Origin: Sulfitobacter sp. W027
GTDB lineage: Bacteria; Pseudomonadota; Alphaproteobacteria; Rhodobacterales; Rhodobacteraceae
Assembly: GCF_025143985.1 (NCBI RefSeq)
Contig: NZ_CP083564.1
Location: 1,365,501 to 1,429,500 of the forward strand
Length of the DNA: 64,000 nucleotides
Direction: 5' to 3'
The notes under the pieces were generated by a model. It was not told where the DNA came from and made no database searches. It saw only the letters and a list, made by a program, of their open reading frames with translations. Below are positions 1-64,000 of the stretch, one piece after another (position 1 is the stretch's first letter; each line of letters opens with the position of its first letter). Position numbers and translations under genes: made by a program.

Positions 1-165
1 GTGCGGGCCAAGGCCACGGCGCTGCCCCTCAAGCAATAGCCGCCCTTGGCCACGGGTGATCCAGATCAGAAGATGGTGGTCGCGGTCATGAGCAAGGGCC
101 AGCCGCCAGTCCTGCCCTCCAGAAAGCTGGGCCAGCGTGAGAAGCTGTATCTGTGAATGCAGCAC
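1..165 (-). CDS. AraC-type transcriptional regulator, N-terminal fragment (runs off window)
   Basis: Reading frame on the minus strand open from a GTG at 165 to the window edge (55 codons). An in-frame TAA lies four codons before the GTG, and an AAGG sits about 7 bases upstream, so this start is well placed. The visible peptide has the cupin-like beginning seen in AraC-family sensors (LIWITRGQGRLLLEG, around residues 34-48), which binds an effector ahead of a C-terminal double helix-turn-helix. That DNA-binding part is outside the window, so the family call rests on the N-terminus alone and the ligand is unknown. It is transcribed in the same direction as miaA, downstream of it. Confidence 0.55.
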   Translation of the reverse strand, partial: MLHSQIQLLTLAQLSGGQDWRLALAHDRDHHLLIWITRGQGRLLLEGQRRGLGPH

Positions 166-264
166 GCGAACCTTTCGTTAAGACATGGAAACCCTAGGGG
201 CCATCCAATAAAATCAGGCTATCCGATGGTCCTGATTTTGCAAGAACTTCTGAAGCGTCCGTGC

Positions 265-1155
265 TTACTCGGGTGTGACCCGCTGCCAATCCGCCATTTT
301 ACTGCGCATCCAAGTGCGCTGCCGTTTGGCGAAACGGCGGGTGGCAACCACGGCGGCTTCGCGGGCGCGGTGCAGCGGCCAATCCCCGTCAAGATGTCGC
401 ATCAGTTCCGGCACGCCGATGGCGCGATGGGAAGGGAGGGTGGGATCGTAGCGCGGGCGGAGGGCGGCAGCCTCCTCAAGCGCGCCTTGCTCCAGCATCA
501 GATCAAAGCGCTGCGCGATACGGGCGTTGAGCCATTCCCGCTCCACGTCGAAGACAATCGGCAGACAGTTCGCGAGCGGCAAAAGCGGCGCGCCGGTGTC
601 GCGCTGCCAGTCCGAGAGGCCGCGCCCGGTGGCGGTCCAAACCTCCCAAGCACGCTGCACCCGTGCGCGGTTTTGCTGGTCAATGCCCGCGGCGGTTTCC
701 GGGTCTAGCTGCGCCAACAAGACTTCGAGCGCCGTGTCGTCGCCTTGGGCGCGGACTTCGGGCGGGGTTTCCGGTATCTCGGCCAAGCCCTGCGTCAGAG
801 CAGAGAAGTATAGCCCGGTGCCGCCCGTGATGATCACCCGTTGATCGCCCTTAAGCAGCGGGGCAACTTCGCGCAGCCAATGGCCGGTGGAATAGGGCGC
901 GTTCTCCGACAGATGACCATAGAGCAGATGCGGCGCGCGGGCCTCCTCCTCTGGCGAAGGGCGGGCGCTGATGATGCGCAACGGCGCGTAGACCTGACTG
1001 GCATCTGCGTTGACGATCACACCGCCCTGCGCCTCGGCAATGGCGAGTGCCAGGGCGGATTTGCCGCTGGCGGTCGGCCCGGCGATGAGCACCGGGCGCT
1101 CGGGCGGCAGGTCTTGCAGCAGCGCGTCAAACTGGGCTTTGGGAATATCCGGCAT
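265..1155 (-). CDS. miaA: tRNA dimethylallyltransferase MiaA
   Basis: Transfers a dimethylallyl group to the N6 of A37 in tRNAs that read UNN codons, the first step of ms2i6A formation. The 296-residue protein has the P-loop GPTASGKS at residues 26-33, the following NADASQVY segment (about 49-56) typical of MiaA, and the expected length (about 290-310). It starts with MPDIPKAQ. It is divergent from pyrH with a spacer of about 130 bases, which must hold both promoters. No truncation or frameshift is seen. Identity is secure from the motif set. Confidence 0.95.
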
Positions 1156-1285
1156 TTCTTTGCGTCTTCCTTACGTCCCGCATTGAACCTTGGGCGTATT
1201 TGCGACATTTTGGCGCGAAATGAAAACCCTTCACCGCCGCAAGGCTCAAATCTCCCCCGGTTGGTGAAATAATAAGGTGTGCCCG

Positions 1286-2011
1286 ATGTCCCAAGACACC
1301 CCCCAAGTCTCCTTTAATCGCGTGATGCTAAAGATTTCCGGGGAGGCGCTGATGGGTGACCTCGGCTATGGTCTGCACCCGCCAACCGTCGAACGCATCG
1401 CCCGCGAGGTGCAATCGGTGCACAGCCTTGGCGTCGAGATCTGTATGGTCATCGGTGGCGGCAACATTTTTCGCGGGCTGCAAGGCTCGGCGCAGGGGAT
1501 GGAGCGGACCACGGCGGATTACATGGGCATGCTCGCCACGGTTATGAACGCGTTGGCGATGCAATCGGCGCTTGAAGGTCTGGGCATCCATACACGGGTG
1601 ATCAGCGCGATCACCATGAACGAAGTGGCCGAGCCCTATATCCGCCGCCGCGCCGTGCGCCACCTTGAGAAGAAGCGGGTCTGCATCTTTGCCGCCGGCA
1701 CCGGCAACCCCTATTTCACCACCGACACCGCCGCGACCCTGCGCGCCAATGAGATGTCTTGCGAGGCGATCTTTAAGGGCACCAAGGTCGATGGCGTCTA
1801 TGACAAGGATCCGGCCAAGTTCGACGATGCGAAACGCTATGACATGGTAAGCTATGACGACGTGCTGCAAAAGCGGCTTGGCGTGATGGACGCCTCTGCC
1901 ATCGCGCTGGCGCGGGACAACAACCTGCCGATCATCGTCTTCTCGCTGGACGAGCCGGGCGGCTTTCAGGGCATTTTGGCGGGGCAGGGTACTTACACCC
2001 GCGTCGGTTAA
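1286..2011 (+). CDS. pyrH: UMP kinase PyrH
   Basis: Phosphorylates UMP to UDP in pyrimidine nucleotide synthesis; bacterial hexameric amino-acid-kinase fold. The 241-residue product shows KISGEALMG near the N-terminus (about 16-24) and the GGGNIFRG loop at about 57-64. A GTG at 1277 opens the frame nine bases earlier, but it lies inside the AAGG ribosome-binding site at 1274-1277, so the ATG at 1286 is preferred. pyrH is followed by frr, the usual bacterial order, and begins the envelope/isoprenoid series that continues to lpxB. Confidence 0.95.
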
Positions 2012-2183
2012 GACGCGCACCACAGCGCGGGGATCGTCCTACGGCGGGGCGATTGGCCCGAGGTCGCCGCGCCTCTCGCAAGGGGGCGCGGTTGTCAGAT
2101 GGTGGCGATATAATGGGCAGTTGTGAAAGCGCCGCGCCACCGTTAGAAAGCCGTAACGCAAGGAAACAACAAGCAGGCTCGCC

Positions 2184-2750
2184 ATGTCAGACGAATTTAT
2201 GCTCGATACCGATGATCTTGAACGGCGGATGAACGGCGCGATTGCGTCGCTTCGGACCGAGTTCGCATCGCTGCGCACAGGCCGCGGCTCGGCCTCCATG
2301 CTGGAGCCGGTGATGGTTGAGGCCTACGGCCAGATGACCCCGGTAAACCAAGTCGGCACCGTCAACGTGCCCGAGCCGCGCATGGTGACGATCAACGTTT
2401 GGGACAAAGGTCTTGTCGGTAAGGTTGAAAAAGCCATCCGTGAAAGCGGTCTGGGGATCAACCCGCAGCTCAATGGCACCATTATCATGCTGCCGATCCC
2501 TGAGCTCAACGAAGAGCGCCGCACCCAGCTGACCAAGGTTGCCGGGCAGTATGCAGAACACGCCCGCGTTTCGATCCGCAACATCCGCCGCGACGGGATG
2601 GACCAGATTAAGAAAGCCAAGAACGATGGTGCGATGTCCGAAGATGACCAGAAAATCTGGGAAGGCGAAGTGCAGGATCTGACCAACCGCTTCATCACCC
2701 TCATTGATGACCAGCTTGAGACGAAACAGGCCGAAATCATGCAAGTTTGA
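2184..2750 (+). CDS. frr: Ribosome recycling factor Frr
   Basis: Splits post-termination ribosomes together with EF-G. The 188-residue length matches the family (about 185), and the sequence is collinear with RRF throughout, including the conserved ERRTQLTK segment and the [18 protein letters not shown] segment in the second half. The 172-base gap to pyrH leaves room for a separate promoter; AAGGA lies upstream of the start. Followed by uppS after 48 bases. Confidence 0.95.
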
Positions 2751-2798
2751 CCCGCGCTTTCGCGCAGGGACATAGAACTTGAAAGAAAAGGTCGAGAC

Positions 2799-3536
2799 AT
2801 GAGCACCGCCGAAACCCAGCCCCAGACGATACCCGGCGGGCCACGCCATGTGGCGATTATCATGGACGGCAATGGCCGTTGGGCCACCCAACGCGGGCGG
2901 CCCCGGCTTTTTGGCCACCACGCCGGTGCCAAGAGGGTGCGCGAGATCGTGGAATGCTGCCCTGATGTGGGGGTGGAATATCTGACGATCTTTGCGTTCT
3001 CGACCGAGAATTGGAAACGCACGCAGGTCGAAGTGGCGGGGCTTATGTCGCTGTTTCGGCGCTATATCTCCAAAGAAATGCGCAGCCTCAGCGAATATGG
3101 CGCGCGGGTCCGTTTCATCGGGGATCGCGACCGGCTGGATGACAAGCTGATCAAACTGATGGGAGAGCTTGAGGACCACACCGCGCATAACACCCGCATC
3201 AATCTGACGATTGCGCTCAATTACGGGGGCCGCGATGAGGTGGCCCGCGCCACGCACCGCTTGGCCCAAGATGTCGCCAGCGGCAAACTTGACCCCGACA
3301 GCGTGGACGAAGAGACCCTGCCGCGCTACCTCGATACCCATGTGCTGCCCGACCCCGATCTGGTGATCCGCACCAGCGGCGAGGCGCGGATTTCGAACTT
3401 TCTGCTGTGGCAGTCGGCCTATGCGGAATATGAGTTCATCGACACGCTGTGGCCGGATTTCACCCGCGAGGAATTCGCCCGGCTCTGCGCCGCCTATGGC
3501 GGGCGTGACAGGCGGTTCGGTGCGGTCAAGACCTGA
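2799..3536 (+). CDS. uppS: Isoprenyl transferase (undecaprenyl diphosphate synthase) UppS
   Basis: Cis-prenyltransferase that elongates farnesyl diphosphate with isopentenyl diphosphate to make the C55 lipid carrier for peptidoglycan and polysaccharide synthesis. The 245-residue protein has the diphosphate-binding MDGNGRWA motif (residues 22-29, catalytic Asp at 23) and the C-terminal RTSGEARISNFLLWQ signature. It lies between frr and cdsA, 11 bases before cdsA, so it is probably co-transcribed with cdsA, dxr and rseP. Confidence 0.95.
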   Translation: MSTAETQPQTIPGGPRHVAIIMDGNGRWATQRGRPRLFGHHAGAKRVREIVECCPDVGVEYLTIFAFSTENWKRTQVEVAGLMSLFRRYISKEMRSLSEYGARVRFIGDRDRLDDKLIKLMGELEDHTAHNTRINLTIALNYGGRDEVARATHRLAQDVASGKLDPDSVDEETLPRYLDTHVLPDPDLVIRTSGEARISNFLLWQSAYAEYEFIDTLWPDFTREEFARLCAAYGGRDRRFGAVKT

Positions 3537-3547
3537 GGAGAAGCGCG

Positions 3548-4339
3548 ATGAAATCACCTGAACAATGGTCCGACCTCCGCGCGCGGATGCTATCGGCCAG
3601 TGCGATGATCCTGATCGGTCTGCTGGGCATCTGGTTGGGGGGCGTTGCCTTTCACCTTTTGGTGGCGCTGGTCTGCGGTCTGATGGTTTGGGAGCTTGTC
3701 GGCATGCTGCGCGGCCCCGGTCAGGCGGCCTCTTGGCAGCTTGGGCTGGTGACGGGCGCGGCGGTGTTGGCGTCGGTCTATCTGCCGGTAGGCTTTGGCC
3801 TGCCGCTGCTGTTGGCACCTGCGCTTTTGGGCTTTGGCCTGCTGGCGGCCAACCGCACGCTCTACATGAGCTTTACCGCCATGATCCTGCTGGCGGGCTT
3901 TGGCCTGATCCAACTGCGCGATGACATGGGCTTTGGCTGGTTGATGTGGCTGGTGTTGGTGGTCGTGGTCACCGATGTGGTGGGCTATTTCGCCGGCCGT
4001 GCCATCGGTGGGCCCAAGTTTTGGCCAAAGGTCAGCCCCAAGAAAACTTGGTCCGGCACCGCCTCGGGCTGGGTCGGCGCGGCTGTTGTTGGGCTGATCT
4101 TTTCCTTCAACACAGGCTTTGGGTTCCAGCTCGTTGGCATCTCGGTCGCGCTGTCGATGGCCTCGCAAATGGGCGATATGGCGGAATCGGGTATGAAGCG
4201 GAAGATGGGCGTCAAAGACAGCTCGGCGCTGATCCCCGGCCATGGCGGTCTGTTGGACCGTTTCGATGGGATGTTGGGTGCTGCTGTATTTTTGCTGATC
4301 GTTGGGCCGCTGATTGGCTTCCCGCCGGGCGTGAACTGA
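3548..4339 (+). CDS. cdsA: Phosphatidate cytidylyltransferase CdsA
   Basis: Inner-membrane enzyme making CDP-diacylglycerol from phosphatidate and CTP, the branch point of phospholipid synthesis. The 263-residue product is strongly hydrophobic with several membrane segments and ends with the family signature (MKRKMGVKDSSALIPGHGG followed by LLDRFD). A GAGGAG ribosome-binding site precedes the ATG. It is packed between uppS and dxr, with only 6 bases before dxr. Confidence 0.94.
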   Translation: MKSPEQWSDLRARMLSASAMILIGLLGIWLGGVAFHLLVALVCGLMVWELVGMLRGPGQAASWQLGLVTGAAVLASVYLPVGFGLPLLLAPALLGFGLLAANRTLYMSFTAMILLAGFGLIQLRDDMGFGWLMWLVLVVVVTDVVGYFAGRAIGGPKFWPKVSPKKTWSGTASGWVGAAVVGLIFSFNTGFGFQLVGISVALSMASQMGDMAESGMKRKMGVKDSSALIPGHGGLLDRFDGMLGAAVFLLIVGPLIGFPPGVN

Positions 4340-4345
4340 TCCGCC

Positions 4346-5527
4346 ATGCCACGCAAAATTTCGATACTGGGGGCGACCGGGTCCATCGGTCAGAACACGA
4401 TTGATCTGATCCGCCGGGAAGCTCACGCCTATGACGTCGTAGCGCTGACCGGCGCGGGCAATATCGCCCAGCTGGCCGAGGACGCGAAAGCGCTGAAGGC
4501 CGAGATTGCGGTCACTGCCCGCGAAGACCTGTTGGACGATCTGCGCGATGCGCTCAGCGGCAGTGGGATCGAGGCAGCGGCGGGGTCCGAGGCGATTACC
4601 GAGGCGGCATCCCGCCCGGCTGATTGGACCATGTCGGCGATCATCGGCGCGGCAGGGCTGGCACCGGGGATGGCCGCCCTGCGCCAAGGCGGGACGCTGG
4701 CGCTGGCCAATAAGGAATCGCTCGTTTGCGCCGGAGCGCTGATCATGGGCGAGGCCAAGCGCCATGGCGCGACGATCCTGCCGGTCGACAGCGAACATTC
4801 CGCCGTTTTTCAAGCGCTGGTGGGGGAAGACATGGCCGCCGTTGAGCGCGTCATCATCACCGCCAGCGGCGGGGCGTTTCGGGATTGGCCGCTCGAAGAT
4901 TTGCCCCACGCAACGCTTGACCAAGCGTCGAACCATCCCAATTGGGACATGGGCCAGCGCATCACCATCGACTCGGCGTCGATGTTTAACAAGGCGATGG
5001 AAGTTATTGAGACGCGGGAGTTTTTCGGTGTCTCGCCTGAGGCTATCGAAGTGCTGGTGCATCCGCAGTCGATGATCCATGCGCTGGTGGGTTTTTGCGA
5101 CGGTGGGTTGATGGCCCATGTCGGCCCGCCTGACATGCGTCACGCGATCGGCTATGCGCTGCACCATCCGCAGCGGGCACCTTTGCCGGTGGAGCGGCTG
5201 GATCTCACCAAAATCGGGCGGTTCGATTTCACCGCGCCCGACGACGCCCGCTGGCCCGCACTGCGCCTCGCGCGGGAGGTTATGGCGGCAGGTGGCTTGA
5301 TGGGCGCGGTCTTTAACGCGGCCAAGGAAGTGGCGCTGGATGGCTTTATCGGCGGGCAGTTGCGCTTTACCCAGATGGCCGAGATCGTCGAGGAAGTGTT
5401 GGACGCACGTGCTTCTGACGCGTCTTTGGGCTGGGGCAGCGACGATATGACACTTGATCTGGTGGGCGAAGCCGACCATCTCGCACGTAAGGCTGCTAAG
5501 GCCGCAATTCTAAAAAGGGCAGGGTAG
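4346..5527 (+). CDS. dxr: 1-deoxy-D-xylulose 5-phosphate reductoisomerase Dxr
   Basis: Second step of the MEP isoprenoid pathway: NADPH-dependent rearrangement and reduction of DXP to MEP. The 393-residue protein has the N-terminal NADPH motif GATGSIGQNT (from residue 9), the NKESLV segment, the SEHSAVFQ segment with metal ligands, and the NHPNWDMG motif. Length is normal. It supplies isoprenoid precursors to UppS, encoded upstream, and works in the same pathway as IspDF (52151-53281). Confidence 0.96.
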   Translation: MPRKISILGATGSIGQNTIDLIRREAHAYDVVALTGAGNIAQLAEDAKALKAEIAVTAREDLLDDLRDALSGSGIEAAAGSEAITEAASRPADWTMSAIIGAAGLAPGMAALRQGGTLALANKESLVCAGALIMGEAKRHGATILPVDSEHSAVFQALVGEDMAAVERVIITASGGAFRDWPLEDLPHATLDQASNHPNWDMGQRITIDSASMFNKAMEVIETREFFGVSPEAIEVLVHPQSMIHALVGFCDGGLMAHVGPPDMRHAIGYALHHPQRAPLPVERLDLTKIGRFDFTAPDDARWPALRLAREVMAAGGLMGAVFNAAKEVALDGFIGGQLRFTQMAEIVEEVLDARASDASLGWGSDDMTLDLVGEADHLARKAAKAAILKRAG

Positions 5528-5531
5528 CACG

Positions 5532-6884
5532 TTGGACATCATGGGATTTTTGCCGGAGTTCGGCGGGCTGATCTGGACGATATTGGCTTTTGTCGTGGCG
5601 CTTTCGGTGATCGTGGCTATCCACGAATACGGCCATTACATCGTGGGTCGTTGGACCGGGATTAAGGCGGATGTCTTTAGCCTCGGGTTCGGCCCGGTGC
5701 TGTTTTCCCGTATGGATAAGCGCGGCACACGCTGGCAGTTCGCGCTGCTGCCCTTCGGCGGCTATGTGAAGTTTGCGGGCGATTCCAATGCCGCATCCGG
5801 TAAGGACGAAACCGCGATGCAGGCGCTGGCTGAAGACCCCGAGGCGTTGCGCCACACAATGCATGGTGCACCGCTTTATGCCCGTGCGCTGACCGTGGCG
5901 GCGGGGCCTGTGTTCAACTTTGCCCTGTCGATCATCATCTTCTTTGCCGTTGCGATGACTGCAGGCACCGCGCGTGACCCGCTGACCGTGGGGGAGTTGC
6001 GTGATCTGCCGAATGCGGCGTTTGAATTGCAATCCGGTGACGTACTGCGCGCTGTCGAAGGCACCCCGGTGCCATCGCTCGCCGCCGGTGAGGGCTATGG
6101 CGATTTCCTGACGAACCTGCCGCAGGAAGCGGTGCTGAGCTATGACATCACCCGCGATGGTGCGGAACTGACCGTGCCCGGCCCCTATCTGATGCCGCCG
6201 CTGGTCAGCAATGTCGCCCCGCAATCGGCGGCGCAGGAGGCTGGTCTGCGCAGTGGTGACGTCATCACCGCGGTAAACGGGAAAGAGATCGTGGCCTTTG
6301 GCGAGTTGAAAGAGGTCGTCGAGGCCTCCGAAGGGGCGCCGCAGGAATTGACCGTCTGGCGCGATGGCGAGACCTTGGCCTTTACCCTTGTTCCCAAAGC
6401 GACGGATGAGCCGCAGCCCGATGGCAGCTTTGTTCAAAACCTGCGCATCGGCATCGTTGGCGGCATGGCCTTTGTACCTGCCACCGATACGCCCGGCGTA
6501 GGCGAGGCGCTTGGCGTGGGTCTGGAGAACACATGGCGCATCATTACAGGCTCGATCTCGGGTCTGCGCGAGATGATTGTCGGCAATATCAGCACCTGTA
6601 ACCTCAGCGGCCCGGTGGGCATTGCCCAGACCTCGGGCGCAATGGCGAGCCAGGGGGCGCAATCCTTCATCTATTTCATCGCGGTGCTGAGCACGGCGGT
6701 CGGGCTGCTGAACCTTTTCCCGATCCCGGCTCTGGATGGCGGGCATCTGGTGTTTTACGCCTATGAGGCCGTGACCGGCAAACCGCCGAGCGACGGCGCG
6801 CTGCGGGTCTTGATGACCCTTGGCATTACGCTGGTGCTGACCTTGATGCTCTTCGCACTTGGGAATGATTTGTTCTGCCCGTGA
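5532..6884 (+). CDS. rseP: RIP zinc metalloprotease RseP
   Basis: Site-2-type intramembrane protease that cleaves anti-sigma factors and signal-peptide remnants. The 450-residue protein has the HEYGH zinc motif at residues 31-35 in the first membrane segment, a central PDZ region and the C-terminal NLFPIPALDGGHL motif. The frame opens with TTG at 5532, about 7 bases after an AGGG; an ATG at 5541 is the alternative but is badly spaced from the ribosome-binding site. It ends the tight uppS-cdsA-dxr-rseP run. Confidence 0.94.
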   Translation: MDIMGFLPEFGGLIWTILAFVVALSVIVAIHEYGHYIVGRWTGIKADVFSLGFGPVLFSRMDKRGTRWQFALLPFGGYVKFAGDSNAASGKDETAMQALAEDPEALRHTMHGAPLYARALTVAAGPVFNFALSIIIFFAVAMTAGTARDPLTVGELRDLPNAAFELQSGDVLRAVEGTPVPSLAAGEGYGDFLTNLPQEAVLSYDITRDGAELTVPGPYLMPPLVSNVAPQSAAQEAGLRSGDVITAVNGKEIVAFGELKEVVEASEGAPQELTVWRDGETLAFTLVPKATDEPQPDGSFVQNLRIGIVGGMAFVPATDTPGVGEALGVGLENTWRIITGSISGLREMIVGNISTCNLSGPVGIAQTSGAMASQGAQSFIYFIAVLSTAVGLLNLFPIPALDGGHLVFYAYEAVTGKPPSDGALRVLMTLGITLVLTLMLFALGNDLFCP

Positions 6885-6904
6885 ATGCTGGGCGCTTTGC
6901 CACT

Positions 6905-6928
6905 GCCTTGCCCCAAGGGGGGCAGGGC
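6905..6928 (+). terminator. GC hairpin after rseP (possible attenuator or terminator)
   Basis: GCCTTGCCCC at 6905-6914 pairs with GGGGCAGGGC at 6919-6928 (one G-U pair) over a four-base loop, 20 bases after the rseP stop. There is no T-run, so this may be a weak or Rho-assisted terminator or an mRNA-stabilising hairpin rather than a classical intrinsic terminator. Confidence 0.35.
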
Positions 6929-7012
6929 GAATTGCCTTCAAATCGCCACAATTGAACAAAATCGTGCCGTAATCTTTGGGTAAAATCGCTTCTCAACGAG
7001 AAGGAACCGAAG

Positions 7013-7138
7013 ATGCACGTGATTCAAGGATCATACCGCGGCTTAAGCCTGCTGCTGGACCTTAACTGGGACCGCGCGTTTTTCGCGGCGGCCATTGCCG
7101 CCGCCCTCTCTGCCGGAGCCTTTGTCGCTTCTCTCTGA
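7013..7138 (+). CDS. Small single-pass membrane peptide, 41 aa, between rseP and bamA
   Basis: A 41-codon frame with a good AAGGA ribosome-binding site 7 bases before the ATG. The peptide has a polar, partly amphipathic first half (MHVIQGSYRGLSLL) and a hydrophobic second half (AFFAAAIAAALSAGAFVASL) long enough to cross the membrane once. No function can be assigned. The hydrophobic design, ribosome-binding site and hairpin immediately downstream (7154-7177) argue that it is real. It has the same general design as the 42-aa peptide at 20272 but no clear sequence identity to it. Confidence 0.6.
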   Translation: MHVIQGSYRGLSLLLDLNWDRAFFAAAIAAALSAGAFVASL

Positions 7139-7150
7139 CCTAAATGCTTT

Positions 7151-7181
7151 GCCAGATCGGGCCGCACTGCCCGATCTTGGC
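7151..7181 (+). terminator. Hairpin downstream of the 41-aa peptide
   Basis: AGATCGGGC (7154-7162) pairs perfectly with GCCCGATCT (7169-7177) across a six-base loop, and the stem extends outward (GCC with GGC) after a one-base bulge. No T-tract follows, so its role as a terminator is inferred from its position between the peptide gene and the bamA promoter region. Confidence 0.4.
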
Positions 7182-7242
7182 GTATGATGTCATTCTGGCC
7201 CATCTTGCCGCATGATATGGTATATTTTTCCCTCCGTTGCTT

Positions 7243-7271
7243 TTGACAAACCCCATTAACCTGCGTAGTCA
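7243..7271 (+). promoter_or_regulatory. Candidate bamA promoter
   Basis: TTGACA at 7243-7248 followed after 17 bases by TAGTCA (7266-7271), a perfect -35 with a weak -10, about 37 bases before the bamA start. A second TTGACA lies at 7274-7279. Prediction by eye only. Confidence 0.35.
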
Positions 7272-7307
7272 GGTTGACAACAATGTCGTAAAAAACGGGT
7301 CGGTGTA

Positions 7308-9665
7308 ATGGGACTGAGGAACGAGGGCAGAATGCCCATCGAGTGGGCGCAGCGCAGCAATGTTGGCAAGACCCTTCGGGGCGCATCGCTTTGTGTCATG
7401 TTGTCCGTTGCATGGCTTGTGCCGGGCAGCCAAGCGCAGGCGCAGCAATACCAGTTCAACACGGTCGTCATCGAAGGCAACGAGCGGATCGGCGACAGCG
7501 CCATTCTGCGGCGGGCTGGCATCGGGCGCGGGCAGGCGGTGTCGGGCGGGCAGTTGAACGACGCCTACCAGAACCTGCAAAATTCGGGCCTGTTTGAATC
7601 CGTTTCCATTGAGCCGCAGGGCGGCACGTTGGTCATCACTGTGGTGGAACTGCCGACGCTGAACCGGGTCAGCTTTGAGGGCAACCGCCGCATCAAGGAT
7701 GAGATGCTGGCCGCGTTGATCGGCTCGACCGAGCGCCGGGTGTTCAATCCTAGCCAAGCCGAGCAAGACGCCGCCGCCATCGCCGAGGCTTATAGCAACG
7801 AAGGCCGCCTGTCGGCCCGTGTGCAGCCCCGCATCATCCGCCGCGACCAAAACCGCGTCGATCTGGTGTTCGAAATTTTCGAAGGCGACAACGTGGAGAT
7901 CGAGCGCCTGAGCTTTGTCGGCAACCGCGTCTATTCCGACCGCCGTCTGCGCCGCGTGCTGGGCACCAAACAGGCGGGTCTGTTCCGCCGATTGGTTAAG
8001 CGTGACACCTATGTTGAAGGCCGGGTTGAGGCCGACAAGCAGATGCTGCGCGATTTCTACCTGTCGCGTGGCTATGTCGACATGCGCACCGAAGCGGTCA
8101 ACGCCGAGTTGACCGAAGAGCGGGATGGCGTTTTTGTCGCCTATAACATCACCGAAGGGCAGCAGTTCCGTTTTGGCAATGTTTCGGTGGAATCCGAAGT
8201 GCCGGGGCTGAACGCTGCCGTATACCGCGACCTGCTCAAGATCCGCCCCGGTGTGATCTACTCTCCCACTTTGATCGAGAATGACATCGCCCGGATTGAG
8301 CGCCAAGCGATCCGCGATGGTGTCGATTTCCTGCGCGTTGAGCCGGTGATTGACCGCAACGACCGCGATCTGTCATTGAACGTCACCTACAAGCTGTCCC
8401 GTGGGGAGCGTATCTTTGTTGAGCGGATCGACATTGAAGGCAACACCACCACGCTTGACCGCGTGATCCGCCGCGAGTTCGACAGCGTGGAGGGTGACCC
8501 GTTCAACCCGCGCGAAATCCGCCAAGCGGCAGAGCGTATCCGCGCGCTGCAGTATTTTGAGACGGCAGAGGTTAATGCCCGCCAAGGCTCCAGCCCAGAG
8601 CAGGTCGTGATTGACGTTGATGTGGAAGAAAAGCCCACAGGCTCGCTGAACTTCGGTGGCTCCTTTTCGAACAACGATGGTTTTGGTGTGGCGGTCAGCT
8701 TTCAGGAGGATAACTTCCTGGGCCGTGGCCAAAGGCTGAACCTGTCGATCTCTACCGCCGAAGATGCCACGCGCTATGGCGTGACCTTCGTCGAGCCGCG
8801 CTTCCTTGGGCGCGATGTGGCCCTTGGCCTCAAGCTTGATTACGCGGAAACCAATTCGTCCTATTCCAGCTATGACACCGAACGCTTGGTGTTCCAGCCC
8901 AGCCTGACCTTCCCGGTCAGCGAGAATGGCCGTCTGTCGACGCGCTATACGCTCGAAGGGATTGAGATGTTGGAGCGTGATGACGAGGATAGCAGCGCCA
9001 CCATCGCGAATGAGATCGCGGAAGGCGCGTTGTTCTCCTCCTCCCTCGGCTACACCTACACCTATGACACCCGCCGCACCGGGCTGGACCCGACACAGGG
9101 CATTCTGTTCGAGTTCGGGCAAGACTTTGCCGGGCTCGGTGGTGACAACGAATACATCAAAACCACGGCCAAGCTGGGTGCCGAAAAGCGTATCTTTAAC
9201 GAGGAAGTGACCCTTCGTGCCACGCTCGAAGGCGGGGCGCTGGCGTGGAACAGCGGCACCAACCGTGCGGTTGACCGCTTCATCCTCGGCCCGTCGATCA
9301 TGCGCGGCTTTGAGCCGGGCGGTATCGGCCCGCGTGACCAGAGCAACGGCGTAGATGACGCGCTTGGCGGCAACCTCTTTGCCGTGGCCCGTTTTGAGGC
9401 GGAGTTCCCGCTCGGCCTGCCCGAGGAATATGGCATCACTGGCGGTGTCTTCTATGACGTAGGCAACCTGTGGGATCTGAGCGATGTTGACACCACGGGC
9501 GGCACCATCGTCGGTGAAGGCGGCTCCTTCCGCCATGTGATCGGCTTCTCGGTCTTCTGGGACACGCCGCTTGGCCCGCTTCAGTTCAACGTCTCCGACG
9601 CGCTGAAGAAAGAGAGCTTTGACAAGGAACAGAGCTTTGAGGTCACGCTACGGACCACGTTCTAA
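7308..9665 (+). CDS. bamA: Outer membrane protein assembly factor BamA
   Basis: Central subunit of the BAM machine that folds beta-barrel proteins into the outer membrane. The 785-residue product has an N-terminal signal peptide (hydrophobic core ending before QAQAQQYQFN), a stretch of POTRA repeats (about residues 45-440) and a C-terminal Omp85 barrel ending in an aromatic (TTF), the standard barrel signal. A downstream in-frame ATG at 7332 would give a shorter signal peptide and is possible. The ompH/skp gene follows within 4 bases, so chaperone and insertase are co-expressed. Confidence 0.95.
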   Translation: MGLRNEGRMPIEWAQRSNVGKTLRGASLCVMLSVAWLVPGSQAQAQQYQFNTVVIEGNERIGDSAILRRAGIGRGQAVSGGQLNDAYQNLQNSGLFESVSIEPQGGTLVITVVELPTLNRVSFEGNRRIKDEMLAALIGSTERRVFNPSQAEQDAAAIAEAYSNEGRLSARVQPRIIRRDQNRVDLVFEIFEGDNVEIERLSFVGNRVYSDRRLRRVLGTKQAGLFRRLVKRDTYVEGRVEADKQMLRDFYLSRGYVDMRTEAVNAELTEERDGVFVAYNITEGQQFRFGNVSVESEVPGLNAAVYRDLLKIRPGVIYSPTLIENDIARIERQAIRDGVDFLRVEPVIDRNDRDLSLNVTYKLSRGERIFVERIDIEGNTTTLDRVIRREFDSVEGDPFNPREIRQAAERIRALQYFETAEVNARQGSSPEQVVIDVDVEEKPTGSLNFGGSFSNNDGFGVAVSFQEDNFLGRGQRLNLSISTAEDATRYGVTFVEPRFLGRDVALGLKLDYAETNSSYSSYDTERLVFQPSLTFPVSENGRLSTRYTLEGIEMLERDDEDSSATIANEIAEGALFSSSLGYTYTYDTRRTGLDPTQGILFEFGQDFAGLGGDNEYIKTTAKLGAEKRIFNEEVTLRATLEGGALAWNSGTNRAVDRFILGPSIMRGFEPGGIGPRDQSNGVDDALGGNLFAVARFEAEFPLGLPEEYGITGGVFYDVGNLWDLSDVDTTGGTIVGEGGSFRHVIGFSVFWDTPLGPLQFNVSDALKKESFDKEQSFEVTLRTTF

Positions 9666-9669
9666 GCCC

Positions 9670-10251
9670 ATGCGCCGCGCCTTCATCCCCTTTGTGATGA
9701 TGCTGGCCGGGGTCACCCCCGGCCTCGCGCAGCAGACCCCTGCGGCAGAGCCACATTCAAGCGCGGCGGGCACCGCGCAGGGTGTGATCAGCCCAGTGCT
9801 AACAATCGATTCTGAACGCCTGTTTCGCGAAAGCGCTTTTGGCGAGCGTGTAACGCGCGAGATCGAGGCGCAAAGTGAGCAATTGGCCGCCGAGAACCGT
9901 GAGATTGAAGCAGCCCTTGAGGCGGAAGAGCGCGACCTCACCGAAAAACGCGCGCAGATGGAACCGGCAAAGTTTAGGGTGCTGGCCGACGCCTTTGACG
10001 AAAAGGTGCAGCGCACCCGTGCGGAGCAGGCCGCAAAAAACCGCACACTGAACGAGGTGCTCGACCTTGAGCGGGATCGGTTTTTGTCCGCAGCGGCCCC
10101 GGTATTGGAGCAGTTGATGCGTAATTCCGACGCGGCGGTCATTCTTGAGCGGCGGCGTGTCTTTGTTTCCTCCTCGGCGATTGAGGTCACGGATCAAGCG
10201 ATTTCGCTGTTGGATGAGGCCATCGGAAGCGGTCTGTCCGAGGCGGACTAA
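9670..10251 (+). CDS. OmpH/Skp-family periplasmic chaperone
   Basis: Escorts unfolded outer-membrane proteins across the periplasm to BAM. The 193-residue protein has a signal peptide (MRRAFIPFVMMLAGVTPGLAQ), then a long charged helical region rich in Glu, Arg and Ala (about 60-150), as in the coiled-coil arms of Skp, and the family's VILERRRVFVSSSAIEVT segment near the end. The frame is open upstream into bamA, but the ATG at 9670, four bases after the bamA stop, gives the proper signal peptide. Translation is probably coupled to bamA. Confidence 0.88.
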   Translation: MRRAFIPFVMMLAGVTPGLAQQTPAAEPHSSAAGTAQGVISPVLTIDSERLFRESAFGERVTREIEAQSEQLAAENREIEAALEAEERDLTEKRAQMEPAKFRVLADAFDEKVQRTRAEQAAKNRTLNEVLDLERDRFLSAAAPVLEQLMRNSDAAVILERRRVFVSSSAIEVTDQAISLLDEAIGSGLSEAD

Positions 10252-10333
10252 GCGGGCCAGCGCCCGGGGATGCTTGCCCCCAGCCGTCTGAATTGGTAGC
10301 CATTCAGCAACCTTCTGAGACAAAGGACAGTCC

Positions 10334-10804
10334 ATGACCGAAGAGCTGCTGCGCGCCGATATCCAATTGATCCAGCGCATCCTGCCGCACCGCTACCCGT
10401 TTTTGCTGGTCGACAAAGTGGAAGAGATCAACGGCACTGAAAGTGCTGTCGGCTATAAGAACGTCACTATGAACGAGCCACATTTTCAGGGCCACTTCCC
10501 CGGCACGCCGATCATGCCGGGCGTCACTATCGTTGAGGCGATGGCCCAGACGGCAGGCGTGATGGTGGGCACCGCTCTTGGCATGCAGGACCGCGACATG
10601 CTGATCTATTTCATGTCGATCGACAAATGTAAGTTCCGCCGCAAGGTCGGCCCCGGCGATGTGCTGCGGATGGACCTGAAAACCCTGCGCGGCAAGCCGG
10701 GTGCGAAAATCTGGAAATTTGGGGGTGTGGCCACCGTAGATGGTGAAATGGCCGCCGAGGCCGAGTTCATGGCGATGCTGGACCTGCCACAGGACGCGGC
10801 ATGA
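10334..10804 (+). CDS. fabZ: (3R)-hydroxyacyl-ACP dehydratase FabZ
   Basis: Dehydrates beta-hydroxyacyl-ACP in fatty acid elongation. The 156-residue hot-dog protein carries [11 protein letters not shown] near residues 17-27 and the active-site [12 protein letters not shown] with His54, followed by Glu68 in EAMAQTAG. Its stop overlaps the lpxA start as ATGA, the first of three such overlaps running to lpxB, which ties hydroxyacyl-ACP supply to lipid A synthesis. Confidence 0.96.
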
Positions 10805-11583
10805 GCAATATCCACCCCAGTGCCGTGATCGAAGAGGGGGCGCAGATCGACCCTTCGGCCAAGATCGGCCCCTTCTGCGTGGTCGGCCCTGAGGTCGTGC
10901 TGAAGGCGGATGTGGAGTTGAAATCCCACGTTGTCGTGACGGGCCAGACCGAGGTTGGCGCAGGCACGATGATTTTCTCCTTCGCCGTGATCGGTGAGAT
11001 TCCGCAAGACCTGAAGTTCAAGGGCGAAGCGAGCCGTCTGGTGATTGGCGAACGCAACCGCATCCGCGAGCATGTCACGATGAACTGCGGCACCGAAGGC
11101 GGTGGCGGCGTGACGCGTGTGGGCGACGACGGGCTGTTCATGGCGGGCTGTCACATCGCTCATGATGCCATCGTGGGCAATCGGGTGATCGTGGTGAACT
11201 CTGCCGCCGTCGCGGGCCACTGTGTGCTTGAGGATGACGTCATCATCGGCGGGCTGTCGGGCATCCACCAATGGGTGCGCATCGGGCAGGGCGCGATCAT
11301 CGGCGCGGTGACCATGGTGACCAATGACGTGATCCCCTACGGCCTTGTGCAAGCGCCACGCGGTGATCTGGACGGGTTGAACCTTGTCGGGCTGAAGCGC
11401 GCCGGTGTGGCACGTAGCGACATCACGGCGCTCAGGGCCGCGTTCCAGATGCTGGCGCAGGGCGAGGGGACATTCTCGGACCGGGCGCGGCGTTTGGGGG
11501 ACGAGACCCAGAGCGATTATGTGCGCCAGATCGTTGATTTTGTCATGGCCGATACGGGCCGCCATTTCTTGACGCCGAAATGA
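10801..11583 (+). CDS. lpxA: UDP-N-acetylglucosamine acyltransferase LpxA
   Basis: First step of lipid A synthesis: moves the hydroxyacyl chain from ACP to the 3-OH of UDP-GlcNAc. The 260-residue protein shows hexapeptide repeats of a left-handed beta-helix from the N-terminus and the catalytic segment [10 protein letters not shown], with the presumed base at His121. A helical C-terminal part follows. It overlaps fabZ and lpxI by four bases each. Confidence 0.96.
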
Positions 11584-12380
11584 GCCTTGCGCTGATCGCC
11601 GGACGCGGCGGCCTGCCCGCGCGGGTGGCGGCGGCGCAGGACGTGCCGCCTTTGGTCTGCGCCTATGAGGGTTGCGCGCCGGATGGGTTGAAGGCGGATC
11701 TGACCTTCCGGCTGGAAACGCTTGGCAGTCTTTTGGCGCATCTTTTGGGCGTGGGCATCCGCGAGGTTTGTCTGTGCGGCGCAATCGACCGACCAACGCT
11801 TGATCCGGCAAAGCTCGACATGCGCACAGCGCCCTTGGTGCCGCAGTTCAAACAGGCACTGGCAGCGGGTGATAATGGTGCGCTTGAGGTGATCAAGACG
11901 ATTTTCGAGGATCACGGCCTGCAGGTAGTCGGTGCCGATGAATTGGTGCCCGACCTGCTGGCCGACAGCGGTGTGCTGTCGCGCGAACTGCCCGACGAAC
12001 AAATGCGCCGGGATGCGGCGCGCGGCATGGCAGTGCTGGACGGTTTGGCAAGCTTGGACATCGGACAGGCCTGCGTGATCGGGCGTGAACAGGTTTATGG
12101 GGTCGAGACCATCGGGGGTACGGATCACCTGCTTGCAACCCTGCCGGAGGCTATGCAGGGCGCGCGCGCAGTGCTCTGCAAAGGCCCGAAGGCTGGCCAA
12201 ATCCGCGAGATCGACCTGCCCACAATCGGACCCGACACGCTGCGCGCCGCCCATGCGGCGGGGCTGGCGGGCGTGGTCGTCAAAGCAGGCGGCGTGATAC
12301 TGTTGGAGCGTGACGCCTGCGTGGCGCTTGCTGATGAGCTTGGTCTGGTGCTCTGGGTCCGAGAGGAGGGCGCGGCGTGA
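11580..12380 (+). CDS. lpxI: UDP-2,3-diacylglucosamine pyrophosphatase LpxI
   Basis: Hydrolyses UDP-2,3-diacylglucosamine to lipid X; this is the alphaproteobacterial replacement for LpxH. The 266-residue product fits LpxI (formerly DUF1009): an N-terminal GRGGLPARVA segment and a C-terminal part with VLCKGPKAGQ, DLPTIGPDT and VVVKAGGVILLERD. Its position between lpxA and lpxB, with ATGA and GTGA overlaps, supports the assignment. Confidence 0.93.
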   Translation: MSLALIAGRGGLPARVAAAQDVPPLVCAYEGCAPDGLKADLTFRLETLGSLLAHLLGVGIREVCLCGAIDRPTLDPAKLDMRTAPLVPQFKQALAAGDNGALEVIKTIFEDHGLQVVGADELVPDLLADSGVLSRELPDEQMRRDAARGMAVLDGLASLDIGQACVIGREQVYGVETIGGTDHLLATLPEAMQGARAVLCKGPKAGQIREIDLPTIGPDTLRAAHAAGLAGVVVKAGGVILLERDACVALADELGLVLWVREEGAA

Positions 12381-13528
12381 AGGTGTTCATTCTGGCAGGC
12401 GAGCCTTCCGGTGACCGGTTGGGCGGTGCGCTCATGACGGGGCTGAAAGAGCTTTGTCCCGAGGTGACATTCGACGGCATCGGCGGGTCGATGATGATGG
12501 CTCAGGGGTTGGAAAGCCGGTTCGATATGGACGAGTTGAGCGTCATGGGACTGGCCGAGATCCTGCCAAAATACCGCGCGCTGATGGCCCGGATCAATGA
12601 GACGGCACAGGCTGTAGTTGAGACCAAGCCAGATGTGCTCATCACCATCGACAGCCCCGATTTTTCCCTGCGCGTGGCGCGTAAGGTGAAAGAGAAATCT
12701 AACATCAGAACAGTACATTACGTGGCCCCGACCGTCTGGGCATGGCGCCCCGGCCGGGCCGAAAAGATGGCGCGTTCGGTGGATCATGTGCTAGCGCTTT
12801 TCCCCTTCGAGCCGCCCTATATGCAAGCGGCGGGCATGGCCTGTGATTTTGTCGGTCACCCGGTGGTGGCCGAGCCTGTGGCCGATGACGCCGCCGCTGC
12901 GGCCTTCCGCGCCGAGCATCGTCTTGCGGATGCACCGCTGTTGCTGGCGTTGCCCGGCTCGCGCCGGGGCGAGGTCACCCGGCTGGCACCAGTGTTCCAG
13001 CAGGTTGTCGCGCGGCTGGTCGAGGCGGAGCCGGCCTTGCGCGTCGTGGTGCCAGCGGCGGCCCCCGTGGCGGCCTTGGTCAAACAGGTGACGCGCAATT
13101 GGGCAGGCAACCCGCTGGTGCTGGACCCGCGTGATATGGCGTCCGAAGAGTTCACCGCCACCAAACGCGCCGCCTTCCGCGCGGCGGATGTAGCGCTGGC
13201 GGCCTCGGGCACCGTGTCACTGGAGCTGGCTGCGGTGAACACGCCGATGGTCATCGCCTATGACATGAACTGGATCAGCCGCCAGATCATCGGGCGGATG
13301 CTGCGGGTGGATACGGTGACACTGGTTAACCTCGTCTCCGAAACCCGCGTGGTGCCGGAATTCATCGGTGCCAATTGCCGCCCCGGACCCATTGCCGAAG
13401 GCGTTTTGCAGGTGTTGCGGGCACCCGGCGCGCAAAAGGACGCGATGGCGTTGACGATGCAACGCTTGGGGCAGGGTGGTGAGGCGCCGGGCCTGCGGGC
13501 CGCGCGCGCGGTTTTGGCGCGGCTGTAG
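12377..13528 (+). CDS. lpxB: Lipid-A-disaccharide synthase LpxB
   Basis: GT19 glycosyltransferase joining lipid X and UDP-diacylglucosamine to form the lipid A disaccharide. The 383-residue protein begins with the family's AGEPSGDRLGG motif and contains the VAPTVWAWRPGRAEKM and LALPGSRRGEV segments. It starts with GTG overlapping the lpxI stop. The gene ends six bases before the convergent mnmA stop. Confidence 0.96.
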   Translation: MKVFILAGEPSGDRLGGALMTGLKELCPEVTFDGIGGSMMMAQGLESRFDMDELSVMGLAEILPKYRALMARINETAQAVVETKPDVLITIDSPDFSLRVARKVKEKSNIRTVHYVAPTVWAWRPGRAEKMARSVDHVLALFPFEPPYMQAAGMACDFVGHPVVAEPVADDAAAAAFRAEHRLADAPLLLALPGSRRGEVTRLAPVFQQVVARLVEAEPALRVVVPAAAPVAALVKQVTRNWAGNPLVLDPRDMASEEFTATKRAAFRAADVALAASGTVSLELAAVNTPMVIAYDMNWISRQIIGRMLRVDTVTLVNLVSETRVVPEFIGANCRPGPIAEGVLQVLRAPGAQKDAMALTMQRLGQGGEAPGLRAARAVLARL

Positions 13529-13534
13529 GGAGGC

Positions 13535-14677
13535 TTAGCCTCGGTGGATCCAGCCGCCGCCAAAGATGCGCGTGCTTTCAGGATCATAGAACACACAAGC
13601 CTGACCCGGCGACACACCTTCTTCGGCAGTCAGCAGTTCAACCTCGGCCTCGGTCGCGCTGATTGGACGCAGGATCGCATCGCGCGGCGGACGGGTGGAG
13701 CGCACGCGCACGGCGATGTTCCATTCTGACTGCGAGGTCAGGGGCTCGTCACCCAGCCAGTTGATCTCACGCACCGGAATGTTGCGGGTGGCGAGCATGG
13801 ATTTCGGGCCGACGACGACCTCTTTGCGCTCGGCATCCAACCTCACCACATAGAGCGGGTCGGCCAGACCACCGATGCCCAAGCCCCGGCGCTGGCCGAT
13901 GGTGTAGTGGATCACGCCCTCATGTTTCGCCAGCACATTGCCTTCGGTATCGACGATATTGCCAGGATCGGCGGCCTCGGGGCGCAGCTTGCGGATCACC
14001 GCGGCGTAGTCGCCATTGGGAACAAAGCAGATGTCCTGACTGTCGGGTTTGTCAGCCACCACCAGCCCGTATTTCGCGGCAAGCGCACGGGTGTCATCCT
14101 TGCTCGGCAGGTGGCCCAGCGGGAAGCGCAGGTAGGAAAGCTGCTCTTCGGTGGTGGAAAAAAGGAAATAGCTCTGGTCGCGGTTGCCATCGGCGGCGGC
14201 GTGTAGCTCTGGCCCGTTCTCGCCCATCTTGCGTTGGATATAGTGACCTGTGGCCATGCAATCGGCCTCGAGATCCTTGGCGGTTTCCAGCAGGTCTTTG
14301 AACTTCACCCGCTCGTTGCAGCGGATGCAGGGCACGGGTGTCGCACCGCCGAGGTAGCTGTCGGCAAACTCGTCGATCACCGCGTCTTTGAAGACGTTTT
14401 CATAGTCCAGAACGTAATGCGGGAAGCCCATCTCTTCGGCTACGCGGCGGGCATCCTGAATGTCGACGCCCGCGCAGCATGCACCTTTCTTGGCCAGCGC
14501 CGCGCCGTGATCATAAAGCTGAAGCGTCACGCCCACGACGTCATAACCTTCGTCGGCGAGCATGGCCGCCACGACGGAACTGTCCACACCACCCGACATC
14601 GCCACGACGACCCGCGTGTCGGCAGGTGCCTTGGCAAAGCCAAGCGAATTGAGCGGCGGGGTCTGATCAAGGGCCAT
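13535..14677 (-). CDS. mnmA: tRNA-specific 2-thiouridylase MnmA
   Basis: Thiolates U34 of tRNAs for Lys, Glu and Gln. The 380-residue protein has the PP-loop MSGGVDSS (residues 27-34), the catalytic cysteine pair in CIRCNE (Cys120) and SQDICF (Cys217), and a C-terminal barrel domain. A short extension precedes the PP-loop. It is convergent with lpxB and divergent from sciP. Confidence 0.95.
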
Positions 14678-14797
14678 GGGTATCTCCGGAGTTTGTGCGC
14701 GAATATAGGAAAATCCTACCTAGTCACAAGGGCAGGCTTCACTCCGCGTTAAGGCACATGGGGGTTATTGGGCGCCAGAACAATGGCGGATGATGTG

Positions 14798-15076
14798 ATG
14801 TACCTGAAAAAAGTCGATGGGCCACGGTCTGTTACCCTTGCTGACGGCAGTGTGATGTCTCGTGCTGACCTGCCTAGCGCCGACACCCGAAGATGGGTCG
14901 CGTCACGCAAGGCGGCGGTGGTCCGCGGGGTGGTTTACGGTCTGATCACCCAGTCCGAGGCGTTAGAGCGGTACGGGATCAGTGATGACGAATTTATGGA
15001 ATGGCTGCAGGCAGTTACAGAGCATGGAGAAGGCGCGTTGAAAGCCACGGCGCTGCATAAGTATAGACAACTTTAA
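14798..15076 (+). CDS. sciP: SciP homologue (DUF1153), CtrA-binding helix-turn-helix protein
   Basis: A 92-residue protein matching the DUF1153 family, whose Caulobacter member SciP binds CtrA and blocks transcription activation from CtrA-bound promoters. Visible features are a short N-terminal strand region (VTLADGSVMSRADLP), the conserved RRWVASRKAAVVRGV helix and a helix-turn-helix (SEALERYGISDDEFMEWLQA), ending in KATALHKYRQL. In-frame starts at 14768 (TTG) and 14783 (ATG) exist; the ATG at 14798 gives the N-terminus MYLKKV that I expect for this family. It lies 94 bases upstream of ctrA in the same orientation, which supports the functional link. Confidence 0.85.
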   Translation: MYLKKVDGPRSVTLADGSVMSRADLPSADTRRWVASRKAAVVRGVVYGLITQSEALERYGISDDEFMEWLQAVTEHGEGALKATALHKYRQL

Positions 15077-15103
15077 GTTGTTCATTTAGCATCTTTAGTA
15101 TCG

Positions 15104-15120
15104 GTAACGGGTAGTTAACC
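15104..15120 (+). promoter_or_regulatory. Candidate CtrA box upstream of ctrA
   Basis: GTAA (15104-15107), seven bases, TTAACC (15115-15120). This is the CtrA consensus TTAA-N7-TTAA(C) with one mismatch in the first half, about 50 bases before the ctrA start and beside a possible TTGCTC/CTAGAT promoter. It would allow CtrA to act on its own gene, as known in other Alphaproteobacteria. Confidence 0.5.
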
Positions 15121-15170
15121 TTTTTTGCTCAGGGTTGTGCCAGCGTCCTAGATGAGCCGGAGAACCCGAA

Positions 15171-15878
15171 ATGCGTGTATTGTTAGTTGAAGATGACCCG
15201 ACGACCTCCCGCAGCATTGAATTGATGCTGACCCATGCGAACCTCAACGTCTATGCCACCGATCTGGGCGAAGAAGGAATCGATCTGGCCAAGCTCTATG
15301 ACTATGACCTGATCCTGCTCGACCTCGATCTGCCAGATATGAATGGCCACGACGTGCTGCGTCAATTGCGGCTGGCGCGGATCGATACGCCGATCCTGAT
15401 CCTGTCCGGCGCTGATGATACGGAGAATAAGATCAGGGGCTTTGGCTTTGGCGCCGATGACTATCTGACCAAACCCTTTCACCGCGAAGAACTGGTGGCC
15501 CGCATCCATGCGATCATCCGCCGCTCCAAGGGACATTCGCAGTCGGTGATCGAAACCGGCCAGGTGGCGGTGAACCTAGACGCCAAGACGGTCAGCGTAA
15601 ACGACAGCCCGGTGCAGCTGACCGGCAAGGAATACCAGATGCTGGAGCTGCTCAGTCTGCGTAAGGGCACCACGCTGACCAAGGAAATGTTCCTGAACCA
15701 CCTCTATGGCGGCATGGATGAGCCTGAGTTGAAGATTATCGACGTCTTTATCTGCAAACTCCGCAAAAAGTTGAGCTTGGCCACAGGGGGGGAGAATTAC
15801 ATCGAAACGGTCTGGGGCCGGGGCTATGTGCTGCGCGACCCCGAACCGGCGCAGATGGATCTTGCCGCCAGCGCTTGA
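15171..15878 (+). CDS. ctrA: Cell-cycle response regulator CtrA
   Basis: OmpR-type master regulator; controls the cell cycle in Caulobacter and motility, gene transfer agents and related traits in Rhodobacterales. The 235-residue protein has a receiver domain with Asp7, Asp8 (VEDD) and phosphoacceptor Asp51, Lys in YLTKPF, and a winged-helix output domain (from about 125) with the [13 protein letters not shown] recognition region, nearly invariant among CtrA proteins. GGAG precedes the ATG. Preceded by sciP and a CtrA-like box. Confidence 0.95.
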
Positions 15879-15946
15879 TGGGCTGACTGCTGAGCTTGAA
15901 ATCGCTAGACCTGCCCCGGATCGCCACCTATCTAGGCGACAGGTGA

Positions 15947-20172
<4,226 letters not shown>

Positions 20173-20200
20173 AGTACATCCGTTCATTTTGTTCGCTAAT

Positions 20201-20215
20201 GTTCTCAAAAAGTTC
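20201..20215 (+). promoter_or_regulatory. LexA (SOS) box, alphaproteobacterial type
   Basis: GTTC (20201-20204), seven bases (TCAAAAA), GTTC (20212-20215): an exact match to the GTTC-N7-GTTC direct repeat bound by alphaproteobacterial LexA. A third GTTC lies at 20191-20194. TGTTCTCA (20200-20207) is also repeated inverted at 20236-20243 (TGAGAACA). The box lies 57 bases before the start of the 42-aa membrane peptide and 29 bases after the recG stop. Confidence 0.65.
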
Positions 20216-20271
20216 TTTACAGGTGGGGCTGAAAATGAGAACAAAGGGGCAACAAAGATGAGGAGGTACTG

Positions 20272-20400
20272 ATGATGACTTACACCGCGCTGAAATCTAT
20301 CGCTCTCAGGTCGCAGGCAACGCTGCTGCAAGATGCAGCAGGGGCCGCCGCTTTGATCGTGATGCTGGTCGTTGGTCTGCATCTGCCCACTTTTATCTGA
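20272..20400 (+). CDS. Small membrane peptide, 42 aa, behind a LexA box
   Basis: Frame of 42 codons with a strong GAGGAGG ribosome-binding site ending about 5 bases before the ATG at 20272 (a second ATG follows at once). The N-terminal half is short and basic (MMTYTALKSIALRSQ); the second half is a hydrophobic span (AGAAALIVMLVVGLHLPTFI) fit for one membrane crossing. A LexA box lies upstream and a T-tailed terminator 119 bases downstream, so it looks like a single-gene SOS unit. In Caulobacter the SOS-induced cell-division inhibitor SidA is a very short inner-membrane protein; I infer a possible analogy in role, not homology. Confidence 0.65.
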   Translation: MMTYTALKSIALRSQATLLQDAAGAAALIVMLVVGLHLPTFI

Positions 20401-20518
20401 GTTCTGCCTGAGGCTCTCATGCCGCTATGTCTGCTGCATCCGTCCCAATTTGATGCACCGATTTGCCTGTCCGCGTCGGACTATGGCACAGCGGGTCCCA
20501 CATGAGTAACGCCTACTG

Positions 20519-20557
20519 ACGCCGCCATCCCATTTCGGGTGTGCGGCGTTTTTTTTA
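20519..20557 (+). terminator. Intrinsic terminator of the 42-aa peptide transcript
   Basis: ACGCCGC (20519-20525) pairs with GCGGCGT (20543-20549) and is followed by a run of T to 20557. It ends the transcript of the peptide at 20272, ahead of the convergent scaffold gene. The 118 bases between the peptide stop and the stem hold no further frame that I can support. Confidence 0.8.
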
Positions 20558-20592
20558 CTTTAGAGGGGAGATCGTGCGAAATCCAGCCGCCG

Positions 20593-21054
20593 CTAGTGCT
20601 CGCCAGCCTCAACTGGCGCGTCGGCCTGCTGCATCGCCTCTGTCAGTGCTTCGATGCTCAGCATGATCGACGCATGGCGGTTCTTATAGGCCGTGGCAGG
20701 GGTCAGCACTTCGAAACCGTCAAAAGGCGCATCGGGGGTGGGGCCTTCGCCCTTGAGCATGGCGCGCAGTTGATCGCGCGCGGTGGTAACCTGCGCAAGC
20801 GACGCTCCGGGGGCAGCAGCGCCCACCACGGCGGCGGCAGCCTGTCCCAAGGCGCAGGCCTTCACATCCTGCTTCATTTCGGTCAAATGCCCATCCTTCA
20901 CGCGCACATCTACCGTCACGGTCGAACCACAGAGCGGCGAGCGGCGTTTGACGCTGGCCTGAGGGTCCTCCATGCGGCCCAGATGGGGGATCTCTGCTGC
21001 AAGCGCCAAGATGCGCGCGGAGTAGAGCTTGATGAGGTCCGTCTCATCCGACAT
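20593..21054 (-). CDS. IscU/NifU-like iron-sulfur cluster scaffold protein
   Basis: A 153-residue protein of the IscU/NifU N-terminal fold, which assembles Fe-S clusters on conserved cysteines. Cys42 lies in SPLCGSTV and Cys67 in [11 protein letters not shown], matching the first two ligand positions. Where the third cysteine would be expected, the segment KNRHASIML has Ala128, so the ligand set is incomplete. The frame extends upstream, but ATG at 21054 has an AAGGA 6 bases before it and the family N-terminus. Divergent from hisI with 74 bases between. Confidence 0.8.
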
Positions 21055-21128
21055 GGCTGTTCCTTTTCGTGCTGAAACCCTACATAAGCGCCGCTGACGC
21101 AGATGCAAATATTTCCACGAGGTGCCCG

Positions 21129-21488
21129 ATGACTTTCGATCCTGCAAGCCTTCAATTCAACGATGCGGGCCTGATCCCGGCGATTGCGCAGGACGCTCAG
21201 ACCCATGAGGTGCTGATGCTGGCGTGGATGAGCGCGGAAAGCATCGCGCGCACATTGGAAACCGGCAAGGTTACCTATTGGAGCCGTTCGCGGCAGGCCT
21301 TCTGGGTCAAGGGGGAGACCAGCGGAAATGTACAGAAGCTGGTTGAGATGCGACTTGATTGTGATCGCGACTGCCTGTTGATGTTGGTGGAGCAAAGCGG
21401 ACCGGCCTGTCACACTGGACGGCGCAACTGCTTTTACACCGCCATCCAGGACGGTGAAGAAGTCGAACTGATGAAGCCTATGGATTAA
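21129..21488 (+). CDS. hisI: Phosphoribosyl-AMP cyclohydrolase HisI
   Basis: Third step of histidine synthesis: opens the purine ring of PR-AMP. The 119-residue monofunctional form has the metal-binding DCDRDC segment (77-82) and the zinc motif CHTGRRNC (94-101), plus the [10 protein letters not shown] segment. GAGG precedes the ATG at 21129. An upstream ATG at 21069 would add 20 unrelated residues and is rejected. It is not beside other his genes. Confidence 0.94.
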
Positions 21489-21497
21489 GATCGGCGT

Positions 21498-22355
21498 CTA
21501 AAGGCCTACCATAGTGCGGATATCTTCGGGCGTTGCGCCGTTCTCCCGGTAGAGCGCGATGGCGCGGGCGTCGTCGCGCTTGGCAAGCCTTTTGCCGTCG
21601 TCGTCCCGGATTAGGCGGTGGTGATGATAGATCGGTTTCGGTAGGTCAAGCAGCCCCTGTAGCACCACATGAATGTAGGTCGCCTCAAACAGGTCAGCCC
21701 CGCGCGGGACCAGCGTGACGCCCTGCGCGGCATCGTCGAGCACGACGGAGAGGTGGTAGGATGTGCCCATGTCCCGCCGGGCGAGGACCACATCGCCGAC
21801 CGTCGCGATAAGCTGATCGAGAGAGGTGGTGATCTGACCAGTCTCATGATTGGGGCCGCAGCCACTTTCGACGAAGCTTAACGGCGCAATGTCCAGTTTT
21901 TTCAACGCCTTGGCCATGTTAAGCCGCAGAGCACCAGCTGAGCGAGGATGGCCAGCCTCGCGACAGGTGCCGGGGTAGATGATGCCGTCAGGGCCATAGA
22001 CGGGTTCCGCGCCCTCTTGTGGGGCACTGGTGGCGGCGGCGATGTCGCGGCGGTTACAGGCGCAGGCATAAAGCAAACCGCGCGCCCAGAGGTCATCAAG
22101 GGCAGTGCGATAGCTCTCCATCCGGTCTGATTGCCGCATCACCGGCTCTGGCCAGTCGATCCCAAGCCAAGCGAGGTCTTCGTAAATCTGCGCCTCCCAA
22201 TGAGGCCGTGCGCGGGACAGATCGATATCTTCTATACGCAGCAGGAATGTGCCCCCCGCAGCCTGCGCCAAATCATAGGCCAAAAGCGCGGAATAGGCGT
22301 GACCAAGATGCAGTGGACCGGTGGGGGATGGGGCGAACCTAGTGGTGAGAGTCAA
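21498..22355 (-). CDS. gluQ: Glutamyl-Q tRNA(Asp) synthetase GluQ
   Basis: A paralogue of the GluRS catalytic core that attaches glutamate to queuosine 34 of tRNA-Asp. The 285-residue protein has HLGH (residues 16-19) as the HIGH motif, a KMSKS-like KRLAKRD near the C-terminus, and Cys residues of a zinc site (CACNRRD, then CREAGH). It lacks an anticodon-binding domain, as expected. Its start overlaps the stop of the upstream methyltransferase by four bases. Confidence 0.9.
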   Translation of the reverse strand: MTLTTRFAPSPTGPLHLGHAYSALLAYDLAQAAGGTFLLRIEDIDLSRARPHWEAQIYEDLAWLGIDWPEPVMRQSDRMESYRTALDDLWARGLLYACACNRRDIAAATSAPQEGAEPVYGPDGIIYPGTCREAGHPRSAGALRLNMAKALKKLDIAPLSFVESGCGPNHETGQITTSLDQLIATVGDVVLARRDMGTSYHLSVVLDDAAQGVTLVPRGADLFEATYIHVVLQGLLDLPKPIYHHHRLIRDDDGKRLAKRDDARAIALYRENGATPEDIRTMVGL

Positions 22356-22966
22356 TTCTTTTCAATCAGGTATACAGTAGACTTCAAGTTAATCCCGGGC
22401 AAATGTGCGCCTTCTTCCGCATGGAGGAGGATCGCCGCGCCGCAGTCCGTCCACTCGTGGATCATGCCCAATGCGCCGCGATCAGCCAAAGCTTTTTCGT
22501 TAAGCGAAAATAGGAGCTTACCGCCCTTTCCTAATCCGTGCATCAGGGTGTCGAACAGGGTGATCGGGGCCGCGCCGGGGCCGATGACGCCAATGGCAGT
22601 GATGGCCGTATATGTGCCGGGTGCGAAGGGAAGAGGTGCATCAACTTCGAGTTCTAAGAGGTTGCGATAAATACCTTTTATGCGCGCCTCGTTCAGCATG
22701 GCAGCAGAGATATCGCCCCCGTCGATGGTGGTAAACCCTACCTTTTTCAGTGCTTCACCAGACAGCCCCGTGCCACATCCGATGTCGAAAATCGGCGCAT
22801 CCTTATTGTCGAGAAATTCAGCAAGCGTGACAGCGGCGCGTTCGGGTGTGGCGTAGCCCTGCGCTTTGATGTCCTCATCGTAGCTGCTTGCCCATTCGTC
22901 ATAGAGGCTGCGGATCACATTGGTGTCCCGCGATGCATAGGCCTTGTCGAGATAATGCTGTGTCAT
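22352..22966 (-). CDS. Class I SAM-dependent methyltransferase
   Basis: A 204-residue Rossmann methyltransferase with motif I FDIGCGTGLSG (around 79-89) and the downstream DGGDISAAML segment. Start taken at ATG 22966 (MTQHYLDKAY), preceded by GGGA; an earlier in-frame ATG at 23017 has no support. The substrate is unknown. The four-base overlap with gluQ implies one transcript and translational coupling, but nothing in the sequence proves that it acts on tRNA. Confidence 0.8.
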   Translation of the reverse strand: MTQHYLDKAYASRDTNVIRSLYDEWASSYDEDIKAQGYATPERAAVTLAEFLDNKDAPIFDIGCGTGLSGEALKKVGFTTIDGGDISAAMLNEARIKGIYRNLLELEVDAPLPFAPGTYTAITAIGVIGPGAAPITLFDTLMHGLGKGGKLLFSLNEKALADRGALGMIHEWTDCGAAILLHAEEGAHLPGINLKSTVYLIEKN

Positions 22967-23019
22967 TTCCCTAGAGTATGGGGGATGACCGGGAGGATCC
23001 AGTGGTAACCCGGTCAACG

Positions 23020-24360
23020 TTAACCTTGATTAAGCCAAGCCTGCCAATTGCTTTTCGCGCGGTCTGTGTAGGCTTTGTAGCGGTCCTTGCGACCTCGGCG
23101 GCCAGCTTTTAGCCCCTCAACCGGCGGAAATAGGCCGAAGTTCACGTTCATTGGCTGGAAGGTTTTTGCATCCGCGCCGCCGGTGATGTGGGTTATCAAG
23201 GCGCCCATGGCGGTGCTGTCGGGCGGCGTGGGCAAACTGCCCCCGTTTATCTCTGCCGCCGCCATACGGCCTGCCAGCATACCCATTGCGGCGCTTTCCA
23301 CGTAGCCTTCGACGCCGGTGATCTGCCCGGCAAAGCGGATGTTCGGGCGGCTGCGCAGGCGCATTTGATCGTCGAGCAGCGTCGGCGAGTTGATGAAAGA
23401 GTTGCGGTGGATGCCGCCGAGGCGGGCGAAGCGCGCATTTTCCAGACCCGGAATTTGTTTGAAAACATCTGTTTGCGCGCCGTACTTCATTTTGGTCTGA
23501 AAGCCGACGATGTTGTAAAGCGTGCCAAGCTTGTTGTCGCGGCGCAGTTGCACCACGGCATGGGCTTTGACGTCCGGCTGGTGTGGATTGGTCAGGCCAA
23601 CCGGTTTCATCGGGCCGTGGCGCAGGGTCTCGCGACCGCGCTCGGCCATGACTTCGATGGGCAGGCAGCCGTCAAAATAGCCCGCGGTTTCGCCTTCGCG
23701 GAACTCGGTCTTGTCGGCCTCAAGCAGCGCGTCGATGAAATCGTCGTATTGCTGCTTGTCCATCGGGCAGTTGAGGTAGGCGGTGCGCTCTTCCTCGGTT
23801 TCGCCCTTGTCATAGCGCGACTGCATCCAAGCCTTGGACATGTCGATGCTCTCGAAATAGACGATCGGCGCGATGGCGTCGAAAAAGGCCAGCGCCTCGG
23901 CGCCGGTCTCGGCGGCGATGGCTTCGGCCAGCGCGCCAGAGGTCAGCGGGCCGGTGGCGATGATCCATTTGCCGTCTTTCGGCAGCTCGGTGATCTCGCC
24001 ATATTCGACGGTGATATTGGGATGCGCCATCAGCGTGTCGGTGACGGTCTGCGCGAAGGGGTCACGGTCCACCGCCAAGGCGCCGCCCGCGGGCAGGCGG
24101 TTTTTGTCGGCGCAGGCCATGATCAGGCCGTTGGCGGCACGCATTTCCCAATGCAGCAGGCCCACGGCGTTTTGCTCGTCATCATCCGAGCGGAAGGAGT
24201 TGGAGCAGACCATCTCGCCCAGAAGCCCGGTCTGGTGGGCGAAGGTTTCGACCTTGGGGCGCATTTCGTGGATGACCACCGAGATGCCCGCGTTCGCCGC
24301 TTGCCAAGCCGCTTCTGATCCGGCCATGCCGCCGCCGATGATGTGCAATGTATCTGTCAT
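23020..24360 (-). CDS. trmFO: tRNA U54 methyltransferase TrmFO (folate/FAD-dependent)
   Basis: Makes ribothymidine at position 54 of tRNA using methylenetetrahydrofolate and FADH2. The 446-residue protein begins with the FAD-binding [10 protein letters not shown] (from residue 9) and contains CSNSFRSDD and the conserved [10 protein letters not shown] and NFGLFPP segments near the end. ATG at 24360 gives the standard N-terminus. The methyltransferase gene starts 54 bases after this gene would be entered on the minus strand; trmFO is transcribed first. Confidence 0.95.
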
Positions 24361-24431
24361 GGAGGCGATGTAGGACAGGGCAGCCGCGCGCGCAATGGGC
24401 AAGAGGTGACGGAGGGTGCTGTGGGGGAATG

Positions 24432-24535
24432 GTTTTGGGGTCGCCGCTGCGGGAATGGTCGGTCAGTGAGAGGCTGACCCGGAGGGACCTTCCGCCGTCG
24501 GCGACCCAAAATCATCAGGGTATCTGTACCCTGAT
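24432..24535. repeat. Two adjacent inverted repeats in the trmFO/enoyl-CoA hydratase spacer
   Basis: Outer arms TTTTGGGGTCGCCG (24433-24446) and CGGCGACCCAAAA (24499-24511) are complementary apart from one bulged base. The interior is itself partly self-complementary (GCGGGAATGGTC with GGACCTTCCGC, and GGTCAG with CTGACC), so about 80 bases could fold into one long hairpin. Next to it, ATCAGGGTA (24514-24522) and TACCCTGAT (24527-24535) form a perfect nine-base stem with a four-base loop. There is no T-run. It could be a terminator for the hydratase gene, a small RNA or a copy of a repeat element. Confidence 0.6.
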
Positions 24536-24607
24536 ATAACAGTGCCCCGATTTTGCCAGATTTGCCAGCCCCCGCGCAGCAACACAGTTGCGCGGATTTG
24601 GAAACAA

Positions 24608-25393
24608 TCACTGCTGCCAATCGGGGGCGCGTTTTTCCAAGAAGGCGTCGATCCCCTCGCGGGTGTCAGCCTCAAGCATGTTGCGCACCATAACGTCGCC
24701 TGTGAAGGCATAGGCTTGGTCGGTGGGCAGTTGCATCTGTTGGTAAAAGGCCCCTTTGCCATGGGCGACGGTGGTGCCGAGTTTGGCTGCGATCTTTTCG
24801 GCTAAGGTCATGGCCTCGCTGGTAAGTTGATCGGCTGGCACGGCGCGGTTGATCAGGCCCAGTTCGGCGGCACGGCGGGCGGAGATGAAGTCGCCGGTGG
24901 TGAGCATTTCAAACGCCTGTTTGCGCGGGAGGCTTCGGGTCAGGGCGACCATGGGGGTCGAGCAGAAGAGGCCGATGTTCACGCCATTGACGCCAAAACG
25001 GGTGTCCTCGCTGGCGATGGCGAGGTCGCAGGTGGCTACCAATTGGCAGCCCGCGGCGGTGGCGATGCCATGGACTTGTGCGACGACGGGTTGCGGCAGG
25101 CTTTGGATGCGGGCCATCAGGGCGGCGCAGCGCTCAAAGAGGTCTTTGAAGGCCGCCGCTCCGCCGTCCTCGGCCTGGCGCATGGCGGTCATCTGGCGCA
25201 GATCGTGGCCGGCGCAGAAGGCTTTTCCTGCGCCCGACAGGATAATCACCCGTGTTTGGCGGTCTTCGGCCAGTTCGTCGAGTTTGCGGTGCAGGACGGC
25301 CAACATTTCGTCTGACAGGGCGTTCAGCCGTTCGGGCGCGTTCATGCGCAGATGGGTGATCGGCCCCTGTGCCGTAACGTCAAGAATTGTCAC
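24608..25393 (-). CDS. Enoyl-CoA hydratase/isomerase family protein
   Basis: A 261-residue crotonase-fold protein. It has the CoA/oxyanion segment GAGKAFCAGHDLRQM (about 55-69), then AAGCQLVATCDLAIAS and TRFGVNGVNIGLFCSTP, which fit the ECHDC3-like subgroup. The exact acyl-CoA substrate cannot be read from the sequence. Divergent from the thioesterase at 25452, with only 58 bases between the starts, so the two may be co-regulated in acyl-CoA metabolism. Confidence 0.82.
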   Translation of the reverse strand: MTILDVTAQGPITHLRMNAPERLNALSDEMLAVLHRKLDELAEDRQTRVIILSGAGKAFCAGHDLRQMTAMRQAEDGGAAAFKDLFERCAALMARIQSLPQPVVAQVHGIATAAGCQLVATCDLAIASEDTRFGVNGVNIGLFCSTPMVALTRSLPRKQAFEMLTTGDFISARRAAELGLINRAVPADQLTSEAMTLAEKIAAKLGTTVAHGKGAFYQQMQLPTDQAYAFTGDVMVRNMLEADTREGIDAFLEKRAPDWQQ

Positions 25394-25451
25394 CTTGCCC
25401 TCCCAAGCTGGTCACGCCAACGTTACGCCGAGGAAAGCAGGGAGAACAAGT

Positions 25452-25877
25452 ATGGCCGTGGTGATGGATGCAGAGGCGCTGGAGGCGTTCATGCGGGAGG
25501 TTTTCGATCAGGTGGCGGATGATTTCGCCGTGGATCATGTGGCCGAGAATGAGATCACCATGCGTCTGCTGACCAGCCGCCGCCATCTGCGGCCCGGAGG
25601 GACGGTCTCGGGCCCGTCGATGTTCGCGCTGGCGGATGTGGCGGCCTATCTGGTGACGCTGGCAATGATCGGGCCCAAGGCGCTGGCGGTGACGACGAAT
25701 TGCTCGATTGATTTCATGCGCAAGCCGCTGGCGGATGTGCCTTTGATTGCCCATGCCAAGCTGCTCAAACTGGGGCGGCAATTGTCGGTGACGGATGTGC
25801 TGATCTATTCGGAAGGGTCGGATAAGCCGGTGGCTCGGGCGAGTCTGACCTATGCGATTCCGCCGGTGAAGGCGTAG
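25452..25877 (+). CDS. PaaI-type hot-dog acyl-CoA thioesterase
   Basis: A 141-residue protein with the PaaI/YbgC-like hot-dog pattern: HLRPGGTVSGPSMFALAD (about 47-64, helix start with the catalytic Asp region) and NCSIDFMRKP. It should hydrolyse an acyl- or aryl-CoA; the substrate is unknown. The frame is open far upstream, but the ATG at 25452 has GGGAG at good spacing and starts the fold. Divergent from the enoyl-CoA hydratase. Confidence 0.8.
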   Translation: MAVVMDAEALEAFMREVFDQVADDFAVDHVAENEITMRLLTSRRHLRPGGTVSGPSMFALADVAAYLVTLAMIGPKALAVTTNCSIDFMRKPLADVPLIAHAKLLKLGRQLSVTDVLIYSEGSDKPVARASLTYAIPPVKA

Positions 25878-26059
25878 GGCTGAGGGCCATCGGCTGCCCG
25901 TGGGGTGGCGATCACACCGGTGATCCGTCCCACTTTATGGTGCAGCGCTTATGCGACTTCTAAGACTTCCGCCCAGCCTCACCTAATCGCCAGCCCGCCG
26001 GGACGGGCAGGCGATGGCCCGGCGCCTGCGGCTTGATTCCGGACCTGGTGGCTATCTAC

Positions 26060-26087
26060 AAAAAAGGGGCCGGGAAAAACCCGGCCC
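26060..26087 (-). terminator. Intrinsic terminator of the DUF1127 gene
   Basis: GGGCCGGG (26067-26074) and CCCGGCCC (26080-26087) form a perfect eight-base stem with an AAAAA loop. On the minus strand it is followed by a run of six T, and it lies 33 bases after the DUF1127 stop. The remaining 180 bases toward the thioesterase stop hold only a small GATCAC/GTGATC hairpin and no frame that I can support. Confidence 0.85.
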
Positions 26088-26119
26088 AAGGAAGAGGTCT
26101 GGCGAACGCCACAGGGAAG

Positions 26120-26350
26120 TTACGCCTGCCAGAACACGCGGGAAGCCTCGGCTGAGGCCTGTTCCGGTGTAAGTCCCGCATCATCAAGCTCCCACGGCTC
26201 TAGCGCGGCAAGCGCGATCCGGGTGCGTCGGCGGGCCGCCCATGTGGTCACGACCGCCGCAAAGCGCAACCCGATCACTGCAGGGACCGGCAGGGCGCGG
26301 TATGTCATCAATGTCATCGCATCAGCGCTGATAGGGCGAGCCTGTGTCAT
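26120..26350 (-). CDS. DUF1127 small protein
   Basis: A 76-residue basic protein. The C-terminal part (AARRRTRIALAALEPWELDDAGLTPEQASAEA) has the DUF1127 pattern, in which a short Arg-rich helix is followed by L-x-x-L-x-D-x-G-L. Related short members in other Alphaproteobacteria bind RNA or affect phosphate and stress responses; the function here is unknown. ATG at 26350 has a clear AAGGAG; a longer in-frame start at 26395 lies in the operator region. Divergent from the MocR regulator, sharing its repeat-rich promoter region. Confidence 0.78.
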   Translation of the reverse strand: MTQARPISADAMTLMTYRALPVPAVIGLRFAAVVTTWAARRRTRIALAALEPWELDDAGLTPEQASAEASRVFWQA

Positions 26351-26367
26351 GGGAGAACTCCTTGAAT

Positions 26368-26470
26368 TTGTATTGGCAAAATTGTATTGACACAAAGTGT
26401 AGAAAGCCTACAAGTACAAGGGTACAAAGTGCGATACAATTTGACCACAGGAATATTGTAATGGGTACAA
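26368..26470. promoter_or_regulatory. Shared operator/promoter region with repeated TACAA elements
   Basis: TACAA occurs at 26409, 26415, 26423, 26435 and 26466, and its complement TTGTA at 26368, 26382 and 26456: eight copies in about 100 bases between the DUF1127 and MocR genes. A TTGACA (26387-26392) with TACAAG (26409-26414) 16 bases further forms a promoter toward MocR, with repeats on and around its -10. MocR-type regulators bind direct repeats next to their own gene, so this is the likely autoregulatory site. Confidence 0.55.
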
Positions 26471-27876
26471 TTTGGCAGCCGACGCTCGCCGATGGGCAGG
26501 GGCCGAAGTACAAACTCGTGGCTCTGACCATCCGCGAGGGGATCAACTCCGACGCGCTGGCGGTTGGCGATAAGCTGCCCCCGGTGCGGGAATTGGCGTG
26601 GCAATTGGGGATCACCCCCGGCACTGTGGCGCGGGCCTATACCATTCTTACGGACGAAGGTTTGCTGGAGGCCGAGGTCGGCCGGGGTACTTTTGTCGCC
26701 CCGCCGCAGGCAGCCATCCGCGAAGATGTCTGGAATCGCGAACAAGATAGCTGGATCAAAGAGTTAGAGATTTCAGATACGGATGCAGTGAGTCTCTTTA
26801 GTCCACGATTGCCGGATATGGGGCAAGTGGCCCTGATCCGCAGCGCCCTGCGGCAGGTGGCGGATGTGCCGGGCGAAGAGTTGATGAACTATCCCACCCG
26901 CGATGCCTATGCCCCGGTGCGCCAAGCGGTGGTCGACTGGCTGTCGCATCTGTCCCTTGGCCCGCTGAGCGAGCGCGACGTCGTGCTGTCGCATGGCGGG
27001 CAAAGCGGCATTGTATTGGTACTTCAGGCCATCCTGTCGGGGCCGAAACCGGTGATGCTGGTCGAAGACCTCTCCTATGCCGGGTTCCGCCGGGCGGCGG
27101 AGGTGCTGCGCGCCGAAGTGATCGGCGTGGCGATGGACAAAGACGGCGTGCTGCCCGAGGCGCTGGACAAGGCCGCGCGCGACAGCGGAGCGCAGGTGTT
27201 TTGCACCACGCCGGAAGTGCATAACCCCACGGGCAGCCACACCAGCCTTGAACGGCGGCGCGCGCTGCTGAAGGTCGCCAAGCGGCACGGCTTAGAGATT
27301 TTGGAGGACGATTGCTACCGCATGGGCGCTGCCCGCGCACCGAGCTATCGCTCGCTCTGGCCTGAGCATGTCTGGCACGTCTCGTCGATCTCAAAGGAAT
27401 TGACGCCCGCGCTGCGCGTCGGCTTTGCGCTGGCCCCGGCAGGGCGGTCGGCGGACCTGCGGCGGGTGGCGGAATACGGATATTTCGGCCTTGCGCGCCC
27501 CTTGGCCGAGGCGACGCGCATTTTGCTGACCGATCCGCGGCTGAAGGGCATCTGTGCCGACATCCGCGAAAGACTGGCCGAATATGTAGAGGTTGCCGTC
27601 AACCATCTGGGCGGGCATGAGCTGCAATGGTCGCGCGATGTGCCCTTTCTATGGCTGCAACTGCCGCCCGGCTGGCGTGCGGCGGGGTTCTGTCGCGCGG
27701 CAGAGGCGCAGGGGGTGCAGATCCGCTCTGCCGATGAATTCGCCCTGCGCGATGGCCGCGCGCCCCATGCGGTACGTATCGCGGTGAACGCCCATGTCTC
27801 GCTGCGCTCCTTCGAGGCGGCAATGCAGCGGCTGCGCTGTCTCTTGGACAATCCGCCAGAGCAGATCAGCGTGTAG
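26461..27876 (+). CDS. MocR-type regulator: GntR winged helix fused to PLP-dependent aminotransferase fold
   Basis: A 471-residue fusion. Residues about 15-80 are a GntR winged helix (LPPVRELAWQLGITPGTVAR, then LEAEVGRGTF); the rest is a fold-type I aminotransferase with PEVHNPTGSH and the PLP lysine in SISKEL (Lys312). Such proteins sense PLP or an amino compound and regulate a neighbouring gene. No PLP-synthesis or GABA genes are adjacent; the divergent partner is DUF1127. ATG at 26461 chosen because it begins the winged helix; the upstream open frame covers the operator. Confidence 0.88.
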   Translation: MGTIWQPTLADGQGPKYKLVALTIREGINSDALAVGDKLPPVRELAWQLGITPGTVARAYTILTDEGLLEAEVGRGTFVAPPQAAIREDVWNREQDSWIKELEISDTDAVSLFSPRLPDMGQVALIRSALRQVADVPGEELMNYPTRDAYAPVRQAVVDWLSHLSLGPLSERDVVLSHGGQSGIVLVLQAILSGPKPVMLVEDLSYAGFRRAAEVLRAEVIGVAMDKDGVLPEALDKAARDSGAQVFCTTPEVHNPTGSHTSLERRRALLKVAKRHGLEILEDDCYRMGAARAPSYRSLWPEHVWHVSSISKELTPALRVGFALAPAGRSADLRRVAEYGYFGLARPLAEATRILLTDPRLKGICADIRERLAEYVEVAVNHLGGHELQWSRDVPFLWLQLPPGWRAAGFCRAAEAQGVQIRSADEFALRDGRAPHAVRIAVNAHVSLRSFEAAMQRLRCLLDNPPEQISV

Positions 27877-27902
27877 AAATATGGGGTATTATTATACCTA
27901 AA

Positions 27903-27974
27903 TTGTAAAGTGTTGTTTTCGCTATTATAATCCGTGATTGCTGCGCTTGACCCGGCGATGCAGGTGATTATAAC
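27903..27974 (+). promoter_or_regulatory. Candidate tandem promoters for rplM-rpsI
   Basis: TTGTAA (27903-27908) with TATAAT (27926-27931) at 17-base spacing, and TTGACC (27947-27952) with TATAAC (27969-27974) at 16-base spacing, the second 63 bases before the rplM ATG. An AT-rich stretch unlike the surrounding coding DNA. GGTAT/ATACC forms a small inverted repeat just upstream. Prediction by eye. Confidence 0.5.
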
Positions 27975-28036
27975 CCCTCCATCAGACACCGGGCGGGGAT
28001 TCCTCGTTCCGACCAACCTCAAACGGGAATTCATCC

Positions 28037-28498
28037 ATGAAAACCTTTTCTGCGACACCGGCAGATATCGACAAGAAATGGATCATCATCGACGCCGAAG
28101 GCGTCGTGCTGGGCCGTCTCGCCTCGATCATCGCCATGCGCCTGCGCGGCAAACACAAGCCGTCCTTCACGCCGCATATGGATTGCGGCGACAACGTGAT
28201 CGTCATCAACGCCGAGAAGGTGCAGATGACCGGCAAGAAGCGCGAAGAGCACTTCTACTGGCACACCGGCCACCCCGGCGGGATCAAATCGCGCACTAAG
28301 GAGCAAATCCTTGAAGGCGCGCATCCTGAGCGTGTTGTGACCCAAGCGGTCAAGCGCATGCTGCCCGGCAACCGCCTGAGCCGCCAGATCATGACCAACC
28401 TGCGCGTCTATGCAGGTAGCGATCACCCCCATGAGGCCCAGAGCCCCGAAGTTCTGGATGTCAAATCCATGAACAAGAAAAACACGCGGAGTGCATGA
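28037..28498 (+). CDS. rplM: 50S ribosomal protein L13
   Basis: Large-subunit protein L13, 153 residues, collinear with the family: [18 protein letters not shown] near the start, [19 protein letters not shown] in the middle and [14 protein letters not shown] later. The usual partner rpsI follows, overlapping the stop. AACGGGAA lies before the ATG. Promoter candidates lie in the AT-rich spacer upstream. Confidence 0.97.
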
Positions 28499-29001
28499 GC
28501 ATGGCTGACGAAATCAAAACACTTGAAGGTCTCGAAGCTGCTGTGACCGAGAACATCGGCGGCGTGCAGGGCACCGAAACCGAAATGACCCCTCGTGAGC
28601 CGGTTCGTGACGAACTGGGCCGCGCCTATGCCACCGGCAAACGTAAAGACGCGGTCGCCCGCGTTTGGATCAAGCCCGGCTCCGGCAAGGTCATCGTGAA
28701 CGGCAAGCCGCAGAACGAGTATTTCGCGCGCCCCGTGCAGCAGTTGATCCTCGCGCAGCCGTTCGGCATCACCAACACCGAAGGCCAGTTCGACGTGTTC
28801 GCAACTGTCAAAGGCGGCGGTCTGTCCGGTCAAGCGGGTGCGGTTAAGCACGGCATCTCCAAAGCTCTGCAGCTTTACGATCCCTCCCTGCGCGGTGCGC
28901 TGAAAGCGGCAGGCTTCCTGACCCGTGACAGCCGCGTCGTCGAGCGGAAGAAATACGGTAAGGCCAAAGCGCGCCGGAGCTTCCAGTTCTCCAAGCGTTA
29001 A
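28495..29001 (+). CDS. rpsI: 30S ribosomal protein S9
   Basis: Small-subunit protein S9, 168 residues, with an acidic N-terminal extension of about 40 residues typical of Alphaproteobacteria and then the standard fold ([20 protein letters not shown]), ending in the P-site-reaching tail [12 protein letters not shown] at 28495 overlaps the rplM stop and has GGAG five bases upstream; ATG at 28501 (MADEIK) is an equally plausible start. Confidence 0.96.
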
Positions 29002-29022
29002 GCTTACCGATCAACTTTGCGA

Positions 29023-29052
29023 AAGGGCTGCCCTCCGGGGTGGCCCTTTTTC
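29023..29052 (+). terminator. Terminator of rplM-rpsI
   Basis: AAGGGC (29023-29028) pairs with GCCCTT (29043-29048) in a hairpin with a partly paired GC interior, followed by TTT. It starts 21 bases after the rpsI stop. Confidence 0.75.
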
Positions 29053-29090
29053 GTTTGCGGGGTGGGCATTGCGACTTGGCAGCGGCACGT

Positions 29091-29123
29091 GAAAAAGGCC
29101 GCTGCAGTTTCCCGCAACGGCCC
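29091..29123 (-). terminator. Terminator of the barrel-protein gene
   Basis: On the minus strand GGCCGTTGC (29122-29114) pairs with GCAGCGGCC (29105-29097), with one G-U pair, and is followed by TTTTT. It lies about 33 bases after the stop at 29156 and faces the rpsI terminator. Confidence 0.75.
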
Positions 29124-29155
29124 TTGGTCAGGATCAGTGATGATCTCTTGCGGAA

Positions 29156-29845
29156 TTAGCCGCCGATTTCATAGCTCACGGTAAAGCCCAGCACGCCGTC
29201 ACCATCGTTGGTGTCTTCGTACAGCGCTTCAAAGCTGACGCCATCGCCGAAGTCATAGACGGCACCAGCTTCGGCGTAGAGGTTGTCGTCTCGGTCGCTG
29301 TTGCCGATGAGGCCAACGGCGGTCCAACGCTCGGACAGGGGCGCTTCGAACGCCACTTCCTGATCGCTTTCGCCATTGTCGGGGTCGATGATCACAGCAA
29401 ATGCGCCCGAGGCGTCACGCCCGATGGGGAAGCCCAGCGTCGCGGTGATTTCTTCGCCGTGATCCTTAGAATCATTCAGCCATGCGTAGGAATAGCTCAG
29501 GTCCCAGTTCATGCCCTGACCAAAATCTGCGCCATAGCCGAGGTCGACTTCGAGTTCGACGTCATCTGTGGGGTCTTGGTAAAGCGATGTGACGCTAAAG
29601 CCAGTGTGAAAGCCGCCGTAGGTCAGCTCGACGAAGCCTTCGACTTCGTTCTCAAGGTGATCGAAATCATCTGAAGTATTGAAGCGCGTGGCGGCAGAGA
29701 CGCCAGCGGTCCAGCCAACCATGGAGGTCACGGCGCGGTCCTCAATCACCGGGTCGAAACCTGTAGTGATATTGTCTTGCGCGTAAGCGGCAGAAGAAAG
29801 CAGCCCGGCGGTAATGCCGAACCCGATAAGGTGTTTGATATTCAT
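29156..29845 (-). CDS. Small outer-membrane beta-barrel protein, unknown function
   Basis: A 229-residue protein with a clear signal peptide (cleavage after SSAAYA) and an acidic mature part made of alternating short beta strands (ELTYGGFHTGFSVTSLY, then SFEALYEDTNDGD), ending in an aromatic-containing strand (FTVSYEIGG). This resembles TorF-type putative porins with about eight strands; the family call is tentative. It has its own terminator, so it is probably a single-gene unit. Role in uptake or signalling not readable. Confidence 0.65.
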   Translation of the reverse strand: MNIKHLIGFGITAGLLSSAAYAQDNITTGFDPVIEDRAVTSMVGWTAGVSAATRFNTSDDFDHLENEVEGFVELTYGGFHTGFSVTSLYQDPTDDVELEVDLGYGADFGQGMNWDLSYSYAWLNDSKDHGEEITATLGFPIGRDASGAFAVIIDPDNGESDQEVAFEAPLSERWTAVGLIGNSDRDDNLYAEAGAVYDFGDGVSFEALYEDTNDGDGVLGFTVSYEIGG

Positions 29846-30083
29846 GGCTTTTGCCTAGTTTTGGACCGTGGCTTGTCTGCGACTGGCGAGGTCTGGTTGT
29901 GAAGGCCCCTCGGATATGCCCGCGCTAGGAGAGCCGCAAGCCCCGTTTGCGCATATCTGACATGCGTTAGGACATAACATTGTGAACGACGGAAATTTCA
30001 CCCAAGTCGTTGGTTTTTCTCAGCCCCCGTGGTTCCGGGCGGGGCGGTGCCTGCCTATATCAAGCGCAACACAGGAGACAGTC

Positions 30084-31079
30084 ATGCAGTATTCAGTTCT
30101 AGACCTTGCCCCGGTGCCCGAAGGGTCAGACACCGCCACCGCCATTGCCAATTCCGTCGCATTGGCCCAATTGGCCGAAGCCAAGGGCTATCACCGCTTC
30201 TGGATGGCTGAACATCATAACATGCCGGGCATCGCCTCGGCGGCGACATCGGTTTTGCTGGGGCATGTGGCGGATCATACGCAAAATATTCGCATCGGTG
30301 CGGGGGGTGTGATGCTGCCCAATCATGCGCCTTTGGCGATTGCCGAACAGTTCGGCACGCTGGCTGCGATCCATGGCGACCGGATCGATTTGGGGCTAGG
30401 CCGTGCGCCGGGTGGCGATCAGGCGGTGATGCGTGCCATGCGGCGCGGCATGGGTGGCGGCGATCACTTCCCCGATGATGTGGCCGAGTTGATGGCCTAT
30501 CTGGGCGACGCCGATCCGCGCTCGCCCGTCCGTGCGCATCCGGGTGAGGGGACGCATGTACCGATCTGGATCCTCGGCTCTTCGCTATACGGCGCGCAAC
30601 TGGCGGCGCATTTTGGGCTGCCTTATGCCTTTGCCTCTCACTTTGCGCCCGATGCGTTGGAGGAGGCCACGGCCATCTATCGTCGTGATTTTAAACCGTC
30701 CGAAGCCTGCCCCGCGCCGCGCTTCATGCTGGCGGTGAACGTATTCGCCGCCGACACGGATGAAGAGGGTGCCTATCTGCGCACCACCATGCAGCAGGCC
30801 TTCGCCCGTCTGCGCACAGGCCGTCCCGGCAAGCTGCCGGCCCCGGTGCGTGACATCGACGCCGAGATTGGCGCGGGGATGCGGCAGGGGGTGGATCATG
30901 CGCTGCGCGTGTCTGCCGTGGGCAGCCCCGAGACCGTGAAACGCCAGCTAGAGGCGCTGATCGCACAGCACCACCCTGATGAAGTGATCCTGACCGGGCA
31001 GATCCACGATCACGCCGCGCGGTTGCGCTCGTTTGAGATTGCGGCGGATGTTTTGCAGGACATGAGGGTGGGTCAGTGA
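30084..31079 (+). CDS. LLM-class flavin-dependent oxidoreductase (MsnO8-like)
   Basis: A 331-residue luciferase-like monooxygenase that would use FMNH2 and oxygen. It shows the family N-terminus (YSVLDLAPVPEG), the RFWMAEHHNMPGIAS segment, IGAGGVMLPNHAPLAIAEQFG and the LGLGRAPGGD signature. ATG at 30084 has AGGAGA at good spacing; the frame is open 34 codons further upstream but without a credible start signal. Substrate unknown; no reductase partner adjacent. Confidence 0.85.
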   Translation: MQYSVLDLAPVPEGSDTATAIANSVALAQLAEAKGYHRFWMAEHHNMPGIASAATSVLLGHVADHTQNIRIGAGGVMLPNHAPLAIAEQFGTLAAIHGDRIDLGLGRAPGGDQAVMRAMRRGMGGGDHFPDDVAELMAYLGDADPRSPVRAHPGEGTHVPIWILGSSLYGAQLAAHFGLPYAFASHFAPDALEEATAIYRRDFKPSEACPAPRFMLAVNVFAADTDEEGAYLRTTMQQAFARLRTGRPGKLPAPVRDIDAEIGAGMRQGVDHALRVSAVGSPETVKRQLEALIAQHHPDEVILTGQIHDHAARLRSFEIAADVLQDMRVGQ

Positions 31080-31115
31080 AAGACGGCCCGGAAATAAGTC
31101 CTGTCCCGTAAAGAA

Positions 31116-31313
31116 CTACAGGATGCGCCAGATTACATCTATTCTTACTATTTTAGGATCTTCTAGGTAGTGAAATGCATCGTAACGAACTGTGACTTGG
31201 TCAACCACTGCTGTCCGTTCAATGCAGTTCGGTAGCATGATTTGGGATCCTGGTCTCAGACTTCGTCCGAATGCTAATTCAGACGGTGTCTGCAATTTGG
31301 TTAAGATAGGCAT
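31116..31313 (-). CDS. Hypothetical 65-aa protein of atypical composition
   Basis: A 65-codon frame with a textbook AAGGAG eight bases before its ATG. The coding sequence is clearly poorer in GC than its neighbours and uses A/T-ending codons freely, so it looks horizontally acquired or under relaxed selection. The protein is soluble in appearance, with no signal, membrane segment or motif that I recognise. A hairpin (TCCTGT/ACAGGA, 31099-31123) overlaps its stop. It lies between the TetR gene and the convergent LLM gene. Confidence 0.5.
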   Translation of the reverse strand: MPILTKLQTPSELAFGRSLRPGSQIMLPNCIERTAVVDQVTVRYDAFHYLEDPKIVRIDVIWRIL

Positions 31314-31381
31314 CTCTCATCTCCTTGTGGTGAGAATCAGAGATTAAAGGCTTCGATGATACCTGTGCGGCAGGTCGACCG

Positions 31382-31999
31382 TCACTCGTCAGGGCTGACC
31401 AATCCCAGCCCGCGCAGGTAAATCCCGATCCCGGTTTCCAGCAGGTCGTCTGCTGGGAAGGGCGACGCGCGGCCGGGGGAGTTGCGGGCGAAAAGTTCGA
31501 CCACACCGTGGCTCATCGCCCAGATATGGGCCGAGAACATGGAAGCCGGCGGGCGTTTGTCTTCGGGGATATGCTGGCTTAGGTCGGATGCCGCGCGTTC
31601 GAGCACGCCATTGGCGCGGTTGGCGGCATGGGCCAGCTCCGGGGTGCGGTTGACCGAGATGCCGGATTCGAACATGGCGATGTAATGGCCGGGGTACTTG
31701 CGCGCAAAGGCCAGATAGGCGCGGCCCGTGGCCTCGAACGCCTTCAGGGCTGAGGGCTGGCCGGATTCGTAAGCGAATTCCATCAATCCGGCAAAGATAT
31801 CATAGCCTTGATGTGCGGCCTCGGCGATCAGGTCTTCGCGGCCTTCGAAGTGGCGATAGACCGCAGCCGGGGTGACGCCCGCGCGTTTGGCGGCCTCGGA
31901 GAGGGTAAAGCCCGTGGGGCCGCGCTGCTCGATCAACTCAAGGGCGGCGTCAATCAGCGCTTGGCGCAGGTTGCCGTGATGGTAGCCGCGTTTAGGCAT
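31382..31999 (-). CDS. TetR-family transcriptional regulator
   Basis: A 205-residue regulator. The N-terminal helix-turn-helix (FTLSEAAKRAGVTPAAVYRHF, about 30-50; here given in overlap) follows RGYHHGNLRQALIDAAL, a form common among TetR proteins with the WHG-type C-terminal domain. ATG at 31999 overlaps the end of ppk2 by eight bases, so it is likely translated with it. Ligand and targets unknown; autoregulation or control of the upstream operon is inference. Confidence 0.85.
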   Translation of the reverse strand: MPKRGYHHGNLRQALIDAALELIEQRGPTGFTLSEAAKRAGVTPAAVYRHFEGREDLIAEAAHQGYDIFAGLMEFAYESGQPSALKAFEATGRAYLAFARKYPGHYIAMFESGISVNRTPELAHAANRANGVLERAASDLSQHIPEDKRPPASMFSAHIWAMSHGVVELFARNSPGRASPFPADDLLETGIGIYLRGLGLVSPDE

Positions 32000-32861
32000 C
32001 CCAGATATCCGGCCCGCCGCAGATTTCATCGTCCGCCTTGCCGATCGCCTTGGCGTCTTTCTGGGGGTAGTCGAAACGGTGCAGCAGGTGGCGCATCGCG
32101 GCCAAACGGGCGCGGCGTTTGTCGTCGGAGCGGATTACCGTCCACGGGGTTTCTGGGGTATGGCTGCGCGACAGGGTCACTTCGATGGCGGTTGAGTATT
32201 GCTCCCATTTCGAGAGGCCTTTCACGTCAATCGGGCTGAGTTTCCACTGTTTCAACGGATCGGATTCGCGCGACAGCATCCGGCGCAACTGCTCGCCCCG
32301 ACCCACGTTGAGCCAGAATTTGATCAGGTGGATGCCGTCTTCGACGAGCATCTGCTCGAAGGGGGCAACCTGCTCAAAGAAATGGGCGCGCTGCTCGGGG
32401 GTGCAAAAGCCAAAGACGTTTTCCACAACGCCGCGATTGTACCAAGAGCGGTCATAGAAGACCATCTCGCCCGCGGTCGGCAAGTGTTTGACGTAGCGCT
32501 GGAAATACCACTCGCCTTGCTCGGTTTCCGTGGGTTTCGACAGGGCCACGACACGTGCCGCGCGTGGATTGAGGTTCTCGCGCATGCGGCGGATGGTGCC
32601 GCCTTTCCCGGCGGCGTCGCGGCCTTCAAAAACCATGACCACCCGTTGCCCGGTCTCACGCACCCACGATTGCAGTTTGACCATTTCAATCTGGAGCCGC
32701 TCATAGTCGCGCTCATAGGTCTTGCGCGACAGGCGTTCGTCATGCGGGTAGGAGGGCGAGAGGATGTCGTCCTTGTCGGCCCGCTGGATCGCTTGGCGAA
32801 TGTCCTCGGGGGCGTCATTCTCAAAAAAGGCGCTGATTGCGCCGTCAAAGGGCAGGTCCAT
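31992..32861 (-). CDS. ppk2: Polyphosphate kinase 2 (PPK2)
   Basis: Transfers phosphate between polyphosphate and nucleotides. The 289-residue single-domain protein has Walker A GRDAAGKG (80-87), the lid region with AARVVALSKPTE and the YDRSWYNRGVVE motif. ATG at 32861 has AAGGAGC upstream; an in-frame ATG at 32891 lies before that ribosome-binding site. Whether it prefers ADP, GDP or AMP cannot be settled by eye, though a single domain of this length fits class I (NDP to NTP). It overlaps the TetR gene. Confidence 0.92.
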   Translation of the reverse strand: MDLPFDGAISAFFENDAPEDIRQAIQRADKDDILSPSYPHDERLSRKTYERDYERLQIEMVKLQSWVRETGQRVVMVFEGRDAAGKGGTIRRMRENLNPRAARVVALSKPTETEQGEWYFQRYVKHLPTAGEMVFYDRSWYNRGVVENVFGFCTPEQRAHFFEQVAPFEQMLVEDGIHLIKFWLNVGRGEQLRRMLSRESDPLKQWKLSPIDVKGLSKWEQYSTAIEVTLSRSHTPETPWTVIRSDDKRRARLAAMRHLLHRFDYPQKDAKAIGKADDEICGGPDIWDA

Positions 32862-32909
32862 GGGCGCTCCTTGCGGGTGTTCTTGTTTCAATATGGGATG
32901 TTAAGGCGA

Positions 32910-33890
32910 TTAACGCAAACCCGCACGGGCAGCGGCGCGGTCAATGGCATCAATGACTTCCTGCGGCGCGGTGTGTTGGGGCATATGGCCCATGCCGGGC
33001 AATCGCGTCAGTGCCCCATTGGGGATGTCGTTGATCAGTTCTTCGGCGTGGATATGCATCGGCACGATGGTATCGGCATCGCCATGGATGATCTCGACCG
33101 GCATGGTTAGACGGTCATATTGCGCTGCCAATTCAACCACATGTGAGCGCAATTGGTGGACCTGCTGGGCATTGGCGCGACTGGCGCTGCGGCGCAGGGT
33201 CAGACCGGTGCCGATGTGATCGGCATAGCCTTTGGGCGCGGGCTGTGGAGCAAAAATTGCCTCGATATTGCTTTGCACAAAGCTGTCAGGGACAAAGGCG
33301 GTGACAGCGGGGATAAAGAGCGCACCGCCAAGGCGCGAGGCGCTGACATTGTAAAGCCAGCTTAGACCGCCCGGCCAAGGCTCGGACACGGCAGAGACGA
33401 GCACCAGTGCGGCGGTGTCCTTGGGGCGCTGAAGCCCCCACGCCAGCGCCACAGCGCCGCCAAAGGAATGGCCCATCACGATGGGGTTTTCGACGCCCAG
33501 TTGATCGGCGGCCTTTTGCAGCAGCGCGGCTTGCTCTTGCGGCGATTCCCCCAGTGGGTTCCACGCGCCGCGCGCACCGGGCAAGCGGGCGGTATAGCCC
33601 ATGCCGGGGCGGTCAAACATGATGACGCGGTAGCGGTCGCTCAGTCGCTCTGCGAAGCCCATGGTGAAATCACGCAGATTGCCGCTGGCCCCGTGGATCA
33701 GCACCAGGTCCGGCCCGTTGCCGATGACCTTGGCATGGACCGGCAGGCCATCCACCTCCATGATCTCGCCCTCGGGCGGATGGCTGGCTTCGGCCCGCGC
33801 CTCGTGCCGCGCGGCGCGCCATTGGACAAGCGCCACCAGCAGCGCCAGCCCGAGGAGGAGGGCAAGCAGCAGTTTAATGGCCAATCTCAT
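32910..33890 (-). CDS. Membrane-anchored alpha/beta hydrolase
   Basis: A 326-residue hydrolase with an N-terminal hydrophobic helix (residues 3-22) that anchors or exports it, the oxyanion segment LIHGASG, nucleophile Ser142 in GHSFGGA, an acid in HGDADTIVP and the histidine in PGMGHMPQ. The fold is clear; the substrate is unknown. Its start overlaps the metA stop by 17 bases, suggesting co-translation with metA. Confidence 0.85.
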
Positions 33891-34791
33891 TCATATCAAA
33901 GGGGGTGGTCTGATATATCTCGTTGATCCAGTTGCCATAAAGCAGATGCGCATGGCTGCGCCAGCGATTCACCGGGGTGCGCAAAGGATCATCTTCAGGG
34001 TAGTAGTTGCAGGGCACGTTGATCGGCACGCCGCTTTCCACGTCGCGGTCATATTCCTGTTTCAGCGTGTCGCGGTCGTATTCGAAATGGTTGAAGACAT
34101 AAAGCGCGCGGTGCGCGGGGTCTTCGATCAGGCAGGGGCCAACCTCATCACTGCCTAAAAGTGTGGTGAGGCCGGGGTGCGCGTCAACCTCGTCTTGGCG
34201 CATCTCGGTCCAGCGGGAGACGGGCACGGTGCAGTCGTCCGAGAACCCGCGCAGATAGGGCGATGCGGGCGCGAGGTTTTGGTGGCGGAAGCAGCCGAAG
34301 GCCTTCTCGCTCAGCATGTGTTTCTTCACCCCATGAAAATGGTTGATCATCGCCATGCCGCCCCAACAGACGCCAAAGGTGGAGTGGATGTTGGTCTGGG
34401 TCCATTCCATCACCTCGCGCAGCTCGTCCCAATAGGTCACTTCGTCGAACTCAAGATGCTCAATCGGGGCGCCGGTGATGATCAGTCCGTCAAACTTCTC
34501 GGCCTTCATCTCTTCGAAGGGGCGGTAGAAGCTTTCCATATGTTCGGCGGCGGTGTTGCGGGCTTGGTGATCGGACATGCGGATGAGGCTTAGCTCAATC
34601 TGCAAGGGCGTCGCACCGATCAGCCGGGCGAACTGGTTCTCTGTCTGGATTTTTTTGGGCATCAGGTTCAGCAGCGCGATGCGCAGCGGGCGGATGTCTT
34701 GCCGCGATGCCAGTTCCTCGTCCAGCACCATGACCCCTTCGTTGCGCAGAACGTCGAAGGCGGGCAGGCGGGAGGGGATCTTGATGGGCAT
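33874..34791 (-). CDS. metA: Homoserine O-acyltransferase MetA, predicted acetyl-CoA specific
   Basis: Acylates homoserine at the start of methionine synthesis. The 305-residue protein has nucleophile Cys142 (VCWGG), His235 and Glu237 (NHFEYD). Residue 111 is glutamate (GAPIEHLEF), where E. coli has glycine; in the MetA family this residue is known to separate acetyl-CoA users (Glu) from succinyl-CoA users (Gly). So homoserine O-acetyltransferase is the better prediction, although database names often say succinyltransferase. Overlaps the hydrolase downstream. Confidence 0.93.
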
Positions 34792-34847
34792 GAGACAGGT
34801 CTTTCAGGGGTAGCCAGAGCAGTCAGATAATCTTGGACAGGGCGGGT

Positions 34848-35708
34848 TCAACCGCCCGTGGGCAGGTGGCGGGCGATGAGATCGGTAAAGTCTTCGGGAG
34901 CTTTCAGCGCGTCGATGTCGGCAGGGGTGATCGTGACGCCCCATTTCGACATCGCCTCATAGCGCGGTTGGCGGTGCGACAGGGCGGCGGCATAGGTCCA
35001 GCGGATGAAATCATCGGGGTTCACGGCGTCTTCGGTGATGTTCTTTTCCGCAAGATAGTCGGCCCAAGCACGGGCGAGGAATTCGGGCTGATAGGCCATC
35101 GGCTTGGGCGCTTTGTCAAAGCGGCGGATGAGTTCTTCGGTATGGGCCTCGTCGCCCTTGATCCAGACCAGCAGACATTCCTCGGCCAATTGCCGCAGCA
35201 ACGGGTCGTCCGGGTCTTCGGGATCGACCCATTCGCAGATCGACCCGCCGGTGTCGCAGATGAAATGCGGATAGCCATAGAGCGCTTCGGCGCGGGTGGC
35301 GAAATAGGCGGTGTCTTCCAGCGCGTTGATCTCGGCCCGGCGGAAGGCCCCTTGCCGTTTGGCGTATTCCTCCATCGGCAGACCGCCACGCGCCGGATCG
35401 CCCGGTTTGCCCAGCCATGTGGCCACGGGCGACAGGTTGTCGAAGGTGATGTTCGAGCCGATGTAGATACTGTCGCTGAGCAGCAGATCGCGCAGGAAGG
35501 GCACTTTCATCGCCTCGGCCTTGGCGTTGTCGGCAATCAGCTCACCCAGATAGCGGGTGCCGATGCGGTAGTCGATGGAGTAGTGAAACCAATCGCCGCT
35601 GGCGCGCAGCAGGCTGGAGAGATGGGTCTTGCCCAAGCCCGACATGCCGAAGATCAGAACTTTGCGGCGCGGCGCCGCGCGCCAATCGTCAGCCGTGGGG
35701 TAGAGCAT
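34848..35708 (-). CDS. P-loop ATPase of unknown function
   Basis: A 286-residue protein with Walker A GMSGLGKT (about 21-28) following a short N-terminus, and no membrane segment. After the P-loop come YSIDYRIGTRYLGELIADNA and later FICDTGGSICEWVD. It looks like a small-molecule or nucleotide kinase fold, but I do not recognise a named family with a known substrate. It lies between an EamA exporter and metA, all on the minus strand with short gaps (56 bases to metA), so it may belong to the same transcript. Confidence 0.7.
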   Translation of the reverse strand: MLYPTADDWRAAPRRKVLIFGMSGLGKTHLSSLLRASGDWFHYSIDYRIGTRYLGELIADNAKAEAMKVPFLRDLLLSDSIYIGSNITFDNLSPVATWLGKPGDPARGGLPMEEYAKRQGAFRRAEINALEDTAYFATRAEALYGYPHFICDTGGSICEWVDPEDPDDPLLRQLAEECLLVWIKGDEAHTEELIRRFDKAPKPMAYQPEFLARAWADYLAEKNITEDAVNPDDFIRWTYAAALSHRQPRYEAMSKWGVTITPADIDALKAPEDFTDLIARHLPTGG

Positions 35709-35720
35709 GTATCACCAAGG

Positions 35721-36653
35721 TTAAGTACTTCGTTTCCCCTGACTACCCCAGTGTTTCACCAGACGCCAGATGCGGCCATCGAGCACCAGAAGCCCGAGCG
35801 CGAGAAGGGTGAAACCGCTATAGGCGGCGGGGCGCAGGGTCTCATCCCGCAGCCATGCGCCCAGCAGGATCGCCACGGGGGCGACCAGCAGCGTTACCAG
35901 CATCAGGTTGCTGCTGCCCGCCATGCCCAGCACGCGGTAGTAGAGCAGATAGGCCAGCGCGGTGGCGGCCAGCGCATAATAGGCGATGGCCATGAGCGTG
36001 GCGGGGGCAAGGTCGAGCGTCAGCGGCCCTTCGACGGCCCATGCCAGCGGCAGCATGATCAGCGTGGCCCCGGTCAGCATCCCGGCAGCGGCCAGCTGCG
36101 GCGGTTGGCTCGGCAGCAGTTTGCGCGCACAGACACCGGCCATGGCATAGGACATTGCCCCGCCCAGCACGGCGAGTTGTGCAAGGCTGCCGAGATCGAA
36201 GTTTGTGAGGTTTTCCAACCCGATGGCGGTGCTGACCCCGGCAAAGCCGAGGCAGACGCCAAGCGCTTTTCGCGGGGTGATGCGCTCGTCGGAGAGAAAA
36301 ATCGCGGCGGCCAAGACGCCAAAGATCGCCGTGGCCGCGTTGAGGATTGAGGTCAGGCCGGAAGGGATATGCAACTGTCCCCACGCCATCAGCGAGAAGG
36401 GGATTACGTTGTTCAAAAGGCCCATCAGCAGGAAAGCCGCCCAAATCCGCGGCTCACGCGGCAGGGGCAGGCGCATGACTGCGACGGCGGCCCAGAGCAC
36501 CAGCATCGCCCAGAACACCCGATGTACGACCGAGGTCAGCGGCCCGATTTCATCCAGCGCCACGCGCACGGCGACAAAGGACGCGCCCCAGAGCAGGGCA
36601 AGAAAGCCCATTTCAATCCAAGCGCGCGGGGGGATGGTTTTTTGTGTGATCAT
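35721..36653 (-). CDS. DMT-superfamily EamA-type transporter
   Basis: A 310-residue inner-membrane protein with about ten hydrophobic segments and two EamA repeats (WGASFVAVRVALDEIGP early, then SYAMAGVCARKLLP). Members export amino acids, nucleosides or other metabolites; substrate not predictable. ATG at 36653 chosen; an earlier in-frame ATG at 36704 adds residues unlike the family. No strong ribosome-binding site is visible at either start. Followed after 12 bases by the P-loop ATPase. Confidence 0.85.
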   Translation of the reverse strand: MITQKTIPPRAWIEMGFLALLWGASFVAVRVALDEIGPLTSVVHRVFWAMLVLWAAVAVMRLPLPREPRIWAAFLLMGLLNNVIPFSLMAWGQLHIPSGLTSILNAATAIFGVLAAAIFLSDERITPRKALGVCLGFAGVSTAIGLENLTNFDLGSLAQLAVLGGAMSYAMAGVCARKLLPSQPPQLAAAGMLTGATLIMLPLAWAVEGPLTLDLAPATLMAIAYYALAATALAYLLYYRVLGMAGSSNLMLVTLLVAPVAILLGAWLRDETLRPAAYSGFTLLALGLLVLDGRIWRLVKHWGSQGKRST

Positions 36654-36708
36654 GGAGGTGGTGTAGGCGCAATATTTGGCCTCTGCGACCCGAAAGATGC
36701 GCATGCAC

Positions 36709-36739
36709 GAAAACGCCGCCCGAAAGGTTTTGGGCGGCG
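36709..36739 (-). terminator. Terminator of the fadL-like gene
   Basis: On the minus strand CGCCGCCC (36739-36732) pairs perfectly with GGGCGGCG (36721-36714) and is followed by TTTT. It lies 25 bases after the stop at 36764. Confidence 0.85.
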
Positions 36740-36763
36740 TGATAGATTGGTTTGTGAGGCGGC

Positions 36764-37852
36764 TTAGAAAGTGAAACCGACCTTGACGCCAAAGGCGACC
36801 GCGTCGTTGTCCTCGAAGTTAGCCGCCGGAGCGTTGGTCGGGATCGCAGTCTGTGCGTCGCCGATGTTCACATAGCGGATGCCTGAGGTGATCTTCATAT
36901 TATCGCGGGTATAGACGGCGGCAAGCGCGAGGCTTTTGTTACCATCGGTTGGGCCGAGGTTCGAAGCAAAGCCGCCTTCTGACTTCTCATAGCCGACAGA
37001 GGCCGAGACCGACCAGTTGTCATTCAAACGACGGCCCACACCCAGCGAGTAGGTGAAGACATCGTCATCATAGCTAACAAGGGAGGCACCGCCTGTGGCG
37101 CCAGCATAGGCTGCCGGAGAAATGTCGAAGGAAGACCAATCAACCCAGCGGATGCCACCAAAAAGCAATGTGTCAGCAGCGATTCCGGTCTGGAAGTCGA
37201 GGTTCACCGACTGAGGTGTTTCGATTTCGGTCGTGCTCATCACTGCGCCGAACTCGGTCGTGTCGACGTCATGCTCGACCTTGGAGTTATAGGTCAGCGC
37301 CACGCGCATGGCGATGTCGGGGCGCTCATAGGCGACACCAGCGACATAGCCAACGCCTGTGTCGCGCTCACCGTCAACCGTATAACCGCCGACGAAGGGG
37401 ACAGCTGCCGTGGCTTCGATGGTTTGCACGCGCAGACCGCCGTGAACGCTGAAGTTGTCGTTCATCCGGTAGCGCAGCAGGCCGGTCAGAGCGTGCGCGT
37501 CAAGATCAGCCTGCGCGCCTGCCGCGTAGTAGCCGGTGCCGGTGGGATAATCGATGTCCGCGCCAAAGGGCTGGTCATAGATGATCGCATAGGACAGCTT
37601 GTCATTGATGTCGGCCTTATAGGCGGCACCGAACTGCATGTAGCTTTCCGTAGCGTTGCCTGAATCGCGGCTGCCGAGAGCGGCGACCGATGTGCCCGAC
37701 GTGTCAGGTGAGATATGCCCAAAGCTGAACTCCGCATACCGCCCGCTTTCAAACAAAGCATTGATGGACTGGCCAGAGCGGTCAATGCCACCCGCATGTA
37801 CGGCGGCGGTCGACGCGAGAAGCGCCGGAAGTGCCAAGAAGTGTGATTTCAT
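36764..37852 (-). CDS. FadL/OmpP1-family outer membrane transporter
   Basis: A 362-residue outer-membrane protein with signal peptide (LLASTAAVHA) followed by GGIDRSGQSINALFESGRYA, the N-terminal hatch pattern of FadL proteins, then many beta strands and a terminal GVKVGFTF with C-terminal Phe. Family members bring fatty acids and other hydrophobic compounds across the outer membrane. Single gene with its own terminator. Length is shorter than E. coli FadL (about 420) but common for this branch. Confidence 0.85.
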   Translation of the reverse strand: MKSHFLALPALLASTAAVHAGGIDRSGQSINALFESGRYAEFSFGHISPDTSGTSVAALGSRDSGNATESYMQFGAAYKADINDKLSYAIIYDQPFGADIDYPTGTGYYAAGAQADLDAHALTGLLRYRMNDNFSVHGGLRVQTIEATAAVPFVGGYTVDGERDTGVGYVAGVAYERPDIAMRVALTYNSKVEHDVDTTEFGAVMSTTEIETPQSVNLDFQTGIAADTLLFGGIRWVDWSSFDISPAAYAGATGGASLVSYDDDVFTYSLGVGRRLNDNWSVSASVGYEKSEGGFASNLGPTDGNKSLALAAVYTRDNMKITSGIRYVNIGDAQTAIPTNAPAANFEDNDAVAFGVKVGFTF

Positions 37853-37968
37853 TTTTTTCTCCCAAATGCTGCGACGATCCTCCCCGGCGCAGGTTGAGAT
37901 GATCTAAGCGGATAGCTGCCGTTTGCGTCAATTCCTGACCTAAGGTCAGGCGCAAATCTGTGCCAAAA

Positions 37969-38838
37969 TTACGAAATGTGTGGTTTGCGGGTCTCGAACC
38001 AGAGGTTGAGATAGTTGCCAGCAAAGATGATGGCGGCGCCGATGAAAACCCAGATGTCCAGCGCCTCTCCATAGAGCAGCATACCGATCACTGCGATGGC
38101 CGGGAGACGGACAAAATCAATCGGCACCACCACCGTGGCAGGCGCAAGGCTAAGCGCATTGGTCAGGCAGTAATGCGCAAGTAGCCCGCAAGCGCCGACA
38201 AGCAGCAGGAAGGGCGCAGTCTCTGCCGTAGGCAGCGCGATGTCGCCATCGTAACCAGCTGAGATCATGCCGAAAATAAGTTGCAGCGTGGTGAGGTAGA
38301 ACAGGATCGTGGTGATCCCTTGGGTGCGGGTCAGCCGCTTGGTCAGAACGTTTGTGAGGGCAAAGAAGACTGCACAGCCCGCCGCCGCCAGAATGCCGGT
38401 GTTCAGGTTGCCGATATCAGGGCGTGCGACGATCAGGATGCCGATGAAGCCCATGACAGCGGCCAGCGCCCGCGTTGCGGTCAGCCGTTCGCCCAGCAGA
38501 AAGATCGATAGGACGATCACCCAGAGCGGTGAGGTGAACTCAAGCGCAAAGACCTGCGCCAGCGGGATCAAGGACACGGCGAGGAACCACAGGTTTTGCC
38601 CGGTGAAGTGCGCAAGATTGCGCAAGAGCTGCATACCAAAGTTGCGAGTATTGATCTGGCGCCAAGCTCCGGTGGCCCAAGCGAGCGACAGGACGATGAT
38701 CACGCCGATGACGCTGCGGTAGAGCATGACTTCAAAGGTATCGAACCGAGCCGACAACTCACGCCCTGACACTGCCATGGTCGAGAAGGAGCCGATGGAG
38801 CCGATCATCCAAAGTCCCGCGCGGAAAGTGGGTGTCAT
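37969..38838 (-). CDS. DMT-superfamily EamA-type transporter
   Basis: A 289-residue inner-membrane protein with about ten hydrophobic segments in two EamA repeats; the second has LVGACGLLAHYCLTNAL and VVPIDFVRLPAIAVIGMLLYGE. Substrate unknown. It is a different branch from the exporter at 35721. ATG overlaps the stop of the monooxygenase gene upstream by four bases. Confidence 0.87.
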   Translation of the reverse strand: MTPTFRAGLWMIGSIGSFSTMAVSGRELSARFDTFEVMLYRSVIGVIIVLSLAWATGAWRQINTRNFGMQLLRNLAHFTGQNLWFLAVSLIPLAQVFALEFTSPLWVIVLSIFLLGERLTATRALAAVMGFIGILIVARPDIGNLNTGILAAAGCAVFFALTNVLTKRLTRTQGITTILFYLTTLQLIFGMISAGYDGDIALPTAETAPFLLLVGACGLLAHYCLTNALSLAPATVVVPIDFVRLPAIAVIGMLLYGEALDIWVFIGAAIIFAGNYLNLWFETRKPHIS

Positions 38839-39113
38839 GCCGAGCTCGTGATTTGATAGTCGCGTTTGATCCCGGCAGTGAGTGTGGCCCAGTCAGAAGC
38901 CGCCACGCGCGCCTGATGCGCGTCCAAGGCCGCGCGGTCGGCAAAGAATTCTGAGACCTGCCAGACAAGCGGATCATCTGTGGGGGTCACGTCGAACCGA
39001 AGGCATCCCGGCTCCGCACGGGTGAGACTCAGATGCGCGTCAAGCCCCGCGCGCACCCGGTCCGCTTGGGCCGGGGTGGCGCAGCGAAGGTGGCCGGTCA
39101 GGGCCACCCTCAT
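38835..39113 (-). CDS. Antibiotic biosynthesis monooxygenase (ABM) domain protein
   Basis: A 92-residue dimeric alpha/beta-barrel type protein; pattern LSLTRAEPGCLRFDV and WQVSEFFADRAALDAHQ fits the ABM/YgiN group, which includes quinol monooxygenases. ATG at 39113 sits at the end of guaA; a longer start at 39125 lies within it. Coupled by ATGA overlap to the EamA transporter downstream. The natural substrate is unknown. Confidence 0.8.
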   Translation of the reverse strand: MRVALTGHLRCATPAQADRVRAGLDAHLSLTRAEPGCLRFDVTPTDDPLVWQVSEFFADRAALDAHQARVAASDWATLTAGIKRDYQITSSA

Positions 39114-39115
39114 GT

Positions 39116-40678
39116 TTATTCCCACTCGATGGTGCCTGGAGGTTTCGAGGTAATGTCATAAGTGACGCGGTTAATGCCCGGCACTTCGTTGATGATCCGC
39201 GTGGCGGTTTCACCAAGGAAGTCGTGAGTGAACGGGTAGTAGTCCGCGGTCATGCCATCCACGGAAGTCACCGCACGCAGAGCGCAGGCGAAGTCATAGG
39301 TGCGGCCATCGCCCATCACGCCCACGGTGCGCACCGGCAGGATCGCCACGAAGGCCTGCCAGATGTCGTCATAGAGCCCGTGACGGCGGATCTGGTCGAT
39401 ATAGACCGCATCGGCCTCGCGCAGGATCGCCAGTTTCTCGCGGGTGATCTCACCGGGGCAGCGGATCGCAAGGCCCGGTCCGGGGAAGGGGTGACGTCCG
39501 ATGAACGACGGCGGCAGGCCCAACTCGCGGCCTAACTCGCGCACTTCATCCTTGAAGAGTTCGCGCAGCGGCTCCACCAATTTGAGGCCCATCTTTTCGG
39601 GCAGGCCGCCGACATTGTGGTGGCTTTTGATCGTCACCGAAGGACCACCCGAGAAGCTGACGCTTTCGATCACATCCGGGTAGAGCGTGCCTTGGGCCAA
39701 GAAGGTTGCATCGCCCACATCTTTCGCGTGTTTCTGGAACACGTCGATGAAAAGCTTGCCGATGATCTTGCGCTTGGTCTCGGGGTCAGAGACGCCGTCC
39801 AACTCGCCCAGGAACAGCTCCTGCTCATCCGCGTGGATCAGGGGCATGTTGTAGTGGTCGCGGAACATGGTGACGACCTCTTCGGCTTCCCCCTTGCGCA
39901 GCAGACCATGGTCGACAAAGACGCATGTCAGCTGGTCACCAATCGCTTCATGGATCAGAACGGCGGCCACGGAGGAGTCGACACCACCCGACAGACCACA
40001 GATCACCTTCTGGTCGCCGACCTGCTCGCGGATCGCGGCAATCGCCTCCTCGCGATAGGCGCTCATGGTCCAGTCGCCCTTGAAGCCTGCCAGACGCACG
40101 AAGTTCTCATAGAGGCGCGGACCGTTGGGGGTGTGGTGCACCTCGGGGTGGAACTGCACGGCGTAGAAGTTGCGCGACACGTCGCCGGTAATGGCGAAAG
40201 GCGCGTTGGGGGAGGTGCCGTAGACCTCGAACCCCGGGGCGATCTTGCTCACGTGATCGCCGTGGCTCATCCAGACCTGCTCGCGGTCAGTGGCGAACCA
40301 GCCTTCGAGCAGTTCAAGCTGTTGCCCAGTAGGGGTAACGAACGCCCGGCCAAACTCGGCGGTGCCGTGGCCACGCTCCACATGACCGCCAAGGCAGTGC
40401 ATCATGACCTGCTGGCCATAGCAGATGCCAAGGATCGGCACGCCCAGTTCAAACACAGCCTGCGGCGGCATCGGCGCGCCTTCGGCAAACACAGAGGACG
40501 GGCCACCCGATAGGATCACCGCCTTGGGCGCGAATTCCTTGAGGAAAGCATCGTCCACCGTGTTGAACGGGTGAATTTCGCAAAAGACATTCAGCTCCCG
40601 CAGGCGACGCGCGATAAGCTGCGTAACCTGGCTGCCGAAGTCGATGATAAGAAGGCGGTCATGGGTGATATCTGTCAT
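39116..40678 (-). CDS. guaA: GMP synthase (glutamine-hydrolysing) GuaA
   Basis: Aminates XMP to GMP. The 520-residue protein has an N-terminal glutaminase with the nucleophile in GICYGQQ and the PEVHHT segment, then the ATP pyrophosphatase with [10 protein letters not shown] (about 222-231) and the C-terminal dimerisation domain ending in [11 protein letters not shown] at 40678 gives the family N-terminus; the earlier in-frame ATG at 40714 is rejected. It heads a possible transcript with the ABM and EamA genes. Confidence 0.96.
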
Positions 40679-40877
40679 GGGGGTGTGATTAGGCCCGAGA
40701 GGCCGCTGTGGCAAGTCTCAAGCGGGCCGAAGACAGGCACCTGCGGCGTTTAATCCGCGCAGGAGGCGCGCGGGCGGCACGCGATGTCGCTTTTTGCCGC
40801 TAGGGGACGTTATCCGCGCGAAGGGGGCGCTGGGAATGGGCTAGTGACAGGTCAAGAGTTGCGGGAAGGAATGAGCA

Positions 40878-42416
40878 ATGGCGGAATCAGCACGACGGGC
40901 ACGCGGCGGCGGAGGTGCGGCACGGCGCGCGGCACGCACAGCGGTCTCCTTTGAGACAGCGCGCTATATCGAGCGCAACATCCCGAACTTCGAAGTGCTG
41001 ACCGAAGAAGCGTTGCAGATCATCGAGCAGAACGCCGACACGGTGCTGGAAGAGATCGGTGTGAACTTTCCCGACAACCCCGATGCGCTGGCACTGTGGC
41101 GCAACGCCGGTGCCGATGTGCAGGGGGAGCGAGTGCGCATCCCACGGGGGCTGGCCCGCAAGCTGTGCTCTACGGCACCGTCAACGATTACCCAAGTGGC
41201 GCGTAACCGGGAGCGTGATGTTGTCATAGGGGGCAAGAGCCTCGTCCTAGCCCCGGTCTATGGCCCGCCTTTTGTGCGCGATGCCGCCGGGGGGCGCCGT
41301 TATGCTACGATGGCGGACTTCGAGAAATTCGTGAAGCTGGGCTATATGTCCAAATGGCTGCACCATTCGGGGGGGACGGTATGCGAGCCGACCGACATCC
41401 CGGTAAACAAACGTCACCTCGATATGCTGCATGCGCATATGACGCTCAGCGACAAGCCCTTCATGGGCTCGGTGACCGAACCGTCGCGGGCGCAGGACAG
41501 TGTCGATATGTGCGGCATCCTTTTTGGTAAGGACTTCGTCCAGGAAAACACTGTGATGACCTCGCTCATCAACATCAACTCGCCGATGACGTTTGACGAT
41601 GTGATGATGGGAGCGCTTAAAGTCTATGCCGAAAACAATCAGGCCTGCATCATCTCGCCTTTCATCGTGGGAGGGGCTATGGCGCCGGTAAGTGTGGCCG
41701 GGACACTGACGCAGGTCTTGGCCGAGACACTGGCCGGCATTGCCTATAGCCAGCTTGTGCGCCCCGGTGCGCCTGTCATCATGGGGGCCTTCGTGACCTC
41801 CATCGACATGAACAGTGGTGCACCAACCTTTGGCACGCCAGAGGCTGCGCATATCACCTATGGCGCTGGGCAATTGGCGCGGCGCATGAACCTGCCGTAC
41901 CGCAGCGCCGGGTCGTTCAACGGCTCGAAACTGCCAGATGCTCAGGCGGCCTATGAGACCTCGAACAGCCTGAACATGGGGCTTTTGTCAGGCGTGAACT
42001 TCATGCTGCACGCCTGTGGCTGGTTGGAAGGCGGGCTGGTGTCCTCCTTCGAAAAATTCGTCATGGATGCCGACCAATTGGGCACCCTGCATCACCTCGC
42101 CCGTGGGGTGGAGATAGATGAGAACGCCCAAGCGATGGACGCGATCCGCGAAGTCGGGCCGGGGGGGCATTACCTTGGCTGTGCCCATACGCAGAGCAAC
42201 TTTCGGGAGGCGTTTTGGAAGTCGGACCTGTTGGACTACAAACCCTTTGAGACATGGTCAGACGAGGGCGCGCGCGACACGCAAGCGCTGGCCACGGCGC
42301 GGGTCGAAAAGATGCTGGCAGACTACCAGCAACCGGCGCTGGATCCGGCCATTCGCGAAGCGCTTGATGCCTTTGTGGCCGAGCGTAAGGCAGCGGAGCC
42401 TGACAGCTTCACGTAA
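40878..42416 (+). CDS. MttB-family (trimethylamine methyltransferase-like) protein
   Basis: A 512-residue TIM-barrel methyltransferase of the MttB superfamily, collinear with MttB-like proteins throughout (GKSLVLAPVYGPPFVRDA, then HHSGGTVCEP, then LLSGVNFMLHACGWLEGGL). The frame runs with no internal amber codon, so it is the non-pyrrolysine type; characterised members of that kind demethylate glycine betaine or related quaternary amines rather than trimethylamine. GGAAGGA precedes the ATG by seven bases. The cognate corrinoid protein is not in the window. Basic Ala/Arg/Gly-rich N-terminus (about 20 residues) is unusual. Confidence 0.85.
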   Translation: MAESARRARGGGGAARRAARTAVSFETARYIERNIPNFEVLTEEALQIIEQNADTVLEEIGVNFPDNPDALALWRNAGADVQGERVRIPRGLARKLCSTAPSTITQVARNRERDVVIGGKSLVLAPVYGPPFVRDAAGGRRYATMADFEKFVKLGYMSKWLHHSGGTVCEPTDIPVNKRHLDMLHAHMTLSDKPFMGSVTEPSRAQDSVDMCGILFGKDFVQENTVMTSLININSPMTFDDVMMGALKVYAENNQACIISPFIVGGAMAPVSVAGTLTQVLAETLAGIAYSQLVRPGAPVIMGAFVTSIDMNSGAPTFGTPEAAHITYGAGQLARRMNLPYRSAGSFNGSKLPDAQAAYETSNSLNMGLLSGVNFMLHACGWLEGGLVSSFEKFVMDADQLGTLHHLARGVEIDENAQAMDAIREVGPGGHYLGCAHTQSNFREAFWKSDLLDYKPFETWSDEGARDTQALATARVEKMLADYQQPALDPAIREALDAFVAERKAAEPDSFT

Positions 42417-42425
42417 ACCTTTAGG

Positions 42426-42445
42426 GCGGGGGGCGAACCCCCCGC
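42426..42445. terminator. GC hairpin between convergent mttB-like and DUF6477 genes
   Basis: GCGGGGGG (42426-42433) and CCCCCCGC (42438-42445) form a perfect stem with a CGAA tetraloop between two convergent stops. No T-run on either strand. Probably a bidirectional terminator or mRNA 3' end stabiliser. Confidence 0.5.
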
Positions 42446-42452
42446 ATAGCCC

Positions 42453-42749
42453 TCAGGCGCTGGGGGTCTGCGCGGCTTTCAAAAAACGCGCCTCCCCGAT
42501 CATGGCGATCAGAACATCTACGTGGCGGATCAAGCTATAGCTTGCATCTGCCGTTTTGCGCTGGTTGTCCAACTCGGCTTCAATCTCGATCAGCTTAATC
42601 AGCGCGGTGCCGTGGCGCGGCAGTATTCCAAAACCCAAGATGCGGGGAAGATGGGTGCCGCGCCGGTATTCTTCGGCGCCGATCCGCGCGGCGCGCATCA
42701 ACAGGCGCGGGCGGTGAAGTCTTTGCAGCATGGTCAGCAGATCTTGCAT
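42453..42749 (-). CDS. DUF6477 family protein
   Basis: A 98-residue Arg-rich, helical protein (RLHRPRLLMRAARIGAEEYR, then LIKLIEIEAELDNQRKTADASYSLIRHVDVL). I recognise it as the Rhodobacterales DUF6477 group; function unknown. ATG at 42749 has GGAGAA seven bases upstream; the frame extends to 42878 without support. It is divergent from the DUF6456 gene, with a CtrA-like box in the shared spacer. Confidence 0.72.
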   Translation of the reverse strand: MQDLLTMLQRLHRPRLLMRAARIGAEEYRRGTHLPRILGFGILPRHGTALIKLIEIEAELDNQRKTADASYSLIRHVDVLIAMIGEARFLKAAQTPSA

Positions 42750-42899
42750 CACAGTTCTCCGGTAAGCGGGTGGTGAATCACCCTGATCGGCAAATTGTGT
42801 CACAACCTTTCCGGGTGTTGCGTGGTATGAGTTCTCGGCGCACGGCGCATTCCGGCATCGTTTACCTTTTGGAAACAATCATTGCCAAACGCGATGATT

Positions 42900-42916
42900 T
42901 TAACGAACGGGTAACC
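42900..42916 (+). promoter_or_regulatory. Candidate CtrA box between DUF6477 and DUF6456 genes
   Basis: TTAA (42900-42903), seven bases, GTAACC (42911-42916): CtrA consensus with one mismatch, the same quality as the site before ctrA. It lies 151 bases from the DUF6477 start and 112 from the DUF6456 start, in the only AT-richer part of the spacer. Confidence 0.45.
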
Positions 42917-43027
42917 AAAACATCCATAGGTTGTGAATATCTCTGGGGATAACTCTCCAGCTTGGGGACCCGCCAAAATGGAAGTGGCAGTCAATTGAAG
43001 GCGCATCACCAAACCCAACAGACAGTC

Positions 43028-44116
43028 ATGCCGGGATGGGTGCCGCATGGGGCCCTACATTACCTCGCACATACGGAGACCGGCGCACCGATCCGGGCTT
43101 TGGCACGCCAAGCTGGCTGTCATGCCTCAACGATCATGCGACAAATTCGCCGTATCGAGACCCGGCGCGACGATCCGCTGGTGGATGCAGCCCTGCGCAG
43201 GCTCGGCGCGGTGCGGCGTGGCTTGGATTGTACTGCTGGCCCCCCAGCAGGAAAGACAGCGATAATGAACAAGCCCGCCGCCCCCCTTCTTGATGAAGAC
43301 ACTTTTGCTGCCGAAGCGCTGCGTGCTCTTCGTCGCTTGCATGAAACCGGCGCGGTCTTGGCCGTGGCCGAAGGTATGGAAAAGGCCGTCGTCGTGCGCG
43401 AAACGGATACCGGCCCCGGTGCCCGGACCGCCGTGGTGGACAGTGCCGTGGCACAGGCGATGGCGCTGAAAGACTGGATCACGCCGGGCAGCGCAGGGCG
43501 GGTGACGCGCTATCATATTACCGGCGCGGGGCGCGCTGCACTGCGGCGGATGATTGACGCGCAAGGCGCCGGGGCCGAGGGCTTTGCCGAGGACCAAACC
43601 GCGTTTTTGGGCATGCCCGGCGATCACGGGACAGAAGAGGGCGCGGATGCCCACGCGGCCCCCCGCCGTAGCCGCTATTGCCTGTCAGAAAGCCCACTTT
43701 CCGCGCTGGCCCGGCGGCGCGATAAAGCCGGCGCGCCCTTCTTGGAAGAGGGACTGGTGCATGCGGGCGAACGGCTGCGCGAAGATTTTGAACTGGCGCA
43801 GATGGGGGGGGAAGTTACCCAGAATTGGGACCATTTCCTGACCCCCGGGGCCAAGCCCACGGGACGCCGCGATGGGTCAGGTGTGATGGCTGCAGCAGAG
43901 GCGCGCAAGCGGGTGGCCGATGCGATGGCCGACCTTGGCCCGGGGCTGTCGGATGTCGTCTTGCGCTGCTGCTGCTATTTAGAAGGGCTTGAAACCACGG
44001 AAAAACGGCTGGGGTGGTCGGCACGGTCAGGCAAGATCGTTCTGCGCATCGCGCTAATGCGGCTTAAACGGCATTACGATGAGACCGTAGGGCCGGGTGG
44101 CCCAATGATCGGATAA
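43028..44116 (+). CDS. DUF6456 helix-turn-helix protein
   Basis: A 362-residue protein. Residues about 18-35 form a helix-turn-helix (IRALARQAGCHASTIMRQIR), followed by RRDDPLVDAALRRLG. The C-terminal half (ERLREDFELAQMGGEVTQNW through RCCCYLEGLETTEKRLGW) is the conserved DUF6456 part. ATG at 43028 starts directly with the conserved N-terminus; a TTG at 42962 would add 22 unrelated residues. Likely a DNA-binding regulator of unknown target. Divergent from DUF6477. Confidence 0.75.
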   Translation: MPGWVPHGALHYLAHTETGAPIRALARQAGCHASTIMRQIRRIETRRDDPLVDAALRRLGAVRRGLDCTAGPPAGKTAIMNKPAAPLLDEDTFAAEALRALRRLHETGAVLAVAEGMEKAVVVRETDTGPGARTAVVDSAVAQAMALKDWITPGSAGRVTRYHITGAGRAALRRMIDAQGAGAEGFAEDQTAFLGMPGDHGTEEGADAHAAPRRSRYCLSESPLSALARRRDKAGAPFLEEGLVHAGERLREDFELAQMGGEVTQNWDHFLTPGAKPTGRRDGSGVMAAAEARKRVADAMADLGPGLSDVVLRCCCYLEGLETTEKRLGWSARSGKIVLRIALMRLKRHYDETVGPGGPMIG

Positions 44117-44154
44117 AAAGGGGCGGGGCGGCAAGGTCATAGCCCTGCCGCCCC
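44115..44154 (-). terminator. Terminator of katA
   Basis: GGGGCGGCA (44125-44133) pairs perfectly with TGCCGCCCC (44146-44154). On the minus strand the stem is followed, after a short GC stretch, by TTTTT. It lies just after the katA stop and may also serve the convergent DUF6456 gene. Confidence 0.7.
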
Positions 44155-44161
44155 AATCGCT

Positions 44162-45658
44162 TTACTCAGCGACCTTCGTTGGTGTCTCATCTGTCACCGA
44201 GATCGCCACTGCGTCTTTCTCACAGGCGGCCCGTACACCGGCGGCGTAATCGGCGTGCACTTTCTCAAGCACAGCGTACCAGCGTTCCTTTACAGGCTGC
44301 GAGCAGGGGGCCATGGCACCGGCCATATTCGCGTGCAGACGGTTACGCTGCCCTTGGTCGAAGACCTCAAGGTAAAGCTTGCGCGGCTGGACGTAATCGG
44401 CGTCCGTTTCCTCTTGGACATAACGATCTGCATCGCCCGAGATACGCAACGGCGGTTCTTGCACCGACGGATCAGGACGGGCCGATTCCTCGTATTGGTT
44501 CGGCTCGTAATAGGCATCCGGGTGGCCGGTCTGCTGTGGGAAGAACCGCATCGACCCGTCCTTGTGGTAGTGGTGCATCGGCGCGGCCTTTGGGGCGTTG
44601 ACGGGCAGAGCCTCGTAATGCGTGCCAAGACGGTAGCGGTGTGCATCGGCATAGGAAAAGACCCGCGCTTGCAACATCTTATCGGGCGAGAAGCCGATGC
44701 CGGGGATTTTGTTCGACGGCGAATAGGCGGCGTTTTCGATGCTCTGGAAATAGTTATCGGGGTTGCGGTTGAACTCCAACATACCTACCGGGATCAGCGG
44801 GTAATCCGCATGCGGCCAGACTTTGGTCAGGTCAAAGGGATTGAAGCCGCAGGTCTCGGCCTCTGCCTCGGGCATGACTTGGATGTTCAGCTCCCACTTC
44901 GGGAAGTCGCCGCCTTCGATTGCGTTGAAGAGATCCTCTTGGAAGTTTTCACGTGTCGACCCGATCAGCTTCTCCGCGTCCTCATTGGAGCGGTTACGGA
45001 TCTCCTGCTGGCAGCGGAAGTGGAACTTCACCCAGTGACGCTCGCCCTTGGCGTTCCACATCGAATAGGTGTGGCTGCCGTAGCCGTGCATATGCATTGG
45101 GTTCACCGGAATGCCGCGGTCGGACATCAGGATTGTAACTTGGTGCACCGACTCTGGCTGCGCCGCCCAGAAGTCGAACATCGCCTCGGGCGAGCGCAGG
45201 TTGGTGCGCGGGTGGCGTTTCTGGGTGCGGATGAAGTCCGGGAATTTGTAAGCATCGCGCACAAAGAAGATCGGGGTGTTGTTGCCAACCACGTCCCAAT
45301 TGCCTTCTTCGGTGTAGAATTTCACCGAGAACCCGCGCACGTCACGCTCACTATCGGCGGCGCCCAATTCGCCCGCCACGGTGGACCAACGCGAGATAAT
45401 TTCGCAGGTTTTGCCCACTTCGGAGAAGATCGCCGCACAGCTATAGTCGCTGATGTCATGGGTGACGGTGAAGGTGCCTTCCGCGCCCCAACCCTTGGCG
45501 TGCACGGCACGCTCGGGAATACGCTCGCGGTTCTGATGAGCCAGTTTCTCGATCAGTTGGTAGTCGTCCAGCAGCACCGGGCCACGGCTGCCCGCGGTCT
45601 TGCTGGTTTCGTTGGTCGGCATCGGTGCGCCGGCAGTGGTGGTGAGACGCTTGCTCAT
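44162..45658 (-). CDS. katA: Catalase (monofunctional, haem)
   Basis: Decomposes hydrogen peroxide. The 498-residue protein has the distal histidine in AVHAKG (His53), the asparagine in [10 protein letters not shown], and the proximal haem-tyrosine region [13 protein letters not shown]; size fits small-subunit clade 3 catalases. ATG at 45658 has GAGGGGAA upstream. Divergent from oxyR across 95 bases, with peroxiredoxin beyond oxyR, which makes a peroxide-response cluster. Confidence 0.95.
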
Positions 45659-45740
45659 CTTGGGTTCCCCTCGGTTATTGTCTGGGAGGAACATGACCTA
45701 TGCTGGCCATAATTTCCAATTGCAGTTTTGTAAATTTGCG

Positions 45741-45755
45741 ATAGGAAAAAGTTAT
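45741..45755 (+). promoter_or_regulatory. Possible OxyR half-site
   Basis: ATAG (45741-45744), seven bases, TTAT (45752-45755) resembles the ATAG-N7-CTAT half of an OxyR site with one mismatch. It overlaps the oxyR start, and a CTAT-N7-ATAA element lies further toward katA. The expected four-part site is not complete, so this is weak. Confidence 0.3.
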
Positions 45756-46671
45756 GAACTTTACGTTGAAACAACTCGAATACTTCCGTGCGCTGGCGAC
45801 TTTGGGCAACTTTGGCCGCGCGGCGGAGGCGTGTAACATCTCGCAACCCGCTCTTTCGGTGCAGGTCCGGGGGTTGGAAGAAACGCTTGGCGGGCGGCTT
45901 ATTGAGCGTCGAAGCCGGGCGTCGGTGTTGACGCCTTTGGGCCGCGAGGTGCTGACACGTGCCGAGGATATCCTGCGCCGCGCCAGATTGCTGGAGGCCA
46001 CCGCGCGCGAGCAGGTTGGGCTGGCAGGCACGTTGAACCTTGGACTGATCCCCACCGTGGCACCCTACCTGCTGCCCGGTGTGCTGGCCGCCCTGCGCGC
46101 GCAGGATATTTCTCTGCGGGTGGAAGTACGCGAGGCGCAGACCGATCAGCTTTTGGCCGATCTGCGTGCAGGTTCGCTGGATGCCGCCGTCATGGCGCTG
46201 CCCGTGGGGGAAAGCGGTCTGGCCGAAGTGGCGCTATTTGAGGATCGTTTCCTGCTCGCCGGATCGGCGGAGCGGATGGCCGGAACCATGGTCGCCCACC
46301 CGACCGACTTAGCGCGCACGCCGCTGATGCTGCTGGAGGACGGCCACTGCTTAACCGATCAGGCGCTGGATGTCTGTCAGCGCGACCGGACGCAGGCGGG
46401 CATCCATACCGGGGCCTCGTCCCTTGCCACCCTATCAAGGCTGGTGGAGGCGGGGTTTGGCATGACCCTGATGCCCGAAATCGCTGCCAAGACCGAGCTT
46501 GATGCCGCGCCGGGCCTGCGGTTGCACCGTTTCGGCGCGCCGGAGCCTTCACGGCAGATCGGGCTCGTACGTCGGGCAGGCACCCCCGGCGGAGGTTGGG
46601 CCGCGCAACTGGCCGAGACACTGACAGAGGTGGGAGAAGGACTGACCGGGCAGCTGCGCGCGAGATACTAA
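45754..46671 (+). CDS. oxyR: Hydrogen-peroxide sensing LysR regulator OxyR
   Basis: A 305-residue LysR-type protein: N-terminal winged helix (FGRAAEACNISQPALSVQVR) and a substrate-binding-like sensor. The redox cysteines fall exactly at Cys199 and Cys208 (EDGHCLTDQALDVC), the positions and spacing of E. coli OxyR, so peroxide sensing by disulfide formation is a firm prediction. Divergent from katA and convergent with a peroxiredoxin, both likely targets. Confidence 0.92.
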   Translation: MNFTLKQLEYFRALATLGNFGRAAEACNISQPALSVQVRGLEETLGGRLIERRSRASVLTPLGREVLTRAEDILRRARLLEATAREQVGLAGTLNLGLIPTVAPYLLPGVLAALRAQDISLRVEVREAQTDQLLADLRAGSLDAAVMALPVGESGLAEVALFEDRFLLAGSAERMAGTMVAHPTDLARTPLMLLEDGHCLTDQALDVCQRDRTQAGIHTGASSLATLSRLVEAGFGMTLMPEIAAKTELDAAPGLRLHRFGAPEPSRQIGLVRRAGTPGGGWAAQLAETLTEVGEGLTGQLRARY

Positions 46672-46690
46672 GCGCAGGCGGGGCAGCGGG

Positions 46691-46714
46691 GGATCGGGCC
46701 AAGCGGCCCGATCC
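46691..46714. terminator. Palindromic hairpin between convergent oxyR and peroxiredoxin genes
   Basis: GGATCGGGCC (46691-46700) and GGCCCGATCC (46705-46714) form a perfect ten-base stem with an AAGC loop, 19 bases after the oxyR stop. No T-run on either side; likely a bidirectional terminator. Confidence 0.5.
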
Positions 46715-46731
46715 GATCACAGAGAAAGGGC

Positions 46732-47280
46732 TTAGGCCGCTTCGGTCTGTTTCTGGTTTTCGAGGTATTCCAGCAGGTTCTCAGGGCTGGACACGCCGTA
46801 GGGGTCATCGCCGTGGTTGTCGCTGATGCCGGGCTCTTCGAACCAAGCTTCGATCTGACCGTCGTTGACGATCGCGGCATAGCGCCAGCTGCGTGCGCCG
46901 AAGCCAAGGTTGTCTTTGGCGACCAACATGCCCATGCGGCGGGTAAATTCGCCCGAGCCATCTGGGATCACGTCGATGTTCTGGACGCCCTGCATCTCTT
47001 TCCACTTGTTCATGACAAAGCTGTCATTGACCGACAGGCAGTAGATGCCGTCGATGCCATGCTCTTGGAAGGCGGCAAAATTGTTCTCAAAACCGGGCAG
47101 CTGGTAGGTGCTGCATGTCGGCGTGAAGGCACCGGGGAGGGAGAACAGGACAACGCGCTTGCCCTTGAAGAAATCATCGCTGGTCTTGTCTTCCCAGCGG
47201 AAGGGGTTGGAGCCTTCGATGCTGTCGTCGCGCACGCGCGTTTTGAAGGTGACATTGGGGACATTGATACCGGGTTTCAT
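46732..47280 (-). CDS. Peroxiredoxin (Prx5-like)
   Basis: A 182-residue thiol peroxidase with peroxidatic Cys56 in PGAFTPTCS, the Prx5 signature, and a further Cys81 that could resolve it. No glutaredoxin domain is fused. An insertion near residues 17-35 (DDSIEGSNPFRWEDKTSDDF) distinguishes this bacterial subgroup. It reduces peroxides using glutathione or thioredoxin; the reductant is not evident. Convergent with oxyR. Confidence 0.9.
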   Translation of the reverse strand: MKPGINVPNVTFKTRVRDDSIEGSNPFRWEDKTSDDFFKGKRVVLFSLPGAFTPTCSTYQLPGFENNFAAFQEHGIDGIYCLSVNDSFVMNKWKEMQGVQNIDVIPDGSGEFTRRMGMLVAKDNLGFGARSWRYAAIVNDGQIEAWFEEPGISDNHGDDPYGVSSPENLLEYLENQKQTEAA

Positions 47281-47522
47281 CGCGTCTCTCTTTCTCGGAT
47301 TGGATTCTTTGAGGCTTGGTAGCCCATATAGGGTGCCTGATCAACTCTCGCAATGCTGCAGCTGCATTGTAACTTTCCGGTTAGAAAACAACGCGCTAAA
47401 TCAGAGGAATAGGGTGATGCCGCTGGCGCATGGCTGCCTTGTTCTGAGGGCGCATCCTGTAGGTGGTCATCGGGCCATGGACTATGATAAACAGACCGCG
47501 ACACAATGATCAGAGGCCCCCG

Positions 47523-48476
47523 ATGCGCGATCTGAAGATACCCGAACAGCGCCACCCCGAAAAGGCGCGCAAGCCTGACAACGCCCAGCCGAAAAAGCCG
47601 AGTTGGATCAGGGTCAAAGCGCCCGGCGGCAAGGGCTATGCCGAGACCGCGCGCATTATGCGCGACAACAAGCTGACCACGGTCTGCGAAGAGGCGGGCT
47701 GCCCGAATGTTGGCGAATGCTGGTCTCAGGGTCATGCCACGATGATGATCATGGGCGAGGTTTGTACACGCGCCTGCACCTTCTGCAACATCGCTACGGG
47801 TAAGCCTCCAGAGGATCTCGATGTGTTTGAGCCGGGCCGTGTGGCCGATGCGGTTGCCAAACTGGGGTTGAACCACGTCGTCATCACTTCGGTCGACCGC
47901 GACGATATCAAAGATGGCGGGGCCGAGCATTTTGCCCAAACCATCCGCGCCGTGCGCCACCGCAGCCCCGACACGACGATCGAAATCCTGACGCCGGATT
48001 TCATCCGCTGCGGCCCCGAAGCCCTTGAAAAGGTTGTCGAAGCGCGCCCGGATGTGTTCAATCACAACCTTGAAACCGTCCCCGGCCTTTACCCCGAAGT
48101 GCGCCCCGGCGCGCGTTACTTCCATTCTCTGCGCCTGCTTCAGCGGGTGAAGGAACTGGACCCGTCGATGTTCACCAAATCGGGCATCATGGTGGGCCTG
48201 GGCGAAGACCGGCAATCGGTCATTCAGGTGATGGAAGACATGCGCGCCGCCGATATCGACTTCCTGACCATTGGCCAATACCTACAGCCGACGCCAAAGC
48301 ACCACGCGCTGGACCGTTTCGTCACGCCAGAGGAGTTCTCCTCCTACGAAAAGGCGGCTTACGGCAAGGGCTTCCTCATGGTCTCCGCCACGCCGCTGAC
48401 CCGGTCGAGCTACCACGCGGGCGACGATTTCGCGCGTCTGCGTGAGGCGCGGAACCGCAAACTGGGTATTGCCTGA
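47523..48476 (+). CDS. lipA: Lipoyl synthase LipA
   Basis: Radical-SAM enzyme inserting two sulfurs into octanoyl groups on lipoyl domains. The 317-residue protein has the auxiliary cluster cysteines ([12 protein letters not shown]) and the radical-SAM triad CTRACTFC, and the conserved [10 protein letters not shown] near the C-terminus. AGAGG lies upstream of ATG 47523; the frame is open earlier but the extension is unlike the family. The 242-base spacer to the peroxiredoxin gene holds no other frame that I can support. Confidence 0.95.
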
Positions 48477-48497
48477 TCGAAAAGGACGCGCCCGGCG

Positions 48498-49385
48498 TTA
48501 CCCGCCGGGCAGGGCCTTGAGGTAGGCAGCAATCGCTTCGCGGTCGCTCTCAGGCAGCTGTGCAAGATTGCTGACCACCTCGGCCATCTCACCGCCCGCG
48601 CTGTCATATTCCGGCGTGAAGCCGGAGGTGAAATATTCCACCAGATCGGCCTTGGACCACTTAAGATGTGCGGGCGTGATGCCGGGGATGCGGCCCTTTC
48701 CCGAGGGGTTCGGTGCGCCGGTTAGCCAAGCCTCGCGCTCCAACGCGCCCAGAGCGTTGCGCGGCGTATGACATTCCCCACAATGGGCCAGCCCTTCGAC
48801 AAGGTAGCGCCCCCGCGCGACCTGTGCATCTGACGCATCTGCCAGCACGAAATCTTCGTCAGAAAACAGCATTTTCCACGCGCCGAGGCCGCGCCGCACA
48901 TTGAAGGGAAAGCTCACCTGATGCGGCAGGCTCGGCACCTCTGCGGCGGGCAGGGTTTGCATATACGCAAAGAGATTAACCACGTCCTGCGGGGCGAGAT
49001 GCTGGTAGGCGGTATAGGGAAAGGCGGGGTAGTAATGCTGGCCTTCGGGCGAGACGCCGCGCGTCACGGCGCGGGCAAATTCCGGCAGGGTCCACTTACC
49101 GATGCCGTGGGTCGGGTCTGGCGATATATTGGGTGCGTGAAAGGTGCCGAAATCGCTGGGGAAGGGCAGGCCACCGGCCAAAACCAGCATCTCGTCCCCC
49201 TCACTCTCAGGCGCGGCATGACATGACACGCAGCCCCCGGCGGCAAAAACGAGCGCACCCGCTTCGGGTTCAGGCGTCAGCCCCGAGCCGTAGGACGGCT
49301 TAAGCGGATCGGGCCGGGTAATGACCCAGCCAAGGGCCGCGCCAAGAGCGGCACAGCCCAGCAGTACAGGAATTACACGGCGCAA
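48498..49385 (-). CDS. Di-haem c-type cytochrome
   Basis: A 295-residue exported cytochrome: N-terminal hydrophobic anchor or signal (residues 3-22), first haem site CVSCH (52-56), second CGECH (202-206), giving two cytochrome c domains. It resembles cytochrome subunits that take electrons from periplasmic dehydrogenases. No dehydrogenase gene is adjacent. It follows the cytochrome c' gene after 3 bases, so the two form an operon. Its last codons contain a GCCCGGCG/CGCCGGGC hairpin facing lipA. Confidence 0.88.
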   Translation of the reverse strand: MRRVIPVLLGCAALGAALGWVITRPDPLKPSYGSGLTPEPEAGALVFAAGGCVSCHAAPESEGDEMLVLAGGLPFPSDFGTFHAPNISPDPTHGIGKWTLPEFARAVTRGVSPEGQHYYPAFPYTAYQHLAPQDVVNLFAYMQTLPAAEVPSLPHQVSFPFNVRRGLGAWKMLFSDEDFVLADASDAQVARGRYLVEGLAHCGECHTPRNALGALEREAWLTGAPNPSGKGRIPGITPAHLKWSKADLVEYFTSGFTPEYDSAGGEMAEVVSNLAQLPESDREAIAAYLKALPGG

Positions 49386-49388
49386 AGA

Positions 49389-49868
49389 TCAGTTCTTTGG
49401 GCCGCGGTAATCGTCATGACAGGCGCCGCAGGCCTTGCCCACAGCACCCATGCCCGCTTTCAACGCGTCAAGATCGGTGCCTGCGGCGTCGATCATATCC
49501 GCGCTGGCGGTCTCCAGCGCCATGAAAGCGTCGCTAAACCCTTCAGAATCGCTCCAGATTTCGGCCTTGGCGCGGGACCCTTCGACGGCCCCTTGCTCGG
49601 TGCCTTCAAGCCAGAGGGTGTTCCGCTCAAAACCTGCGGCGGCATGCAGGTTGGTTGCGGCGGCGGTTGCCATTTCGGCGTTATATTCCGTCTCGCCCTT
49701 GGCCATCCCGCCCAGAATGCCGGTGTGATAGGCGATCAGCTGCATCTGCGCGTGGCGCGCGTTCACTGCGTCACTCGCGGCTTTGTCGCTGTGGTTTGCG
49801 GCGAAACCGGCGGTGGCGATCAATACGGCGCTGACGCCGATGGCGGCAATGCTTTTGGTCAAATACAT
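49389..49868 (-). CDS. Cytochrome c'/c556-type protein
   Basis: A 159-residue periplasmic protein with signal peptide (cleavage after ATAGFA), a four-helix bundle pattern and the single C-terminal haem site CGACH (147-151). An N-terminal Met (RHAQMQLI, Met42) could be the sixth ligand, as in c556. ATG at 49868 has AAGGGAG six bases upstream; an ATG six bases earlier is also possible. First gene of a two-cytochrome operon. Confidence 0.87.
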   Translation of the reverse strand: MYLTKSIAAIGVSAVLIATAGFAANHSDKAASDAVNARHAQMQLIAYHTGILGGMAKGETEYNAEMATAAATNLHAAAGFERNTLWLEGTEQGAVEGSRAKAEIWSDSEGFSDAFMALETASADMIDAAGTDLDALKAGMGAVGKACGACHDDYRGPKN

Positions 49869-49961
49869 GGTCATCTCCCTTTTCTTGCCGCAGCGTAACA
49901 TGGGAGGGGCGGGCCACAAAAAACAAAAACGTGATCAGCAGGATAACAAGCGCGCTTCGGC

Positions 49962-50138
49962 TTAGAACCGGCGGGGGATCCGCTCTGCTGTGGCCCAGTC
50001 AGGCCAGTAGCCCAACCATTCGATCAAGCTGATGGCCAAGGCCACCGCGATGATCGCGAAGACCACGATCACCCGTTTCGTGGACGGTGGATTGCGCGCC
50101 CATTGAGACATGCGCAGCAGCCACCGTGGGTCCATCAT
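49962..50138 (-). CDS. Small single-pass membrane protein, 58 aa, coupled to hpt
   Basis: A 58-codon frame whose ATG overlaps the hpt stop (ATGA), so it is probably translated by ribosomes leaving hpt. The N-terminus is basic ([16 protein letters not shown]), followed by one hydrophobic span ([20 protein letters not shown]) and a short tail ending in RIPRRF. No function known. The overlap and clean membrane topology support it as a real gene, though no independent ribosome-binding site is visible. Confidence 0.65.
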
Positions 50139-50671
50139 GTAAAGCGGACCTTGCCGATGAAGGGCAGGTTGCGGTTGCGTTGGGCAAAGTCGATGCCGTA
50201 GCCCACGACAAATTCATCGGGAATTTCAAAGCCGGTCCAGTCTGCTTTAAGATCGACCTCACGCCGGGTGGGTTTGTCGAGCAGTGCAATAGACTTCAAC
50301 CGGGCAGGTTCGCGCGAGCGCAGCAGGTTGGTGACATGGTGCAGCGTGTGGCCCGTGTCGACAATATCTTCGACGACCAGTACATCGCGCCCTTCGATGG
50401 CGCCGCGCAAGTCCTTGAGAATGCGGACTTCTCGGCTGCTCTCCATGCCGTCACCATAGCTGGAGGCTTCGAGGAAATCGACTTCGATCGGCAGGTCCAA
50501 CTCGCGCACCAGATCGGCGATGAACACGAAGGAGCCGCGCAACAGACCGACCACGACCAGTTTGTCGGTGCCGTCAAATTCGTCGTGAATTTCGCGGCAG
50601 AGAGTCTCGATCCGGGCCGCGATGGCCTTGGCCGAGATCATTTCATCGATGACGTAAGGCCGTTGTGCCAT
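50135..50671 (-). CDS. hpt: Hypoxanthine phosphoribosyltransferase Hpt
   Basis: Salvages hypoxanthine (and guanine) to IMP/GMP using PRPP. The 178-residue protein has the PRPP loop [14 protein letters not shown] and the GLLRGSFVF segment. ATG at 50671 has AAGGGC six bases before it; an upstream in-frame start at 50740 would collide with the divergent coq10-like gene. Its stop overlaps the 58-aa membrane protein. Confidence 0.94.
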
Positions 50672-50739
50672 GGTTTTGCCCTTGAATCTGCGGGGTCGAA
50701 AAGTGAAATAGGGGGTAACCCGCAACGCAACGGAACGCA

Positions 50740-51192
50740 ATGCCCACCCATTCAGAGACCCGCCAACTGCCCTATAGCGCGCAACAGATGTATGATCTTG
50801 TCGCTGATGTGGCCCGCTATCCCGAATTCCTGCCTTGGACCGCTGCCGCGCGTATTCGCAGCGACGAAGACCGTGGCGATCACCGGGTAATGGAGGCCGA
50901 TCTGGTGATCTCTTTCAAAGTGTTTCGGGAGCGCTTCACCAGCCGTGTGGTGCTTTGGCCCGAGGCCAAGAAGATCGACACCGAATATCTGGACGGGCCG
51001 TTCAAGTATATGAAATCAAACTGGCATTTTGAGGATAACCTCGAAGGCTGTCAGGTGCATTTCTTTGTCGATTTTGAGTTCCGCAACGCGATCCTGCAAA
51101 AGGTCATCGGCGTGGTTTTCAACGAGGCGATGCAGCGGATCGTACGGGCCTTCGAGAACCGTGCGAAAGAGCTTTACGGCCCCCAAGGTTAA
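50740..51192 (+). CDS. COQ10/RatA-like START-domain protein
   Basis: A 150-residue single START-fold protein ([21 protein letters not shown] early; [19 protein letters not shown] at the end). Bacterial members are annotated as RatA toxin or ubiquinone-binding COQ10 homologues; in an aerobic alphaproteobacterium the ubiquinone-chaperone role is more likely, and a toxin role would need a RatB partner, which is absent here. The stop overlaps the convergent cinA-type gene by four bases. Confidence 0.88.
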
Positions 51193-51662
51193 AGCGCCGC
51201 GAAGCCTCGCAGCAACAGGCCAAGCGCATGGTCACGGGCCGCCAGACGTACCGCGTCGCGGCCCTTCGCGCCGAACTCAATTGTTTCCGTCTGGACCCCC
51301 GCCGACGTTGCAAGGCCGAAACAGACCCGGCCTTCGGGCTTATGCTCTGATCCGCCGGGGCCTGCGATGCCGGTGATCGACACCGCGATCTGCGCCTCAG
51401 AACGCTCCAATGCACCCGCCGCCATCTCTTCGGCCACCTGTTCAGACACCGCGCCCCACTGCGCCAGCGTCGCCTCCGACACGCCCAACATCGCCATTTT
51501 CGCTGCATTGGTATAGGTGACAAAGCCGCGATCCAGTAGGGCCGAAGACCCCGGCAAATCGGTCAGTGCCGCGGCCAGCATCCCGCCCGTGCAACTCTCT
51601 GCACAGGCGACCATCGCACCGGTTTCATGCGCTTTTTCCAACAGTTGCGCGGCAAGGGTCAT
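51189..51662 (-). CDS. pncC: CinA-type nicotinamide-nucleotide amidohydrolase PncC
   Basis: A 157-residue stand-alone CinA C-terminal domain, which deamidates nicotinamide mononucleotide in NAD recycling. Visible signature: AESCTGGMLAAALT with the catalytic serine near residue 22, then SITGIAGPGGSEHKPEG. It directly follows pgpA with no gap. Confidence 0.9.
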   Translation of the reverse strand: MTLAAQLLEKAHETGAMVACAESCTGGMLAAALTDLPGSSALLDRGFVTYTNAAKMAMLGVSEATLAQWGAVSEQVAEEMAAGALERSEAQIAVSITGIAGPGGSEHKPEGRVCFGLATSAGVQTETIEFGAKGRDAVRLAARDHALGLLLRGFAAL

Positions 51663-52154
51663 TTACAGCACCCCGTGATAAAGCGCGGCCAGCGCCATGA
51701 CGCCAAGTGCTGCGAAAATCCCGGCAAAGATATCGTCTAGCATCACGCCCCATGGCCCGCCCTGACGGTCGGCCCAGCCGATGATCAACGGTTTGGTGAT
51801 GTCAAACAGCCGGAACAGCGCAAAAGCGGCGATCCAGCCGGGCCACATGGCAAGGATTGGGATCTGCATCGACCATGCGGCATAGGACAGCGGCAAGAGC
51901 GCGATCCATTGGCCGACCAATTCGTCGATGACCACCTCACCGGGATCATGATCCGGCCCGCCTGCCGTATAGCGCGCGGTTGCCCACCAGCCCAAGGGGA
52001 TCGCCACGAGGACCCCAACCGCAAGCAGCGGAAAGCCCCCCATCACATGCAAAAGCCACGCGTAGGGCAGGGCGATGAGCGAGCCCCAAGTGCCCGGGGC
52101 GGGGCGGATGTGGCCTACGCCCAACAGAGTCGCGATCAGATGTGCAGGGGTCAT
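51663..52154 (-). CDS. pgpA: Phosphatidylglycerophosphatase A
   Basis: Dephosphorylates phosphatidylglycerol phosphate at the inner membrane. The 163-residue protein has [10 protein letters not shown] (about 16-25), [17 protein letters not shown], and the C-terminal [10 protein letters not shown] with hydrophobic segments between. ATG at 52154 overlaps the ispDF stop (ATGA); the frame is open for 90 codons further but within ispDF. Confidence 0.93.
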
Positions 52155-53281
52155 TTTTTCACCAATGTTGCTGTGGCCATACAGGCAATGCCTTCGCCAC
52201 GGCCCGTAAAGCCAAGACGCTCGCTTGTGGTCGCTTTGACGGATACGCGGTCGATCTCGATCCCCAGTATCTCGGCCATGGAGGCGCGCATCGGTTGCAC
52301 ATGGGGGCCGATCTTCGGCGTCTCGCAGATGAGCGTGCAGTCGACATGGGTCAGGGTGAACCCCATATCGCGGGCGAGCTGTGCCGCGTGGCGCAGGAAA
52401 ATATCGCTGCGCGCGCCTTTCCATTGCGGATCGCTCGGCGGGAAATGCTGGCCGATATCGCCGCGCGCCAGCGCACCGTAGATGGCATCGGTCACCGTGT
52501 GCAGCGCGACATCGGCGTCGGAATGGCCGACCAGCCCATGGGTGTGGGGAATGTCGATGCCACAGAGGGTCACATGATCTCCGGGGCCGAAAGCGTGCAC
52601 GTCAAATCCATTGCCGGTGCGAATGTCCATGCGGGTCTCCAATACGCGGGCGGCGCGGGCGAAATCCTCGGGCCGGGTGATTTTCAGGTTATCGGCGCTG
52701 CCTTGGGTGATAGCAACGGTCAGGCCTGCCCCGCGGGCGACTTCGACATCATCTGCCGCGTGGCCGTCATAGGCTGCGTGAGCCGCGCGGATTGCGGCGA
52801 GGTCAAAGCCCTGCGGTGTCTGCGCGGCGAAAAGGGCCTTGCGGTCTTGTGTGCCGGTGACGCGGCCTTCGCTGCCCTGCCAAAGCGCATCTGTGATAGG
52901 CAGTCCGGGGGCGGCGGCTTGATACTGGTCCAGCGCTTCGATCACGCCCGTGATGATCTCAGCCGAAACGCAGGGCCGCGCGGCGTCGTGGATCAACACC
53001 TTCTTCGCTTGGCCAATCGCCCCAAGACCGCGCTGGACCGAGGCCGCACGTTCCGCCCCGCCAGTGGTGATAGTAATGCCCTGCGCCGCAAACGCCTCGG
53101 CCTGATCCATGTCGTCTTGGTGCAGTACCAGCACGATCTCGGTGATCTGGGGCAGGGCGCGGAAGGCGGCGAGCGTGTGGTCGATCACACGTGCCCCCGC
53201 CAGCGCTTGCCATTGTTTCGGCTGCGGACCGCCTGCGCGGCTGCCACGCCCGGCGGCAACGATCAGGGCTGCGATACTCAT
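52151..53281 (-). CDS. ispDF: Bifunctional MEP-pathway enzyme IspDF
   Basis: A 376-residue fusion. The N-terminal part (to about 215) is IspD, MEP cytidylyltransferase ([14 protein letters not shown], then [10 protein letters not shown]). The C-terminal part is IspF, MEcPP synthase ([14 protein letters not shown] with Asp and His metal ligands, and [11 protein letters not shown]). The fusion is common in Alphaproteobacteria. ATG at 53281 gives the IspD start. Co-transcribed with pgpA and pncC; divergent from dusB. Confidence 0.95.
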
Positions 53282-53465
53282 TTGGGCGATCCGGAAAACA
53301 TGGTGAACATGGCCCTGTCTAGGCAATGCGGCGGCGGGGTGCAATCTGAGGCGGCTGCCTAAATAATAGGCAATGGCTTGGCGCATAGCTGCTTTTCAGG
53401 CTAGTTTCATTGAGGTCACCCCGTGGCAGAGCTACACAACGAACGACCGCACAAGGATTAAGCAT

Positions 53466-54458
53466 GTGACCGCCGACCCCCTGACATTCGACCCGCCGGT
53501 ATTCCTCGCCCCGATGGCCGGGATCACCGATCTGCCCTATCGCAACCTCGTGGCGCGATTCGGGGCGGGGTTGGTCGTGTCCGAGATGGTCGCCAGCCAA
53601 GAACTGCTCAGCCGCCGCCCCGGTACCCGAGAGAAAGCGGAGCTGGGGCTGGATGTCATCGGCACCTCCGTCCAGCTTGCAGGGCGCGAGGCCGAACCGA
53701 TGGCCGAAGCCGCGCGGATGGTCGAGGCGATGGGCGCGCGGATCATCGACATTAACATGGGCTGCCCGGCCAAAAAGGTGACGCAGGGCGCCTCCGGCTC
53801 GGCATTGATGAAAACGCCCGATCACGCGCTGCGGCTGATCGAAGCGGTGGTCGGCGCGGTCAAGGTGCCTGTGACGTTGAAAACCCGGCTCGGTTGGGAC
53901 GACAATATGCTCAACGCCGCCCCGATCGCCAAACGGGCCGAGGACGCGGGCGTGCAGATGATCACCATCCACGGGCGCACGCGCTGTCAGTTCTACAAGG
54001 GTCGCGCCGATTGGGCTGCGATCCGCGCGGTGAAAGAGACAGTGAATGTCCCCGTCATCGCCAATGGCGACATCATCGGCAGCGAAGAGGCCCGGACAGC
54101 GCTGCGCCTGTCGGGCGCAGACGGCGTGATGGTTGGGCGTGGGGCGCAGGGGCGACCTTGGCTGCTGGCGGAGATCGCCCATGACCTGCACGGACGCGCC
54201 AAACCGGTGATCCCCAAAGGGCCCGCGATGGCTCAGATGGTCACCGAGCATTACGACGAGATGCTGCGGTTTTATGGGACGGATCTGGGGGCCAAGGTCG
54301 CCCGCAAACATCTGGGCTGGTATATGGACCATTGCGGCACCCCCGCCGACCTCCGCCGTGCGGTGCTGACCGCGCGGGAGGTGAAAACCACCTTTAATCT
54401 GATCGCCGAGGCTATGCAGTATGACGCAGCGGCTCAGCAAACCCTGGTCGCAGCATGA
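53466..54458 (+). CDS. dusB: tRNA-dihydrouridine synthase DusB (nifR3)
   Basis: FMN enzyme reducing uridines in the tRNA D-loop. The 330-residue protein has [13 protein letters not shown] near the start, the catalytic cysteine in NMGCPAKKV, and the HGRTRCQFY segment. A GTG start at 53466 has AAGGA eight bases before it. In Rhodobacter this gene was named nifR3 for its place before ntrBC; here, too, its stop overlaps the ntrB start as ATGA. Confidence 0.94.
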
Positions 54459-55540
54459 GAGCCGAAACGCCGGAGCGGCAGGTTTGGACCTCCTTGCCGG
54501 TGCCCGCCTTTATCGTTGGTGCCGATGATCGGGTCGTTGATCTGAATCCCTCTGCCGAAGGGTTCCTTAACGCTTCGGCCCGCGCGACCATCGGCCAGTC
54601 GATCTGGAAGTTGATCGCCGTGGATCACCCGCTTGAGGCCGCTTTCGCCCGCGCGCGGCTTCAGGGCACACCGCTTTTTGTGAATGACGTGGATGTCGGG
54701 GCGATGCAGCGCGCGCCTTTGCAATGCGGCTTGCAGATCGCACCGCTTGTCGGTGGGGAGGGGCAGATGATCCTGATGATCACCCCGCGTGAATTGGCCG
54801 GGCGCATCACGCAGGATCACAGCGTAAAATCTGCCGCCAAATCGGCCATCGGCATGGCCGAGATGCTGGCCCATGAGATCAAGAACCCTTTGGCCGGGAT
54901 CACCGGGGCGGCGCAGCTGCTGTCGATGAACTTGCCCAAGGATGATCTGGAACTGACCGATCTCATCGTCGCCGAAAGCCGCCGCATCGTGAAGCTGCTG
55001 GAGCAGGTCGAGCAATTCGGCAACCTCATGGCGCCCGAGCGTAAGCCGGTCAACCTGCATGACGTGCTGGACCGTGCGCGACGCTCCGCGCTGTTGGGCT
55101 TTGGCGCGAAGATGAAGATTATCGAAGATTACGACCCCTCTTTGCCGCCCGCACTTGGTGACAAGGATCAGCTTTTGCAGGTCTTGCTGAACCTGATCCG
55201 CAACGCTGCAGAGGCCGCGGGGGACGCAGGTGGCACGATCCGGCTGCGCAGCTTCTATGAACATGGCTTCCAGCTGCGCCGCGCCGATGGAGACGGCCAG
55301 CCGCTGCCCCTACAGATTGAGGTGATCGACGATGGCCCCGGTTTGCCGGAACATATCCGCGCCGATGTCTTCGATCCTTTCGTCTCGGGCCGTGAGAATG
55401 GCACCGGGCTGGGGCTCGCCCTCGTGAGCAAGATCATTTCAGACCACGGAGGCTGGATCTCTGTCAGCTCGGCCCCCGGTCGCACCGCATTCCGCATTTC
55501 GCTGCCGCGCGCAGGCGCCGCCGCCCTTAAGGAGAATTGA
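54455..55540 (+). CDS. ntrB: Nitrogen-sensing histidine kinase NtrB
   Basis: Cytosolic kinase that phosphorylates or dephosphorylates NtrC according to PII state. The 361-residue protein has an N-terminal PAS domain (about 15-110), the phosphoacceptor His140 in [11 protein letters not shown], and ATPase motifs [17 protein letters not shown] and GTGLGLALV. No membrane segment. Followed after one base by ntrC. Confidence 0.95.
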
Positions 55541-55541
55541 C

Positions 55542-56921
55542 ATGGATGGCACTATCCTCGTCGCCGATGACGATCGCACAATCCGCACCGTGCTGACCCA
55601 AGCACTCACCCGCGCGGGCTGCAAGGTCCATGCCACCTCCAGCCTGACCACCTTGATGCGATGGGTCAGCGAGGGCAAAGGCGACGCGGTGATCTCTGAT
55701 GTGATCATGCCCGATGGCAACGGCTTGGAAATGCTCCCGAAAATTGCGCAGGACCGTCCCGGCCTGCCGGTGATCGTGATCTCGGCACAGAACACAATCA
55801 TGACGGCGATCAAGGCGGCAGAGGCCGAAGCCTTTGACTATCTGCCCAAACCCTTCGACCTGCCGGACCTGATGAAACGCACCGCCCGCGCGTTGGAGCA
55901 GCGCGCGACGCTGAGCCGGAAATCCAGCACCGACGACAGTGCCGAGATTGACGCCGAACGCGATGATCTGCCGATGATCGGCCGCACCCCGGTGATGCAG
56001 GCGCTTTACCGGACCGTGGCGCGGGTGATGAACACCGACCTGCCGGTGCTGATCTGGGGCGAGAGCGGCTCAGGCAAATCGCTGATCGCGCGGGCCATTC
56101 ACGACTTTTCCGACCGTCGCAGCCTGCCGTTTGTCACGGTGACGGATGCTGACCTTGCGGATATCGAAGGCCCCTCACGGGTCCTGGCGCGGGTCCGTGG
56201 CGGCACACTGATGATTGACGAAATCGCGGATTTCCCGCAAGAAATTCAGGCCCGTTTGGTGCGCATGATGGACGCACCGGGCGACGACGCGCCGCGCTTT
56301 ATGGCGACCAGCCAAAGCGATCTGGATGCGGCCATGCAAGAGGGCAATCTGCGCCGCGACCTCTATTATCGCCTGTCGGGGGCCACCCTCGAAGTGCCCG
56401 CGCTGCGGGACCGGGTGGAAGATATCCCGCTTTTGGCTGAACATTTCTTGACCCGCGCCAATCCCGGCGCCGCGTCCCCGCGCAAACTGTCGGATAAGGC
56501 CGCGCAAATTTTGCTCAAATTCCCATGGCCGGGCAACGTGCGCCAATTGGAACATGCGATGCGGCAACTGGCGCTGGCCAGCCAGGCGGCTGAGATCACG
56601 GCGAGCGAGGCGGAACAACTGCTCGGCGCGCAAAGCGGCCCGGCCCCGATGCAGACCGAAGCGGATACCGAACGGTTGGGCGCCTCGGTCGAGCGTCATT
56701 TGCAGCGGTATTTTGATTTGCACGGCTCAATGTTGCCGCCTCCGGGACTTTACGCGCGGATCTTGCGGGAAGTTGAGCTGCCGATGATCGAAATCGCACT
56801 GGCTGCAACCGCAGGTAACCAAGCTAAATGTGCTGATTTGTTGGGAATAAACCGAAATACCTTGCGTAAGAAGATCACGGACCTCGATATTGAGGTGACA
56901 CGGGGCCGCAAGATGATGTAA
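55542..56921 (+). CDS. ntrC: Nitrogen regulator NtrC lacking the GAFTGA loop
   Basis: A 459-residue response regulator. Receiver domain with Asp53; AAA+ domain with Walker A GESGSGKS (174-181) and Walker [12 protein letters not shown]-terminal Fis-type helix-turn-helix ([20 protein letters not shown]). The stretch between FVTVTDADL and the Walker B is about 18 residues shorter than in E. coli NtrC, and the GAFTGA loop that contacts sigma-54 is gone. This matches Rhodobacter capsulatus NtrC, which activates sigma-70 polymerase. Strong AAGGAG before the ATG. Confidence 0.94.
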
Positions 56922-57016
56922 AAGAGCCACATAACAGTGGCCATCGGGGTACTATCCTGATCAGGACCACATAATATGGCGGTTGATGCAGCGATGCATC
57001 ACAACATCGGTGAGGT

Positions 57017-59272
57017 ATGCGGGTGGCAACCCGGTCACGCAGGTTCAAGCTCGAGCGGTTGGGGCGTCTCAGGCGAGTCAAACGGCTGCGCAATTGGTCC
57101 ACCTTTGGGCTGGTTGTGTTGGGGCCGGTTTTGGCGCTTGCGACCTATCTGGCCCTTGGGCCCTTGGGGCAGGGGGCGGACACGCTCAACCTGCGGCTCA
57201 TCCTGTTGTCCGATCTTGTTTATGTGCTGCTGGTGGCGGCGCTGGTCCTTATTCAGGTCGGGCGGCTGATTTCAGCGCGCCGCGCTAAATCTGCGGGCTC
57301 CCGGCTGCACCTTCGGCTTACGGGTGTCTTTGCCTTGATGGCGCTCATCCCAACCGTGACGGTGGCGATTTTTGCCGGGCTTACCGTGAATGTGGGCCTC
57401 GAAGGCTGGTTCTCTGACCGGGTGAGCGGCGTGGTTGGCTCATCTCTGGCAGCGGCAGAGGCCTATGAGGCCGAGCAGCGCGAAGGCCTGATCCTAGATG
57501 CGCAAACCCTTGCCCGCAGCATCGATAGCGCCCGTGCGCAGGGCATCAACCTCAGCGACAGTGAGCTTTTGGGCGAAGGCCAGCGGCAAATCCAGCGCGG
57601 CCTGCGCGAAGCCTTCCTGATTGACAGCACCGCGCAAATCCGCGCCCGCGGTGATCGGTCCTATCTATTTGATTTCGAGGCTCCCACAGAGGCGCAGCTT
57701 GAAGCAGCCAGTGAAGAAGGCCTTCTGGTCATCGAAGATTGGCCCAACAACGAATTCCGCGCACTGGTGCCGATGGACGCCTATGTAGATCGTTTCCTCT
57801 ATGTCTCCCGCGCCGTGGATGGTGAGATTCTGGCCCTGCTGGATGAAACCAAAGAGACGGTGCGTCTGTATCAACAACTTGAATCCGAGCGCGGGCGACT
57901 GCTGTTTGAATTCGCGCTTGTTTATTTGGGCTTTGCGGTAATTCTTATTCTGGCTGCTGTCTGGCTGGGCTTGTGGTTTGCCGAACGGCTCTCTGGCCCG
58001 GTCGGTCGGTTGACTGGGGCCGCGCAGCAGGTGGGCGCGGGGGACCTGAACGTGCAGGTCCGCGAAGAAGAGGGCGACGATGAAATCGCTATGCTGGGCC
58101 GCTACTTCAACCAAATGACGCGGCAGTTGAAAGGCCAACGCGAGACGTTGCTGGAAAATACCGACCAGATCGAGCGCCGCCGCCGCCTGTTCGATTCCGT
58201 GCTGAGCTCGGTGACCTCTGGCGTGGTGGGGCTGGACCCGGAGGGGCGCGTCACCTTCGTGAACCGCTCTGCCATGCGGCTGCTGGATTGGTCGGAAGAT
58301 CAGCAAAGCCTGCCTCTGACCCTTGCCGTGCCGGAGTTCGGCCCGCTCTTCGAGACGGTCAAGGCTGCCTCGGACGAGGTGGCGCAGGCCGAGGTTAAGG
58401 TCTCCCGCCAAGGGGCGATGGAAAATCTGTTGGTGCGTATGGCCACGCGTCGATCCAAGGACGGCGATCTTGAGGGCTATGTGGTGGCCTTTGACGATGT
58501 GACCGATCTGGTCAGCGCGCAGCGCATGGCCGCATGGGGCGACGTGGCGCGGCGGATTGCCCATGAAATCAAGAACCCGCTAACGCCCATCCAGTTGAGT
58601 GCTGAGCGCATTCGTCGCAAATTCGGCCCCAAAATGGCCGAAGGGGATGATGACGCGCTGGAGCAGATGACCGGCGTGATCATCCGGCAAACGGGCGACC
58701 TGCGGCGCATTGTCGATGAGTTTTCAAAATTCGCGCGGATGCCAGAGCCGGAAACCAGCCGTCAGGACATCCGGCAGTTGCTGCGCGATGCCGTGCTTCT
58801 CCAGCAGAGCAGACAGGAAGACGTTGCAATCAAACTTGACCTGCCAGCGCAGCCGATCATGGCCAATATTGACGGCACGATGATCTCGCAGGCGCTGACC
58901 AACTTGATCAAGAACGCGGGCGAAGCAATTGATAGCTTGAAGAAAGACGGCGCGCCCAAGGGGCATGTGCCGCAAATTCGCGTGGCGCTTACACCGGAAA
59001 ACCGGCTCTTGCGACTGACCATCGCCGACAATGGCATCGGCCTGCCCGAAGACCGCGCGCGGTTGTTCGAGCCCTATGTAACCACGCGCAGCGAAGGCAC
59101 CGGGCTGGGCCTGCCGATCGTCAAAAAGATTCTCGAGGAACATGGCGGCAGCCTGACGCTCGAAACCGCGCCCGCATTTGACGGGCAAGACCATCACGGG
59201 GCCATGGCGGTGATAACGCTGCCGCTGGCCATCGACACAACGACAGACCAAGGGGACAAGGCAGATGAGTGA
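57017..59272 (+). CDS. ntrY: Membrane histidine kinase NtrY
   Basis: A 751-residue sensor kinase of the NtrYX pair, linked to nitrogen and redox control. Membrane segments at about 27-50, 57-77 and 93-118, a periplasmic region, a further segment near 295-320, then HAMP, PAS, phosphoacceptor His516 ([13 protein letters not shown]) and ATPase motifs (NLIKNAGEAI, GTGLGLPIV). GAGG precedes the ATG closely. Its end overlaps ntrX by eight bases. Confidence 0.94.
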   Translation: MRVATRSRRFKLERLGRLRRVKRLRNWSTFGLVVLGPVLALATYLALGPLGQGADTLNLRLILLSDLVYVLLVAALVLIQVGRLISARRAKSAGSRLHLRLTGVFALMALIPTVTVAIFAGLTVNVGLEGWFSDRVSGVVGSSLAAAEAYEAEQREGLILDAQTLARSIDSARAQGINLSDSELLGEGQRQIQRGLREAFLIDSTAQIRARGDRSYLFDFEAPTEAQLEAASEEGLLVIEDWPNNEFRALVPMDAYVDRFLYVSRAVDGEILALLDETKETVRLYQQLESERGRLLFEFALVYLGFAVILILAAVWLGLWFAERLSGPVGRLTGAAQQVGAGDLNVQVREEEGDDEIAMLGRYFNQMTRQLKGQRETLLENTDQIERRRRLFDSVLSSVTSGVVGLDPEGRVTFVNRSAMRLLDWSEDQQSLPLTLAVPEFGPLFETVKAASDEVAQAEVKVSRQGAMENLLVRMATRRSKDGDLEGYVVAFDDVTDLVSAQRMAAWGDVARRIAHEIKNPLTPIQLSAERIRRKFGPKMAEGDDDALEQMTGVIIRQTGDLRRIVDEFSKFARMPEPETSRQDIRQLLRDAVLLQQSRQEDVAIKLDLPAQPIMANIDGTMISQALTNLIKNAGEAIDSLKKDGAPKGHVPQIRVALTPENRLLRLTIADNGIGLPEDRARLFEPYVTTRSEGTGLGLPIVKKILEEHGGSLTLETAPAFDGQDHHGAMAVITLPLAIDTTTDQGDKADE

Positions 59273-60677
59273 CATCCTAATTGTAGACGACGAACGCGAC
59301 ATCCGTGAGTTGATCTCGGATATCCTTCAGGACGAAGGCTTTGCCACGCGATTGGCCAGCAACTCAGACGAGACGATGGCCGAGATCAACACCGAGGCAC
59401 CGGCGCTGATCATCCTCGACATCTGGCTTAAAGACAGCCGGATGGACGGGATCGATATTCTCAAGACCGTCAAACGCGACAATCCGGATGTGCCGGTGGT
59501 GATTATCTCAGGCCACGGCAATATCGAAATTGCCGTCGCAGCGATCAAGCAAGGTGCTTACGACTTTATCGAAAAACCCTTCAACATTGACCAACTGTTG
59601 GTGGTGATCCGCCGCGCGATGGAAACCTCGCGCCTGCGCCGGGAGAACCAGAACCTCAAGCGCCGCGATGATGCCACCTCCGAGATGATCGGCACCTCTG
59701 CGCCCTATCGCGCACTGCTGAGCCAGCTTGATAAGGTGACCAAATCCAATGGCCGCGTGATGCTGACCGGCCCTGCCGGATCGGGCAAGGAAGTGGCGGC
59801 GCGCTATATTCATGCCCATTCCGCCCGTGCCTCAGCACCCTTCGTCACCGTCAATTGTGCCGGGGTGGCCCCGGACCGGATGGAAGAAGTGCTTTTTGGC
59901 CGCGAGACGCCGGACCGCGTGGTTGAGCCAGGGCTGTTGGAGCAGGCGCATGGCGGGGTGATCTACTTTGATGAGGTCGCGGACATGCCGCTTGGCACCC
60001 AGTCGAAAATCCTGCGGGTCTTGGTCGATCAGCAGTTCACCCGCGTCGGCGGAAACGACAAGGTGCGGGTTGATCTGCGGGTGATTTCGTCGACCAATCG
60101 CGATCTGGATCAGGCAATCAAGGCCGATACATTCCGCCAAGAGCTTTACCATCGCCTTAACGTCGTGCCGATTGCCGTGCCCTCGCTCGAAGAACGGCGA
60201 GAGGACATTCCGCTTTTGGCCGAGCATTTCATCGCCGAATTCAAAGCCTCGCAAGGTCTGCCCGAGCGCGCGTTGACAGACGACGCCGTGGCCTTGATGC
60301 AGACGATGGTCTGGCCCGGCAATGTGCGGCAACTCAAAAACCTTGTCGAGCGGGTTCTGATCCTTGGCGATGGCACCGGCCCGATTGAGGCCCGCGAGTT
60401 GCCCGGAGAGGAGGAAGCAGGCGGCGATGATGGGCGTGTGGTGCTTTCGGGCGCCTTGGCAACACTGCCGCTGCGCGAAGCGCGCGAGGCCTTTGAGCGG
60501 GAATACCTGCTGACTCAGATCAACCGTTTTGGCGGCAACATCAGCCGCACCGCGAATTTCGTCGGCATGGAACGCAGCGCCCTGCACCGCAAGTTGAAAT
60601 CGCTTGGCGTTGTGACCTCGGCCAAGGCAGGTGTGCGCATTGCACATGTGGACGAAGAAGTGGAGGCGACGGGCTAA
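59265..60677 (+). CDS. ntrX: Response regulator NtrX
   Basis: A 470-residue NtrC-like regulator and partner of NtrY. Receiver Asp52, AAA+ domain with Walker A GPAGSGKE (169-176) and Walker B VIYFDEVAD, and a C-terminal Fis-type helix-turn-helix (NISRTANFVGMERSALHRKL). The sigma-54 loop GAFTGA is absent (the segment reads LFGRETPDRVVEPGLL), as is usual for NtrX, so classical sigma-54 activation is unlikely. Followed by a hairpin at 60693-60715. Confidence 0.94.
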   Translation: MSDILIVDDERDIRELISDILQDEGFATRLASNSDETMAEINTEAPALIILDIWLKDSRMDGIDILKTVKRDNPDVPVVIISGHGNIEIAVAAIKQGAYDFIEKPFNIDQLLVVIRRAMETSRLRRENQNLKRRDDATSEMIGTSAPYRALLSQLDKVTKSNGRVMLTGPAGSGKEVAARYIHAHSARASAPFVTVNCAGVAPDRMEEVLFGRETPDRVVEPGLLEQAHGGVIYFDEVADMPLGTQSKILRVLVDQQFTRVGGNDKVRVDLRVISSTNRDLDQAIKADTFRQELYHRLNVVPIAVPSLEERREDIPLLAEHFIAEFKASQGLPERALTDDAVALMQTMVWPGNVRQLKNLVERVLILGDGTGPIEARELPGEEEAGGDDGRVVLSGALATLPLREAREAFEREYLLTQINRFGGNISRTANFVGMERSALHRKLKSLGVVTSAKAGVRIAHVDEEVEATG

Positions 60678-60692
60678 GCCGCAAGGCTCAGG

Positions 60693-60715
60693 CGCGAGGG
60701 GCGGCACCCCTCGCG
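60693..60715. terminator. GC hairpin between convergent ntrX and lipoprotein genes
   Basis: CGCGAGGGG (60693-60701) pairs with CCCCTCGCG (60707-60715) over a five-base loop, 15 bases after the ntrX stop. No T-run; bidirectional terminator by position. Confidence 0.45.
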
Positions 60716-60722
60716 ATCCCAG

Positions 60723-61217
60723 TTAGCCGCGCGTAACGATCTGGAAAGACCCGTTCTTGTTGCGGATCACGCAGGAATTGGAGTTCAGGGCCGGCAGCGT
60801 CGTGGTCGCGCGCGGCGGTGCGGCGCGGGCGATGTTGTTCGGGCAAGCGGGGATCGACACAGGGGCAAAGCCCTGATCGGCCATACATTGCCCCTCAACC
60901 CGGTTGCGCAGATCCTCGTTAGGATCAAATGTCACCAGCTCACCGGGGACATAAAAGCCGCCCGTAACCCTGCATTTATTGTCGGCAATACAGTGACGCC
61001 GCTCGGGCACATAGCGCGGTGGTTCGCGGCGGACTTGGGTGGAGATCGGCACATCACGCAGCGCCTGCACTTCGCAGGCGGTGGTCGCGCGGTTCACCTG
61101 CGCGACACTCGCGCCCGGTTTGTAATAGGTATTCAGCGGCGCGCAGGCGGCAACCCCCAAGGCGATAAGCGTTAGGGCAAAGGCGGCGCGAGAGGGGCGA
61201 AGCGATATCGGTTTCAT
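60723..61217 (-). CDS. Putative lipoprotein, unknown function
   Basis: A 164-residue protein with a lipobox (LIALGVAAC, lipid-modified Cys25). The mature part has six further cysteines in spaced pairs (ERRHCIADNKC, GQCMADQGF, SIPACPNN, SNSCVIRN), which suggests disulfide bonding in the periplasm. The minus-strand frame stays open far upstream, but that part is antisense to trkA; ATG at 61217 gives the signal. Ribosome-binding site weak. No family recognised. Confidence 0.72.
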   Translation of the reverse strand: MKPISLRPSRAAFALTLIALGVAACAPLNTYYKPGASVAQVNRATTACEVQALRDVPISTQVRREPPRYVPERRHCIADNKCRVTGGFYVPGELVTFDPNEDLRNRVEGQCMADQGFAPVSIPACPNNIARAAPPRATTTLPALNSNSCVIRNKNGSFQIVTRG

Positions 61218-61343
61218 AGCGCCATCATGCCGCTGTTGCGGAGTAAAGACAATTGATTTGACCCTTGCCAACCCATCTGTCATGCCCTCTAACCGACCCA
61301 AGACAACCCTCACACGATCTTTGCTCAGGGTAAGGAAGCCTTC

Positions 61344-62720
61344 ATGAAAATCATCATTTGCGGCGCAGGGCAGGTGGGTTGGCAGATTGCCCGTCACCTC
61401 AGCGGAGAGCGCAACGATGTGACCGTGGTCGACAGCAATGCCGAATTGATCCGCCGCGCCACCGACACGCTGGATGTGCAGGGCATCGCCGGATTCGCCA
61501 GCTACCCTGATGTGCTGGACCGTGCAGGCGCGCGGGACGCTGAGATGATCATCGCCGCGACCCATTCGGACGAGGTCAATATGGTGACCTGTCAGGTCGC
61601 GCATTCGGTCTTTGGCATCAACCGCAAGATCGCCCGTCTGCGCAGCCAGTCCTATCTGGATGCGATTTATTCCGACCTCTACCGCCGCGACCACATGCCG
61701 ATCGACGTGGTGATTTCCCCTGAAAAAGAAGTCGCGACCGCAGCCCTTCAGCGTCTCAGCGCGCCCGCCGCTTTCGATACCGAAATTTTCATGGACGGGC
61801 AGGCGCAGCTTCTCGGGATTTCCATCGACAGCGATTGCCCGGTGGTGAACACGCCGCTGCGTCAGTTGACCGATCTCTTTTCTACCCTGCGCGCCGTGGT
61901 CGTGGGGGTGCGCCGCGATGGCACGCTTTTTGCGCCCGAGGCGAAGGATCAGCTTTTTGTCGGCGATGACTGCTATGTCTTTTCGCATCACGACGACATC
62001 GCCCGAACGATGGAGATTTTCGGCAAACAAACCACCAAGCAAGAGCGCGTCGTGCTGGTGGGCGGCGGGAATGTCGGGTTGACCGTGGCCCAACACCTTG
62101 AGGCCGGGCCGCTGCGCGTGCGCACCAAGATGATCGAGAAGAACCGCAAATGCGCCGAACGTGCTGCCGAAGGCTTGGAGCGGACCATCGTGCTGAATGG
62201 CGACGGGCTGGATGCGGCGCTTTTGGCCGAAGCCGGGATCAGCCGCGCGGATGCGATGCTGGCGGTGACCGATGACGACAAGACCAACATGCTGTCATGC
62301 GTGCGCGCCAAGGCCGAAGGCTGTCCCTATGTGATCGCGCTGATCAATGACCCGACGCTGGTGCCGTTGATGACCCACCTTGGCATCGACGCCTATATCA
62401 ACCCGCGTGCCACAACGGTCAGTTCGATCCTGCGCCACATCCGCCACGGGCGGGTGCGGGCGGTCTATTCCATCGGCGATGCCGAGGCCGAGGTAATTGA
62501 GGCCGAAGTCCTATCTACCTCGCCCCTTGCGGGCAAGAAAGTCTCGGAAATCGACTTCCCCGAAGGCGTGTTGATTGGCATGCTGCGCAAAGAGGGCAAG
62601 GTGATCCGCCCCTTGGGCAACACTAGGATCGACGAGGGCGATGTGGTCGCACTCTTCGCTCTGGCCGAAGATGTGCCACGGGTTGAGCAGCTTTTGCAGG
62701 TCTCGATCGACTTTTTCTAA
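61344..62720 (+). CDS. trkA: Trk potassium uptake regulator TrkA
   Basis: Cytosolic NAD-binding gate of the Trk K+ transporter. The 458-residue protein has two RCK halves: GAGQVGWQIARHL at the N-terminus and GGGNVGLTVAQHL near residue 236, each followed by a C-terminal regulatory lobe. GGTAAGGA precedes the ATG. trkH follows after 15 bases, so channel and gate are co-expressed. The place behind ntrYX is the common order in Alphaproteobacteria. Confidence 0.95.
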   Translation: MKIIICGAGQVGWQIARHLSGERNDVTVVDSNAELIRRATDTLDVQGIAGFASYPDVLDRAGARDAEMIIAATHSDEVNMVTCQVAHSVFGINRKIARLRSQSYLDAIYSDLYRRDHMPIDVVISPEKEVATAALQRLSAPAAFDTEIFMDGQAQLLGISIDSDCPVVNTPLRQLTDLFSTLRAVVVGVRRDGTLFAPEAKDQLFVGDDCYVFSHHDDIARTMEIFGKQTTKQERVVLVGGGNVGLTVAQHLEAGPLRVRTKMIEKNRKCAERAAEGLERTIVLNGDGLDAALLAEAGISRADAMLAVTDDDKTNMLSCVRAKAEGCPYVIALINDPTLVPLMTHLGIDAYINPRATTVSSILRHIRHGRVRAVYSIGDAEAEVIEAEVLSTSPLAGKKVSEIDFPEGVLIGMLRKEGKVIRPLGNTRIDEGDVVALFALAEDVPRVEQLLQVSIDFF

Positions 62721-62735
62721 GCGCAGGAGCGCCGC

Positions 62736-64000
62736 GTGACGCAACCGACCAGCATCCGTCCCACCGGCATCCGCCGAGAGATCGTGCAACTGCCGCTCTT
62801 CCTGCAATTGTTCGGCGTTTCTGCTGTGTCGATGATCCTGCCGTCGATCCACGGGCTGGTTGTGAACGACCATCTGGCGAGCCGTGCTTTTCTCTATGCC
62901 GGTTTGTTAGGGCTTGTCGCCTTCACGCTCATTGCCATCGCCCATGCCGGGCGCAAGCCCTTGGACGGCGCGCTCGGACCGCTCTTGTCACTTCTCTCGG
63001 CCTTTGTGTTTCTGCCGGTCTTTTTCGCGGTGCCTTTCCTTGAGGCGCTGCCGACGACGCGGTTCGTGAACGTCTATTTCGAAATGGTCAGCGCCCTGAC
63101 CACCACCGGGGCCACGATGTTCGATAATCCCGAACGGCTGAGCAACACACTGCATCTGTGGCGCGCGCAGGTCGGTTGGATGGGGGGGCTGCTGATGTGG
63201 GTCACGGCCTCGGCCATTCTCGCGCCGCTGCATTTGGGCGGGTTTGAGGTGACCGCGCAGGCTGAACCCGGGCGGCCCGATGACCGTATGGGCAACCGGA
63301 TGGGCCGGATCACGCCCCGCCAACGTCTGCTGCGCACCACGCAGGCTTTGCTGCCGATTTATTTCGGGCTTACGCTGCTGTTGTGGCTCTTGCTGGTGAT
63401 CGGTGGCGAGACGGCTTTGGTCGCGCTTTGTCATGCGATGTCGGTCATGGCAACTTCGGGTATTTCGCCCATCGGCGGGGTCGATGAAGCACAGATCGGT
63501 GTCACGGGCGAGGCGGTGATGATGCTGTTCATGCTCTTCGCCCTCTCGCGGCTGACCTTTTCCAAAGATACCGTCACAGCAACCCAAGGGGGGCTGATGA
63601 CTGACCCAGAGTTTCGCATCGGCCTTTTGGTGGTGATCGGTGTGCCCCTGTTGCTGTTTGCACGCCATTGGATCGGCGCCTTTGAGGTTGAGGTCGAGGT
63701 CGACGGCACCCGCGCTTTGGAGGCGCTTTGGGGTGGGCTTTTCACAGTGCTGTCTTTTCTCACGACCACCGGTTTCGTGTCCGAGCATTGGGCCGAGGCG
63801 CAGAACTGGTCGGGGCTGCGCACGCCGGGTCTGGTGCTGATGGGGTTGGCCCTGATTGGCGGCGGGGTGGCCACCACGGCGGGCGGTGTGAAACTGCTGC
63901 GGGTCTTCGCGCTTTATCAAAATGGTGTGCGCGAGATGGATCGTCTGGTTTATCCCAACTCAGTCAGCGGGGCCGGTGCGGCGGGGCGGCGGTTGCAAAG
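62736..64000 (+). CDS. trkH: Trk potassium transporter membrane subunit TrkH (runs off window)
   Basis: Frame from a GTG at 62736 (AGGAG eight bases upstream) open to the window edge, 421 codons seen. It is a polytopic membrane protein with the repeated pore loops of the TrkH/KtrB family: SALTTTGATMF, then SVMATSGISPIGG and LTTTGFVSE; the TTAGGVKLLR segment after the third loop is also typical. The last pore repeat lies outside the window. TrkA gates it. Confidence 0.92.
   Translation, partial: MTQPTSIRPTGIRREIVQLPLFLQLFGVSAVSMILPSIHGLVVNDHLASRAFLYAGLLGLVAFTLIAIAHAGRKPLDGALGPLLSLLSAFVFLPVFFAVPFLEALPTTRFVNVYFEMVSALTTTGATMFDNPERLSNTLHLWRAQVGWMGGLLMWVTASAILAPLHLGGFEVTAQAEPGRPDDRMGNRMGRITPRQRLLRTTQALLPIYFGLTLLLWLLLVIGGETALVALCHAMSVMATSGISPIGGVDEAQIGVTGEAVMMLFMLFALSRLTFSKDTVTATQGGLMTDPEFRIGLLVVIGVPLLLFARHWIGAFEVEVEVDGTRALEALWGGLFTVLSFLTTTGFVSEHWAEAQNWSGLRTPGLVLMGLALIGGGVATTAGGVKLLRVFALYQNGVREMDRLVYPNSVSGAGAAGRRLQ

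Follow-up and report, generated by a model that had tools for sequence, protein, structure and literature searches.

A conserved small membrane peptide gene behind recG in Rhodobacteraceae, with a LexA-type promoter and a structured RNA tail

What might a reading frame of only 42 codons, sitting behind a recG gene and preceded by what looks like a LexA operator, contribute to the response to DNA damage? The question arises in Sulfitobacter sp. W027, where the genes ligA (15965–18085) and recG (18082–20172), both named from their translations, are followed by an exact GTTC-N7-GTTC box, a short frame and a terminator (all coordinates are those of the window, by which we mean the whole 64,000-nucleotide stretch of DNA that was analysed). 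The initial annotation of these few hundred bases proposed a single-gene SOS unit encoding a membrane effector, possibly a division inhibitor or a toxin-like peptide, whose reality would show in the conservation of frame and box among relatives. Just upstream of ligA, recG and the putative SOS unit, at 15171–15878 on the forward strand, the window also encodes a 235-amino acid response regulator that we take to resemble CtrA.

The peptide family and its place behind recG

The frame occupies positions 20272–20400 of the forward strand. As initially described, its ATG lies 57 bases downstream of the final base of the box and is preceded by a strong ribosome-binding site (GAGGAGG, Shine–Dalgarno-like as read from the sequence, 20260–20266), its 42 codons specify a peptide with a single hydrophobic segment and thus one predicted membrane span, and it is closed by a T-tailed terminator that ends at about 20556.

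A protein search returned 37 relatives of the peptide which, where the listed relatives carry a name, are called ‘hypothetical’ or ‘uncharacterized’ protein. At an E-value of 0.01, the peptide profile matches 333 of 394 genomes of the Rhodobacteraceae (296 of 347 good ones), a large family that includes the marine roseobacters, Rhodobacter and Paracoccus, and nearly every matching genome has one match. Among genomes of the class, all four members of the family match and there are three weak matches in the other 285. No Pfam or NCBIfam family lies above its cut-off for the window peptide, and 32 members of the family compared with the same collections gave weak matches only (best E-values 0.028 and 0.048). 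Pairwise dN/dS of the frame, scored only for pairs whose synonymous differences per site number between 0.15 and 0.6, has a median of 0.285 and is below 1 in 867 of 868 such moderately diverged pairs. Judged by these comparisons, the 42-amino acid frame is the gene of a real orphan family, and we regard it as extremely likely that it is translated into a membrane peptide.

The surroundings of the gene were followed in 110 loci, comprising the 80 best of 153 together with loci from the 30 best of 394 genomes; since only best-scoring examples were picked, the set leans towards close relatives, includes repeats of the same species and comprises about 100 distinct promoters. A recG match lies 5′ of the peptide gene on the same strand in all 110. 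The distance from the recG stop to the peptide start is 86–209 nt in 108 loci. It rises to 620 nt in the other two, L062 and L097, which represent one common sequence; here some 500 additional bases separate recG from the box. On the 3′ side, a NifU-like gene and hisI follow the unit in 99 of the 110 loci. Both the frame and its place behind recG are therefore conserved in relatives. A mobile origin of the unit was considered and rejected, there being zero peptide matches in viral contigs or plasmids.

Each peptide has one strongly hydrophobic segment, and in all 110 loci lysine and arginine occur solely N-terminal to it. The positive-inside rule allows membrane topology to be read from the placement of such residues, and this distribution predicts an N-in/C-out orientation. 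The AlphaFold model of the monomer, a single helix spanning residues 2–41 (pLDDT 90, pTM 0.49), says little beyond that predicted helix. Two residues, D21 and G24, are nearly invariant and are the only such residues that align between diverged and typical members (in an alignment that excludes L179), so that relatives keep location and promoter more closely than they keep the residues of the peptide.

How far the arrangement extends was examined in 30 genomes that the profile does not match at an E-value of 0.001, drawn from among the listed negatives; two of them matched weakly (G066, E 0.004; G150, E 0.001). A recG locus was obtained from 26 of the 30, the best matches in the remaining four, from frames of about 1170 amino acids, being taken for Mfd. 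Behind recG in 22 of these 26 profile-negative loci is a diverged, single-span hydrophobic frame of 31–43 amino acids (frames were judged by eye, with the start placed at an upstream in-frame ATG where one was listed, and the count omits an unrelated-looking frame at L164). The exact box accompanies 20 of the 22 loci with the small membrane frame against none of the four without. Outside the Rhodobacteraceae, none of the 26 best-scoring recG loci has box and small membrane frame together: in two, a box lies no more than 250 nt away on one strand or the other, and another one has a hydrophobic frame.

The box, the promoter and LexA

The box itself (GTTCTCAAAAAGTTC) is found at 20201–20215 on the forward strand. 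Taken alone it was rejected as evidence, since it occurs at chance frequency: the window contains two boxes where 1.55 are expected, and the genome contains 96, whereas the reversed control pattern occurs 157 times. The second exact copy in the window, on the reverse strand at 2220–2234 and with a GC-rich spacer, is probably due to chance. What makes the box behind recG significant is that it is conserved across orthologous loci, within a promoter whose spacing is fixed. GTTC-N7-GTTC is found within 150 nt of the peptide start in 108 of the 110 loci (about 100 distinct promoters), and is missing only in L020, where the half-sites stand at N6, and L036, where the first half reads CTTC. The N7 box is replaced upstream of the L020 gene by the series GTTC-N6-GTTC-N6-GTTC.

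When 100 distinct loci are aligned on the box, they share an arrangement of about 65 bp with fixed spacing, GTTC-N6-[GTTC-N7-GTTC]-TTTAC-N15-TGAGAACAAA-N4-CAAC, in which the half-sites are invariant whilst several spacer positions vary. The TTTAC block (columns +15 to +19) is nearly invariant in these loci. In the window it forms part of a probable −35 element, TTTACA (20216–20221, forward strand), that directly adjoins the box, and in some diverged relatives it is replaced by TTGAC or TTGCA, as would be expected of a −35. A 17-nt spacer separates it from a probable −10 element, GAACAA, that has no T at −7, a feature shared with most of the alphaproteobacterial sigma-70 promoters analysed in the text passages of PMC8407463. 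A third GTTC half-site (20191–20194, forward strand), 10 bp 5′ of the main box, is kept at its offset by 95 of 101 distinct loci, though by only 5 of 20 diverged ones.

Over the probable −10 and start site lies a second, inverted LexA-like box, GAAC-N7-CAAC (20239–20253, forward strand). A match to GAAC-N7-NAAC is present at exactly +38 in 98 of the 101 distinct loci and 14 of the 20 diverged loci; the exact form GAAC-N7-GAAC occurs there in just one of the 101, the outer half-site being conserved as CAAC. The GAAC and CAAC elements are 11 bp apart, which is the spacing of LexA half-sites, in inverted orientation. We read this block as a putative, imperfect second operator over the −10, but it may alternatively have a purely promoter or start-site role, with the outer half-site kept as CAAC. 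The third GTTC and the inverted block, like the structured RNA described below, go beyond what was initially annotated, and all three are conserved. There is no further exact copy of the promoter in the genome; looser matches to the first block, 43 in number, do not exceed the 75 of its reversed control, and for the second block there are 8, with 3 in the control.

The text passages of two reports give GTTC-N7-GTTC as the motif of alphaproteobacterial LexA (PMC3323433; PMC12700426), and the operator here resembles that regulon in sequence and in its place at the promoter. The Sulfitobacter genome has one LexA match, with GAAC-N7-GAAC just 5′ of it, and the repeat lies 31–64 nt before frames reading as lexA, recA, uvrA and pcrA/uvrD (all except lexA named by reading their translations). 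Twenty of the 96 boxes in the genome were inspected, chosen for AT-rich spacers or position; many are intragenic, and these figures do not serve to estimate the regulon. Among 28 genomes, comprising that of Sulfitobacter and diverged ones, 26 have the repeat up to 160 nt 5′ of the assigned lexA start on either strand, a count in which several assigned starts are internal methionines, the start at L242 is misread (that miss is possibly false) and the repeat at L223 is one base off. A LexA match is present in 27 of the 30 profile-negative genomes, and the four genomes with no unit behind recG do have LexA. No LexA_DNA_bind match was found in G150, yet boxes and peptide are kept there; the recG-linked unit of this genome (L167) displays three GTTC half-sites spaced 11 bp.

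Because the box adjoins the −35 at a fixed spacing and the inverted block lies over the probable −10, control of the unit by LexA is very likely on the evidence of these sequences. Coding and control are the well-supported parts of the proposal, and the conserved box, frame and place lend strong support to the idea of a predicted SOS-induced membrane effector of the Rhodobacterales. The link to ligA–recG given in the initial annotation is one of position only, there being no exact box before ligA or recG in the 64-kb window. Text passages of PMC3323433 describe recG of some alphaproteobacteria as apparently LexA-controlled, whereas here the box lies behind recG.

The 3′ UTR

From the stop codon to the T-run is 144–222 nt in most loci. 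In the window, the corresponding RNA (20401–20556, forward strand) carries C-rich unpaired motifs and ends in an intrinsic terminator, a GC-rich hairpin with a T-run at 20518–20556, which closes a longer conserved RNA fold as its last hairpin. A terminator was recognised in 107 of the 110 loci; 72 sequences remained after removal of redundancy, 69 of which were aligned (L070, L088 and L090, of odd lengths, were left out), whilst folding was scored in 103 of the 107 UTRs and motifs were counted in 95 distinct cores. All 103 terminator-free UTRs fold better than the mean of their dinucleotide shuffles (mean z −2.38, with 62% below −2). The window copy is a modest example (z −1.90 with the terminator included, 12 of 200 shuffles folding as well), and L031 reaches a z of −4.55.

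Covariation is strong in the closing helix, P1, formed by CUCAUG (20416–20421) and CAUGAG (20501–20506), both on the forward strand. Across the 69 sequences, both sides of P1 are changed in 79 cells, compared with 21 ± 7 in shuffled alignments, and its covariation score is 0.531 against 0.07–0.25 (at most 0.248) when the helix is slid. Hairpin P2 (20436–20456, forward strand), which carries CGUCCCAA in its loop, and the terminator likewise covary. Two further counts were not above shuffles: pairs with a change on both sides in the 69-sequence alignment (6 against 5.1; 182 of 500), and further standard pair types in an alignment of the window copy with very similar sequences chosen by hand, 20 of the 21 being used and L011 left out (282 of 500). 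Kinship of sequences can lift counts over shuffles without structure. P1 contains 26 G–U pairs against 6 A–C mismatches, which places the RNA on the same strand as the peptide.

Two short motifs recur in this RNA. UGCCU averages 2.32 copies per core (0.44 in shuffles) and GUCCC 1.94 (0.28 in shuffles), and in 94 of the 95 cores the C residues of UGCC and GUCC are unpaired more often than other C residues. An Rfam search of 20100–20620 produced three matches with E-values of at most 1, each well below its gathering score. In the Sulfitobacter genome, the RNA model finds a single convincing copy (125 bits); the next-best matches (21 bits and E 0.002 or worse) we tentatively take to be terminators. 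Applied to the 26 diverged recG loci, the model matches 13 at E-values below 0.01 and 16 at E-values up to 1, scores that are weighted towards the terminator and come in several cases from much shorter matches, and so are no proof of the whole RNA in those loci.

As far as folding and covariation can tell, then, the structure of this 3′ UTR is conserved as an RNA fold, and the RNA is likely to be functional. Whether it acts in trans is a somewhat less than even proposition: it may be a trans regulator, a protein sponge or a means of controlling its own mRNA. A conserved GGCA near the 5′ end of the mRNA may pair with the UGCC loops.

Possible functions of the unit

By analogy with SidA, we propose a LexA-repressed unit that makes a division-arresting inner-membrane peptide together with a functional RNA, a reading to which we would give an even chance. 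LexA would sit on GTTC-N7-GTTC, and probably also on the inverted GAAC-N7-CAAC, covering both the −35 and the −10 of one promoter. Self-cleavage of LexA on RecA filaments would open this tightly held promoter and allow a short mRNA to be made, giving a burst of a peptide of about 40 amino acids that would lie in the inner membrane, the basic N-terminus being cytoplasmic and the C-terminus external. The peptide would most likely bind one of the membrane proteins of the late divisome and, working in the manner of SidA, delay septation until repair is complete. The 3′ UTR of about 155 nt would fold, and its UGCCU and GUCCC loops would probably act post-transcriptionally, with other RNAs, a protein or the same mRNA as the target. 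What the sequences themselves show is that frame, operators, promoter, position and RNA fold are conserved, whereas LexA binding, induction, topology, the division target and the role of the RNA are the parts of this proposal that we infer. Division arrest by the peptide, taken alone, is about evenly balanced, and the ‘division inhibitor or toxin-like’ wording of the initial annotation is likewise an analogy. Near-universality in the Rhodobacteraceae would also fit a housekeeping or regulatory role.

SidA of Caulobacter is described in text passages of PMC4211646 as a 29-amino acid, SOS-induced, single-span division inhibitor that acts on FtsW. The resemblance, which on our side is one of prediction, is that of a single-span inner-membrane peptide under a LexA box in an alphaproteobacterium (text passages of PMC4211646 and PMC12700426); compared by description, the peptides studied here differ in being 31–43 amino acids long, encoded behind recG and followed by a folded 3′ UTR. 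DidA of Caulobacter is also a small, single-span peptide induced by DNA damage, but the same passages of PMC4211646 give it as 71 amino acids long, SOS-independent and dependent on DriD rather than on RecA and LexA. YneA and SosA of the Firmicutes are likewise described as SOS-induced division inhibitors. Both are longer than the peptide described here and belong to another phylum.

The peptide could instead be a toxin of the TisB/DinQ type, lowering the proton motive force and bringing about dormancy, with the folded 3′ UTR controlling translation. We consider this unlikely. The combination of SOS-type promoter, small single-span peptide and structured mRNA speaks for it: TisB and DinQ of Escherichia coli are SOS-linked toxic membrane peptides with structured or RNA-controlled mRNAs (text passages of PMC7708055 and PMC3567139), and type I toxin mRNAs likewise make use of RNA structure. 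TisB and DinQ are described as toxic and have RNA antagonists; in the present unit the conserved structure follows the reading frame, and the sequence gives no indication of an antisense RNA. At about 20 nt from the probable start site, the predicted 5′ UTR is short, whereas the standby site of tisB lies about 100 nt 5′ of its ribosome site (text passages of PMC7708055), and the occurrence of one copy in nearly all matching genomes, with no match in plasmids or viral contigs, also argues against a toxin.

Rather improbable, in our estimation, is a small regulatory subunit that modulates one membrane protein (a protease, transporter or sensor kinase) during repair and leaves division unaffected. 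A near-universal, single-copy gene under purifying selection suits such a subunit, and the near-invariance of D21 and G24 suggests a specific helix–helix contact, but the neighbouring genes (recG on one side, NifU-like and hisI on the other) point to no partner. That the RNA is the main product, an SOS-induced 3′-UTR regulatory RNA with repeated C-rich loops to which the peptide is secondary, would agree with the covariation of P1, with the enrichment of UGCCU and GUCCC and with the more often unpaired C residues of UGCC and GUCC; we hold it to be quite improbable, as the peptide is itself under purifying selection and several diverged genomes with a retained peptide match the RNA model over a much shorter length. 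Least probable of all is a box that belongs to another regulator, or is a mere promoter feature, in a unit outside the SOS response: GTTC-N7-GTTC is common by chance, G150 keeps its boxes with no LexA match and the probable −10 shares bases with the GAAC of the second block, but the identical repeat stands at lexA in 26 of 28 genomes and the half-sites are invariant beside variable spacer positions.

SOS-induced small membrane peptides are already known as a kind; what appears to be new is the present family, with its location behind recG, a promoter that has two putative operators and a conserved RNA at the 3′ end. The peptide unit is not among the LexA-regulon members given in text passages of PMC6473078, PMC3323433 and PMC4344238, the passages of the last containing no LexA target, and the main text of PMC4809877 and PMC5107571 makes no mention of recG. 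In the text passages of the literature, supplements and figures apart, the recG-linked peptide unit is not mentioned, nor do those passages name an SOS division inhibitor for the Rhodobacteraceae. Unnamed, near-universal and present in one copy, the gene with its damage-type promoter makes a direct candidate for such an inhibitor in this family, and its conserved RNA tail would give the SOS checkpoint an RNA arm.

Another candidate SOS promoter came to light in the same genome: at L128 (C1:2221805–2221819), GAAC-N7-GAAC lies directly before a frame of 158 amino acids, which presumably resembles the MmcB-type repair proteins, and a divergent frame of 218 amino acids.
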